The notes under the pieces are model-generated. The model made no database searches. It was not told the DNA's origin and saw only the letters and a program-made list of their open reading frames with translations. Shown piece by piece: positions 1-37,772 of a stretch of 37,772 nt of DNA. Source of the stretch: a virus; the IMG/VR virus record IMGVR_UViG_3300037882_002418, positions 1 through 37,772 of that record. The stretch is one strand, 5' to 3'. The position numbers and the translations under genes were made by a program. How positions within the stretch are numbered: the first letter of the stretch is position 1; each line of letters starts with the position of its first letter.

Positions 1-99
1 AATATGTTTTTTATGTTCATCATGGGTGAAATAAAACTCCTACGACTTTCAATATACCAGAACCGACGACCGTGCACAGCAAAGATATAAAGGCAACAA
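1..99. repeat. Terminal direct repeat, copy 1 of 2 (circular overlap)
   Basis: Bases 1-99 are identical to 37674-37772. The repeat lies inside coding sequence (the end of the holin candidate and the upstream part of the endolysin reading frame). Joining the ends restores a continuous lysis cassette. The length of 99 is an odd number typical of a de Bruijn graph k-mer overlap, so I read it as proof of a circular assembly, not as a demonstrated packaged terminal repeat. Confidence 0.95.
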
Positions 100-340
100 C
101 GCCCATTTGTTTATTTTTAAATGCTGTGTTATCGTCAACAGCTGTGTTGAGTTCTTTAATCTCGGCATCTATTTTGTCTTGGCGTGCATGGGCTGCATCA
201 GCCTTCATACTTGTTTGAATAACAAGCGTATTTGTGCTATCTAGTTTAGCGTTTATAATTTCAGTATTTCTTGCTACGGTGGACATGCTTGCTTGTAGTT
301 GTCCGATGATTTGAGAAAGTTCATCTATGTTGTTTGACAT
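20..340 (-). CDS. Small membrane protein, holin candidate
   Basis: 106 aa. The N-terminal 75 residues are polar and predicted helical or coiled coil; one long hydrophobic stretch follows near residues 80-103 (GVVAFISLLCTVVGSGILKV), with a short C-terminal end. This topology resembles XhlA or DUF1515-type phage proteins. The ATG has a good ribosome site (AAGGAAACGCA-ATG). Across the circle its TGA overlaps the first ATG of the endolysin (ATGA), so the two are translationally coupled. Position next to a SAR endolysin supports a holin or pinholin role, but membrane topology and neighbours are the only evidence. The 189-aa protein upstream is the alternative holin. Confidence 0.6.
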   Translation of the reverse strand: MSNNIDELSQIIGQLQASMSTVARNTEIINAKLDSTNTLVIQTSMKADAAHARQDKIDAEIKELNTAVDDNTAFKNKQMGVVAFISLLCTVVGSGILKVVGVLFHP

Positions 341-349
341 TGCGTTTCC

Positions 350-919
350 TTAAACGATGAGGGTTATGACGGTTACAAAAGCAAGAATAGACACAGCTCC
401 TAAAAATGCACTTGCAATTTCTGATATAGCGTGAGGATCTATTCCAAAACGCTCGACACGTCCTCTTGCATGAGAACCTATTTCATAACCTAACGCCCAC
501 AACACAGCAGTGAATACACCGCCAACAGGCAAGCCAATAATAAAACCTTTTACGCCAGCAGAAATCCAGCTATAACCTTCATCACCAAGTTTGTAGTTAA
601 ACAAACTTGCTAACCAATCAACAATAAATTTTAAATCAGATGTTCTATTTAAGTTTGGATCTGAATGACTTTCCCAACGTAGAAAAGACCACGTTGCTGC
701 TTGCATTCCGCCATAAGAAATCAAACTCCCCACGAAGAAGCCGCTGATACATTGAGCAAAACCCAAATCAAATTGATATAAGGCCCAACCAAGAGCAAAG
801 CCGTATGGAAGCGAGTAGATCATTTCAGGCAAATAGGCAAGGTTCCATTTGGAACCAAAACCGTTTCCAGCCATGCGACCAAGAACGCCCATAATGATAA
901 AGAAGATCAGCCAAATCAC
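350..919 (-). CDS. Polytopic membrane protein near the lysis genes
   Basis: 189 aa with several hydrophobic segments: about residues 1-14, 34-50, 57-70, 120-145 and a C-terminal one at 165-189. Polar loops lie between them. Start is GTG at 917-919, overlapping the TGA of the 44-aa gene (GTGA); a TAGGAG sequence 10 bases upstream supports it. A later in-frame ATG at residue 10 is possible but would cut the first membrane segment. No family recognised. Placed between tail fibre and holin candidate, it could be a second lysis protein, a superinfection-exclusion protein or a holin; the sequence does not decide. Confidence 0.6.
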   Translation of the reverse strand: MIWLIFFIIMGVLGRMAGNGFGSKWNLAYLPEMIYSLPYGFALGWALYQFDLGFAQCISGFFVGSLISYGGMQAATWSFLRWESHSDPNLNRTSDLKFIVDWLASLFNYKLGDEGYSWISAGVKGFIIGLPVGGVFTAVLWALGYEIGSHARGRVERFGIDPHAISEIASAFLGAVSILAFVTVITLIV

Positions 920-1050
920 GGAGCAGCTTCTCCTATATTCAATTCATCTGATTGGATAATAGAAACACCTGGATCTAGTTCAAGATGAGCTTCTCCATCC
1001 CAAACAATAGCGTTGATAACAACATTTTCTTTAATTAAAACATATCTCAT
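916..1050 (-). CDS. 44-aa tail-fibre-linked protein
   Basis: Reads MRYVLIKENVVINAIVWDGE at the start, then ends in an acidic C-terminus. The N-terminal pattern (short hydrophobic strand, V-x-N-x-I-V-W-D-G) is one I know from small proteins encoded next to phage tail fibres, usually a little longer. Its ATG overlaps the tail fibre stop (ATGA) and its TGA overlaps the GTG of the next gene, so it is coupled on both sides. Reading frames extending to 1248 on this strand are shadows of the fibre gene; the coupled ATG at 1050 is the likely start. Possible fibre chaperone or cap; function unproven. Confidence 0.65.
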   Translation of the reverse strand: MRYVLIKENVVINAIVWDGEAHLELDPGVSIIQSDELNIGEAAP

Positions 1051-2993
1051 GATGACAAATACTCCACAATTTCGATTAAACCAGAACCGCCAGCACCACC
1101 GCCAGCATTCCACCCACCAGAACCACCTTGTCCAGTATTCGCTCGTCCAGCGTTTCCAGTTGCTGTTGATATTCTTCCAGATCGGTTTCCAGCAACGGAA
1201 GTCGCCCCACCGTAACCAGACATTGTGCTTGCCGCGCTTGATGCACAACCACCGTCGCCGCCTTCACTACCTAGTTGACCAGTACCTAATGAGCCGCCCT
1301 GACCACCTTCTTGAAGTCCGCTTGTTACGCCAGTTCCGCCATTTGCTACGACTAACGATCCAAAAGATGTTTGACCACCGTTGCCGCCAGCAGCACCTCC
1401 AGCTCCAATTGTCATGGTTTCTGTTGCAGCAATTTGCGAAGCTAAAAGCAAAGATCTTGATGTTCCGCCACCACCGCCGCCAGCGCCGCCAGTCGTTCCA
1501 TTTGAGTTTCCACCGCCGCCAGCGGCAATACAACGAACGTCGGCCATCACAAGATTTGATGGTTTTGTATATGTGCCTGACGATGTAACGCGGATTACGT
1601 TTCTCGATCGAATACAACCTAGAGCGGTTCCCATTTGCGCAGCAGTTAAATCAATTGGAGCTGCGGGAAGCGCTGTATTATTTCCTTTAAACGTTCCAGC
1701 TGGCATGTCAGCTTGTTTAATATTTGAAATTGATCCGTCGGGAACCGTTCCATTTACTCCTTTAATCCCAGAAATCGAAATATTCCAATCAGCGAAAGGA
1801 CCAGCTGATCCAGCAATTTCAGTTACGTCTACAGTTAATGCTCCAGTGGTCGGATTATATGCTGTCACTTGACCAAACATATAATTGTCCGTGTCTGCTG
1901 CTGAAGTAATTGTGAGCCAATTGCCAACAGAGAATTGTTTATCGGCTTGAGTTGTAAAACTTTTTGATCCAGTCCCAATAGACACAGACGTTGTTGAGGT
2001 TCCGTTTAAAGCTGTAGCGTATATTTCTGCTTGGTTTTGATAGATTAAAGCGTTTGCTTCTGACAACGCTGCAGCCTCTGCAGAGGCTTGGGCGGCTCCG
2101 ATTAAAGAGGATGGTGAGAACACGATTACATTTTTTGTTCCAGCTGTTGGAATATTATTCAAGGTTAATTGGTTGCCGTTTAAAGTCATTTCATCTGGGC
2201 GGTTAATGACGCGAGTTCCGCCAGCAGTTGCTTTGATTGTAGCATTGTCAAGCGTACCAGTAAAACCGACGCCAGTAAACGCAAGCACTTGGGTTGATCC
2301 AGCAATGATTGTCTCGCGCCATGTTCCGGCACCGCGAGTTGTTCCAGCGTTACCGCCAACAGATGGCGTTAAAGTTCCAGCCGAAGCCGTGACTGTAAAT
2401 TCAACCGTGTAGCTTTGACCTTGAATAATTGGAACAGCAGCAACTTGTGAGATTGCAGTGCTTAGAGCACCAGCAGCATTTGCCACACCAGCACTGATTG
2501 TCCATCCAGCTCCTTTTGTCCAAATGGTATCAGTTGCAAAATCTGTATTGCTTGCATAGTTTACAATCGCGCGATCAGCGAAAACAAGCAACACTTTTGG
2601 ATCTGTTCCAAAATCCTGTGATAACGTAAAAACATTATTGACACCGTCACCATCAAAATATTGTGTAAAAGGTGAGTTAGTTGACAAAGCAATTTGATTG
2701 TCATCAATTGTCCATACAGCTCCACTATTGGCGTCAGCCGACGCCTGGTCAGGATAAAGAGCCATTTTATAATTTTCTTGAATATGTGGAATGATAATCG
2801 TTCCTTGATAACTTGGATAACCAAGCGAATTAATAACAAAACTTGCTGCAGTGGTTAAACCAGTGTAATCAGTCGCCATTGGAATTGGTGTATTTGTCCC
2901 AGCGGCATAAGCTTTAAGCACAGCGCCATTGCGCGGTGCTCCAGCAGAGTCTTCAATTTGTGTTGGAAGAAAAGCGGTAGGATACCAGGTCAT
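1047..2993 (-). CDS. Tail fibre / receptor-binding protein with Gly-rich tip
   Basis: 648 aa. The first ~100 residues resemble the virion-anchoring N-terminus seen in many podovirus fibres (R-N-G-A-V-L-K-A-Y-A-A-G-T-N-T-P pattern, then T-I-D-D-N). The middle is beta-rich and Thr/Ser/Ala-rich, with a short Ala-rich helical stretch near 305-325. From about residue 487 it becomes strongly glycine-rich (runs of GG, GGG and GGGGGG, with N, S and T), as in polyglycine tail-tip adhesins; the final residues (GLIEIVEYLSS) form a closing strand. Start: AAGGAG, then ATG. It binds the host surface. No depolymerase domain was recognised. Confidence 0.85.
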   Translation of the reverse strand: MTWYPTAFLPTQIEDSAGAPRNGAVLKAYAAGTNTPIPMATDYTGLTTAASFVINSLGYPSYQGTIIIPHIQENYKMALYPDQASADANSGAVWTIDDNQIALSTNSPFTQYFDGDGVNNVFTLSQDFGTDPKVLLVFADRAIVNYASNTDFATDTIWTKGAGWTISAGVANAAGALSTAISQVAAVPIIQGQSYTVEFTVTASAGTLTPSVGGNAGTTRGAGTWRETIIAGSTQVLAFTGVGFTGTLDNATIKATAGGTRVINRPDEMTLNGNQLTLNNIPTAGTKNVIVFSPSSLIGAAQASAEAAALSEANALIYQNQAEIYATALNGTSTTSVSIGTGSKSFTTQADKQFSVGNWLTITSAADTDNYMFGQVTAYNPTTGALTVDVTEIAGSAGPFADWNISISGIKGVNGTVPDGSISNIKQADMPAGTFKGNNTALPAAPIDLTAAQMGTALGCIRSRNVIRVTSSGTYTKPSNLVMADVRCIAAGGGGNSNGTTGGAGGGGGGTSRSLLLASQIAATETMTIGAGGAAGGNGGQTSFGSLVVANGGTGVTSGLQEGGQGGSLGTGQLGSEGGDGGCASSAASTMSGYGGATSVAGNRSGRISTATGNAGRANTGQGGSGGWNAGGGAGGSGLIEIVEYLSS

Positions 2994-3006
2994 AGAATAA
3001 AACTCC

Positions 3007-5262
3007 TTATGGTGCTTTTTGAATTTTAACTGGAGCAGTTTGGGCGCCTAATAAAGCAGCAATTGCTGGAACTTTAGAAGGTGTTTGTGAACCGCTGACT
3101 AAATTTTTTACAACGCGAGGTGATTGATTTATAAGTTTTTGGTAGCCAGTATTTGCGGCCAAACCTGTCAATGCAAGCGGAAGATTGCTCAAAGCAACTC
3201 CTCCAGTAAAGACTGCGCTTCCGCCCTTCATATAAGCTACTTTTTGAGCAGTGTCTGATCCACCTTTAATTGGCAAGAATTGTTTACCAATACGAGCAAG
3301 ATCAACAAGATCATCTTCACCTGTCTTTTTGCGGCTTGCCTTAATGTACTTGCTGCTTGCAACTTTTTGCATTAACTGCGTTGGATCAATCATTCCATCC
3401 GTTGATTTTTCAAGCAAAGGATCTAAAGTGCGATAATTTCTCCACTGCAAACGAGCATCAGCGAGCTGTTTGACTTCTGCAGGCGACAAGTGTCGGTTGA
3501 CAACTTTATCAATCTGGTCAATAATTTTTGCAACCTGTGGACGAGCACCGCCTTCAATGCTTGGAAGATCTGCGAGCAATTGGCTTCGCAAGCTTGCTAG
3601 TTGCTCTCCAGCAACTTCGCGACGACCGCCTTTAGCCACTGAAAACTTAGTTAAATTATCAAGAACATCGTTTACGTTATTTTGAACAATGTCTGAAAGA
3701 CCTGTTGAGACTTTACGTTTTGCTTGTGCAGCAACGTCGCCAAGGGCATTAATATCACTTTGTTCAAATGTAATTGTTTTGCCGCCCAAAACACCATCAA
3801 AGTCTTTTTCGGCGCGTTTAAGATAATTTTGAAGAACTTCAGGACCAAGATTGTCACTGTCTTCTCCAATTGTTTTGGCGACGCTGCGCATCCATTGTGT
3901 TCTTTGTTTTTCTTGGAATGCATCAACACCTGAGCCTGGAATATTTTGGCTGATCTTCTGAACTGTGTCGCGAACTTTAGACGGAGCAATTTGGTCAAGA
4001 GACAAGTCAATTCCAAATTTATTTTTTGCTGTCGCAGCAAGTTCTTTAATTGCTTCACTGACTTTTGGTTTTGGAATACGACTTAATGCAGCGCTTGCAA
4101 GAGGAGCGGCACCACCAAGAGCAGCAGAAAACCCAGCAGCCGTGGCCGCATCTCCAACCGCGGCTCCACTGTTGAGATCGTTTTGGCTGTTTGTGTAGCC
4201 ATAAATTCCTCCAACCGGAGCGGCCACAGTTGCACTACGAGCCGCTTTTCCAGCAAGGTTGACTCCTTTGGCGACAACTCCTGCACCTTCCGTGACCTTG
4301 CTACCCCTAACAAAATTACCAACTGCCCCAAGGGCTTCTGGAATTGCATTGACTGCTCCTCTCACGCCAGTTGTGGCTTTTGTTCCTGTTAAAATTTTCG
4401 TTGATAAAAGTGGAAGAGTCGCGACAAGACCAGCAGCAGATCCAAGCGCATTTGCCCCTGGATTTTCTGCTTCTGTTTTAATTTGATCTTGGCGAGCTGT
4501 TTTATAAAGATCAGCGATCGATTTGTCTTTAAATAAATCGCCGCCAGTTACAACATCATAACCTTTAGCTGTGACTGCACCAAGTCCAGCAGCAACCCGG
4601 TTTCCACCAGGAACAGAACTGTTAAAACCCTGCAAAGCAGCAATACGAGGACCTGAGTCTTCGCCGGGCAAAGTTGTGTCGGTTGCCTTCGCACGAGAAC
4701 GCCAATCAGAAGGCGCCGGAGCTTGTGCTGGACCTTGTTCTAGTTTTCTTGTTGGGTTTACTGTGATTTGCAGGGGTTGAGCTCGACTACGCCAATCCGA
4801 GGTTGGTTGAGCAGGCGCCGCTATCTCTGCTGCAGGCATTTCAATTGCTTGAGCCCGAGAACGCCAATCATTTTGAGCGACTTGAGTTCCTCCAGACATT
4901 GGGGCAATCTTTTCAACATAGTCTTGAGTTTCTTTTATATTTGGAATTTGATTGCCTGCGGCTTGAACTGCGCCTGGTCCTGCGTTATAGGCTGCCAGAG
5001 CAAGACGTGTGTCTCCGCCATGCTGTTGCGCCATGGCTTTGAGGTAATCAGTTCCGAACCTAATCTGCTCTTCCACAGGAGCAGTCATTGGGTTTACCCC
5101 ATCCCAGCCTTGTAGAGGTTTGACACCATAACCGGGATCTCTGGCAGTTTCTGGCATGATTTGCATGATGCCTTGGGCACCTTTAGGACTGACGGCCATT
5201 GGATTTCCGCCAGACTCTTGATTAATCACGCGTCTAATTAGTTCTTGGTCGATCATTTCCAC
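3007..5262 (-). CDS. Internal virion (ejection) protein with lytic transglycosylase domain
   Basis: 751 aa. Residues 5-105 are an SLT domain: E16 in the ES-G-G-N-P motif is the expected catalytic Glu, followed by GAQGIMQIMPETA and AAYNAGPGAV. This fits a virion peptidoglycan hydrolase that opens the wall for DNA entry, analogous to the N-terminus of T7 gp16. The linker carries three DWRSRA motifs at about 132, 156 and 186. The remainder is Ala-rich, largely helical, with low-complexity hydrophobic stretches, as in ejection proteins. Start GTG at 5262 has AAGGA at good spacing; an ATG two codons later is possible. It is the last of three ejection-type genes. Confidence 0.85.
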   Translation of the reverse strand: MEMIDQELIRRVINQESGGNPMAVSPKGAQGIMQIMPETARDPGYGVKPLQGWDGVNPMTAPVEEQIRFGTDYLKAMAQQHGGDTRLALAAYNAGPGAVQAAGNQIPNIKETQDYVEKIAPMSGGTQVAQNDWRSRAQAIEMPAAEIAAPAQPTSDWRSRAQPLQITVNPTRKLEQGPAQAPAPSDWRSRAKATDTTLPGEDSGPRIAALQGFNSSVPGGNRVAAGLGAVTAKGYDVVTGGDLFKDKSIADLYKTARQDQIKTEAENPGANALGSAAGLVATLPLLSTKILTGTKATTGVRGAVNAIPEALGAVGNFVRGSKVTEGAGVVAKGVNLAGKAARSATVAAPVGGIYGYTNSQNDLNSGAAVGDAATAAGFSAALGGAAPLASAALSRIPKPKVSEAIKELAATAKNKFGIDLSLDQIAPSKVRDTVQKISQNIPGSGVDAFQEKQRTQWMRSVAKTIGEDSDNLGPEVLQNYLKRAEKDFDGVLGGKTITFEQSDINALGDVAAQAKRKVSTGLSDIVQNNVNDVLDNLTKFSVAKGGRREVAGEQLASLRSQLLADLPSIEGGARPQVAKIIDQIDKVVNRHLSPAEVKQLADARLQWRNYRTLDPLLEKSTDGMIDPTQLMQKVASSKYIKASRKKTGEDDLVDLARIGKQFLPIKGGSDTAQKVAYMKGGSAVFTGGVALSNLPLALTGLAANTGYQKLINQSPRVVKNLVSGSQTPSKVPAIAALLGAQTAPVKIQKAP

Positions 5263-5274
5263 GTTTGATTTTCC

Positions 5275-6429
5275 TTATTGAACTTGTTCAAAACCTTCAG
5301 CTGCAGCCGCTGCCGCATCTTCAGGACTAACCCAATATGTTTCTTTTCCATTTGAAATTTTAACAGCAGCAGGAGCTTGAGCATTTGCTGGTTGCGCAGT
5401 TGGTGCTTGACCTGTGCGACGTTGCAAGCTTTCAACTTCACGCACTTTCGCTTCGATAAACGCACGTAACACTGCGTCTTTTTCTTCTGGTGATTTGTCT
5501 GGATCGCCGAGGGTAGCTTTTAAGCTTTCGCCTTCTTTTTGAGTAAACGCTGCACCAAATGTTTGACGCAATAGCGGCAAAATTTCATTGTCAACTGTTG
5601 ACATGTATTCTGTGCGATCAACCGCTCCTTGTGGAACATCAGCTCCAAGTTGACGAAGAATTTCGTTACCAGCAACACCTGCTTTTGTATAGGTTGCAGT
5701 TTTGCCCAAGCGACTGAGTTTGTCAACAACTTGGTTAAGAGCTGGAAGTTGAGCTTGTATAGTTTCTAATTGAACAGCAGCATCACCCATTGCAGCGCCA
5801 GTTACGCCAGCGGCTGCTTTAGCCGCAACATTTTCTGGTTGATCTGCTGGAGCAAGTGTTTTTGTGTAATTACCTGTCTCGCTTCCGCCAGCGTCAAAAC
5901 GCTTGACTGTGCCGCCAAGATCTACAGTTGATCCAGCACGTTTATTTTTTAACCATTCTTTTTTCTGTTCAGGTGAAAGCGAATTGTAGTATTGCCATTC
6001 ACGAACGCTGCTTGGTGTGTTATCGCCTCCGCCAAGCATACCATAGGCTTGACCTGCCGCCATTAAACCTGCAACATCATTTTGAAGACCTTCAATGTCA
6101 CCAGTGCGAAGTTTTTCAAGAGCGTAATCGGTTTCTTGTGTGTCGACGTTTTCACCAGACCCCATGCGGGCATGTAAAGCCGCTTGACGTTGAACTAAGA
6201 AATCATGAGCGCCGTCAACATCTCCTTTGTCAAGATAGTTCTTAAGTTGAGCTGCTCCAACAATCGTTGATCGTAAACGGGATTGCTCGCGTGAGTCAAG
6301 GTTTTGATAATGGGCTTTTAAAGTTTCTTCAGCCGCTTGAGCATTTGCAACCTGATCCTGATTTGATTGACGAAGCGCTCCGCCAACATCAGGTTGTTGT
6401 GTTTGCATTGCAATGTTGGTGTCTACCAT
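5275..6429 (-). CDS. Putative internal virion / DNA ejection protein
   Basis: 384 aa, rich in Ala, Gln and Glu, mainly helical, with heptad-like regions (about 25-120 and 205-250) and no membrane segment or enzymatic motif. Start ATG at 6429 follows TAAGGAG. It sits between the Gly-rich 296-aa protein and the transglycosylase protein, where P22-like phages carry their set of three ejection proteins (gp7, gp20, gp16). Assignment is by position and composition; I do not recognise a specific family. Confidence 0.65.
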   Translation of the reverse strand: MVDTNIAMQTQQPDVGGALRQSNQDQVANAQAAEETLKAHYQNLDSREQSRLRSTIVGAAQLKNYLDKGDVDGAHDFLVQRQAALHARMGSGENVDTQETDYALEKLRTGDIEGLQNDVAGLMAAGQAYGMLGGGDNTPSSVREWQYYNSLSPEQKKEWLKNKRAGSTVDLGGTVKRFDAGGSETGNYTKTLAPADQPENVAAKAAAGVTGAAMGDAAVQLETIQAQLPALNQVVDKLSRLGKTATYTKAGVAGNEILRQLGADVPQGAVDRTEYMSTVDNEILPLLRQTFGAAFTQKEGESLKATLGDPDKSPEEKDAVLRAFIEAKVREVESLQRRTGQAPTAQPANAQAPAAVKISNGKETYWVSPEDAAAAAAEGFEQVQ

Positions 6430-6440
6430 TTTAGAACTCC

Positions 6441-7331
6441 TTAACGACGTATTGTTTGTTGCGGTGTATACGAAGGCGCATTCTGCAGAGCAAGAAGCGT
6501 GTTGATTTGATTTTGATACCCAGTGCTCAGAGCGTTTCCTGCACCCACAACTCCGGCAGCTTGAACATCACCGCGACTTGTTTGTAGATTGCTGGTGTTT
6601 GTTGCAGCTGTTTGACCTGAGTTAACTTGGTTCTGTAATGTTCCAACTTGCTGTTGGACCAAACCATTACCAAGATTTAATAGTTGAGTCTGAAGCTCGT
6701 TTGCTGTACCTCCAGAGGCTATCTTACCCTTAGAAGCTTCACTTGCAAGCAGGCGACGTTGTGCATCATCAGCCAAAGATTTATAAAATGGATTATTTTG
6801 GACATAAGCGCCTGGATCTGCTTGGATTTGTTGGATTTGATTTGCAGCAGCTGTGCCAAGTTGATTATAAGGCGCTTGGGTTGCTGTTGCTCGATCAACT
6901 GCTGCAGCTTGGATCTCAGCTGCTTTTTTGGCGTCGTCTGCTGCGCCTTGTGCAAAGATTTGGTTGCCAGCACTGACGAGGCCAGTCAATGGACTTGTTG
7001 CTACCGAAGCCGCTTGAGAAACGCCCGCGCCTAATGCGCGAACTCCGCCGCCAGTTACGGCGCCTAAAATTCCAGAACCTGCCGTCGGTCCAGCAGCATT
7101 TGCCACACCGCTAACCGTGCTTAAAGGAGCACCAGCCGCGGTTCCAATAAGAGCATTTGTTGCTCCGCCGCTTGCGTAACCAGTTAAGGCTCCAAGTGCT
7201 GCTCCTCGAATACCGCCGCCTCCAATTGCGCCGCCGATGGCACCACCGATTGCGCCGCCGATACCTGGCGCAATAAAGTTTCCAGCAATGGGAAGAGCAA
7301 TTGACGCGACTGTCTTAATGGCTTTACTCAT
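6441..7331 (-). CDS. Putative DNA ejection protein with glycine-zipper N-terminus
   Basis: 296 aa. Residues 13-60 contain repeated GG-x-I-GG and GALTGYASGG patterns, a glycine zipper typical of membrane-inserting phage ejection proteins. The rest is Ala/Gln/Asn-rich and helical (for example QIQQIQADPGAYVQNNPFY and many LQ repeats). Start follows GGAGGAATAAACC-ATG. The ATG overlaps the stop of the 141-aa gene (ATGA). First of three consecutive ejection-type genes; comparable in position to P22 gp7. Ordered by context rather than by a recognised domain. Confidence 0.7.
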   Translation of the reverse strand: MSKAIKTVASIALPIAGNFIAPGIGGAIGGAIGGAIGGGGIRGAALGALTGYASGGATNALIGTAAGAPLSTVSGVANAAGPTAGSGILGAVTGGGVRALGAGVSQAASVATSPLTGLVSAGNQIFAQGAADDAKKAAEIQAAAVDRATATQAPYNQLGTAAANQIQQIQADPGAYVQNNPFYKSLADDAQRRLLASEASKGKIASGGTANELQTQLLNLGNGLVQQQVGTLQNQVNSGQTAATNTSNLQTSRGDVQAAGVVGAGNALSTGYQNQINTLLALQNAPSYTPQQTIRR

Positions 7332-7753
7332 GGTTTATTCCTCCGAACTTGATACATGTGAATTTCTTGAACAATGGGTAGATCTTCAATAACGCCTATT
7401 TTGCGCAAAAAACCTTTACGAGCAAAATGGTCAAAGAATGAAGAATGCTTTTTTTCTACATTCAACAGGACTTGATGGGTTTCTGCCATCAAGTTCATTG
7501 CCCATTTAAAATTGACAATTTTATTTGCTGCAGTTGTCCATGGAAACCAGATAACATGCGGTTCCATAACATAATCTGTACTCAATAAATCGATAACGCA
7601 AGCAGGACCATAGCCGTACTTAGTATTGCCATAGCCAATTAAACGAGTGGCACCAGCAACAACACCATCGAGATCGCAACCAGCCAAAGCAGCCGCAGCT
7701 AAAATGCCTTGATGGTGCGGCGCTAAATATTCTAAACTATGCTCCGACTTCAT
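7328..7753 (-). CDS. GNAT-like small protein resembling T7 gp13
   Basis: 141 aa. C-terminal half reads like the end of an acetyltransferase fold: S-F-F-D-H-F-A-R-K-G-F-L-R-K-I-G-V followed by a strand and I-H-M-Y-Q-V. Residues near the N-terminus (LAPHHQGILAAAALAG) resemble the T7 gp13 opening (PAHHDILEAKAAG). T7 gp13 is a 138-aa protein needed for virion assembly. The gene overlaps the preceding one by 17 bases and the ejection gene by 4, fitting a virion assembly role. Homology judged by eye. Confidence 0.55.
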   Translation of the reverse strand: MKSEHSLEYLAPHHQGILAAAALAGCDLDGVVAGATRLIGYGNTKYGYGPACVIDLLSTDYVMEPHVIWFPWTTAANKIVNFKWAMNLMAETHQVLLNVEKKHSSFFDHFARKGFLRKIGVIEDLPIVQEIHMYQVRRNKP

Positions 7754-8219
7754 AACTACTCAACGTTGTTTCCCATGTTATATTGTTTGCGGCTGCGCCT
7801 GTGACTGTTACAATAGCAAATGATCCTGAACTAGAAAATCCTACGTTCCAGGCAGCTTGATCTTCACCTCCGACCAAACTTGGTGTGCCGATGCCCGTGA
7901 GCACGCCGCCAATATTTTTATAGGCTCCCATAAGTTTATACCAAGCCGAGTCGCCGTTTGCTCCTGAAGTTCCACCAGTGCGACGAGCAACAATGTTAGC
8001 TTCGATCATAACTGTTTTATCATTAGGAACTTCAACACGTATTGCCGCGGTAACCGTAGCATCAGTTGTTTTTGTTTTTGAAGTAAAGCGTATTTGATAG
8101 ACTCTCGTCCACAATTGATAGATTGTTTGAATTAACCCACTAAAGAATGCCGCTGACAATTTATCCTGCAAATAAACTGGAGGAACTTGAAGAGGCGGCG
8201 GATTTACTGAAGAAGCCAT
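7737..8219 (-). CDS. Virion-associated protein downstream of gp10
   Basis: 160 aa from the ATG that overlaps the gp10 stop (TAATG), with GGAG 11 bases upstream; a start three codons earlier is possible. N-terminus is Pro/Val-rich (SSVNPPPLQVPPVYLQDK), then an amphipathic helix, then a beta-rich domain with the pattern K-N-I-G-G-x-L-T-x-I-G-T-P-S and a C-terminal T-G-A-A-A-N-N-I-T-W. Such beta domains recur in phage head and tail proteins. No enzymatic motif. Position between gp10-like and gp13-like genes suggests a tail-hub or assembly component. Confidence 0.6.
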   Translation of the reverse strand: MASSVNPPPLQVPPVYLQDKLSAAFFSGLIQTIYQLWTRVYQIRFTSKTKTTDATVTAAIRVEVPNDKTVMIEANIVARRTGGTSGANGDSAWYKLMGAYKNIGGVLTGIGTPSLVGGEDQAAWNVGFSSSGSFAIVTVTGAAANNITWETTLSSYEVGA

Positions 8220-9637
8220 TAAATACAAATCTCCATGTCAACATTTGCAGAGTAAATTGCGCAATAAGTTGGATCTGAAAAGCGAACTCGTAAAACGCAA
8301 CCAACTTCTTTGAAACGACCTAAATTTTTTGCTGTGACGAGAACTCTTTGACCAAGCGTGCCTATCTTAATAAAGCGCTCAGTTCCAAAAGTCTTTCCAC
8401 CGTCACGGCTTACAGAAAAAATCAATTGTGGATTTTGACCCTGGCCACTTAATAAACCGACGCCAGTCTCAACAACAAACTCAATAGAATTGATTTCAAA
8501 TTCTTTGTTATCTGCCCCGATAAGACCAGAATGGATTGGAGCACTGTCGCGTGTTCGAATAATTGGCTGATCCGCATCAGTGTATGTCTCAGCATCTAAT
8601 TCATAAATATTGCCGCTGTTGTATTCTGCGACTAAATCTTTTCCAAATACTCTGGCATAGCTATTTGCGCGGATCCGACCTGTTGCTGTTGATCCCCATT
8701 GAAACCAGTCGCCGCCAACAGGATAAACCCAGGTGACATCTTGGCTTGGAAAAGTTGCAACATAAAACCATTGACCTTCGAGTTGTTGTGTCCAACCAAT
8801 ACAATCTTCGGTGATAAGATAATCTTTAAACTCTTTTGCCATTGCGGCGTTTGATATTACAGTGTCAACGGCCGTAGTTCCAGGCGTTATACTGTGAAAT
8901 TGTTTATCATTGCCAAAGAAAAAAGCAAAATCTGGCATATCTGCCATTGAATATATGGCACCTAATCCAACGTTGATAACACCTCCTTGAATTTTATCAA
9001 ATGGAGGGTTTCCTTGACCGCTGTTGTACCATGGTTCAATAGTTTCACGACCACACAAGTAAAGTGTCTCACGCCAAGCGTATGGAATAAGGAGATCATC
9101 ACTAAATGACTCAGCCGCCGCGTTATTTAAACCACTAATGACGCTTGGTTGTCCGACGTCCGAGACATCAAAGCTTTGACCAGAACCATTGTCGTAAATT
9201 GCTTGACTGTTTAATACAGCAACGCCTCGAGGAAGTCCAAGGTTGACGTTTGTATTTTGAGAGAGGGTTGTTCCGTCCCAAACAAAAACTAAACCAGAGC
9301 CGTTGGCGATAACAATTTGACTTCCTAAAGCTTTCATTATACAACGATTGCTTCCAGGAATAGCGCCAAGGGCTGTATGGTTTCCAAGACTATCGATTTG
9401 GTATAAAGTTCCATCAGTAACTTTATAAAGCTTATTTTGATTTGCGATCATGCCGCGATCGGCGCTGCCAGGCGAAGCTTTAAAAAGTTTTAATCCGTAG
9501 AATGTTTGCAGAATGTAGTCGCTTCGCGCTTTTTGTGTTCCTTGCGCTTGCGGCCACCAATTGCGCGTCAGTTGATTTGTCAACGGGCGCGATTTGTGTT
9601 TATATACTCCGCCAGTGATATTGATTGGAACTAGCAT
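8219..9637 (-). CDS. P22 gp10-like tail accessory / DNA stabilisation protein
   Basis: 472 aa, the same length as P22 gp10. N-terminus LVPINITGGVYKHKSRPLTN leads into a beta-propeller-like run of short repeats (A-N-Q-N-K-L-Y-K-V-T-D-G-T-L-Y, V-W-D-G-T-T, E-T-L-Y-L-C-G-R-E-T-I-E-P-W-Y-N-S-G), a pattern characteristic of the packaged DNA stabilisation family. The C-terminal ~100 residues form a second beta domain (S-V-S-R-D-G-G-K-T-F-G). In P22 gp10 hexamers plug the portal and attach tail proteins. It lies directly after the gp4-like gene, as in P22. Confidence 0.88.
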   Translation of the reverse strand: MLVPINITGGVYKHKSRPLTNQLTRNWWPQAQGTQKARSDYILQTFYGLKLFKASPGSADRGMIANQNKLYKVTDGTLYQIDSLGNHTALGAIPGSNRCIMKALGSQIVIANGSGLVFVWDGTTLSQNTNVNLGLPRGVAVLNSQAIYDNGSGQSFDVSDVGQPSVISGLNNAAAESFSDDLLIPYAWRETLYLCGRETIEPWYNSGQGNPPFDKIQGGVINVGLGAIYSMADMPDFAFFFGNDKQFHSITPGTTAVDTVISNAAMAKEFKDYLITEDCIGWTQQLEGQWFYVATFPSQDVTWVYPVGGDWFQWGSTATGRIRANSYARVFGKDLVAEYNSGNIYELDAETYTDADQPIIRTRDSAPIHSGLIGADNKEFEINSIEFVVETGVGLLSGQGQNPQLIFSVSRDGGKTFGTERFIKIGTLGQRVLVTAKNLGRFKEVGCVLRVRFSDPTYCAIYSANVDMEICI

Positions 9638-9997
9638 TTAAAAATCATCCGCAAAGCTATCAGGTTCATATTCAGGTGTAGCCAATAAAGCTAAATTAGC
9701 TAAAGCTAAAACTCCAGAAGGACCTGCTTCAGTTGAAATCCGTAAATAACGACTTTCAGGGACAGAATAACTTGTCAATAAATGTGAAGCCATTAAAAGG
9801 CAGAAGCTCGGAACAAGTTTTGTTGGAACAGGACCAGCGGCGGGGAATGTCGCAATGCCTCGTTCTTTCAAACGCTCATACATTTCTGAAAATGTAGCGT
9901 CAATACGTGTTTGATCTTGGTTTTCTAAAGCTTGTCCTACTGGAACAAGCCCAAGATCTTCACCAACACGTTGCCGAACTTCTGCTTTTGTTGCCAT
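9638..9997 (-). CDS. Putative gp4-like tail accessory (head-completion) protein
   Basis: 119 aa. All-helical look: a basic N-terminus (TKAEVRQRVGEDLGLV), then D-Q-T-R-I-D-A-T-F-S-E-M-Y-E-R-L-K-E-R-G and a hydrophobic helix (FCLLMASHLLTSYS). It ends one base before the gp10-like ATG. P22 gp4 (166 aa) is the protein that docks under the portal and receives gp10; this one is shorter. Assigned from order and helical pattern; a generic head-tail adaptor is the alternative. Confidence 0.65.
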   Translation of the reverse strand: MATKAEVRQRVGEDLGLVPVGQALENQDQTRIDATFSEMYERLKERGIATFPAAGPVPTKLVPSFCLLMASHLLTSYSVPESRYLRISTEAGPSGVLALANLALLATPEYEPDSFADDF

Positions 9998-10000
9998 TTA

Positions 10001-10366
10001 TTAACCTGCTGTGCGGTGTCTTTTTGTGACTTCTGCATTTAAAGTAGCGTCTGCTTTGCGTTGAGCATCTGCAGCAGCTTTTGCTTCTTCGTCAATTTTA
10101 AACAACGTTTCTTGATCTGCTTCACCTTTAACAAAGGTTGACATACCGTCGATTTTAGCCAAAATTTCTGGATCAGTAACTTCTTGAGCTTTGCCGCGAA
10201 CAAATTGTTGCTTGCCCATTAAGTTGATGATGCTTGGTGAGCCTTCGCCTTTACCGACATAGGTATAAACTGCTCCAGGCATTTCACGCTTATTTGTTTT
10301 TTTAGTTTCAACTGGTGCTTCAGGAGCAGCAGCGTCACTTTGTTCTTTTACTGTAGGCTTAGTCAT
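10001..10366 (-). CDS. Small charged virion-region protein
   Basis: 121 aa from the ATG at 10364-10366, which has an excellent site (AAGGAGACTAAA-ATG); the longer frame to 10465 lies within the neighbouring gene. Lys/Glu/Ala-rich ends surround a compact centre (PGAVYTYVGKGEGSPSIINL) that resembles a small beta unit. No family recognised. It sits between the capsid group and the tail accessory genes. The same ribosome site sequence precedes the SSB-like gene at 25338. Confidence 0.6.
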   Translation of the reverse strand: MTKPTVKEQSDAAAPEAPVETKKTNKREMPGAVYTYVGKGEGSPSIINLMGKQQFVRGKAQEVTDPEILAKIDGMSTFVKGEADQETLFKIDEEAKAAADAQRKADATLNAEVTKRHRTAG

Positions 10367-10376
10367 TTTAGTCTCC

Positions 10377-10631
10377 TTAGTTTTGTGGAATTTCAGGACC
10401 ATATTCAGCGACCTGAAACTGGTTAGTTTCTTTATCAGCCGCAGCTGCGGCGACTGCCGCTTCATAACGATTGATAAAATCTTCGGTTAATTCGATGTGC
10501 AAGTCAATAAACTTTTGTGCAAGCTCATTTGGCAATTGCGCTTCTTCAACAAGCAAATCTAGTTTTTCTCGGAACTGAGGTTCCATGGTGTAACCTTCAG
10601 GCAACGTGTAGGTATATTCTTGAGCTTTCAT
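10377..10631 (-). CDS. Small helical protein of the capsid-tail region
   Basis: 84 aa, acidic, with YTLPEGYTMEPQFREKLDLL followed by a long helix ending in an Ala run (AAVAAAAADK). Similar short proteins with a P-E-G-x-x-x-x-P-x-x-x-x-x-F pattern occur near capsid genes of podoviruses, but I cannot name a family. It is preceded by a hairpin (10653-10681), so its expression may be set by readthrough from the capsid operon. Confidence 0.6.
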   Translation of the reverse strand: MKAQEYTYTLPEGYTMEPQFREKLDLLVEEAQLPNELAQKFIDLHIELTEDFINRYEAAVAAAAADKETNQFQVAEYGPEIPQN

Positions 10632-10652
10632 TTTATTCTCCGTTGTTTAAAA

Positions 10653-10681
10653 TTGGCCCGGTGTTTGTGGCGCCGGGCCAA
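10653..10681 (-). terminator. Hairpin / terminator-like attenuator after the decoration gene
   Basis: Stem TTGGCCCGG pairs with CCGGGCCAA (9 bp) around an 11-base loop; on the minus-strand transcript it is followed by UUUU. It lies between the 162-aa gene and the 84-aa gene inside the late operon. It may reduce downstream transcription after the highly expressed capsid genes or protect the 3' end of capsid mRNA. Confidence 0.65.
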
Positions 10682-10696
10682 AGTTTAGCTAGATGA

Positions 10697-11185
10697 TTAA
10701 TCGTGTGAGATGAACATCTCAAGCGTTACGTCGCCAGTCAAGTTTCCAGCAGCATCAACAACGCTCACATAGACATCAATTTGACCACCTGGATCTGATG
10801 TCAAGCCAGCAAGTTCCCACAACGTTTTGCCGAAGTTAGCATGATCTTTGATGATCGCTGCTCCAGTTGGAGTTGCTGTTGCTGCATCAAGGCCGTCGTT
10901 AAGAGCGTCAGGATCAGCTGTGAAGTTGCTATTGACTGGAGCAAGTCCGATGTCAAGTGTTGGCGCGCCTGAAGACGCTAAATCGTCCCAGTAAATGCGT
11001 GAAGCACCATGAAGACGAGCATTTGTGTCAAATCGACCAAATTTATGTGTCGAGTTTTGAGCAGGTGATGCAAGTGACTTGGTTGCTGTAACTACTTTTA
11101 GATTTGGACCTTCACCTTTTGAAGGAACTGCGTCAGCAGCTGCTCGACGAACGGTGGCGGCGGATGTGTATACGATATCAGGCAT
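10697..11185 (-). CDS. Putative capsid decoration protein
   Basis: 162 aa, beta-rich, with many Asp, Ala, Gly and Thr residues and no enzymatic motif. The N-terminus (MPDIVYTSAATVRRAAADAV) is followed by alternating strands, and the C-terminus reads GDVTLEMFISHD. It is next to the major capsid gene, separated from it and from the following gene by hairpins, which suggests a high, separately tuned dose. ATAAGGAGATTAAC precedes the ATG. Decoration or cement role is inferred from position and composition. Confidence 0.6.
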   Translation of the reverse strand: MPDIVYTSAATVRRAAADAVPSKGEGPNLKVVTATKSLASPAQNSTHKFGRFDTNARLHGASRIYWDDLASSGAPTLDIGLAPVNSNFTADPDALNDGLDAATATPTGAAIIKDHANFGKTLWELAGLTSDPGGQIDVYVSVVDAAGNLTGDVTLEMFISHD

Positions 11186-11223
11186 GTTAATCTCCTTATG
11201 AGATAAAAAGTGTTAAGAAAGAA

Positions 11224-11252
11224 GAAGCCTGGGGCAATATGCTCCAGGCTTC
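11224..11252 (-). terminator. Hairpin after the major capsid gene
   Basis: GAAGCCTGG pairs with CCAGGCTTC (9 bp) around an 11-base loop that can pair further through a G-U wobble; on the minus transcript it is followed by a U-rich tract (UUCUUUCUU). It sits 8 bases beyond the capsid stop. Likely a partial terminator or mRNA-stabilising hairpin. Its inner sequence GCAATATGCTC also occurs at 13331-13341. Confidence 0.65.
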
Positions 11253-11259
11253 AATTAGA

Positions 11260-12429
11260 TTATGCGTCTACTGCTGCAGAGTGGAACGAGGTGACGATAC
11301 CATACTGCTTGCCGTTGTAGAAGATTTTCTTGATGTCGTGTTTGGCTGTGATACCAACGCCGTTCAAGTGTTCGTAATCATCTTCATTACGAAGTTTGAA
11401 TGCAGCATCTTTTCCGCGACCAAAAACAACCGCTTGAGCTCCACAGAAGAAACCGATACCAACGCGAGAACCGCCGTTACCACCAGTTTTTAATGAGTCA
11501 GCCACTGCATTTGCTCCCCAAGCACCGTCCCATAAGCCAGTGCCAGAAGCATTGTCAATGAACTTGTCAAGATCAGGCACTTCTTTGATGATAACACTAT
11601 CCCATAAGAGATCACCGCCACCAAAAAGTGGGTTTTCTTTGAAGTTGCCTTCACGTGGACGAGCATCCTTGTTTGCGGCAATGATTGTCGCATCAGCTTT
11701 CAAATCGCGGAAAGCAAATGAACCAACAAAGAAGACATACCAAGGTTCGTCATCGTTGATCATGACAGGACGGATCAACGGGTTTGCTTGCATTGCCATA
11801 CGTTTCAATTGAGAAACCATTGCAGCGCTAAGTTTATCGTTGGTTGTGTCAACAGTCGCAAGAGATGTTGTGTGGTCGCCAGCGGTCAAGTTTGACTTCG
11901 CGATACCATACAAGATGCGATCTGTATTTGCAGCCTGCCAAGTGTCAAGGTTCGCAGCAGATGCTGCTGATGAACCTTTTGCTCCTGAGGCTTCAGTTCC
12001 GCCATAGTTGTAATATGTACCGCCAGCTTGAATTGCGCCCATAGCTTGGATGATTTGGTCACGCTTGGTTTCCATGATCCAGTTTTGGAGAGCAGGTTTT
12101 GCTTCTGTGTACAAATCAAACTCTGACTTTTCACGCTCTTCGTTGTCGATCAAGACACCGTTACGCAAGTGAGTCGGCTCGAAGGTAAAATCGAAGTTGC
12201 TTAAAGCTTCTTCATTACCAACAAGTGAGGTTGAACCACGAACACCACCACCTGACAATTTGCCGATCAAAGCGATCGATTTTTTGCGGATGTTTTTGTT
12301 CGTTTGGATGATAGCGTTTTCAGTAGCACCGATATATGGGCCGAAGCGACCGTCACGAACATACGTGCGATTTACTTTGGCTTGAAAATCGGTGACCTTA
12401 TTGCCACTCGAGATAGATGATAAAGACAT
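11260..12429 (-). CDS. Major capsid protein, N4 gp56 family
   Basis: 389 aa. Recognised from the conserved early block L-S-G-G-G-V-R-G-S-T-S-L-V-G-N-E-E-A-L at about 57-75 and L-R-N-G-V-L-I-D-N-E-E-R-E-K-S-E-F-D-L at about 86-105, followed by E-A-K-P-A-L-Q-N-W (109-117). These match the N4 gp56 / DUF4043 capsid family, an HK97-like fold. Start ATG with AAAAGGAAAACACA upstream. It follows the scaffold gene with a 25-base gap, the usual scaffold-capsid order, and is followed by a hairpin. Confidence 0.85.
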   Translation of the reverse strand: MSLSSISSGNKVTDFQAKVNRTYVRDGRFGPYIGATENAIIQTNKNIRKKSIALIGKLSGGGVRGSTSLVGNEEALSNFDFTFEPTHLRNGVLIDNEEREKSEFDLYTEAKPALQNWIMETKRDQIIQAMGAIQAGGTYYNYGGTEASGAKGSSAASAANLDTWQAANTDRILYGIAKSNLTAGDHTTSLATVDTTNDKLSAAMVSQLKRMAMQANPLIRPVMINDDEPWYVFFVGSFAFRDLKADATIIAANKDARPREGNFKENPLFGGGDLLWDSVIIKEVPDLDKFIDNASGTGLWDGAWGANAVADSLKTGGNGGSRVGIGFFCGAQAVVFGRGKDAAFKLRNEDDYEHLNGVGITAKHDIKKIFYNGKQYGIVTSFHSAAVDA

Positions 12430-12454
12430 TGTGTTTTCCTTTTAAGGTTTAGGG

Positions 12455-13261
12455 TTATAATGCGCCCCGGAATAAATCGTCATCATTGTCGCCGTTGCTG
12501 GCGTGACGAACGTTTCTGTTCGGAGACGCGTTGGTTGTACGGTTGAGGTTTGGCACTGCTTTCAGTCCACGATTGATTTTATTGCCAAGAGTGGTTTCCT
12601 CTGGTGTCGTAGTCACAGCGGCTGTCGTTTTGTTCTTCTTGAACTCCTGGAACTCTTTCCATTCGTCAGAATTACGGACTTCCATTGCTTCCTTGATTTC
12701 AAGGTCACGTTTAGCAATATCATAAGCCAATTTTGCAGGGAGTGGATGCTTCGCGACTGCTTGATTGAGGAGTTCATTGCTCTCCGCCAACGTAGCATAG
12801 TGATTAATCACTTCCTGGTAGTCTGGCTTCATTTCCATCATGACCGACTTGCTGGCTTCCATGCGAATGTGAAGATCGTGTCCTTCTGGGTCGATGTCCT
12901 TGTCAGGAGCAGCAACTTCAGGTGGCTTTTCGTATTCTTTCAATTTCGCGTTGGTTTGATCCAGTTCATCAGTTACCTTTTTCAGCGCCGCCTTGAAGCG
13001 GTGCTCGGGGATCATCTTTTGACCTTTGTCATTAACGACAACTTCAGGATCGTCTTGATCTGCTGCCGGCGGCTCAGCGTTGTTTTCGCCCGTTGAACTC
13101 TCTTCTTCACCTTTTGAAGCAGGTTCAGCGTTATCTTCTTCAAGATCTACGCCAGCGCCTTCTTTTGTGGTGATGGATGCTTCGTCGGTGGCTGCGCCGC
13201 CAGATCCAGCATCTGAGTCATCAAAAACGTCTTGTCCTTGGTCATTTATATCATCAGTCAT
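12455..13261 (-). CDS. Scaffolding protein
   Basis: 268 aa, acidic and Gln/Glu/Asp-rich in the first 75 residues, then a Lys/Glu-rich coiled-coil region (FKAALKKVTDELDQTNAKLK), then a helical middle and a C-terminus rich in Asn and Arg that ends DDDLFRGAL. This layout (disordered acidic N-terminus, helical body, basic capsid-binding end) is typical of scaffolds, and it lies immediately upstream of the capsid gene. A 123-base untranslated leader with repeated motifs precedes it. Confidence 0.75.
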   Translation of the reverse strand: MTDDINDQGQDVFDDSDAGSGGAATDEASITTKEGAGVDLEEDNAEPASKGEEESSTGENNAEPPAADQDDPEVVVNDKGQKMIPEHRFKAALKKVTDELDQTNAKLKEYEKPPEVAAPDKDIDPEGHDLHIRMEASKSVMMEMKPDYQEVINHYATLAESNELLNQAVAKHPLPAKLAYDIAKRDLEIKEAMEVRNSDEWKEFQEFKKNKTTAAVTTTPEETTLGNKINRGLKAVPNLNRTTNASPNRNVRHASNGDNDDDLFRGAL

Positions 13262-13384
13262 AGTCGATCTCCATTGCGCCCGAAATAAGCGGCGGCCTTC
13301 TCGCCCGTAAAACCACGGCGTCTGGTTTGAGCAATATGCTCGTGTTAGCGGCGGCCTAACTGTTACGCCCGAGAAATAATCTTG
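13262..13384 (-). promoter_or_regulatory. Structured intergenic leader upstream of scaffold and capsid
   Basis: In a tightly packed operon these 123 bases have no gene. They contain AGCGGCGGCCT twice (13288-13298 and 13347-13357), variants of GCGCCCG-AAATAA at both ends, and a small hairpin GAGCAATATGCTC (13329-13341). Could be an RNA leader that tunes capsid expression, a processing site, or a hidden promoter. No clear -35/-10 pair was seen. Confidence 0.45.
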
Positions 13385-14140
13385 TTATGGTGCTATAAAA
13401 TAGCCGCCAGTTAAACGCCAAATCACACCAGTTGTTGCTGGCGCAACAACTGTGACAGCTGTGTTTTGCGCGGATGCTGCCAATGGATAAGCAAAATCTT
13501 CGCGATACGTGTCCATAGTTCCTTGTGGCGCGGCGTCAGCTGGACGAGAAAATACCAATGTTCCAGGCAAGTTTGTTGTTGTTACGAGAACAGGTGTTGC
13601 TGCTGCAGTTAAAAGAGCCGCAGCAAAACGATTGATTGATAAATAAGTTAAATATTGTCTTAGACCAGCACCAGGCGCTGGCAAAGTTAATGTTACAGCT
13701 GCAGCAGCCGCACCAGTGTTTGTTGTAATAAGTGGTGTATTAAATCGCTGAAGTTGTGGAGGCATGTTACCATTTGATGCAAGTAACAAAGCAGAAGCTG
13801 ATCCAGATGTGAAAGCTGTAACGCGGGCACGAACTTTTGCAAAGCCTGCGCATTCACCAAACCACAATCCTGGAACCGCTCCAGTAATCGCTGCTACATA
13901 AGCAATTGAAGCGACGTTGACCGGACGCATTGGAATTAAAGTCCAGTTTGTTCCATCAACAGTTCCTGCAACTTCAATTGTTAAGTTAAACGTTCCACGT
14001 AAATCAAGTCCAACGCAACTTGCTCCATCAGCTTCAACAACGATCTCTGCATTTAAAGATCCTAAGTTTCCAGCAATAAATAAATTCTCACGTGGGTGTA
14101 AATTACCACCATCTCCGAGACTTCTTGAAATTTTTGTCAT
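13385..14140 (-). CDS. Beta-rich virion structural protein
   Basis: 251 aa, rich in Ala, Thr, Val and Gly with alternating strands and a T-V-D-G-T-N-W-T-L-I-P-M-R-P motif near residue 60, which I associate with a widespread class of phage head or fibre-associated proteins. The C-terminus reads VIWRLTGGYFIAP. No enzymatic motif. Starts directly after the stop of the 151-aa gene and ends just before the structured leader. Possibly a head fibre or vertex protein; the exact virion position cannot be told from sequence. Confidence 0.6.
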   Translation of the reverse strand: MTKISRSLGDGGNLHPRENLFIAGNLGSLNAEIVVEADGASCVGLDLRGTFNLTIEVAGTVDGTNWTLIPMRPVNVASIAYVAAITGAVPGLWFGECAGFAKVRARVTAFTSGSASALLLASNGNMPPQLQRFNTPLITTNTGAAAAAVTLTLPAPGAGLRQYLTYLSINRFAAALLTAAATPVLVTTTNLPGTLVFSRPADAAPQGTMDTYREDFAYPLAASAQNTAVTVVAPATTGVIWRLTGGYFIAP

Positions 14141-14596
14141 TTAAATCACCATATAGTTAAGTTTTATTGGACCAGAAGTTCTTTCACGAAAAGCTAGTTT
14201 GGCCGTTACAACGCCCGTTCCAGCTTGACCGCTTATTGACTCAATGCTCAATGTCTCAGGTTCATTTTCATCAGCAGAAGTTGTAGCCGCCAAGAAAAAC
14301 ATAATTTTATCTGTCTCCAAAACAGTTGCATCAACAAAATCTTGTGTAGCTTCAAATACGCCGCGACCGTTTGGAATTGTTAAAGTTACGGCTTTTGGAG
14401 CTGAACGCTCTAAACTATTGACGCGAGCATCTAGCGATGTTGGATCTGCGCTATTATCAATACCAACTTTTGCCTGCAAAGCTTCAATTGCGTCATTAGC
14501 GTTTGCGTGTTGATCTGCGTGGCTAACAACCGAAACGTCGTCAGTTGGCGTTGGATTAGTAAAAGCATCCAATGCTGTAGGAAAAGCTGTTGTCAT
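14141..14596 (-). CDS. Virion protein, fibre-like
   Basis: 151 aa. The N-terminus contains TNPTPTDDVSVVSHADQHAN followed by ANDAIEALQAKVG, a motif common at the start of phage tail or head fibre proteins, where a short trimeric coiled coil follows. The C-terminal half is beta-rich. Its ATG overlaps the stop of the 41-aa gene (ATGA). Likely forms a fibre with the neighbouring 251-aa protein; inferred. Confidence 0.6.
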   Translation of the reverse strand: MTTAFPTALDAFTNPTPTDDVSVVSHADQHANANDAIEALQAKVGIDNSADPTSLDARVNSLERSAPKAVTLTIPNGRGVFEATQDFVDATVLETDKIMFFLAATTSADENEPETLSIESISGQAGTGVVTAKLAFRERTSGPIKLNYMVI

Positions 14597-14718
14597 CTAC
14601 GTCTCCGGCGCATCTTAATAACATAGTCAACAATTTGATTTATTATACCACCAAAATTGTATTTGAACACGGGTTCATTATATGTGACGCCAACTTGATT
14701 GTAATTCCATTCAGGCAT
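14593..14718 (-). CDS. 41-aa basic-tailed small protein
   Basis: Translates as MPEWNYNQVGVTYNEPVFKY, then a hydrophobic stretch, ending MRRRRR. Its ATG overlaps the TAA of the coiled-coil gene (TAATG) and its TGA overlaps the next ATG (ATGA), so it is coupled on both sides. An Arg-rich C-terminus after a hydrophobic segment suggests nucleic acid or membrane contact, but no family is known to me. Its reality rests on the perfect coupling and the lack of any other gene in the gap. Confidence 0.55.
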   Translation of the reverse strand: MPEWNYNQVGVTYNEPVFKYNFGGIINQIVDYVIKMRRRRR

Positions 14719-15191
14719 TAGTTCTCAAGTTTCTTGAGTAACTTAGCCTGCTCATCTTTAATATGATCTAGGTTTTTCAAAGCAGCTTCGCAAGCATCAT
14801 TTAATTTGGTCAATTCAACCAACTTAGCTTTAGTATCAAGTTTTACTTTTTGAGCTTCTGCTTTAGCTTCATCTTCAATCTCAGCTGCTTTTTTGTTAGC
14901 CTTGGTTTCAATGTCTTTGGCTTTGTCTTTAGCTTCTTGAACAACGTCAACAGCTTGTTTGCTGGCGTTAGCCAAATCTTGTTTAGCTTTTGCCACGTCG
15001 CCTTTAACCAGCTTAAGTTCTGTTGCAGCATCAAACGCATCTTTTTTATCTTGCTCAATAGATTTAGCAAGACGCTTTTTTAATGCGTCGAGGTCCTCGA
15101 TGTCTTTGATGGTTTCCAACGCTTCAGTTAAGAAGCGGCGCGCGTGCAATTCTTTTTCAACGAATTGTTTTAGATCAGTTAATCCCTTCAT
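14718..15191 (-). CDS. Coiled-coil virion-region protein
   Basis: 157 aa, almost entirely Lys/Glu/Ala/Leu. Heptads run from about residue 25 to the end (AKQDLANASKQAVDVVQEAK, AEIEDEAKAEAQKVKLDTK). Predicted long coiled coil, no membrane segment. Located between portal and fibre-like genes. Could act as an internal core, scaffold-like or fibre stalk protein. Strong composition bias makes homology unreliable. Confidence 0.6.
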   Translation of the reverse strand: MKGLTDLKQFVEKELHARRFLTEALETIKDIEDLDALKKRLAKSIEQDKKDAFDAATELKLVKGDVAKAKQDLANASKQAVDVVQEAKDKAKDIETKANKKAAEIEDEAKAEAQKVKLDTKAKLVELTKLNDACEAALKNLDHIKDEQAKLLKKLEN

Positions 15192-15193
15192 GT

Positions 15194-15553
15194 TTATGCT
15201 CCTTTAGCGACAACTGCGACAGTGACAGAGGTATTTGGTCCAGGGTTTTCGATGATAGGCTTGATTGCATAAACGTTTGGTAAAATTACCCAAGGTTTGC
15301 GATCAGCTGTTTGAGAAATAGTCACGCCTTCATAATCATAAGCGTCTTGCCAATTTTGCAGGGTTTTGTCGTTGGTTGCTACAAGCTTGACTGTGGCGCC
15401 ATCGAACTCACCAAAGATCTGAACTGATTTGTCACTATAACGTGGACAAATAAGAGCAGCGCCCTCATCACTGTTCTCAAGTTCCCATTCACCAAAAAGA
15501 TCGCCTGAGCGAATGCCTTTTGTTGGGATTTCTATAAAAGCTTTAACTGCCAT
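15194..15553 (-). CDS. Small beta-rich virion protein
   Basis: 119 aa, predicted mostly strands: FIEIPTKGIRSGDLFGEWEL, VQIFGEFDGATVKLV and a C-terminal TSVTVAVVAKGA. Contains T-L-Q-N-W-Q-D, like small capsid-surface or tail proteins that add a compact beta sandwich. The gene follows the portal with a 10-base gap. No family identified; possible decoration or neck protein. Confidence 0.55.
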   Translation of the reverse strand: MAVKAFIEIPTKGIRSGDLFGEWELENSDEGAALICPRYSDKSVQIFGEFDGATVKLVATNDKTLQNWQDAYDYEGVTISQTADRKPWVILPNVYAIKPIIENPGPNTSVTVAVVAKGA

Positions 15554-15563
15554 TTATTTTCTC

Positions 15564-17501
15564 CTATATGCTTATATTGCCTTTGAATGGAACAACACCT
15601 GGCTGAATAGCCTGAAGTTGCATATTCTCAATTTTAGTTTGCTCTGCATCTGCGATCTTGACCATTGCGCTTGCATCTGCTTCTTTAGATTTAGATGTCA
15701 AGTACATTGCTTGCGGATCAGGCGGAGCGGACTGAGCTGCCTTAGCGGCTTCAGCTTTGCGGTTGTTGATCTTCTCGATTAACTTGTCTTTGCCCGTGAT
15801 ATTTGATAGCTCAAGCAAGTCGATAATATCGAAAGCATTCTGCGCGCCGTATTTGAGGATCGCATCCAACTGCTCTTGGCTAACGTTGGCGGTGTCGTAT
15901 GCTTCATCAAGAATAATGTCCATGTCAAGTTCAGCAACGCGATTGTTTGTCTTAACAACCTGCTTCAATGCCTCAGGATTTTGCTGCTCGAGCTGGATCA
16001 ACTGAGCCGATGCTCCGAGTCTCATCTCATAAGGCTTTGACGTATCGTCCATGATTTCTTGTAATTGCTGGCCGTATGTAATATCAATATTGAAACCAAC
16101 CCAACGAAGCTTCTGCTCATCATCTGTGACGCGCACCCACTTCTCATAGTCCCATGCTTGACGAACGCGGCGCCAAATTTGTTTGTACACGCGTAACTTG
16201 AATGCGCCGAAGTTATCAAACAATTTAATCGTGTCGCGCATACCGGCAGCATCTAATCGAGCCAAAGCAACACCGCTCATTTCACCAAACTGCTTGACAT
16301 CAACAGCAGCCGTCGGCATTCCGCGACCGTCCATCTCTTGTTTGGCCTCCATGAGGAGTTCCATTTGACCTGCGGCCATGTCATTAGTTGGTAACAAACC
16401 AAAGTCTTTACCAAACTCACCTTGTCCGACTTCTAAATGACCATCGGGCTTTGCAAGCTCTTGTTTTGCCTTGCGAATATCTTTAACTGCTCCGCGGTTA
16501 CCAAATGTTTGGCGCTGCGACAATAAAAATAAAGCCTTTGATCGGCGATGATTAATCTCATCTTGTATATCTAAAGATGAAACTAATTCACCGTAGCGAT
16601 TATTCTCGCGATCAATGTATGCATGTTCCATTTCAAGCGGACAATCAGGTATTCCCCACTCGTCGACGTACGGCGACAACATTGGCTGAAGTAAAAACCC
16701 GCCTTGTGTGTAGATAGCGAGGCACCATTGGCCATCACATTTCTTGTAATGCGTCAGAACTAAGAAGCGACGACGCTTGCCTTGGTTGTAATACCATCTC
16801 GGCTTGTCATCAAATGTCTCGTCTGTTAAACCAGCAGTCAATGACAACGCGTCGGGGTCCATGTCCGGGAATGTACGCACGATGTCTCGCTCGTCCATCC
16901 AAATACCAAAGCCTTTACCACCGGCATCGCTAAAGTCATGCTTGCGGCTGAATGGGTCAAAGAAGATCCTGTCCCATGGCACATGGTCAACGATAATCTC
17001 GATCTCGCCATTTGGCATAGTTTCTGGAATTACGTTTACGCATGTGTAACCTTCACAAAAGAAATTGTCAGCGCATTCCAAGAATGTTGAGTTAAGCGCG
17101 TTGTAATCTGCGACATAGCGCAACGCATCCGTGCAGGCTTCTGCAGAGGTTGAGTCGTGCTCTTGGTTACGTGGATAAGCTTTTGGATCGCCTTTACGAA
17201 CTGAAGTCAAACCAAGCAATCCGTTTAGTTTACCTTTGATGCGGTTCACAACGATTGGTGATTGCTTGCGCTTCTTTAAAGCCTTGATCTGTTCAGGTGT
17301 CCATTGCTTATTGTCGTAGTAATCGCGGCAACGCTCAGACAACAAACGGGCTTCGCTTGTTGTGTCAAGAAAATCAATAATCGTCTCACACCATTCAGCG
17401 TGATCACCATATTCACCATCGTACGACTCAGAAGCAGCAGCATTGGTGCCAGCTTCAAGGTCATCAGATCGGGATTGTGCCGTTTCCGGAGTAATCATCA
17501 T
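15564..17501 (-). CDS. Portal protein, P22 type
   Basis: 645 aa, close to the P22 gp1 size (725 aa). Recognisable blocks: R-D-Y-Y-D-N-K-Q-W-T near 60-70, S-P-I-V-V-N-R-I-K-G near 84-93, F-C-E-G-Y-T-C-V-N-V near 148-157, and V-P-W-D-R-I-F-F-D-P-F-S near 174-185. A Gln/Lys/Ala-rich C-terminal helical barrel-like region follows. Two consecutive ATGs (17501 or 17498). It overlaps the TerL gene by 38 bases. It forms the dodecameric DNA gate at one capsid vertex, driven by TerL and closed by the gp4 and gp10-like proteins. Confidence 0.9.
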   Translation of the reverse strand: MMITPETAQSRSDDLEAGTNAAASESYDGEYGDHAEWCETIIDFLDTTSEARLLSERCRDYYDNKQWTPEQIKALKKRKQSPIVVNRIKGKLNGLLGLTSVRKGDPKAYPRNQEHDSTSAEACTDALRYVADYNALNSTFLECADNFFCEGYTCVNVIPETMPNGEIEIIVDHVPWDRIFFDPFSRKHDFSDAGGKGFGIWMDERDIVRTFPDMDPDALSLTAGLTDETFDDKPRWYYNQGKRRRFLVLTHYKKCDGQWCLAIYTQGGFLLQPMLSPYVDEWGIPDCPLEMEHAYIDRENNRYGELVSSLDIQDEINHRRSKALFLLSQRQTFGNRGAVKDIRKAKQELAKPDGHLEVGQGEFGKDFGLLPTNDMAAGQMELLMEAKQEMDGRGMPTAAVDVKQFGEMSGVALARLDAAGMRDTIKLFDNFGAFKLRVYKQIWRRVRQAWDYEKWVRVTDDEQKLRWVGFNIDITYGQQLQEIMDDTSKPYEMRLGASAQLIQLEQQNPEALKQVVKTNNRVAELDMDIILDEAYDTANVSQEQLDAILKYGAQNAFDIIDLLELSNITGKDKLIEKINNRKAEAAKAAQSAPPDPQAMYLTSKSKEADASAMVKIADAEQTKIENMQLQAIQPGVVPFKGNISI

Positions 17502-19119
17502 CGTCGTCCATTCCGTAATCGTTTGCTGGAGCTCTGTCCAATGTGTCGTGGTATTGTCCAGGACCTGACGCCATCGCTAATAAGCGACCAAAGATCCCGC
17601 ACACGTCGACTTTATCGTCGACTTTATCTGCTTTGCCCGTAAACTTGAGAAGTTGAGCAATAAGCTCGTCACCCCAAGCGCCATACGGTATCCAAACTTT
17701 TCTTTGCGAGCAAAGACCTTGGAAGGCTTTGGCATTTGATGCCTTGCTCGAGGTTGCTGGTAACCATTCAATCTTAAAGTAGCGACGTCTGCGCTCCATT
17801 TCTTTCTTGATGTATGGTTCCATTGCTCTGCGAATGACGCCGGACTCTGCTGCCCAAATGGCTGGATCATAGTCCATTTCCAATTGGAACATTGTGTCAA
17901 TAGACTTGTCGATTGTTACGCGAGCCGAACTCCAATCAAGAAAGTATAGATCTTCTTTAATATCGAAGCCGCCAATTGCCTGTTCAGTCCAGTCGCCTGC
18001 ATCTGCTGTGACAGCGTAATCGCCTGCACCATACTTAACTAATCTTGTTGGTTCTTCACCTAAGCGAAACCGACGACCCTCAAACCATTCGGCCAGGAAG
18101 AATGTGCCTTGGTCCGGTGTTGGATCTTGCATGTATTGCGCTTGGAAAACCGTGTGATCCGCTTCGCGCATCTTCATTAACTCGTCGAACGAGTGCTTTG
18201 CAGGCCAAAGGCTTGTCTTAGTCTCCATGTCGCACGCCGGAAGATTTAAATGGTAAAACTCTTCTTCCATACCACCGCCCAACACGAAACCCGCCATGTC
18301 ATCTTCGTGCAATCGTTGCATGATGATAATGATCGGCGTGTTCCGGGAGTTACGACGTGACTTGATCGTTGAGTTGAGACGCTTGTTGACTCTGTTACGT
18401 TCTTTCTCATTGTCAGCGTCATCGACCTTGATCGGGTCATCGATGATGATGGCGCCGTAGAATAAGTTAGGATCCAATGGCTCTTGTCCATCTTCTTCGA
18501 AGAACGCATCAATTTCAGCATTGATTGTCGCGTCAGCTTCATTGATCTTCTCTTGTTCTTCATCGCTAACATCAGCGAGCGATCCAGCACCGAAACCTGT
18601 AACAGCGCCGCCAGCCGCTGTCGCATAAACTCCGCCGCCTTGTTCTGTGTACCATTTCTTTTTGCTGTCAGCATCTGATTTCAAACTAATCGGCCAAAAG
18701 TCTTGGTATTCTTTAGACGTAACACACTCACGACATTTTGAACTGTTGTCAAGCGCAAGTTCGTCAGAGTAACTTAAATGGATAAACTTCGCTCGAGGAT
18801 TACGAGCAATGGAACGGGCCATCCAATCGATGACCGTGATCTGGGTTTTCCCAAACCGCGGTGGAATTGTAATCACTAGATTTTTAATCTCACCGCTTTC
18901 GACGCGAGCAAGTGTCTCGTCAATAGCCAAGTGATGCGGCCCGGGAATAAAGACCTCACCACGAGATCTGAAGAAAAACTTAGTAAATGCGATCTGGCTA
19001 TTTTCCAGTGATTTCTTTAGCTTGACCCGGCTGACTTTGCGTTGCATTGCCGTAAGCTGTGAGGAGTCCATGGAACTGAGCAAGTTGCTCAGGGTCGAGT
19101 TGTTCAAGGATTGTGTCAA
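17464..19119 (-). CDS. Terminase large subunit
   Basis: 551 aa if it starts at the TTG at 19119 (AGGA 10 bases upstream); in-frame ATGs at 19071 and 19047 are alternatives because the first 120 bases overlap TerS. ATPase: Walker A PPRFGKT at about 86-92, Walker B AIIIDDP at 223-229, then Q-R-L-H-E-D-D. Nuclease: D in GAGDYAVTADAGDW and C-terminal acidic residues. A ~45-residue acidic insert (181-221) lies between the GFGAGS segment and Walker B, longer than usual. It packages DNA and cuts concatemers. Confidence 0.92.
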   Translation of the reverse strand: MTQSLNNSTLSNLLSSMDSSQLTAMQRKVSRVKLKKSLENSQIAFTKFFFRSRGEVFIPGPHHLAIDETLARVESGEIKNLVITIPPRFGKTQITVIDWMARSIARNPRAKFIHLSYSDELALDNSSKCRECVTSKEYQDFWPISLKSDADSKKKWYTEQGGGVYATAAGGAVTGFGAGSLADVSDEEQEKINEADATINAEIDAFFEEDGQEPLDPNLFYGAIIIDDPIKVDDADNEKERNRVNKRLNSTIKSRRNSRNTPIIIIMQRLHEDDMAGFVLGGGMEEEFYHLNLPACDMETKTSLWPAKHSFDELMKMREADHTVFQAQYMQDPTPDQGTFFLAEWFEGRRFRLGEEPTRLVKYGAGDYAVTADAGDWTEQAIGGFDIKEDLYFLDWSSARVTIDKSIDTMFQLEMDYDPAIWAAESGVIRRAMEPYIKKEMERRRRYFKIEWLPATSSKASNAKAFQGLCSQRKVWIPYGAWGDELIAQLLKFTGKADKVDDKVDVCGIFGRLLAMASGPGQYHDTLDRAPANDYGMDDDDDYSGNGTIPI

Positions 19120-19426
19120 GTTCGTTGGATCCTGGATTGAATTTAAATTCTTTTGGTATCAATGATGCGACAACTCTGAGGTAAACGCCTGGATTTTCTA
19201 ATCTGCAGGCTTGAATTGCGCTTGGTCCGGCAACTTCCCAATCAGCGAGGATGTCTTTCATGACAGCTTCTGATAACTGGTTTCGTGTCCCTTTTGGTCG
19301 TCCGCCGAGTTTGTTTCCTGGTTTAAAACGCGTCGCAAAGTGTTTTGGTTCAACAACTTCGACTTCCGTGTCTTTGCCCGATGATTGATCGTTAGATTTC
19401 GGGCTTTGATCTTTTTTAGTTGCCAT
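18998..19426 (-). CDS. Terminase small subunit
   Basis: 142 aa from the ATG at 19426 (GGAG 12 bases upstream); an ATG at 19447 is also possible. N-terminus is basic and disordered; the core F-K-P-G-N-K-L-G-G-R-P-K-G-T-R-N-Q-L-S-E is the typical motif of this TerS/DUF5681 group, followed by a helical stretch (VYLRVVASLIPKEF). The C-terminus is helical and acidic. It recognises phage DNA and hands it to TerL. It overlaps TerL by over 100 bases. Confidence 0.8.
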   Translation of the reverse strand: MATKKDQSPKSNDQSSGKDTEVEVVEPKHFATRFKPGNKLGGRPKGTRNQLSEAVMKDILADWEVAGPSAIQACRLENPGVYLRVVASLIPKEFKFNPGSNELDTILEQLDPEQLAQFHGLLTAYGNATQSQPGQAKEITGK

Positions 19427-19766
19427 GGCCGTAGTCGTCTCCGCCATTTTCTTTTGTGCGATCAACAACGTGTGTTTTGAGCCATATTGTTTTCTTTTGT
19501 GTTGCTGTCGTTAAAACTATTTTTATGCGAGCCCAACCAGCTTCATTAAACGTTATCAGACACGAAGTTACGCCGCTGACAAGTGTGGGTGTTCCGATGC
19601 CTGCATTGCTTGATCCATAGTTTTCCCATTCAACAGATGTGATGACCGAATTGTCATCTTGCCATGGTGTGCAATCGATTTGATAATTGACAACATCTCC
19701 GATCGAAGCGTTGTCAATGAAAGCATCGACTTTTGTACGAGTCGCAAGTACGAAGCTGACGGTCAT
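19416..19766 (-). CDS. Small Ig-like/beta protein upstream of terminase
   Basis: 116 aa. Beta-sandwich pattern: D-V-V-N-Y-Q-I, I-T-S-V-E-W, G-T-P-T-L-V-S-G-V-T-S-C-L-I-T-F, A-R-I-K-I-V-L-T-T-A-T-Q-K-K-T-I-W. Similar short Ig-like units are seen in phage head or fibre proteins. Its ATG overlaps the stop of the NusG-like gene (ATGA). No enzymatic motif. Function unknown; possibly a virion decoration protein. Confidence 0.55.
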   Translation of the reverse strand: MTVSFVLATRTKVDAFIDNASIGDVVNYQIDCTPWQDDNSVITSVEWENYGSSNAGIGTPTLVSGVTSCLITFNEAGWARIKIVLTTATQKKTIWLKTHVVDRTKENGGDDYGHGN

Positions 19767-20299
19767 TTTTGATCCTGTTTTATGGCTGCCGCAGAGCAGC
19801 CTTTTTCACAAGGTGCTCCGTTTGGGGCGATCATTCGTGTTGTTGATTGCACGATTGTATGCATGCCCAGAAGTTCGACTAAAAGTGCTACGCGCTCTTT
19901 GTTGGAATAGTGAACTATTCCACTTATACCTGAAAGCGGTCCGACTGTAAATATAATTTTTTGGCCTTTTTCATATTGCACTGGCTTAACCAAATCCTCA
20001 ACAAAACTTCCCTGATCGATTAAAGCTTCAACAAATCCTTTTGGAAGCAGCGCAGGCATTCCGCTTGCAGCTCCAAGCATTTTATAAACTCCGCGATGCG
20101 AGCTAATCGACTTCCATGCTCTGGCGTTAGCCAAATCAATTTCAACAAAAATATAACCACGGAACATTGGAACAGGAATTTTCTTTGCGTCGTTTTGCAG
20201 GGTCAGTTTTGGGCAATAGCACTTGAACCCAGATTGCTCTAAGTTCTTAATTGCATAATCTTCGCATTGAGATTTTACTTGAACGACGATCCAAGGCAT
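19763..20299 (-). CDS. NusG/RfaH-family transcription elongation (antitermination) protein
   Basis: 178 aa from the ATG at 20297-20299, which has AAAGGAACCTCA upstream; a longer frame to 20434 has no good site. N-terminal NGN domain: P-W-I-V-V-Q-V-K-S-Q-C-E-D-Y-A-I-K-N-L-E, the Y-C-P-K-L turn, then P-M-F-R-G-Y-I-F-V-E-I-D (about 44-55) and the S-S-H-R-G-V-Y-K-M-L-G signature (66-76). KOW domain about 111-147 with V-G-P-L-S-G-I-S-G-I-V. NusG-family proteins clamp RNA polymerase and suppress pausing and termination. Being first gene of the late operon, it likely drives processive late transcription through internal hairpins. Confidence 0.85.
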   Translation of the reverse strand: MPWIVVQVKSQCEDYAIKNLEQSGFKCYCPKLTLQNDAKKIPVPMFRGYIFVEIDLANARAWKSISSHRGVYKMLGAASGMPALLPKGFVEALIDQGSFVEDLVKPVQYEKGQKIIFTVGPLSGISGIVHYSNKERVALLVELLGMHTIVQSTTRMIAPNGAPCEKGCSAAAIKQDQK

Positions 20300-20320
20300 T
20301 GAGGTTCCTTTGTACAACAA

Positions 20321-20348
20321 TATATACAATAATTTTGACCAAAAACAA
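20321..20348 (-). promoter_or_regulatory. Candidate late promoter
   Basis: On the minus strand TTGTTT, 16 bases, TATATA (an alternative -10, TATATT, overlaps it with 18-base spacing). It lies about 22 bases upstream of the NusG-like ATG, giving a very short leader. Strength is uncertain because -10-like AT-rich sequences are common here. Confidence 0.4.
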
Positions 20349-20394
20349 ACAGTTAATTTTTCTAATGAAAAATAGCAAAAAGTAGCCAAAATGG

Positions 20395-20480
20395 GTCTAA
20401 GCCATTGATTTATATACATGTGCACAGCTTGCACACCAGCTGCACACCCAATTTGCAGAATGGAATCAATGGCTTAAGGC
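20395..20480. repeat. Inverted pair of the TAAGCCATTGATT box
   Basis: TAAGCCATTGATT at 20398-20410 and its exact reverse complement AATCAATGGCTTA at 20464-20476, 53 bases apart. The second arm extends as GCCTTAAGCCATTGATT on the minus strand (20464-20480). Three TGCACA hexamers lie between the arms. Suggests a dimeric regulator or a looped operator. Confidence 0.65.
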
Positions 20481-20644
20481 CCCAAAATCAACCTGTGTAC
20501 ATATACCCCCTAACTTAATAGAGTTTTAAGAATTATACACCTTTATGCACAATTTCCGTCCTATAAAACAAATTGAAATAAAGCCAAACTTCTGCACAGT
20601 CTGCACAAAACACCACTTTATCCTGCAAATTCAACGTGTTAGCC

Positions 20645-20703
20645 TGTGAGGAAGCCCGTGCAGATGCTGTGTAGCTGCAGCATTTATGCGAAGCTTCCTC
20701 ACA
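20645..20703. repeat. Long inverted repeat with nested hairpin
   Basis: TGTGAGGAAGC (20645-20655) is perfectly complementary to GCTTCCTCACA (20693-20703). The 37-base loop holds a second stem, ATGCTG (20664-20669) with CAGCAT (20678-20683). It could form a cruciform or a structured RNA leader. It lies about 95 bases before the first early gene. Confidence 0.6.
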
Positions 20704-20797
20704 CCCGGACCCCGGTCCTTTACCATAACCTAACCACTCTCCAACCATAAACATCATTATGTGCAACATTAACCATTCATGGTAGGATCATATCACT

Positions 20798-21088
20798 ATG
20801 ACAAAGAAAACTGATAAAAGCAGCACGGCAAAGATGCCTATTTTCGACCAGGATGTGCCCATTCCGGCGAAGGGTCGTGTCCAATTCCAGGACCCGAACC
20901 GATCTTATTTCATTGGTCAAGAGCAGTTTTCGATCAGTTTTGCCTTATCTTGTATGAAGGTCGGCGAGTCCGGACTCATGAGTAATTGGGCTACAACCTC
21001 GATCAATTATATCCAAAAGAAACTGGGTTATCGCTTCCAACGCGAGAGCCAGGTGGATGGTTCTGTTCGTGTATGGCGGATAAAATAA
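20798..21088 (+). CDS. First early gene, small phage protein of unknown function
   Basis: 96 aa. N-terminus polar (TKKTDKSSTAKMP), then V-P-I-P-A-K-G-R and a C-terminal basic segment ending S-V-R-V-W-R-I-K. The pattern V-P-x-P followed by a short domain and terminal V-R-V-W-R-I resembles a small phage family I know from many early regions, with no assigned activity. GGTAGGATCATATCACT precedes the ATG. As the first early gene it may modulate the host. Confidence 0.6.
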   Translation: MTKKTDKSSTAKMPIFDQDVPIPAKGRVQFQDPNRSYFIGQEQFSISFALSCMKVGESGLMSNWATTSINYIQKKLGYRFQRESQVDGSVRVWRIK

Positions 21089-21105
21089 GCCTTAAACCAT
21101 TGATT
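21089..21105 (+). promoter_or_regulatory. Third copy of the GCCTTAA-CCATTGATT box
   Basis: GCCTTAAACCATTGATT matches the extended minus-strand copy at 20464-20480 in 16 of 17 positions. It begins at the stop of the 96-aa gene and lies about 43 bases upstream of the -35 of the promoter at 21148, so it is well placed as an operator or activator site. Confidence 0.6.
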
Positions 21106-21129
21106 TCGTTACAATAAAATTTTTTTCAC

Positions 21130-21176
21130 TTTTTGTGCATTTTGTTGTTTACATTACTATTGATCCAGCATATATT
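21130..21176 (+). promoter_or_regulatory. Early promoter P1 with conserved upstream box
   Basis: TTTACA (21148-21153), 17-base spacer, TATATT (21171-21176): a good sigma70-type promoter. The -35 and 19 bases before it form a 25-base sequence (21130-21154, containing GTGCATTTTGTTGTTTACA) repeated exactly at 28765-28789. Drives the 69-aa gene at 21227. Confidence 0.75.
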
Positions 21177-21226
21177 GATCTTACTTAAGCAATAACGCTT
21201 ACGTATTTTAGAGATGAGAGAGAAAA

Positions 21227-21436
21227 ATGTTCGAAGGATTAAAACACTATGAACTTGTTATTGAACAAAATGGATCGAAGCAAATAAAGCTTTTTGGTTC
21301 ATGTTTTCAAAAAGGTTATACTGTCGTCGAGTCAATTCCAAGCGGCGGTAATGGAAAAGCACTTCCTTCTTTACGCAAGCAAGCAGCATCGCTCGCAAAA
21401 CGTAACAAAATCCCATTCATCGATAAAACAATTTAA
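21227..21436 (+). CDS. Small early protein
   Basis: 69 aa: an N-terminal beta region (YELVIEQNGSKQIKLFGSCF) and a basic C-terminal helix (LPSLRKQAASLAKRNKIPF). The leader AGAGATGAGAG before the ATG is shared with the 28840 gene. No family recognised. First gene behind promoter P1. Confidence 0.6.
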   Translation: MFEGLKHYELVIEQNGSKQIKLFGSCFQKGYTVVESIPSGGNGKALPSLRKQAASLAKRNKIPFIDKTI

Positions 21437-21465
21437 ACAAAACAACATAGAGATAAGAGATCAAC

Positions 21466-21639
21466 ATGACAGATTTACAAATTTCAGTTATATCTATTTT
21501 ATGCGCGACGGTTATTGCGACAACTATTTCAGCAATAATATTTATGCCATTTCTAGTTCCATCAGAAGAACAAATCAAAAATTGCATGAAGGTAACTAAC
21601 TATAGTTACGAAAGATGCGAGTGGGAGATGACAAAATGA
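21466..21639 (+). CDS. 57-aa single-span membrane protein
   Basis: Starts MTDLQISVISILCATV; hydrophobic residues 5-32 form one membrane span, followed by a polar tail with two Cys (KNC, ERCEW). ATAAGAGATCAAC precedes the ATG. Its stop overlaps the next ATG (ATGA). No family recognised. Likely an inner-membrane early protein, perhaps involved in host takeover or superinfection exclusion (inference from topology only). Confidence 0.55.
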   Translation: MTDLQISVISILCATVIATTISAIIFMPFLVPSEEQIKNCMKVTNYSYERCEWEMTK

Positions 21640-22115
21640 GTATGATCTTACGTATTAAAATTGAATATAGCGGCGAAGATAAAGTCAGAGGTTGGACAAA
21701 AGAGCAGCGTGATAGCATGCGCCAATCAATTATGGCTTTGCGTGAAATTGAAGAGCCAAAAACAGATGAATATAAGGACAAAGAAGGAAAGAATTGCTCT
21801 TATACTGTTTTTAATTTAGCAGGCGAGCATCTTGTTACAGAACAAGAAGCCGCTTGGTTAAAATCAAATGAAGTTGATTTTATAATTAAAGACTTTAAAA
21901 ATACATATAAATCGCAAAATATGTCTGACGGCAATCAATACCATTACCACCTGCCAAACATTGGGCTTCTTTTAATTAATGAAGTTACGTGGTTAGAAGA
22001 CGCTTGCACAGAAGTTTTGCAAGGAAAACTTGATGAAGGCTTCCGGATCATTGCTGTTTGTCCACCAAACGGCGCTCGTCGACCTGATTACATTTTAGGT
22101 AAAGCGAGGGATTAA
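21636..22115 (+). CDS. Early protein of unknown function
   Basis: 159 aa from the ATG at 21636 (GTGGGAG upstream, ATGA coupling to the membrane gene); an ATG at 21615 is less likely. Contains R-G-W-T-K-E-Q-R-D-S-M near the start and an acidic/basic mixed helical body, then H-L-P-N-I-G-L-L-L-I-N-E-V. Mixed alpha/beta, soluble. No catalytic motif is visible. Confidence 0.55.
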   Translation: MSMILRIKIEYSGEDKVRGWTKEQRDSMRQSIMALREIEEPKTDEYKDKEGKNCSYTVFNLAGEHLVTEQEAAWLKSNEVDFIIKDFKNTYKSQNMSDGNQYHYHLPNIGLLLINEVTWLEDACTEVLQGKLDEGFRIIAVCPPNGARRPDYILGKARD

Positions 22116-22117
22116 AC

Positions 22118-22342
22118 ATGACCGATCAATCTAAACCAAACAAGCATCGTCACCGCGGTCCTTATGACAGAGGTTCGGCAGATGCTTATTACGGACGTTC
22201 TTATTCGCCGCATTATTATGTTGATGAAAGTTTTCATGCGGCAAAAATAACGCGCGATCAAATGACGCCTGAGCAAATCGCCGAATACCGCGAAGGATAT
22301 GAACAAGAAGGAAGCAGCAAGGATTGGGGCAATGCCAATTAA
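22118..22342 (+). CDS. Small conserved phage protein (H/Y/R-rich)
   Basis: 74 aa. The R-G-S-A-D-A-Y-Y-G-R pattern and a C-terminal M-T-P-E-Q-I-A-E-Y-R-E-G-Y-E-Q motif belong to a family frequently seen in phage early regions without known function. Good GAGGG site. The gene overlaps the following HTH gene by 11 bases. Confidence 0.6.
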   Translation: MTDQSKPNKHRHRGPYDRGSADAYYGRSYSPHYYVDESFHAAKITRDQMTPEQIAEYREGYEQEGSSKDWGNAN

Positions 22343-22505
22343 AAAACTTCAAATTGAACATGAAATTTCTATATGTCTTCATTATAAAAAGGGATTAACC
22401 ATGAAGGAGTGTGGAGAGTTGTTTGGTATAACAAAGCAAGGAGTAGCCTATGTTTTAAAGAAACGTGGAGTTAAATCTCACAGCAGAGGATATAGAAGAA
22501 AATGA
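22332..22505 (+). CDS. Small helix-turn-helix DNA-binding protein
   Basis: 57 aa from the ATG at 22332, with AAGGA 8 bases upstream. Residues about 22-45 (LTMKECGELFGITKQGVAYV) form a clear HTH with a basic C-terminus (KKRGVKSHSRGYRRK). Small regulators of this shape can act on phage promoters, so it is a candidate binder of the repeated boxes in the region; which DNA it binds is unknown. Confidence 0.6.
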   Translation: MPIKKLQIEHEISICLHYKKGLTMKECGELFGITKQGVAYVLKKRGVKSHSRGYRRK

Positions 22506-22693
22506 CAATTGTGAAAGTAATATTTAAAAACAACAAATGGATTACACCTTGGGGACATGAGTTTAACACAAGGTCTGAATTGGATGCTTTTATTCTGGGT
22601 ATGAAATACATTTCGGGTTGCCTTAAGACGCATTCCGAATACTTGTTAGAGAAAGTTGATTTTAGCAAAGAGGATACAGAAAATGAAAACTAA
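22502..22693 (+). CDS. Small early protein
   Basis: 63 aa, coupled to the HTH gene (ATGA). Begins with a strand-like I-V-K-V-I-F-K-N-N-K, then T-P-W-G-H-E-F-N-T-R-S-E-L-D-A-F and a helical tail with acidic end. No family recognised. Confidence 0.5.
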   Translation: MTIVKVIFKNNKWITPWGHEFNTRSELDAFILGMKYISGCLKTHSEYLLEKVDFSKEDTENEN

Positions 22694-23048
22694 ACTAGAT
22701 AAAGTGCCAGATGAAGTTTATATTTCTAAATATTCAAAAGAATATTTTATTGAAGGTGAAATAGTTAGAACAGGAACATCTGTCACAACTTATTTTAATG
22801 GAAATTCTGTAATTGAACCTGTATACAGAAGAGCAGGTCAAACTAAAATGTATAAAAAATTCATTCGAGCAGACAGCGCCGAACCAGTGAATAAACAGAT
22901 GTTGGATGTTTTGAACAACACCGAACTAGCAAAAACACGTATTGCCAAATTAGAAGAGGCTTTGCGTTGGTACGCGGACAGCGACAATTATTGTGACGAT
23001 CAACCAATATTAAACGACTTTGGAAAAAGAGCAAAGGAAGCGTTATAA
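22683..23048 (+). CDS. Small phage protein with ALRWYAD motif
   Basis: 121 aa from the ATG at 22683 (AGAGG upstream); a start at 22656 is unlikely. The C-terminal part E-E-A-L-R-W-Y-A-D-S-D-N-Y followed by D-F-G-K-R-A-K-E-A-L is a motif seen in many phage early proteins. The N-terminal half is beta-like and basic. TAATG coupling to the 31-aa ORF. Function unknown. Confidence 0.55.
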   Translation: MKTKLDKVPDEVYISKYSKEYFIEGEIVRTGTSVTTYFNGNSVIEPVYRRAGQTKMYKKFIRADSAEPVNKQMLDVLNNTELAKTRIAKLEEALRWYADSDNYCDDQPILNDFGKRAKEAL

Positions 23049-23143
23049 TGACATTTTTAGGAGGAATGATTTTGTCAGCGCTTTTTCTAATATATCTAGA
23101 ACTGTGCAACATTAAAGAGATATTGAAAAGGAAATTAAAATGA
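23048..23143 (+). CDS. 31-aa membrane microprotein
   Basis: Reads MTFLGGMILSALFLIYLEL, then a basic tail (KEILKRKLK). One short membrane span with a basic C-terminus. Its ATG overlaps the preceding stop (TAATG) and its own stop overlaps the next ATG (ATGA), so translation is coupled on both sides. Could be a membrane modulator; no homology can be assessed at this size. Confidence 0.5.
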   Translation: MTFLGGMILSALFLIYLELCNIKEILKRKLK

Positions 23144-23457
23144 CATTCGAACATTTACATGAATATGTGTTTTTCTTAATTTTAGCGCAAGTAATAACTG
23201 TTGCTTTTATACGCGCCGCCCGATTAAGAGATGCTGAAAACGAATTGCCGCTTGACTCAGTAATTGCGCGCGTTATTTTACATGCTGGCGCAGTTGCAAT
23301 TGTCACAAACTCAATTATTTTAGGTATGGCGAACGGCTTCGTTTATTTAATTTTGTGCTATACGACTTCGCGCAATTCAGTGTATATCCATTTCTGCCTG
23401 CAAATCGTTTGGGCATGGATTGCCTGGTCGACTGTAAACCCACAAGGATCTTTTTAA
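23140..23457 (+). CDS. Polytopic membrane protein
   Basis: 105 aa with three hydrophobic segments: about residues 9-24, 43-63 and 65-96. His/Glu residues precede the first span. No catalytic motif. Coupled to both neighbours. Suggests a small inner-membrane protein of the early region, possibly blocking superinfection or altering the host membrane; the sequence does not show which. Confidence 0.55.
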   Translation: MTFEHLHEYVFFLILAQVITVAFIRAARLRDAENELPLDSVIARVILHAGAVAIVTNSIILGMANGFVYLILCYTTSRNSVYIHFCLQIVWAWIAWSTVNPQGSF

Positions 23458-23786
23458 TGTCTAAAGTATACATTACCCAATCGACGCCGCACGATCTGAC
23501 GCCCGCTATTAAGTTTGGCGAGCCGACGATCTTGCTTAAGTCAGCAAAGGATCAGACATTTGCTCCGCAGCCGGTGTTCCGTGAGCTAAAGCAAAAGCTG
23601 AAAGACTTCTCGGACCTCGACTATATATTATTGGTCGGAGATCCTGTTGCTATGGCTCTTGCTGTGAACGCAGCTGCAATGGCGAACAACGGACGGGTGA
23701 AGCTTCTTAAATGGTCAAAACGCCATGAGGGATATTTTCCAATTGAAATCGATTTATACGACAGAGGGAATTATGCCCAGCAATAA
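23457..23786 (+). CDS. Small conserved phage protein
   Basis: 109 aa from the ATG that overlaps the preceding stop (TAATG) with AAGGATC upstream. Contains Y-I-L-L-V-G-D-P-V-A-M-A-L-A-V-N-A-A-A followed by N-N-G-R-V-K-L-L-K-W, a pattern I know from phage hypothetical proteins of this size. No catalytic residues visible. An alpha/beta fold is likely. Confidence 0.55.
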   Translation: MSKVYITQSTPHDLTPAIKFGEPTILLKSAKDQTFAPQPVFRELKQKLKDFSDLDYILLVGDPVAMALAVNAAAMANNGRVKLLKWSKRHEGYFPIEIDLYDRGNYAQQ

Positions 23787-23958
23787 GAAAAAACAACCGC
23801 GGACAGATCCTCCATGCAGCTATGCTCGACTTGCTCGCACTCGCGGCATGGTACATCTCGCAGCAGAATGCGGCTGCCCTGAATGCGACAAATTATTAGG
23901 ACCACCATATACATATAAAGATAAGGAAGACGAAGACGATGCTTTTCACACACAATAG
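23773..23958 (+). CDS. Small Cys-containing protein
   Basis: 61 aa from the ATG at 23773 (AGAGGG upstream). Basic start (PSNKKKQPRTDPPC), then E-C-G-C-P-E-C-D-K, three closely spaced Cys that could form a small metal site with the earlier Cys. Acidic tail overlaps the next gene by 20 bases. No family recognised. Confidence 0.5.
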   Translation: MPSNKKKQPRTDPPCSYARLARTRGMVHLAAECGCPECDKLLGPPYTYKDKEDEDDAFHTQ

Positions 23959-24337
23959 AACTGGAGTACAATACCGAACATTGTTTAAAGCCTTTGATAC
24001 CGAGCGCCAATGCCCGTCGATTGTTTATATGCAATTGACAACAGGAGCAATTTTTGTTCGAGATGAAAAAGACTTTGACCAGAAGTTTACTCCGCTCGGA
24101 GATCCGCAGAAGAATATTATTCCGCACGATGCTGGAGCTCATGATTTGTTTAGCGCTTATATTCGATCTGTTCAGAAATTGACAGCAAGCAATATGACGC
24201 GCTACAAACATGCATTACAAATTCTAAGCGAAAATGGATGGCCAACAGTGCGCGCGGTTCCCGAGTCGCGGCGCGAGGCTTTCCTTGAAGCAGTAGAAAA
24301 ACTTGAACCCATTAACCCAGTCGTAGGAGAAGAATAA
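23939..24337 (+). CDS. Early protein of unknown function
   Basis: 132 aa. N-terminal strands (VQYRTLFKAF, YMQLTTGAIFVRDEKDF), a helical middle (HDLFSAYIRSVQKLTASNM) and a C-terminal acidic tail. Its stop overlaps the next ATG (TAATG). AAGGAAGACG precedes the ATG. No motif found. Confidence 0.5.
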   Translation: MLFTHNRTGVQYRTLFKAFDTERQCPSIVYMQLTTGAIFVRDEKDFDQKFTPLGDPQKNIIPHDAGAHDLFSAYIRSVQKLTASNMTRYKHALQILSENGWPTVRAVPESRREAFLEAVEKLEPINPVVGEE

Positions 24338-24942
24338 TGTCAAAAGAAAAACAAATGGCCGCAGTTGATGTCGCTGCACTTCAAGCTGATGCTGAAGAAC
24401 AAGCAACAAATCAAGCAGCTCGATTTGATCTAAGCGATCTTGTCAAAAAAGGCGAAGAACTCGAAGAGCTTCGTAAAAAGCTTGACGTTGCATCTAAGAT
24501 AGTTTCAAGTCTCTCGGAAGAAATACGCGTACTTGAAACCGAGACGCTGCCTGATATGTTGATGGCTCTTAAACTCAAAGATCTGACTCTTGCTTCGGGC
24601 GCCAAGATCTCGTTATTCGATGTCATCGGTGCAACCATCACTGATGAAAATCGTGAAGATGCTCATACATGGCTCCGCGAAAACGGTCACGGCGACATTA
24701 TCAAAAACAATGTGACATTGACTTTTGGTAAAGGCGAAGATCACGCAGCCACTCTTTTGATTAAGCACCTTCTCGACCTGCGGAAGAACGGTGCCACCAA
24801 ATTCGGTGACCTCGTTCAAAAAGAAGCTGTCCATCCGCAGACATTGAAGGCCTTTACAAAAGAGCAACTTGCAAGCGGAAAACCATTTCCCGGCGAGCTG
24901 TTTAAGTTGTACACTGGTCAAGCTGTTAAAATCACAAAATAA
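24337..24942 (+). CDS. Conserved phage replication-region protein
   Basis: 201 aa. Helical N-terminus with a coiled-coil stretch (KKGEELEELRKKLDVASKIV), then strands, then E-N-R-E-D-A-H-T-W-L-R-E-N-G-H-G-D-I-I-K and V-H-P-Q-T-L-K-A-F-T-K-E-Q-L, a layout seen in a widespread podovirus family just upstream of SSB-like genes, where its role is unknown. No catalytic motif. Strong TAATG coupling to the preceding gene. Confidence 0.6.
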   Translation: MSKEKQMAAVDVAALQADAEEQATNQAARFDLSDLVKKGEELEELRKKLDVASKIVSSLSEEIRVLETETLPDMLMALKLKDLTLASGAKISLFDVIGATITDENREDAHTWLRENGHGDIIKNNVTLTFGKGEDHAATLLIKHLLDLRKNGATKFGDLVQKEAVHPQTLKAFTKEQLASGKPFPGELFKLYTGQAVKITK

Positions 24943-24952
24943 GGAAGAGAAA

Positions 24953-25267
24953 ATGTCAGAACAAAACCAAACACCTGAGGTCATGATTACAGATCCAAAA
25001 CATCATGCATTTAATGATGATATATCAAAAACGATTATAAGTCATGCTCAAGCATTGCGTCCAATCGAGATGATTGCAATATTGAGTTATGCCGTCGGAG
25101 CGTTGATTTCATTGTTGCCTGATGAACTGGTTCAGAATGGAGCTGCCTTGGACCTCGTGCAGCGGAACATGGACAATGGTAATATTGACACAAACGGAAT
25201 GCTCAAACAAGTCACCTTGCTAATTGGCAAAGAAGACGAGATCCCAGAAGCTGAAGTTGTAAACTAA
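24953..25267 (+). CDS. Small helical early protein
   Basis: 104 aa from the ATG at 24953 (AAGGAAGAG upstream). Contains R-P-I-E-M-I-A-I-L-S-Y-A-V-G-A-L-I-S-L-L-P, a hydrophobic helix too short for confident membrane insertion, and an acidic C-terminus. No family recognised. A 70-base untranslated gap follows before the SSB-like gene. Confidence 0.5.
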   Translation: MSEQNQTPEVMITDPKHHAFNDDISKTIISHAQALRPIEMIAILSYAVGALISLLPDELVQNGAALDLVQRNMDNGNIDTNGMLKQVTLLIGKEDEIPEAEVVN

Positions 25268-25337
25268 TTCGCCGCAAGGCAAATCGCGTTTTGTGCTCGC
25301 GCGTCATCGGGCACTAGAAAAACTAAAGGAGACTAAA

Positions 25338-26174
25338 ATGACTAAAGCACAAAAACAAGAGACTGAAGAGTCAAAAGCAGTTGCTACAAAAACTCAAGCG
25401 GGTTTGCCTGCTGGGATGGACTTGACTTCGTTGCAGGCTGACGCCGGCGCCGGATCCTCGAACATCACAGCCGATGATATGCAGACGCCAATCATTTCGA
25501 TCTTGCAGGCCAACAGCCCGCAATGCAAAAGATCTGATGGCAAATATATCCAAGGCGCAAGCGAAGGCATGCTCTACAACAACGTTACGAATGAGATTTA
25601 CAATGGAGAGGAAGGGATCAAAATTGTTCCTTGCTTCTTTGAAAAAGTCTTTATTGAGTGGAAACCGAACCGCGGAGGCCTTGTTGCTATCCACGGAGCT
25701 GAGACACCGCTCAAAGATAAAGTCAAAGAAGTTGAAACTCCAGACGGTAAAATTGTTCCAACTCTTCCGAATGGCAATCAGTTGATCGAAACCAATCAGC
25801 ATTATGTGTTGTTGGTGAAAGATGACGGAAGCTACGAGCCTGCGGTTCTCGCGTTGTCATCATCTGCGTTGAAATCATCACGTCAATTGAATACACTTAT
25901 TAAGCGCGTTGTGTTACAAGGTCCTAATGGTCCGTTTAACCCAGCATCTTATTACAGCATGTTTAAATTGACAACAAGTGCTCGCCAAAACGATCAGCAT
26001 TCATGGTTTGGATGGACAATCGAAAATCTTGGCGCGGTTCCAACAATGGACCTTTATAATGCTGGTAAAGCATTGGAACAAGCGGTCAATGCTGGTACGG
26101 TTAAAGTCAAACAAGATGAGTCAGCGCACAATCCTGCGACTGGCGAAGTTGTTGACGAAGAAATTCCGTACTAA
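25338..26174 (+). CDS. Probable single-stranded DNA-binding protein
   Basis: 278 aa from the ATG at 25338 with AAAGGAGACTAAA. The centre is beta-rich (I-K-I-V-P-C-F-F-E-K-V-F-I-E-W, S-Y-E-P-A-V-L-A-L) and the C-terminus ends EVVDEEIPY, similar to the acidic SSB tail ending DDDIPF. Located directly before the primase-helicase. I infer an SSB role from tail and position; the core was not recognised as a classical OB fold. Confidence 0.55.
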   Translation: MTKAQKQETEESKAVATKTQAGLPAGMDLTSLQADAGAGSSNITADDMQTPIISILQANSPQCKRSDGKYIQGASEGMLYNNVTNEIYNGEEGIKIVPCFFEKVFIEWKPNRGGLVAIHGAETPLKDKVKEVETPDGKIVPTLPNGNQLIETNQHYVLLVKDDGSYEPAVLALSSSALKSSRQLNTLIKRVVLQGPNGPFNPASYYSMFKLTTSARQNDQHSWFGWTIENLGAVPTMDLYNAGKALEQAVNAGTVKVKQDESAHNPATGEVVDEEIPY

Positions 26175-26189
26175 TATCCTGGAATGAAT

Positions 26190-26216
26190 AAGGCGGCGGT
26201 CATCGGCTGCCGCCTT
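26190..26216 (+). terminator. Hairpin between SSB-like and primase-helicase genes
   Basis: AAGGCGGC (26190-26197) pairs with GCCGCCTT (26209-26216) around an 11-base loop; followed by AATTTCCC, a poor U tract. Likely a partial terminator or mRNA-stabilising element that sets a high SSB to low primase ratio. Confidence 0.55.
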
Positions 26217-26249
26217 AATTTCCCGAACATTTGAGAGATAGAGATTTAC

Positions 26250-28733
26250 ATGACTGAAGATACCAAATTTGCGAGTGCTTTTTCCGCTATTCAAAAGCTT
26301 GCTAATAATATGCGCACAGACGTTGTGGCGCTATGGAGAGACAAGCAGCCAGGAGAGAAGCGCGGAACATATTCCCCTCGCCGAGACTCAGCCGATAATT
26401 TTACGCCATTGACCTCAATTGATCTTCATAATCATTTGGCGGGTCATAAACCAATTGGCTTATATGTATTCCCAGCGGACATCGGACCTCATGGTTTAAT
26501 CCGCACAGCTATTGTCGATTTTGATGACAAAGAAAAAAGACTTTCATGGCCGCAACTTTGTCAACAGGCTGCAGTTGTCTCTGATGAATTAAAAAAATTA
26601 GGTTTAAAGCCTTGGCCCTGCAGATCTGGTTCTGGTCACGGTGTTCACTTGTGGGTAACATGGGCAATGCCGCAATCTGCAGGAGCGGTTCGGATCTTGC
26701 TTCGTCAGATAATTGATAAAGCAAAATTAAGTTGCCATGTTGATTTATTCCCAACATCGGATCAGTTACGCTATGACGGTGAGACATTAGAACTCGGATC
26801 TCTTGTCGCTCTTCCTTGTGCTCGTATGTCACGCCCGATTGTAAATCTTGACACAGGTGAATGTGTCGAAGATCTTAACAGCATCTTTAATGGACCCGAA
26901 GACTCAGATCCAATCAGAATGACATCTGCGCTCGATACAGCAGCGCTTGAACGCGATGCAGGTAAAGGCGGAATTACGACCGAGAGCTATGGACCCGTGG
27001 ACCTCGACACATTAGCCGAAGCTTTGAGTTATATTGACACAGATGACTATGAGATTTGGCGTGACGTTGGTATGGCATTGAAGCATGGAGTTTCAAACAA
27101 TCAATTGAATGAAGCTGATGCTGAAAAATTGTGGACTGATTGGGCGAGCAAAGATAGTAAATACGATCAGCGCGGTCAAGATTATAACTGGAGACGCTTC
27201 AGACCAAATGGAACCCTTCAAATCGCAACGATCTGGTATAAGGCAAAAGAAGGCGGATGGAAACCGGCTCGCGAAACCCGGACCCCGACAATAGCAACAG
27301 TGACGAAAAATTTCGATGCTGGAGCAAAACCTTTATGGCACAATGACAACGAAGTTCCTGACTACGTTGCTCAATTAAATAAAGATCATTTTTTGGCGGC
27401 AGAAGGCGGCAAAGCAACCGTGTTTAAAGAAGAATGGGATCCGGTTTTATCTCGTCATAAATTGACACGTTTGAACCCAATGGATTTTCGTTTGCTTCAG
27501 TCCAATATTAAGATTGTTGTTGGACACAGCAAAAAGGGCGTTCCCATTATTGAGAAGCTTGGCGATGCATGGCTCGATAGTGAATATCGTCGTCAATATT
27601 CTAAGATTGCATTAATGCCAGAAGGCGCAGATCATTCAACATATAATTTATGGCGCGGCTGGACAGTCGAACCGAGCGAGGAGGGAAGTTGTGAAATCTT
27701 CAAAGAGCATTTGTTTAACAACGTTTGCGTGGGTGATCGCGAAGCGTTTGAATATTTGTGGAACTGGTGCGCCCTTACGATGCAGCGTCCACACCAACCA
27801 ATTGGAACAGCTATTGTTATGCGAGGAGATCGCGGGACAGGAAAATCAACTTTCGCTCGCATTATTGGCGAGCTTTTTGGCCAGCATTTCTTGCAAGTCA
27901 CGTCGAGTCGAGATCTTACGGGGCGCTTCAATGCGCACTTACGAGATTGCATCTTGTTGTTCGCCGATGAGGCGGTATGGGCTGGGTCGAAGTCGGAAGA
28001 GTCAACGCTTAAAGGACTTATTACAGAACCCTATCTCTCGATTGAAGGAAAAGGTCGTGATCTCTACCAGTGTCGGAACATGCTTCACCTTATTATTGCA
28101 ACAAACAGTGAGTGGTCCGTTCCAGCGGGATTGGACGAGCGTCGCTTCATGGCGATCCATGTCGGAAACGCACAACAACAAAACACAAGCTATTTCAAAA
28201 AACTATGGCATGAGCTCAACACTGGCGGCAAAGCACGGTTGTTGTGGGAGTTGTTAAATCACAATATCAGTGGATTTGATCCATTTAAAATACCGCAGAC
28301 AAAAGAATTGACGAAGCAAAAACTTTTGTCGCTTGACGCTCACAATGAATGGTGGCACGAAAAACTTGATAACGGTGCAGTGCTTCCAACAATGTCATGG
28401 GATGAACCAATGCCAATTCAAGCTTTATATCTTGACTATGTACAGCATTGCCGTTTGACTGGACAGCGAGCGCCGAAGTCAGTAAATTATCTCGGAAGTA
28501 AATTGCGCCAAATGCTTCCTGCAGAGCCGCAAGTTACTCGTTCACGTTTGCAGCATGATATGGAGTTTGGAATTTCAAAACTTGTGGCTGGAACTGTTCA
28601 GACTATGTGGAAACTTCCAAATCTTCAAGAATGTCGTGATTTCTTTGATAAAAAGGCTCGCGCCCAGATCAATTGGACAGTCACAGGATCCGAACCCCCG
28701 GTCAAGAAACCTGATGAAGAGATCGCTTTTTAG
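26250..28733 (+). CDS. Primase-helicase (AEP primase + PriCT-2 + SF3-type helicase)
   Basis: 827 aa. N-terminal archaeo-eukaryotic primase of TOTE type: I-V-D-F-D-D with catalytic-type D90 and D92, then S-G-S-G-H-G-V-H-L-W (126-135) and an L-V-A-L-P-C-A-R strand. A PriCT-2-like region follows near 250-350 (I-D-T-D-D-Y-E-I-W-R-D-V-G-M-A-L). C-terminal helicase of the DUF5906/SF3 type: Walker A G-D-R-G-T-G-K-S-T (526-534), Walker B L-F-A-D-E-A, sensor I-I-A-T-N-S-E. It ends DEEIAF, an acidic tip. GAGAGATAGAGATTTAC precedes the ATG. Main replicative initiator/primase of the phage. Confidence 0.88.
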   Translation: MTEDTKFASAFSAIQKLANNMRTDVVALWRDKQPGEKRGTYSPRRDSADNFTPLTSIDLHNHLAGHKPIGLYVFPADIGPHGLIRTAIVDFDDKEKRLSWPQLCQQAAVVSDELKKLGLKPWPCRSGSGHGVHLWVTWAMPQSAGAVRILLRQIIDKAKLSCHVDLFPTSDQLRYDGETLELGSLVALPCARMSRPIVNLDTGECVEDLNSIFNGPEDSDPIRMTSALDTAALERDAGKGGITTESYGPVDLDTLAEALSYIDTDDYEIWRDVGMALKHGVSNNQLNEADAEKLWTDWASKDSKYDQRGQDYNWRRFRPNGTLQIATIWYKAKEGGWKPARETRTPTIATVTKNFDAGAKPLWHNDNEVPDYVAQLNKDHFLAAEGGKATVFKEEWDPVLSRHKLTRLNPMDFRLLQSNIKIVVGHSKKGVPIIEKLGDAWLDSEYRRQYSKIALMPEGADHSTYNLWRGWTVEPSEEGSCEIFKEHLFNNVCVGDREAFEYLWNWCALTMQRPHQPIGTAIVMRGDRGTGKSTFARIIGELFGQHFLQVTSSRDLTGRFNAHLRDCILLFADEAVWAGSKSEESTLKGLITEPYLSIEGKGRDLYQCRNMLHLIIATNSEWSVPAGLDERRFMAIHVGNAQQQNTSYFKKLWHELNTGGKARLLWELLNHNISGFDPFKIPQTKELTKQKLLSLDAHNEWWHEKLDNGAVLPTMSWDEPMPIQALYLDYVQHCRLTGQRAPKSVNYLGSKLRQMLPAEPQVTRSRLQHDMEFGISKLVAGTVQTMWKLPNLQECRDFFDKKARAQINWTVTGSEPPVKKPDEEIAF

Positions 28734-28764
28734 TGTAAAATCAATGCTTTATAAAATAAATGCG

Positions 28765-28811
28765 TTTTTGTGCATTTTGTTGTTTACATCTGTTCTCTAA
28801 CATGATATAAA
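28765..28811 (+). promoter_or_regulatory. Early/middle promoter P2 with conserved upstream box
   Basis: TTTACA (28783-28788), 17-base spacer, TATAAA (28806-28811) with an extended -10 TGA just before it. The 25 bases at 28765-28789 are identical to 21130-21154 at P1. Drives the 28840 gene and the nucleotide/replication block behind it. Confidence 0.75.
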
Positions 28812-28839
28812 TGGATCAACTAAAGAGATGAGAGAAAAC

Positions 28840-29034
28840 ATGGATTTCAAAACGGTCAAAAACCCTTATGTCGCCACCTATAGCAAATACGCCCATGCCT
28901 GGACTGTTTGCGGTAGATTTGTGATAGATGGAAATATTAAATTCCATTCAATGTGTCAAGCCCGTGATGAAGACACCGCTCGTCTCATAGCTAAAGCTTT
29001 AAACGCTTATTCAACCAACCAACAAGGAGAGTAA
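28840..29034 (+). CDS. Small early protein
   Basis: 64 aa from the ATG at 28840; a start at 28828 is too close to its site. K-N-P-Y-V-A-T-Y-S-K-Y-A-H-A-W-T-V-C and a C-terminal helix with D-T-A-R-L-I-A-K-A-L-N-A-Y. This resembles the small phage proteins that bear an R-x-I-A-x-x-L-N-x-Y C-terminus. The leader AGAGATGAGAG is the same as at 21227. Function unknown. Confidence 0.6.
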   Translation: MDFKTVKNPYVATYSKYAHAWTVCGRFVIDGNIKFHSMCQARDEDTARLIAKALNAYSTNQQGE

Positions 29035-29035
29035 A

Positions 29036-29521
29036 ATGCCACGTGCAAAAAAGACTACAACTGAGAAAAAACCAAAACGCGTAAAAAAAGTTGACGAGAC
29101 AAAGGTTAAAAAACCTAAAGCTCCAAAAACTCCTAAAGCGCCTCGTAAACCAAAAGCTGAGAAGGTTGTGAAAGCAGCTAAAACTCCTAAAGCGCCTCGT
29201 AAACCAAAAGCTGAGAAGGTTGTGAAAGCAGCTAAAGAGCCAAAGGTCAACGAAAACTGGATCCCGGTCGCAGAACCAACAGACATTAATTTTGATCAAG
29301 ATTATGTTGGTGAAAAATCAGGCGCCTACATTAAGCGCTTGTTAGAAGCTAATTCACTTACAACTGAAGAAATCGTTGAAGCGGTGAAGAAAACATATCC
29401 AAAATCTAAAGTCAAAAATTCTGACGTCGGTTTTCACCGAGCAAAACTCAAAGCTGAAGGAATTGCCACTCAGGTCGTCCGCATCAGTAAAGACGGTCAA
29501 CGCTATACATTAGGCGTTTAA
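29036..29521 (+). CDS. Lysine/proline-rich histone-like protein with C-terminal helical domain
   Basis: 161 aa. Residues 1-72 are K/A/P/T-rich, like histone H1 C-terminal tails, and contain two copies of TPKAPRKPKAEKVVKAAK. The C-terminal ~85 residues have a compact helical look (G-A-Y-I-K-R-L-L-E-A-N-S-L-T-T-E-E-I-V-E-A-V), possibly a small helix-turn-helix. Good ribosome site (AAGGAGAGTAAA). Probably binds nucleic acid non-specifically; a role in compacting DNA or silencing the host is inference. Confidence 0.65.
   Translation: MPRAKKTTTEKKPKRVKKVDETKVKKPKAPKTPKAPRKPKAEKVVKAAKTPKAPRKPKAEKVVKAAKEPKVNENWIPVAEPTDINFDQDYVGEKSGAYIKRLLEANSLTTEEIVEAVKKTYPKSKVKNSDVGFHRAKLKAEGIATQVVRISKDGQRYTLGV
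29126..29236 (+). repeat. Two tandem 54-bp repeats in the histone-like gene
   Basis: 29126-29182 is identical to 29180-29236 at a period of exactly 54 bases (18 codons, frame-preserving). The identity at DNA level, including synonymous positions, shows a recent duplication that may vary in copy number between isolates. Confidence 0.9.
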
Positions 29522-29640
29522 TCGACTCGGGAACCAGAAACCCAAGAACATGATCTCGTCAAACTAAAGACGTAAACTGGGAAAATGTGACAGCTCGGAA
29601 AGACGGCGCCCATTTTAACAACAGAGAAAAGAGATTTAAC

Positions 29641-30177
29641 ATGTATAAAAACTTATCCCACAACGCTGATCTTAACTTGTCACAAAACGCTGATCTTGTC
29701 GATGACATCGCTAACTTCCACGAAAAATTTAACATTCCACAACGAACTGAAGGTCAAAAACCTGAAGCGGATTTAATGAACTTTAGACTAAAATTTTTAG
29801 CTGAAGAACTTCGCGAAGCTCAAGCTGCAGCAGCTACAACAGATCTTCCTGAATTGCTTGATGCTCTTGTTGATCTTGTCTATGTTGCAATTGGAACCGC
29901 ATACGTTCTTAATATGGATTTTAACGGAGCATGGAAAAAGGTTCAAGCCGCAAATATGGCGAAAATCTTAAGCTCTGCAGAAAATCCCAGTAAGCGCGGC
30001 TATGCTAACGATATTGTAAAGCCTGCTGGCTGGGTTGCTCCCGACCACAAAGATCTTTTTATTGAAGAAGATTTAAGTTTAAAAACTGAACCTCCAGAAA
30101 TAAAGCCTATGGCTTTTGTTCAAAGTGGTGGTTTTATTCCGCCTATACTTATTGGCGGCAGTTCGTTTAAAGAATAA
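29641..30177 (+). CDS. MazG-like / all-alpha NTP pyrophosphohydrolase
   Basis: 178 aa from the ATG at 29641 (AAGAGA upstream). Residues 46-110 hold the fold core: A-E-E-L-R-E (E55, E56, E59) followed 15 residues later by L-L-D-A-L-V-D-L-V-Y-V (D74, D78), metal-binding acidic residues of the MazG/PRA-PH/dCTPase superfamily. The start has a duplicated L-S-x-N-A-D-L-x unit. The ~65-aa C-terminal tail is not part of the fold. Likely hydrolyses a dNTP to dNMP; substrate (dUTP, dCTP or another) is not determinable. Confidence 0.7.
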   Translation: MYKNLSHNADLNLSQNADLVDDIANFHEKFNIPQRTEGQKPEADLMNFRLKFLAEELREAQAAAATTDLPELLDALVDLVYVAIGTAYVLNMDFNGAWKKVQAANMAKILSSAENPSKRGYANDIVKPAGWVAPDHKDLFIEEDLSLKTEPPEIKPMAFVQSGGFIPPILIGGSSFKE

Positions 30178-30204
30178 TAAAAAACAAAATCACGGAGAAC
30201 TAAA

Positions 30205-31230
30205 ATGCAAGGATTAATTTTATTAGATGGACCAGATTGTGCCGGCAAAACAACTTTATGCGGCAATATCATGGAAGCAGCAAAGTCTATGGGCCTGCGA
30301 GCAGTGAGTCATCATTTAGGAAAACCTGAAAAAGGACAAGCTTGGACGATGCACGCTGACGCCTTGATTTCTTATATTGAGCAGATGTTGGCAGAAAATG
30401 TCATTGTAATCGCCGATCGTCACTTTTTAAGTGAAGGGATTTATGGTCGCGGTTACCGAGACGGTAGTGAATACCCATACACAATGCTTTATATGGACAT
30501 GCTTTTTAATCGTTTTTGTGGTTTAAAAGTTATTTGCTGTCCTCCAACTGAAGTCGTTGTTGAGACACATACAAAAATGAAAAATATACGACGCGAAGAA
30601 TATGATGATGGTATGGATAAAATAGCTAAAATGTACCAAGATTTGTGGCATTCAAAAGTTTGTCCATTAGCTCTTCCAGGCGGCGATTACGTAGGACAAT
30701 TGACATCTCTTGGTGGCGTACAAGACACGCCGCGTTGGTATCATTATGATTGGACAAAAGAAAATGTTCGTGATTATGCTGAATATTTGCTTGAAGAACT
30801 CCGCATTGAACAGGCAATTGATCCAATTAAACATTTAAGACAAGCGCACTACGGTTTTAACGGAACCCCTGGAAAACATTCAATTTTATTTGTTGGCGAT
30901 GAAGCCGGCATTGGAAATTCTCTTAATATTCCATTCTTCACAAATGAAGGATCAAGTGAATTTTTAGCAAAAATACTTTTTAATTTAGGATGGCCTGCTG
31001 AAAAAACTTGCATAGCTAATGTTAATGACTATAGCGGAGTTGATACTGTAAAAACACTTTCAGCTCTTTGTAGCAAAACAATTGTCATGGGTAGAAATGC
31101 AGAGCGAACCTGTAGACTAGAAAAAATTGAATTTGATGCTTATGTCAGACATCCTCGAAACGCTCGCAAATTTAATTTAAATGATGATACGTATCATAAT
31201 CAACTTTACTATGCTATGGGAGGAAAATGA
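30205..31230 (+). CDS. Deoxynucleoside monophosphate kinase fused to a UDG-like domain
   Basis: 341 aa. Residues 1-200: P-loop kinase, G-P-D-C-A-G-K-T-T (9-17) and A-D-R-H-F-L-S-E-G-I-Y-G-R-G-Y-R (70-85), the dTMP kinase type DR motif. Residues about 225-325: S-I-L-F-V-G-D-E-A-G, S-S-E-F-L-A-K-I-L-F-N-L-G-W, C-I-A-N-V-N-D-Y, V-M-G-R-N-A, and V-R-H-P-R-N-A-R, the order of elements in family 4/5 uracil-DNA glycosylases (GEAPG, NV-K, HPS). The usual catalytic residue in the first motif is altered. Overlaps the ThyA gene by 4 bases. Confidence 0.75.
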   Translation: MQGLILLDGPDCAGKTTLCGNIMEAAKSMGLRAVSHHLGKPEKGQAWTMHADALISYIEQMLAENVIVIADRHFLSEGIYGRGYRDGSEYPYTMLYMDMLFNRFCGLKVICCPPTEVVVETHTKMKNIRREEYDDGMDKIAKMYQDLWHSKVCPLALPGGDYVGQLTSLGGVQDTPRWYHYDWTKENVRDYAEYLLEELRIEQAIDPIKHLRQAHYGFNGTPGKHSILFVGDEAGIGNSLNIPFFTNEGSSEFLAKILFNLGWPAEKTCIANVNDYSGVDTVKTLSALCSKTIVMGRNAERTCRLEKIEFDAYVRHPRNARKFNLNDDTYHNQLYYAMGGK

Positions 31231-32111
31231 TGAGTAAATTTACAACAAATCATTTTTACAATATTCTACAAGAAGTTGATGATCTTGGTGAAGAGGTTGT
31301 CAGTCGCGGGCTTAAAACACGAGAAATTTTTGGGTATAATTACAAACTTCCTCCCCGCGTTCGCTTTATGTGTTTTGACGCTCGCAAACTTAAGATGGAC
31401 TATGTGAAGCAAGAATTTTTGTGGTATCTTGTGGGCGAGCCAACAGACCATTCAATCTGCAAAGTAGCGTCTATGTGGGATGGATTAATCAATGATGACA
31501 AATCGATTAATTCAAATTACGGAGCTTATATCTTTAATCCTCACGGCGGCCACAAAGGAATAAGTAATTTTGATCGAGCAGCTCAAACTTTAAAGGACGA
31601 TCCGCAGAGTCGCAGAGCTGTAATGATGATTTTAAATTCATCGCATCTTAACTCAAAAACAAAAGACTATCCGTGCACTGTTTACATCAATTTTTTAATC
31701 CGTGAAAATCAATTGCATATTTTTGTTCGCATGCGTTCACAAGATGCGATTTTTGGTATGGGTAATGACGCTCCGTTCTTTAGTTTTGTTCATGAGCTTA
31801 TGTTCTGGACATTAAAACCTGAAATGCCAGATCTTCAACTTGGCTTTTACTACCACAGCGCAGACTCGTTTCATATCTACGAGCGCCACTATGACATGGT
31901 AAATAAAATTCTAGAAAATCCAGTTGTAACAGTAGATCATCACGACGCTTGTCCGCCAATGACTTTTATGACGCCAGTTTATATTGGAATGCTTCGTCGA
32001 GATTTGTTGTCAAAAAATCATAATTTAGACGCAGCAAGAAATGATCCTTTTGTCAAATGGTTATTGGAGCGAGAAGATCCAAACACGCTTCTCATGCCAG
32101 ACGTCAAATGA
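31227..32111 (+). CDS. ThyA-family dNMP C5-methyl/hydroxymethyltransferase, dCMP-type Asp
   Basis: 294 aa from the first of two ATGs, coupled to the kinase stop (ATGA). Catalytic Cys C150 in D-Y-P-C-T; phosphate-binding R129-R130 (S-R-R); R170-S-x-D173 (R-S-Q-D); H-S-A-D-S-F-H-I-Y-E-R-H ribose-binding segment. At the position of the Asn that selects dUMP in thymidylate synthases (8 after the RSxD Asp) this protein has D181 (G-N-D-A-P-F-F). Asp here is the known hallmark of dCMP-using members such as T4 dCMP hydroxymethylase. Substrate therefore probably dCMP; methyl versus hydroxymethyl transfer cannot be told. Confidence 0.8.
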   Translation: MMSKFTTNHFYNILQEVDDLGEEVVSRGLKTREIFGYNYKLPPRVRFMCFDARKLKMDYVKQEFLWYLVGEPTDHSICKVASMWDGLINDDKSINSNYGAYIFNPHGGHKGISNFDRAAQTLKDDPQSRRAVMMILNSSHLNSKTKDYPCTVYINFLIRENQLHIFVRMRSQDAIFGMGNDAPFFSFVHELMFWTLKPEMPDLQLGFYYHSADSFHIYERHYDMVNKILENPVVTVDHHDACPPMTFMTPVYIGMLRRDLLSKNHNLDAARNDPFVKWLLEREDPNTLLMPDVK

Positions 32112-32407
32112 TTACAGAAGATCATCTCGAAGAACTTAACGATATAATTAGGAAGACAAAAACACATGGCTGGATGCTCAACGATTTTGAAAGACTCTTT
32201 ATCCAAGACTGGGAGCAGCGACTATCAATGTCAGGAGTGTTCTGCGTCGTGTCAGACAAGCAGTCATGGGTGTTCGAAAATATCTACAGAAAACTCAGTC
32301 AGCTCGAACCGTCGCCCGAGTATCGAGGAGGTGATGCTCTCGATTGCAGGCGTTATTGCATTGAGATCGACTTGCGCAAGGCGTTCCGTCGGAGCAGTGC
32401 TTGTTGA
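32108..32407 (+). CDS. Small conserved phage protein, 3' end overlapping the deaminase
   Basis: 99 aa, ATG coupled to the ThyA stop (ATGA). H-G-W-M-L-N-D-F-E-R-L-F-I-Q-D-W, then L-S-x-x-x-x-F-C-V-V-S-D-K-Q-S-W-V-F-E-N-I-Y-R-K-L is a familiar small phage protein of unknown function. The last ~30 residues (EYRGGDALDCRRYCIEIDLR) run out of frame through deaminase coding DNA and look random, so the real ancestral end is probably near residue 70. Confidence 0.6.
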   Translation: MITEDHLEELNDIIRKTKTHGWMLNDFERLFIQDWEQRLSMSGVFCVVSDKQSWVFENIYRKLSQLEPSPEYRGGDALDCRRYCIEIDLRKAFRRSSAC

Positions 32408-32741
32408 TAAAGATAATCGCGTTTTATCAATTGGGCACAACGGACCCGCAAAAGGAATGCAGCATTGCACAGATAAACCATGCGCTGGAGCTGATTGTCC
32501 ATCTGGAACAGGACTAGATCTTTGCCAAGCAATTCACGCAGAGCAAAATGCCTTGATGTTTTGCTCAGATATTATGAAGATCGACAAATGTTTTGTGACA
32601 GTGAGCCCTTGCATTCACTGTGTTAAAATGCTTATGAACACAAGTTGCAAGACAATTATTTTTGCTAGTGAATATTCACACAATACCCAAGCGCAACAGC
32701 TTTGGGAACAAGATCCAACTCGGAAATGGGTAAAAGCATAA
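32334..32741 (+). CDS. dCMP deaminase
   Basis: 135 aa if it starts at ATG 32334. Zinc motifs H-A-E (68-70) and S-P-C-x-x-C (C93, C96), plus R-S-T-C-A-R-R-S-V-G-A-V-L-V near the start and a C-x-x-K-P-C-A-G-A-D-C-P second metal-like cluster. Family homology appears to begin a few codons earlier (R-P-S-I-E-E-V), where there is no usable start, and GAGGAGG is only 2-3 bases from the ATG or GTG. Frame extends open to 32166. Converts dCMP to dUMP; possible frameshift or fusion, see findings. Confidence 0.8.
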   Translation: MLSIAGVIALRSTCARRSVGAVLVDKDNRVLSIGHNGPAKGMQHCTDKPCAGADCPSGTGLDLCQAIHAEQNALMFCSDIMKIDKCFVTVSPCIHCVKMLMNTSCKTIIFASEYSHNTQAQQLWEQDPTRKWVKA

Positions 32742-34714
32742 TGGCTCGCTACATTAAAAATACAAACAAAAATAAAAACCAGATCCCATTGTTTGAAACT
32801 CCATCAAACTGGGTTACGCCGACAGAGCTTCCTTATGAGATATTTAATGCTCCTGTCATTGCTATTGATACGGAGACAAAAGATCCTGATCTGACAACCA
32901 AAGGCCCGTCATGGTTTCGAGGCGGCTTTGAAGTTGTTGGGATCTCGCTCGCTTGGAGCAATAAGGAGATCTATCTTCCAATTGGACATCACGGTGGCGG
33001 CAATATGGACCGCGATAATGTTATCGGTTTCCTACGTGAACTTCTGCAGAAGTTCACTGGCACGCTTGTTCTAGCCCACGCCTTCTATGATCTTGGTGCC
33101 TTAAAAATGCTTGGCATTGATATTGATTACACCCGGATAACGGTCCGTGATGTTCAGATGATTGAAGCTTTGATCGATGAACATAAAATGCGTTATAACC
33201 TTGACTCAATTGCAACGACCTATGGGCTGGCTAATAAGGACGAGCGTTTATTGCGTGAAGCCGCGGCAAATTACGGAGTCGATCCAAAATCAGAAATGTA
33301 TTTGCTCCACGCAAAATTTGTTGGAAGTTATGCGTCGCGTGATGCCTCATTGACGCTTGAAGCATATTACAAACAACTGATCCAGGTTCAATTGCAATCA
33401 CTCGAAAGAGTTATTGTTTTGGAACACGATCTTTTGCCGTTATTGCTTGAGATGCGTTGGCGCGGCGTCCGGGTCGATGTCGCAAAAGCTGAAGAACTCT
33501 ATGATCGATTTATGAAGCAAGAGCGCGAGTATGTTGCTATGATCCAAAGTTTGACTGGTCGACCAATCGACATCTGGAGCGCTGACTCTTGCGCCGTTGC
33601 TTGTGATGCAGTTGGCGTTGTTTATAAACAGACGTCAAGCGGCAAAAATTCGTTTGAAGATGAATGGTTATCAAATCACCCGCACCAAGTTCCTCAGCTT
33701 ATTTCAAAAGCCCGCAAACAATATAAAGCAGCAAATTCATTTTGTAAAGGTATGGTCCTGGATCATGCTGACAAGAACGGCTATGTCCACGCATCATTTA
33801 ATCCACTTCGATCAGATGATGGCGGAACAGTGTCTGGGCGTTTTAGTTCATCTGCTCCAAACTTACAGCAAGTCCCGGCTCGCGATCCTGAGATGAACAA
33901 CTTGATCCGCGGTTTATTTTTGCCAGAAGAAGGAGAGCTTTGGTGTGCAGCAGATTACTCGCAGCAAGAGCCGAGGCTCACGGTTCACTATGCTGTTGTG
34001 AATGGTTGTCGCAATGCTCAGGAAGCAGCAGATCAATACAATGAAAATCCAGACACTGACTATCACCAGATGGTAGCAGACTTTGCTGGGATCGGTCGAA
34101 AACCAGCCAAGACAATCAATTTAGGTTTAGCCTATGGCATGGGTGGAGCGAAGCTGGCGAGATCGCTCGGACTTCCTGTTGTGTGGAAAGAAAATAGTTA
34201 CAATGGTCGCAAATATGAAGCAGCAGGTCCTGAAGCTCAAGCAGTTCTTGACAAATATAATAACGCTGTGCCGTTTATTAAACAGCTTTCAAAGATTTAT
34301 ATGGGTCAAGCTGATGATGAAGGCTTCATCACAACATTATCAGGTCGGCGTTGTCGGTTTCCTTATTACGAGCCACGAAACGGTGGTCGAGCTCTCTTGT
34401 ATAAAGAAGCTGGTGCCCAATTTGGATTTGATAATATTAAGCGCGCTTTTACCTATTCAGCTTTGAACAGAAAAATCCAAGGCGGTTCTGCAGACATGAT
34501 TAAGATTGCGCTTCGGAATTTATATCGTGAGGGTTATATTCCAAAGGTAACAGTGCATGATGAAAATGGTTTAAGTGTCAAATCACCAACAGAAGCTCGC
34601 CACATCGCTGAGATCATGCGCGACTGCGTTCAATTAAAAGTTCCGCTGAAGGTTGACGTCGACATCGGATCTTCATGGGGAGCAGCAAAACCAATGACGG
34701 AGGACGATTTATGA
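32741..34714 (+). CDS. polA: Family A DNA polymerase with 3'-5' exonuclease
   Basis: 657 aa from the ATG coupled to the deaminase stop (TAATG). Exonuclease: D43 and E45 in I-D-T-E-T, A-H-A-F-Y-D-L-G, Y-A-S-R-D-A-S-L. Polymerase: motif A A-D-Y-S-Q-Q-E-P-R (D405), motif B R-K-P-A-K-T-I-N-L-G-L-A-Y-G, motif C V-H-D-E (D607). No 5' nuclease domain. At the position equivalent to E. coli Pol I Phe762 there is Leu461. This is the phage replicative polymerase. Confidence 0.93.
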   Translation: MARYIKNTNKNKNQIPLFETPSNWVTPTELPYEIFNAPVIAIDTETKDPDLTTKGPSWFRGGFEVVGISLAWSNKEIYLPIGHHGGGNMDRDNVIGFLRELLQKFTGTLVLAHAFYDLGALKMLGIDIDYTRITVRDVQMIEALIDEHKMRYNLDSIATTYGLANKDERLLREAAANYGVDPKSEMYLLHAKFVGSYASRDASLTLEAYYKQLIQVQLQSLERVIVLEHDLLPLLLEMRWRGVRVDVAKAEELYDRFMKQEREYVAMIQSLTGRPIDIWSADSCAVACDAVGVVYKQTSSGKNSFEDEWLSNHPHQVPQLISKARKQYKAANSFCKGMVLDHADKNGYVHASFNPLRSDDGGTVSGRFSSSAPNLQQVPARDPEMNNLIRGLFLPEEGELWCAADYSQQEPRLTVHYAVVNGCRNAQEAADQYNENPDTDYHQMVADFAGIGRKPAKTINLGLAYGMGGAKLARSLGLPVVWKENSYNGRKYEAAGPEAQAVLDKYNNAVPFIKQLSKIYMGQADDEGFITTLSGRRCRFPYYEPRNGGRALLYKEAGAQFGFDNIKRAFTYSALNRKIQGGSADMIKIALRNLYREGYIPKVTVHDENGLSVKSPTEARHIAEIMRDCVQLKVPLKVDVDIGSSWGAAKPMTEDDL

Positions 34715-34827
34715 AAAAATGGTATTTACAAGTAAATGAAAATTGCGAGCAATTTTGGGACACATATCTTCACCCTCAATGCTCTCTTATCATGACACAG
34801 GTATCTGAAAAAAAACCAAATGGCTGA
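34711..34827 (+). CDS. 38-aa small protein
   Basis: Reads MKKWYLQVNENCEQFWDTYL and ends KKPNG. The ATG overlaps the polymerase stop (ATGA) and the stop overlaps the next gene's start by 8 bases. Amphipathic, soluble. No family; supported only by tight coupling in a gap with no other gene. Confidence 0.45.
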   Translation: MKKWYLQVNENCEQFWDTYLHPQCSLIMTQVSEKKPNG

Positions 34828-35194
34828 GTCACGCGCATATAAAAAACTTAAGCGCGCATTTCCAAAAGCGCACTGGCAAAGATTTGAGTCATGGACCGGA
34901 ATTGGTGTCTTTGACTCAAATGCTTGTTATAATGGTCGCGAGATTTGGATCGAGTTTAAAGAAGTTATTCCACCAAAACATTTGAATGATGCTTGGATTG
35001 TAAAACCTAAAGTGCGGGCAAGTCAGATTGCATGGCAAGCTTTAAAAGAAAAAGCAGGCGGCATTACTTATGTTGCTGTTATGGTTGGACCCGCAATGTA
35101 CGTTATTGATGGTCAATATATATCACAGCTGCGTGACGGAATGACATTAAAAGCGATTAAAGGTTTAAATATTTCATTGGAGAAATTACTATGA
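34820..35194 (+). CDS. VRR-NUC-like nuclease
   Basis: 124 aa. W-Q-R-F-E-S-W-T-G-I-G-V-F-D (D32), then W-I-E-F-K (E45, K47) and later a Q-I-A-W-Q-A-L motif: the PD-(D/E)xK layout of VRR-NUC/resolvase-like small nucleases. The usual G-x-P-D is here G-V-F-D. Directly coupled to the SNF2 helicase (4-base overlap), a pairing seen in many phages. Likely cuts branched or replication DNA. Confidence 0.7.
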   Translation: MAESRAYKKLKRAFPKAHWQRFESWTGIGVFDSNACYNGREIWIEFKEVIPPKHLNDAWIVKPKVRASQIAWQALKEKAGGITYVAVMVGPAMYVIDGQYISQLRDGMTLKAIKGLNISLEKLL

Positions 35195-36648
35195 ACGATC
35201 TACAAATTTTTAAAACAGAACCATATAAGCATCAGCTTGAAGCTTTACTTGCTTCAAGAGACAAACGCAACTATGCTCTGCTAATGGAGATGGGAACAGG
35301 TAAAACAAAAGTTGTCATTGATACGTGTTCTTATTTATTTGGCCTTGGCAGGATCAACGCTTTGTTGGTTGTGGCGCCAAAATCGATCTGCGCTAACTGG
35401 GCTCGCAAAGAGATCAAGGTTCACTTGCCACAACACATTGATCGCCGCATTGTGTTGTGGCAGGCGTCAAGCGATAAGTTTGAAAAGGAATTAGCTCATC
35501 TGTCTAAAGTCGAACCGATGAAGATGCATATTCTCATTATGAACCTCGAAGCTCTTGCCACGGACCGCGGGTATAAAGCCGCAGAGAAATTTCTCAAAGG
35601 TCACGACGTTTTATTTGCAATTGACGAGTCAACAGGAATTAAAAATCCAAACGCTGTTCGAACAAAGCGAGCAATCAAATTAGGCAATCTTGCGAGCTAT
35701 AAACGAATTATGACTGGAACACCTGTCACACAGTCACCGCTAGATGTTTACGCTCAATTTGCGTTTCTTGATCCTGATATTTTAGAAAGTAGCAGCTTTT
35801 ATGGATTTAGAAATCAATATGCTGTTTTGCGCAAACGATACGTCAACGGTAGGAAGTTTGATGAAGTTGTCGGGTATCAAAGAATTGAAGAACTCAAAGA
35901 AAAATTAAAGCCGCATAGCTTTAGAGCATTAAAGCGAGAATGTTTGGATCTGCCTGATAAGATTTATTCAACGCGATATGTTGAACCATCCGAAGCACAG
36001 CGCAAATATTATGAAGAGATCCGTGATGATGCTTTATCAATACTTAATGATGGAACGCTTGTAGCGGCTCCTTTGGTCATCACTCAGCTGCTTCGATTAC
36101 GTCAGGCCTTGTGTAATATTGCGCCGTCAGGAGATGGCCTCAGCGCTGTCACAATTGACGATAAGAACCCAAGACTTGACGCAGTGCTCGAACTCCTTGA
36201 AGAAGCCGGCGATCAAAAGGTCATCATCTGGGCAAATTTTGTGCACAACATTAAATTGCTCAATAATGGAATTGCAAAACAATTTGGCGACGAAAAAGTT
36301 GCTTATATCTCTGGCGAAGTGTCAGCGGCTAATCGCCAGGATATTGTTGAAAAATTCCAAGATCTTGATAATCCGCTTCAATATTTGGTCATGCAAACAC
36401 GGACTGGTGGATATGGACTCACTCTGACGGCAGCAACGCTTATGATCTACCATGACAATGATTGGAGTCTCGAGGTTCGCCTACAGTCAGAAGACAGAGC
36501 TCATCGTATTGGACAAAGCAAAAGTCTAACTATTGTTGATCTTGTGGCGCCAGACACAGTTGAAGAAAAAATCACAACTTCACTTCTGCAGAAGCAAGAG
36601 CTGGCCGATCGCGTTACTGGCGACAAACTTCGAGAATTGCTCGCATAG
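35191..36648 (+). CDS. SNF2-type DEAD/DEAH helicase
   Basis: 485 aa. Walker A M-G-T-G-K-T (34-39), motif Ia V-V-A-P-K-S, motif II D-E-S-T (145-148), motif III T-G-T-P-V (175-179), then helicase C: W-A-N-F-V-H-N-I, T-R-T-G-G-Y-G-L-T-L and Q-S-E-D-R-A-H-R-I-G-Q. Standard for phage SNF2-like translocases. Motif II reads DEST rather than DEAH. Last early gene, followed by the convergent terminator. Confidence 0.9.
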   Translation: MNDLQIFKTEPYKHQLEALLASRDKRNYALLMEMGTGKTKVVIDTCSYLFGLGRINALLVVAPKSICANWARKEIKVHLPQHIDRRIVLWQASSDKFEKELAHLSKVEPMKMHILIMNLEALATDRGYKAAEKFLKGHDVLFAIDESTGIKNPNAVRTKRAIKLGNLASYKRIMTGTPVTQSPLDVYAQFAFLDPDILESSSFYGFRNQYAVLRKRYVNGRKFDEVVGYQRIEELKEKLKPHSFRALKRECLDLPDKIYSTRYVEPSEAQRKYYEEIRDDALSILNDGTLVAAPLVITQLLRLRQALCNIAPSGDGLSAVTIDDKNPRLDAVLELLEEAGDQKVIIWANFVHNIKLLNNGIAKQFGDEKVAYISGEVSAANRQDIVEKFQDLDNPLQYLVMQTRTGGYGLTLTAATLMIYHDNDWSLEVRLQSEDRAHRIGQSKSLTIVDLVAPDTVEEKITTSLLQKQELADRVTGDKLRELLA

Positions 36649-36650
36649 AA

Positions 36651-36684
36651 AAACCCCTGCACTTCTTCCAAGATGCAGGGGTTT
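36651..36684. terminator. Bidirectional terminator between convergent arms
   Basis: AAACCCCTGCA (36651-36661) pairs perfectly with TGCAGGGGTTT (36674-36684) around a 12-base loop. On the minus transcript the stem is followed by UUUUU; on the plus transcript by UUUCCUUU. It separates the helicase stop (36648) from the o-spanin stop (36779). Bases 36685-36778 hold no gene. Confidence 0.88.
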
Positions 36685-36778
36685 CCTTTACACATAAAGC
36701 AAATAATTTTGAGCTATCTACCTTTTGAGAATTTATCAACTAAATCATATAACTGTAATAAAGCAAAGCAATATTTTA

Positions 36779-37042
36779 TTAACGATCTATGTCTACTTTA
36801 ATTCCTAATGCTGCGCGAGCAGCATCTCGCATCCGGCCAAAATCGTTTATCATTTGACAAAGCATTGGGACAGAAGCGCAGTGACGTGTCATTTCGTCTG
36901 CTGCTTGTTTTTGTTCGGCAAGTGTGTATTCTTTAACGGGCGGAACAATCAAACGATCTAGTTTTTCTGTAGTGCTAGAATGTTCCCGCGCGCAACCGGC
37001 GCATAGTAACACGAGCATCAATAGGAGCACGTTGTATTTCAT
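36779..37042 (-). CDS. Outer-membrane spanin lipoprotein (Rz1-like)
   Basis: 87 aa. Hydrophobic signal (about 4-14) ending L-L-C-A-G-C, with C17 as the lipidated Cys; the -3 position is Cys rather than Leu. Remainder is polar and periplasmic, with a P-P-V motif. AAAGGAAAAACAAG precedes the ATG. It begins inside the i-spanin gene (68-base overlap) in another frame, the usual Rz/Rz1 arrangement. It joins inner and outer membranes in lysis. Confidence 0.8.
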   Translation of the reverse strand: MKYNVLLLMLVLLCAGCAREHSSTTEKLDRLIVPPVKEYTLAEQKQAADEMTRHCASVPMLCQMINDFGRMRDAARAALGIKVDIDR

Positions 37043-37235
37043 CTTGTTTTTCCTTTACATCAAGTTTTTTGTCAGTATCTTCTTGAATTGATTTGTCCCA
37101 TTCAGCTTGCTTTGATGCTTCACCTGCAACAAAACCGCTGTGACGGATTGCCCAAACACCTCCTCCAATAATCAAGAAGCCTACAATGAACATTAGAACA
37201 TTTGGACTTATAATCGATTTAAACCACGTAAACAT
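36975..37235 (-). CDS. Inner-membrane spanin (Rz-like)
   Basis: 86 aa. A single N-terminal membrane span (about 13-31, LMFIVGFLIIGGGVWAI), then a charged helical periplasmic segment (QAEWDKSIQEDTDKKLDVKE). It partners the lipoprotein nested in its 3' end. It overlaps the endolysin by 28 bases. Confidence 0.78.
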   Translation of the reverse strand: MFTWFKSIISPNVLMFIVGFLIIGGGVWAIRHSGFVAGEASKQAEWDKSIQEDTDKKLDVKEKQDEIQRAPIDARVTMRRLRAGTF

Positions 37236-37696
37236 AATTGTCGCTCTCTTTCTCTACGTTTTTGAAGAATTGGTTTACCGCCTGCAAAGCGCCATTTAAG
37301 AAGTTCATTACAGGCACCAACAAAATCTCCATAGTTGGCTCGTTTGACTAAAGTTGATTTGCGCGCCGCGCCCAGTCCAACATTGTATGCCCAACTGGTT
37401 AAAGCCGCGTGAACTTCTGCAGGCATTTCGGGTTCGATCATTGAGTCAACCGCGACAGCAAAAACACCTAGTCGTGTATTAAAGAGCGCGTCGCACTCTT
37501 GCTTGGTTTTGCTGTCTCCCATTTTGACGCCTTCTGTCTCTCCATAGCAGATTGTTGGAACTCCGACGCTATCGAGATACGCAGACGTTCGTAACCCCTC
37601 TTCACGAGCAATGAACGGGGTGGCAAGTGTGAGGACTGCTGCTGTGACAAGAGATGCTTTCCTTCCTTTGGGCAATATGTTTTTTATGTTCATCAT
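37208..37696 (-). CDS. SAR endolysin (GH24 lysozyme)
   Basis: 162 aa from the ATG at 37694-37696, which overlaps the holin candidate's stop across the circle; a second ATG is next to it. An uncleaved-type signal/anchor, about residues 14-30 (ASLVTAAVLTLATPF), precedes the catalytic triad E33, D42, T48 (E-8-D-5-T spacing as in T4 lysozyme and R21). Start at GTG 37750 is unlikely. It degrades peptidoglycan after release of the anchor by the holin or membrane depolarisation. Confidence 0.88.
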   Translation of the reverse strand: MMNIKNILPKGRKASLVTAAVLTLATPFIAREEGLRTSAYLDSVGVPTICYGETEGVKMGDSKTKQECDALFNTRLGVFAVAVDSMIEPEMPAEVHAALTSWAYNVGLGAARKSTLVKRANYGDFVGACNELLKWRFAGGKPILQKRRERERQLCLRGLNRL

Positions 37697-37772
37697 GGGT
37701 GAAATAAAACTCCTACGACTTTCAATATACCAGAACCGACGACCGTGCACAGCAAAGATATAAAGGCAACAA
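37674..37772. repeat. Terminal direct repeat, copy 2 of 2
   Basis: Exact copy of bases 1-99. It joins the lysis genes into a single cassette across the contig ends. Confidence 0.95.

Follow-up and report, generated by a model that had tools for sequence, protein, structure and literature searches.

Two predicted T4-type early promoters with an identical upstream segment in the early and replication block of an uncharacterised phage

Results

The phage record studied here (37,772 bases, analysed as a whole and called the window below) carries two sites, P1 and P2, which are identical over their upstream halves, have the same spacing, match known phage early promoters and recur in unrelated phages. 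Judged from the sequence, both are best read, with a probability of about 0.8, as strong early promoters of the T4-early type for the host sigma70 polymerase, in which the 18 bp upstream of the -35 element would serve as an UP element. Transcription, binding of alpha and timing at both sites we infer from these features.

P1 and P2 share the upstream half of a promoter

The late genes of the window lie on the minus strand, and the early and replication block occupies the plus strand from 20798, with P1 ahead of nearly all of it. The gene ahead of P2 encodes the primase (AEP primase and DUF5906), and downstream of the 64-aa ORF that follows P2 are the genes for a Lys-rich protein, a thymidylate kinase-like protein, thymidylate synthase, DNA polymerase and a helicase. 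A Lys/Pro-rich protein encoded at 29036-29521 (+) has a 54-bp tandem repeat inside its gene. The minus-strand late block is headed by a gene for a NusG/RfaH-like transcription antiterminator (19763-20308, minus strand; phrog_6386, E 1e-10), which may help late transcription. A 99-bp exact direct terminal repeat (1-99 and 37674-37772) probably reflects a circular or permuted genome whose assembled ends overlap. Neither a search of IMG/VR via the primase nor a megablast comparison of the early half with phage records brought up a close relative of the window.

The 25-bp segment TTTTTGTGCATTTTGTTGTTTACAT is 100% identical at 21130-21154 and 28765-28789, the two copies being 7635 bp apart. This exact match had been claimed in a sequence-only reading of the same DNA and was confirmed by direct reading and by a repeat search of the window. 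A third copy of its 19-bp core GTGCATTTTGTTGTTTACA was not found in the window at up to 3 mismatches, and dinucleotide shuffles gave an expectation of 0.01 matches, with none of 100 shuffles yielding two. Therefore, the repeat is not due to chance.

The spacer of 17 bases and the -10 element noted earlier at both sites were likewise found on reading the sequence (Table 1). The -10 hexamers TATATT (P1) and TATAAA (P2) each agree with TATAAT in 5 of 6 positions, both being imperfect, and a TGn extended -10 is present in P2 (TGA) and absent from P1. Within -40 to -60 both copies have A/T tracts, TTTT at -43 to -40 and TTTTT at -53 to -49, and P1 has an extra T7 tract immediately 5' of the upstream segment at about -63 to -57. 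The likeness ends just past the -35 element. The spacer, the -10 element and the distance to the leader differ, the stretch from the box to the leader is dissimilar, and the predicted start lies about 44 nt ahead of the ATG in P1 and about 22 nt in P2. As the similarity stops after the -35 element, what is repeated is a promoter's upstream half and not a complete promoter-leader cassette, so that only this conserved half remains of the near-duplicate cassettes described before.

The leader AGAGATGAGAG that had been assigned to both genes is indeed exact at both and ends 5-6 nt ahead of the ATG (21227 and 28840), but it does not go with the promoter pair specifically. With 2 mismatches allowed, 9 copies are found in the window vs about 8 expected. 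Since the similar leaders AGAGATAAGAG and GAGAGATAGAGA precede start codons without a promoter box, a leader of this type is not a feature of a cassette, and it is probably a purine-rich translation-initiation sequence.

Table 1. Positions of promoter elements, leaders and first genes at P1 and P2 in the window.
Feature	Positions	Strand	Remarks
P1 upstream segment TTTTTGTGCATTTTGTTG	21130..21147	+	-53 to -36; UP-element-like; two T-tracts ~10 bp apart
P1 -35 element TTTACA (with preceding G, GTTTACA)	21148..21153	+	sequence and matrix
P1 -10 element TATATT	21171..21176	+	spacer 17 nt; predicted start ~21183
Purine-rich translation leader AGAGATGAGAG, P1 gene	21210..21220	+	exact
ORF, 69 aa, first gene after P1	21227..21436	+	no family match
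Similar leader AGAGATAAGAG	21449..21459	+	5' of ATG 21466; no promoter box
Leader GAGAGATAGAGA	26233..26244	+	5' of primase gene ATG 26250; no promoter box
P2 upstream segment	28765..28782	+	same letters as P1 segment
P2 -35 element TTTACA (GTTTACA)	28783..28788	+	sequence and matrix
P2 extended -10 TGA-TATAAA	28803..28811	+	TATAAA at 28806-28811; spacer 17 nt; predicted start ~28818
Purine-rich translation leader AGAGATGAGAG, P2 gene	28824..28834	+	exact
ORF, 64 aa, after P2	28840..29034	+	no family match

P1 and P2 match T4-type early promoters

Early promoters of T4 have GTTTAC at -36 to -31 (PMC1524935) and are of the UP/-35/TGn/-10 type read by the host polymerase, where the UP region consists of A/T tracts between -40 and -60 (PMC2988021). 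In P1 as well as in P2, GTTTAC is found at -36 to -31 (GTTTACA in both), followed by the 17-nt spacer and a TATAAT-like -10 element.

A GTTTACA-N17-TATAAT matrix was built from early promoter sites of T4 and Acinetobacter phage KARL-1 alone. The pattern scan at spacer 17 yielded 30 sites in T4 and 38 in KARL-1, which are pattern matches rather than mapped promoters and in some cases lie inside genes. With the core and the full matrix alike, P1 and P2 came first and second among about 75,000 positions of the window, and the full matrix scored them at 21.0 and 20.7 vs 12.7 for the next best position in the window. When the sites of the T4-like contig G004 were included (T4+KARL+G004), a pair of sites scoring at least 15 was seen in 0 of 20 Markov-randomised windows. 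With a T4-only matrix the P2 core ranks just fifth. Scored by itself, the upstream segment does only moderately well with the KARL-1 matrix, at ranks 55 and 76 of about 75,000, and does not stand out with the T4-only matrix, because the proximal tract of T4 is A-rich and not T-rich. The earlier assignment of P1 and P2 as two promoters is strongly supported by this ranking with an independent matrix and also by the other phages described below, in which the box predicts a -10 element at exactly 17 nt.

With the early promoters of T4, P1 and P2 share the GTTTACA -35 element, the exact 17-nt spacer, the A/T-rich upstream tract and the position on the early strand, and P2 in addition the TGn ahead of the -10 element. 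However, their proximal tract is T-rich, their -10 elements are off consensus, and the phage has two copies only and is not T4-like. The early promoters of the Lazarusvirus KARL-1 are similar in having a T-tract at about -51 to -47, and one site of G004 equals P1 at 33 of 34 bases, whereas both of these phages have many more copies per genome and are otherwise unrelated to the window. E. coli UP elements of the rrnB P1 type resemble the segment in their in-phase A/T tracts at -40 to -60, 5' of the -35 element. The segment departs from the selected A-tract UP consensus of E. coli.

We propose that P1 and P2 would be read by host RNA polymerase with its housekeeping sigma factor. The conserved 18 bp 5' of the -35 element would dock two alpha C-terminal domains on T-tracts at about -43 to -40 and -53 to -49 (in P1 also at about -63 to -57), spaced one helical turn apart. 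P1 would open the early operon, and P2 would restart transcription past the primase gene and feed the genes for nucleotide metabolism and DNA polymerase. Because they belong to the same promoter class, both would fire together early, co-expressed via a common constitutive early class and not via a shared operator. The window ORFs examined included no recognisable gene for a phage RNA polymerase, so that the host polymerase is expected to read both sites. One point against the UP element is that the copies agree exactly over 25 bp, GTGCA included, which is tighter than an UP element usually needs.

The box recurs in other phages and in bacteria

An exact search of IMG/VR with the 19-bp core matched one contig, L001, which has 24 bp in common with the window and TATAAT at 17 nt. 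In L001 repeated AACCA...TTA-type motifs (e.g., AACCAACCACTTATGAAAAA) lie 5' of the box at about 1560-1800, possibly forming a second regulatory array. When the box TTTTTNTGNATTTTNTTGTTTACA was used as a pattern without any -10 element, 11 stretches of IMG/VR matched, and all ten with enough downstream sequence had TATAAT or TATAAC at exactly 17 nt. Leaving the five middle bases free gave at least 45 independent matches, at least 11 of them with a -10 element at spacer 17 and, among the matches listed, none at spacer 16 or 18. The pattern TTTTGTTGTTTACA-N15-19-TATAAT was found in 55 IMG/VR stretches, 34 of which had spacer 17 (22 independent), vs 3 of 15 stretches for a control with permuted upstream letters. 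The -10 element at 17 nt from the box in other phages therefore shows that the box belongs to a sigma70-type promoter, of which it forms the upstream part. Several promoters of the P1/P2 class per genome are found in other phages, too.

The phages carrying the box are very different from each other. G007, to which G003 is kin, and G004 are T4-like and encode a T4-type DNA polymerase, and G013 and L099 encode, by ORF reading, an integrase, a RecT/ERF-like protein and a YqaJ-like exonuclease. In blastp the carriers have at most a few proteins in common with the window, e.g., thymidylate synthase, one match being a remote one to a 472-aa late protein. This recurrence speaks for the host RNA polymerase as the enzyme that reads the box in all of them.

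Bacterial genomes contain 43 stretches with TTTTGTTGTTTACA-N17-TATAAT, many of them ahead of ORFs, and thus the pattern is not restricted to phages. In several gut proteobacterial MAGs (L108, L129, L136, L145) it precedes apparently one conserved gene, indicating that this form of promoter is also used by some bacteria. A literature search on GTTGTTTACA returned no relevant phage paper among the matches listed.

Alternative explanations for the conserved segment

The upstream conservation had been taken as a sign of selection for a binding site. Selection is supported by the recurrence of the box in unrelated phages, but a dedicated regulatory site is not required, because the segment recurs in phages that have almost no genes and no detected regulator in common with the window. 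An operator on which a phage- or host-encoded regulator would switch the early and replication blocks jointly is possible but not needed, and we regard it as unlikely. It would account for a match that is exact over 25 bp and extends over the non-A/T bases GTGCA separating the T-tracts; GTGCA is common to L001 and its kin and nearly so in the groups of G004 and G013. Groups with an NTGNA middle have the -10 element at 17 nt in 3 of 3 independent cases vs 9 of 42 for other middles (matches listed). However, the middle bases vary in other promoters of the class. Imperfect dyads can be drawn at both sites, but they differ (CAC-TTTTT-GTG in P1, ATGC-N8-GCAT in P2). A candidate regulator would be the 68-aa helix-turn-helix-like protein encoded at 22299-22505 (+), whose PHROG DNA-binding match is weak. 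No regulator common to the window and the box-bearing phages, which share almost no genes, was found by tblastn of eight small window proteins including this one, the sole match being a trivial one of 21 aa. Co-regulation of the two blocks thus is plausible in the sense of one promoter class with the same early timing, and no stronger sense is supported. That TTTTTRTGMATTTTKTTGTTTACA is the specific site of a widely conserved host factor or of a particular alpha subunit lineage appears quite unlikely; if true, unrelated phages (T4-like, integrase-bearing and this one) would each have gained it for transcription in the same host group.

It is very unlikely that the upstream gene ends in an intrinsic terminator which overlaps the promoter and has the T-rich segment as its U-tract. 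By sequence reading, hairpins lie directly 5' of TTTTGTTG in other phages, e.g., in L005, L027, L030 and several KARL-1 promoters, and P1 contains an inverted repeat of 10 bp, though a weak one. However, the folds are weak (-6.3 kcal/mol, z -2.4 for P1; -4.6 kcal/mol, z -0.07 for P2; z -0.6 and 0.07, respectively, in longer context), no stem is common to both sites, and neither passes a terminator scan, a stable G+C stem with a U run being absent. Rfam gave no match. Least probable of all is a recent duplication or gene conversion of the promoter segment without further meaning. Although 25 bp are exactly identical within one genome, the identity ends just after the -35 element, beyond which spacer, -10 element and leader distance differ, and the same segment is present in other phages. 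As an origin of the two copies, a duplication could be compatible with promoter function.

Discussion

Read as early promoters for the host polymerase, P1 and P2 appear real, functional-looking and ordinary, i.e., members of a known promoter class in a new phage, and would involve no new mechanism. They provide a credible transcription map for an uncharacterised phage, in which an early operon start and an internal restart would both be served by the host polymerase. The promoter grammar of T4 early genes, with a T-rich upstream segment, would thus also occur outside T4-like phages, and this may aid the calling of early promoters in metagenomic phages.

Follow-up and report, generated by a model that had tools for sequence, protein, structure and literature searches.

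Base replacement in DNA is mostly associated with large phages, T4 among them. In T4, the dCTPase gp56, the dCMP hydroxymethylase gp42, the kinase gp1 and a dCMP deaminase act in the making of the 5-hydroxymethylcytosine (hmC) precursor, and a host kinase completes hmdCTP. Related sets of genes are found in other phages. In the MetaGPA study, the domains PF00303, PF01503 and PF00383, together with carbamoyltransferase domains, were statistically linked by their co-occurrence in cytosine-modified contigs, and the carbamoyltransferase was shown to act on hmdC (PMC8670742). Phages Xp15, Effie, HHU4 and MD-2021a carry modules of this 5-carbamoyloxymethyl-cytosine (5cmdC) type (PMC8670742). A further set occurs in Stenotrophomonas phage AXL3, Pseudoxanthomonas phage PW916 and ctUtU524. 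Of 37 restriction enzymes tested on AXL3 DNA, only two, both A/T-only, cut it, and the authors of that study annotated the module genes as thymidylate synthesis (PMC7504290).

Here, we describe a block of four genes in an uncultured virus that is very probably a compact, T4-kind hmC precursor pathway, with mature DNA that most likely carries either plain 5hmC or hmC with an unrecognised decoration. Such a route, predicted to be complete and consistent at the level of active-site residues, would fit into some 3 kb of this podovirus genome of 38 kb; modules related to it are present in many uncultured phages.

The genome and the gene block

The window, i.e., the whole stretch of DNA analysed, is the entire virus record IMGVR_UViG_3300037882_002418 (37,772 bases). 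The record has identical ends of 99 bp; the genome is therefore probably complete, and a gene missing from it is probably truly absent. Family matches identify portal, terminase, ejection and head-closure genes of the P22-like podovirus type. The closest portals are those of the freshwater cyanophages Pan3, Pam5 and Pam1, plus CBW1004C-Prop1, and no near match at the DNA level was found among named phages. The preliminary description of a 38-kb podovirus is borne out by the identical ends and by the P22-like head, ejection and closure genes. The block and its neighbours are as follows:

29036 to 29521, + strand: basic protein of 161 aa, rich in Lys, Ala and Pro (profile made solely from relatives, E 3.7e-7)
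29641 to 30177, + strand: MazG/PRA-PH-type nucleotide pyrophosphohydrolase (PF01503, E 3.1e-12; phrog_671, E 6.6e-28)
30205 to 31230, + strand: dNMP kinase with a uracil-DNA glycosylase (UDG)-superfamily domain (phrog_761 thymidylate kinase, E 7e-12)
31227 to 32111, + strand: predicted ThyA-family dCMP 5-hydroxymethylase, 294 aa (PF00303, E 3e-25)
32334 to 32741, + strand, frame open from 32166: dCMP deaminase (PF00383, E 1.8e-15; phrog_174, E 2.6e-33)
32741 to 34714, + strand: family A DNA polymerase (PF00476, E 1.5e-47)

All four enzymes of the block had been named beforehand, and all four are present, adjoining and on the + strand. The order had been listed as MazG, ThyA, kinase; in fact MazG is followed by the kinase, then by ThyA, the deaminase and the polymerase. 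There is a 4-base overlap between the start of ThyA and the stop of the kinase gene, and the ATG of the polymerase gene overlaps the stop of the deaminase gene, as expected of a single transcription unit. A small ORF (32108 to 32407) begins at the ThyA stop in a different frame, ahead of the deaminase, whose true start is probably near 32334.

The family matches listed above uphold the earlier assignments of a MazG-like pyrophosphohydrolase and a dCMP deaminase. The MazG protein, for which there is a possible alternative start at 29587, retains the acidic metal motif and was aligned with its counterparts in the modules of AXL3, Xp15, S28-C10 and DLP4. The deaminase translation contains the HAE and PCxxC zinc motifs.

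The reaction logic is shared with T4, and the layout differs: here the four genes sit together, operon-like, in a podovirus of 38 kb, a MazG protein stands in for gp56, and a kinase of thymidylate-kinase fold with a UDG-like domain stands in for gp1. In the proposed pathway, MazG would act as a dCTPase, converting dCTP to dCMP and keeping plain C out of phage DNA. The ThyA homologue, for which the residues give strong support, would transfer a methylene group from methylene-tetrahydrofolate onto C5 of dCMP, with water completing hmdCMP. The kinase would phosphorylate hmdCMP to the diphosphate, a host kinase would make hmdCTP, and the adjoining family A polymerase would presumably incorporate it. 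The deaminase may feed dCMP towards dUMP and dTMP, which would shrink the C pool and provide T.

Residues and phylogeny of the ThyA homologue

We aligned the ThyA homologue with E. coli thymidylate synthase (TS), T4 gp42, the enzymes of phages M6 and DLP4, and other phage enzymes. We take M6 to be a 5hmdU-pathway phage and DLP4 to be a relative of the 5mC phage Xp12; DLP4 stands proxy for the 5mC type in place of Xp12 itself, on the assumption that its DNA contains 5mC. A DHFR gene in the module and Asp at 177 without Asp three residues before the catalytic Cys (Cys-3) make up the Xp12-type dCMP methylase pattern.

Two features of the active site are informative. First, Asp at position 177 is a uracil-to-cytosine switch, and the N177D change makes thymidylate synthase a dCMP methylase (PMC8670742). 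Second, Asp at Cys-3 together with Ser-x-Tyr (T4 D145, S94 and Y96) is a proposed signature of hydroxymethylation (PMC6400193). In our alignment, D181 falls at the position of E. coli N177 and T4 D179 (cytosine choice); D147 sits three residues before the catalytic C150, as D145 does before C148 in T4, a mark of water addition; S96-x-Y98 corresponds to gp42 S94 and Y96; and T151 corresponds to the Thr that follows the catalytic Cys in gp42. All tested active-site marks are thus common to the two enzymes. The reference enzymes conform to expectation: E. coli TS has neither Asp at 177 nor Asp at Cys-3, M6 pairs Asp at Cys-3 with Asn at 177, and DLP4 pairs Asp at 177 with Asn at Cys-3, its Cys being followed by Pro. 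Having Asp at both positions, the ThyA homologue departs from the M6-type dUMP hydroxymethylase pattern (Asn at 177 with Asp at Cys-3), and the presence of D147 separates it from the Xp12-type pattern. In place of the TS marks Asn at 177 and His at 147, it carries D181 and T151.

The tree agrees with the residues. The ThyA homologue falls in a 36-tip clade with T4 gp42 (FastTree support, 0.99), which also takes in enzymes linked to carbamoyltransferases and to the phrog_14998 family (see below); its nearest relatives come from two sampled loci, L098 and L099 (support, 0.98). Its PDB matches include T4 dCMP hydroxymethylase (1b49, E 1.6e-15) and the CMP hydroxymethylase MilA (E 2.5e-17). The ThyA proteins of Xp15, Effie, HHU4 and MD-2021a share 33–39% identity with it and have the same signature. 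The earlier reading of a dCMP-type, cytosine-directed ThyA enzyme is therefore backed by residues, tree and gene neighbourhood. The residue evidence is direct, and from it we infer dCMP hydroxymethylase activity, with hmdCMP, rather than 5-methyl-dCMP or dTMP, as the predicted product.

Two other activities were weighed. A dCMP methylase, giving DNA with plain 5-methylcytosine as in phage Xp12, would be in keeping with the retention of W84, the conserved Trp at the position of E. coli W80. D181 taken alone fits a methylase too, as N177D converts thymidylate synthase (PMC8670742). However, the Asp at Cys-3, the Thr after the Cys and the S-x-Y all match gp42, whereas DLP4 has Asn at Cys-3 and Pro after the Cys; no DHFR gene of the DLP4 kind was found in this phage, which fits a reaction that regenerates tetrahydrofolate; and the C-terminal tail typical of thymidylate synthases is missing. 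We consider a methylase improbable. The preliminary description had allowed either plain 5-methyl or plain 5-hydroxymethyl; because the water-addition residues are present and the TS tail is missing, the second is favoured and the first disfavoured.

The other activity is that of an ordinary thymidylate route, running from dCTP through dCMP, dUMP and dTMP to dTDP, without DNA modification. The genes for a dCMP deaminase, a homologue of thymidylate synthase and a protein resembling thymidylate kinase do adjoin, and the same set was annotated in this way in AXL3 (PMC7504290). However, D181 in place of Asn, plus D147, contradicts a dUMP methylase, and the ThyA homologue scores far under the cut-offs of family-specific thymidylate synthase models. 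We rejected the thymidylate-synthesis reading on these two residues and leave it very little probability.

The kinase and its fused UDG-like domain

The role proposed above for the protein encoded between MazG and ThyA is that of an hmdCMP kinase. Its kinase part, of thymidylate-kinase fold, spans residues 1 to about 200. The "extra base-binding-like domain" ascribed to it from the sequence alone proved real: the C-terminal third (residues about 211–341; 30835 to 31230) has a uracil-DNA glycosylase fold. AlphaFold modelled the entire protein with a pLDDT of 92 and, separately, the last 131 residues with a pLDDT of 84.5. Among PDB folds, the whole-protein model resembles kinases. For the C-terminal domain alone, every one of the top 22 PDB matches in Foldseek is a uracil-DNA glycosylase (E 1e-3 and probability 1.00 for the best), with family-4 and UdgX enzymes as the best folds. 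The profile of the domain family matches the Thermus UDG 1ui0 (E 1.3e-4), and the Pfam UDG family PF03167 was matched in 16 of 32 family members (best, 1e-8), although not by the domain of this phage on its own.

Family-4 and UdgX UDGs and the UDG-superfamily enzyme Brig1 have in common with the fused domain the fold, the pocket Phe (F244), the Asn (N272) and the His-Pro (H316-P317), all conserved here. The fused domain differs from family-4 and UdgX enzymes in its attachment to a nucleotide kinase and in a changed motif I, where the catalytic loop reads GDEAGIGN rather than the GEGPGE of the Thermus UDG (family 4). The fusion occurs in 60 sampled loci. Among the papers searched, none was found to describe a kinase–UDG fusion, which appears to be undescribed so far; it is the part of the module that should surprise a specialist, and it suggests an unstudied means of keeping a nucleotide pool pure. 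A tblastn search with the kinase found nothing at the default cut-off, and weak relatives only when the E limit was raised to 10.

We speculate that the UDG-like domain most likely recognises a base, either gating specificity or sanitising wrong nucleotides. Brig1 recognises alpha-glucosyl-hmC (PMC11078745), which makes recognition of an hmC nucleotide by a UDG fold plausible. As a tentative proposal, to which we give appreciably less than even chances, the fusion would be a modified-nucleotide checkpoint: the domain would bind the pyrimidine and either license only hydroxymethylated dCMP or destroy wrong nucleotides (unmodified dCMP, dUMP or deaminated hmdUMP), and it would persist in dozens of phages even as the decorating gene next to it is exchanged. 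A tie between the UDG domain and a lack of decoration was considered and dropped, since a candidate decorating gene lies in the flank or elsewhere in the record for 50 of the 60 fusion loci.

Related modules, decorating genes and the mature DNA

About 100 loci were gathered from named phages and from IMG/VR searches with the kinase, ThyA and polymerase, and were screened with purpose-built profiles. Kinase and ThyA genes are both present in 98 sampled loci, with the kinase directly upstream of ThyA in 83, and all four genes are present in 47; because the loci were collected for their resemblance to the kinase, ThyA or polymerase, these numbers hold for the sample and not for nature. D177 is found in every tabulated ThyA from the fetched loci except four of M6 type, and the order of module then PolA is kept in relatives. 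The "fully novel" option, entertained earlier for the modification, is not supported for the core pathway: other phages have the same gene set, which is statistically tied to cytosine-modified DNA (PMC8670742).

Three sets of phages are instructive. Xp15, Effie, HHU4 and MD-2021a have the identical order of MazG, kinase, ThyA and deaminase, but with a NodU-type carbamoyltransferase and a single-domain kinase, whereas our phage has no carbamoyltransferase and has the UDG fusion. AXL3, PW916 and ctUtU524 have MazG, the kinase–UDG fusion, ThyA and deaminase, as here (in AXL3 also in the same sequence), and their ThyA proteins likewise have D177 and Asp at Cys-3; for AXL3, these two residues suggest cytosine hydroxymethylation rather than thymidylate synthesis. 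They differ from our phage in an adjacent SAM methyltransferase, in a G-x-Y where S-x-Y is found here, and in the kinase, which is only 24–26% identical. The marine podoviruses S28-C10 (AP013540), HTVC200P and HTVC119P are small and carry the kinase and ThyA beside primase and PolA. The full set of four is present in S28-C10, with a single-domain kinase and a methylase-like ThyA without Asp at Cys-3; HTVC200P and HTVC119P have a single-domain kinase and no nearby MazG or deaminase.

Genes that might decorate hmC vary among the sampled loci. Within flanks of 6–8 kb, which can miss distant genes, a NodU-type carbamoyltransferase was found in 10 loci, each of which has a single-domain kinase; a SAM methyltransferase was found in 24, and phrog_14998 in 32, plus 3 with phrog_14998 elsewhere in the record. 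One locus (L090) encodes a protein resembling T4 beta-glucosyltransferase. A reading of phrog_14998 as a glycosyltransferase, from its GSGWWRVRY motif, was rejected: searches against Pfam and PDB profiles gave no match, and a profile comparison with T4 beta-glucosyltransferase showed no similarity. We keep it as a candidate decorating protein. Such swappable genes (phrog_14998 and the SAM methyltransferase) are candidates for new cytosine decorations.

None of these three families (carbamoyltransferase, SAM methyltransferase, phrog_14998) has a match across the whole genome of our phage, which accordingly lacks the hmC carbamoyltransferase that marks the 5cmdC system; a glucosyltransferase, as in T4, was not found either. 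The claim that no decorating enzyme is present stands in the sense that family searches and the three relative-derived families revealed no known one. The record with the best match in the kinase search (L018) likewise has no match to any of them. Because the apparently complete genome has no known decorating gene, its mature DNA most likely contains plain 5hmC or an unrecognised decoration.

The second of these outcomes, a sub-case of our preferred reading, would involve an enzyme among the small unannotated early genes (20798 to 25264). A candidate decorating gene is present in most sampled relatives with a two-domain kinase, and several early ORFs of our phage have no family match; however, these ORFs are about 200 aa or less, and the genome-wide lack of the three families is repeated in L018. 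We regard such a decoration as possible but doubtful. Should its DNA carry plain hmC, this phage would offer a natural setting for testing how hmC without decoration withstands modification-dependent restriction. Against the hmC reading, an undecorated hmC genome would be open to McrBC-type restriction, and GAATTC is absent from the genome (0 seen; 6.6 expected under a maximal-order model and 16.3 on the basis of dinucleotides), as though cutting by restriction enzymes were still of consequence at some sites.

The basic protein encoded upstream of MazG is possibly, as a guess, a DNA-targeting accessory. Its C-terminal domain is matched by a profile built from relatives only (the tail of the L080 protein, L093, AXL3/L008, L012 and L056). 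The same domain forms the tail of the phrog_14998 candidate decorating protein in L080, is fused in L093 and L057 to proteins whose PPC motif resembles that of DNA cytosine methyltransferases, and in AXL3 and elsewhere occurs in stand-alone proteins encoded upstream of the module.

Candidate decorating genes beside related modules

In relatives of the window's phage, the predicted 5-hydroxymethylcytosine (hmC) module is often accompanied by additional genes. Proteins of the family phrog_14998 lie inside or adjoining hmC modules at L080:116-1405, L035:5111-5998 and ~30 further loci. They share an invariant DDW motif and a near-invariant GWWRxRY motif, and we consider the family a candidate for a new, hmC-decorating enzyme. 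A class I SAM methyltransferase is found within or adjoining the module at 24 sampled loci (including L019, L020-L029, L031 and L008:3668-4489); possibly, it methylates the hydroxymethyl group. Two further proteins inside hmC neighbourhoods, L093:4065-5420 and L057:3828-5255, have a PPC motif like that of DNA C5-methyltransferases, and both carry the basic tail domain of the window protein encoded at 29036-29521, upstream of MazG.

ThyA homologues in other phages

The marine podovirus AP013540 (L016; 41 kb) has the same four-gene order as the window, but its ThyA (L016:6473-7231) has Asp at position 177, the cytosine mark, without Asp at Cys-3, the hydroxymethylation mark. Judged by these residues, it is possibly a dCMP methylase, i.e., it would yield 5mC. 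A close relative of the window ThyA (49% identity) adjoins a kinase in L099, a jumbo-phage-sized contig of 360 kb; searches of the L099 record for the carbamoyltransferase, the methyltransferase and phrog_14998 gave no match.

Other features of the window

19763-20434, minus strand: NusG-like antiterminator (PF02357, E 6.7e-16; phrog_6386)
32108-32407, plus strand: small ORF, ATGA overlap with the ThyA stop codon

The NusG-like gene heads the late-gene strand of this small podovirus. The small ORF, in a different frame from ThyA, overlaps the beginning of the deaminase frame, and may be a genuine 99-aa gene flanked by ThyA and the deaminase. Across the whole window, GAATTC (6.6 to 16.3 expected) and CATATG are both absent, and GATC is over-represented (240 observed vs 130 to 174 expected).
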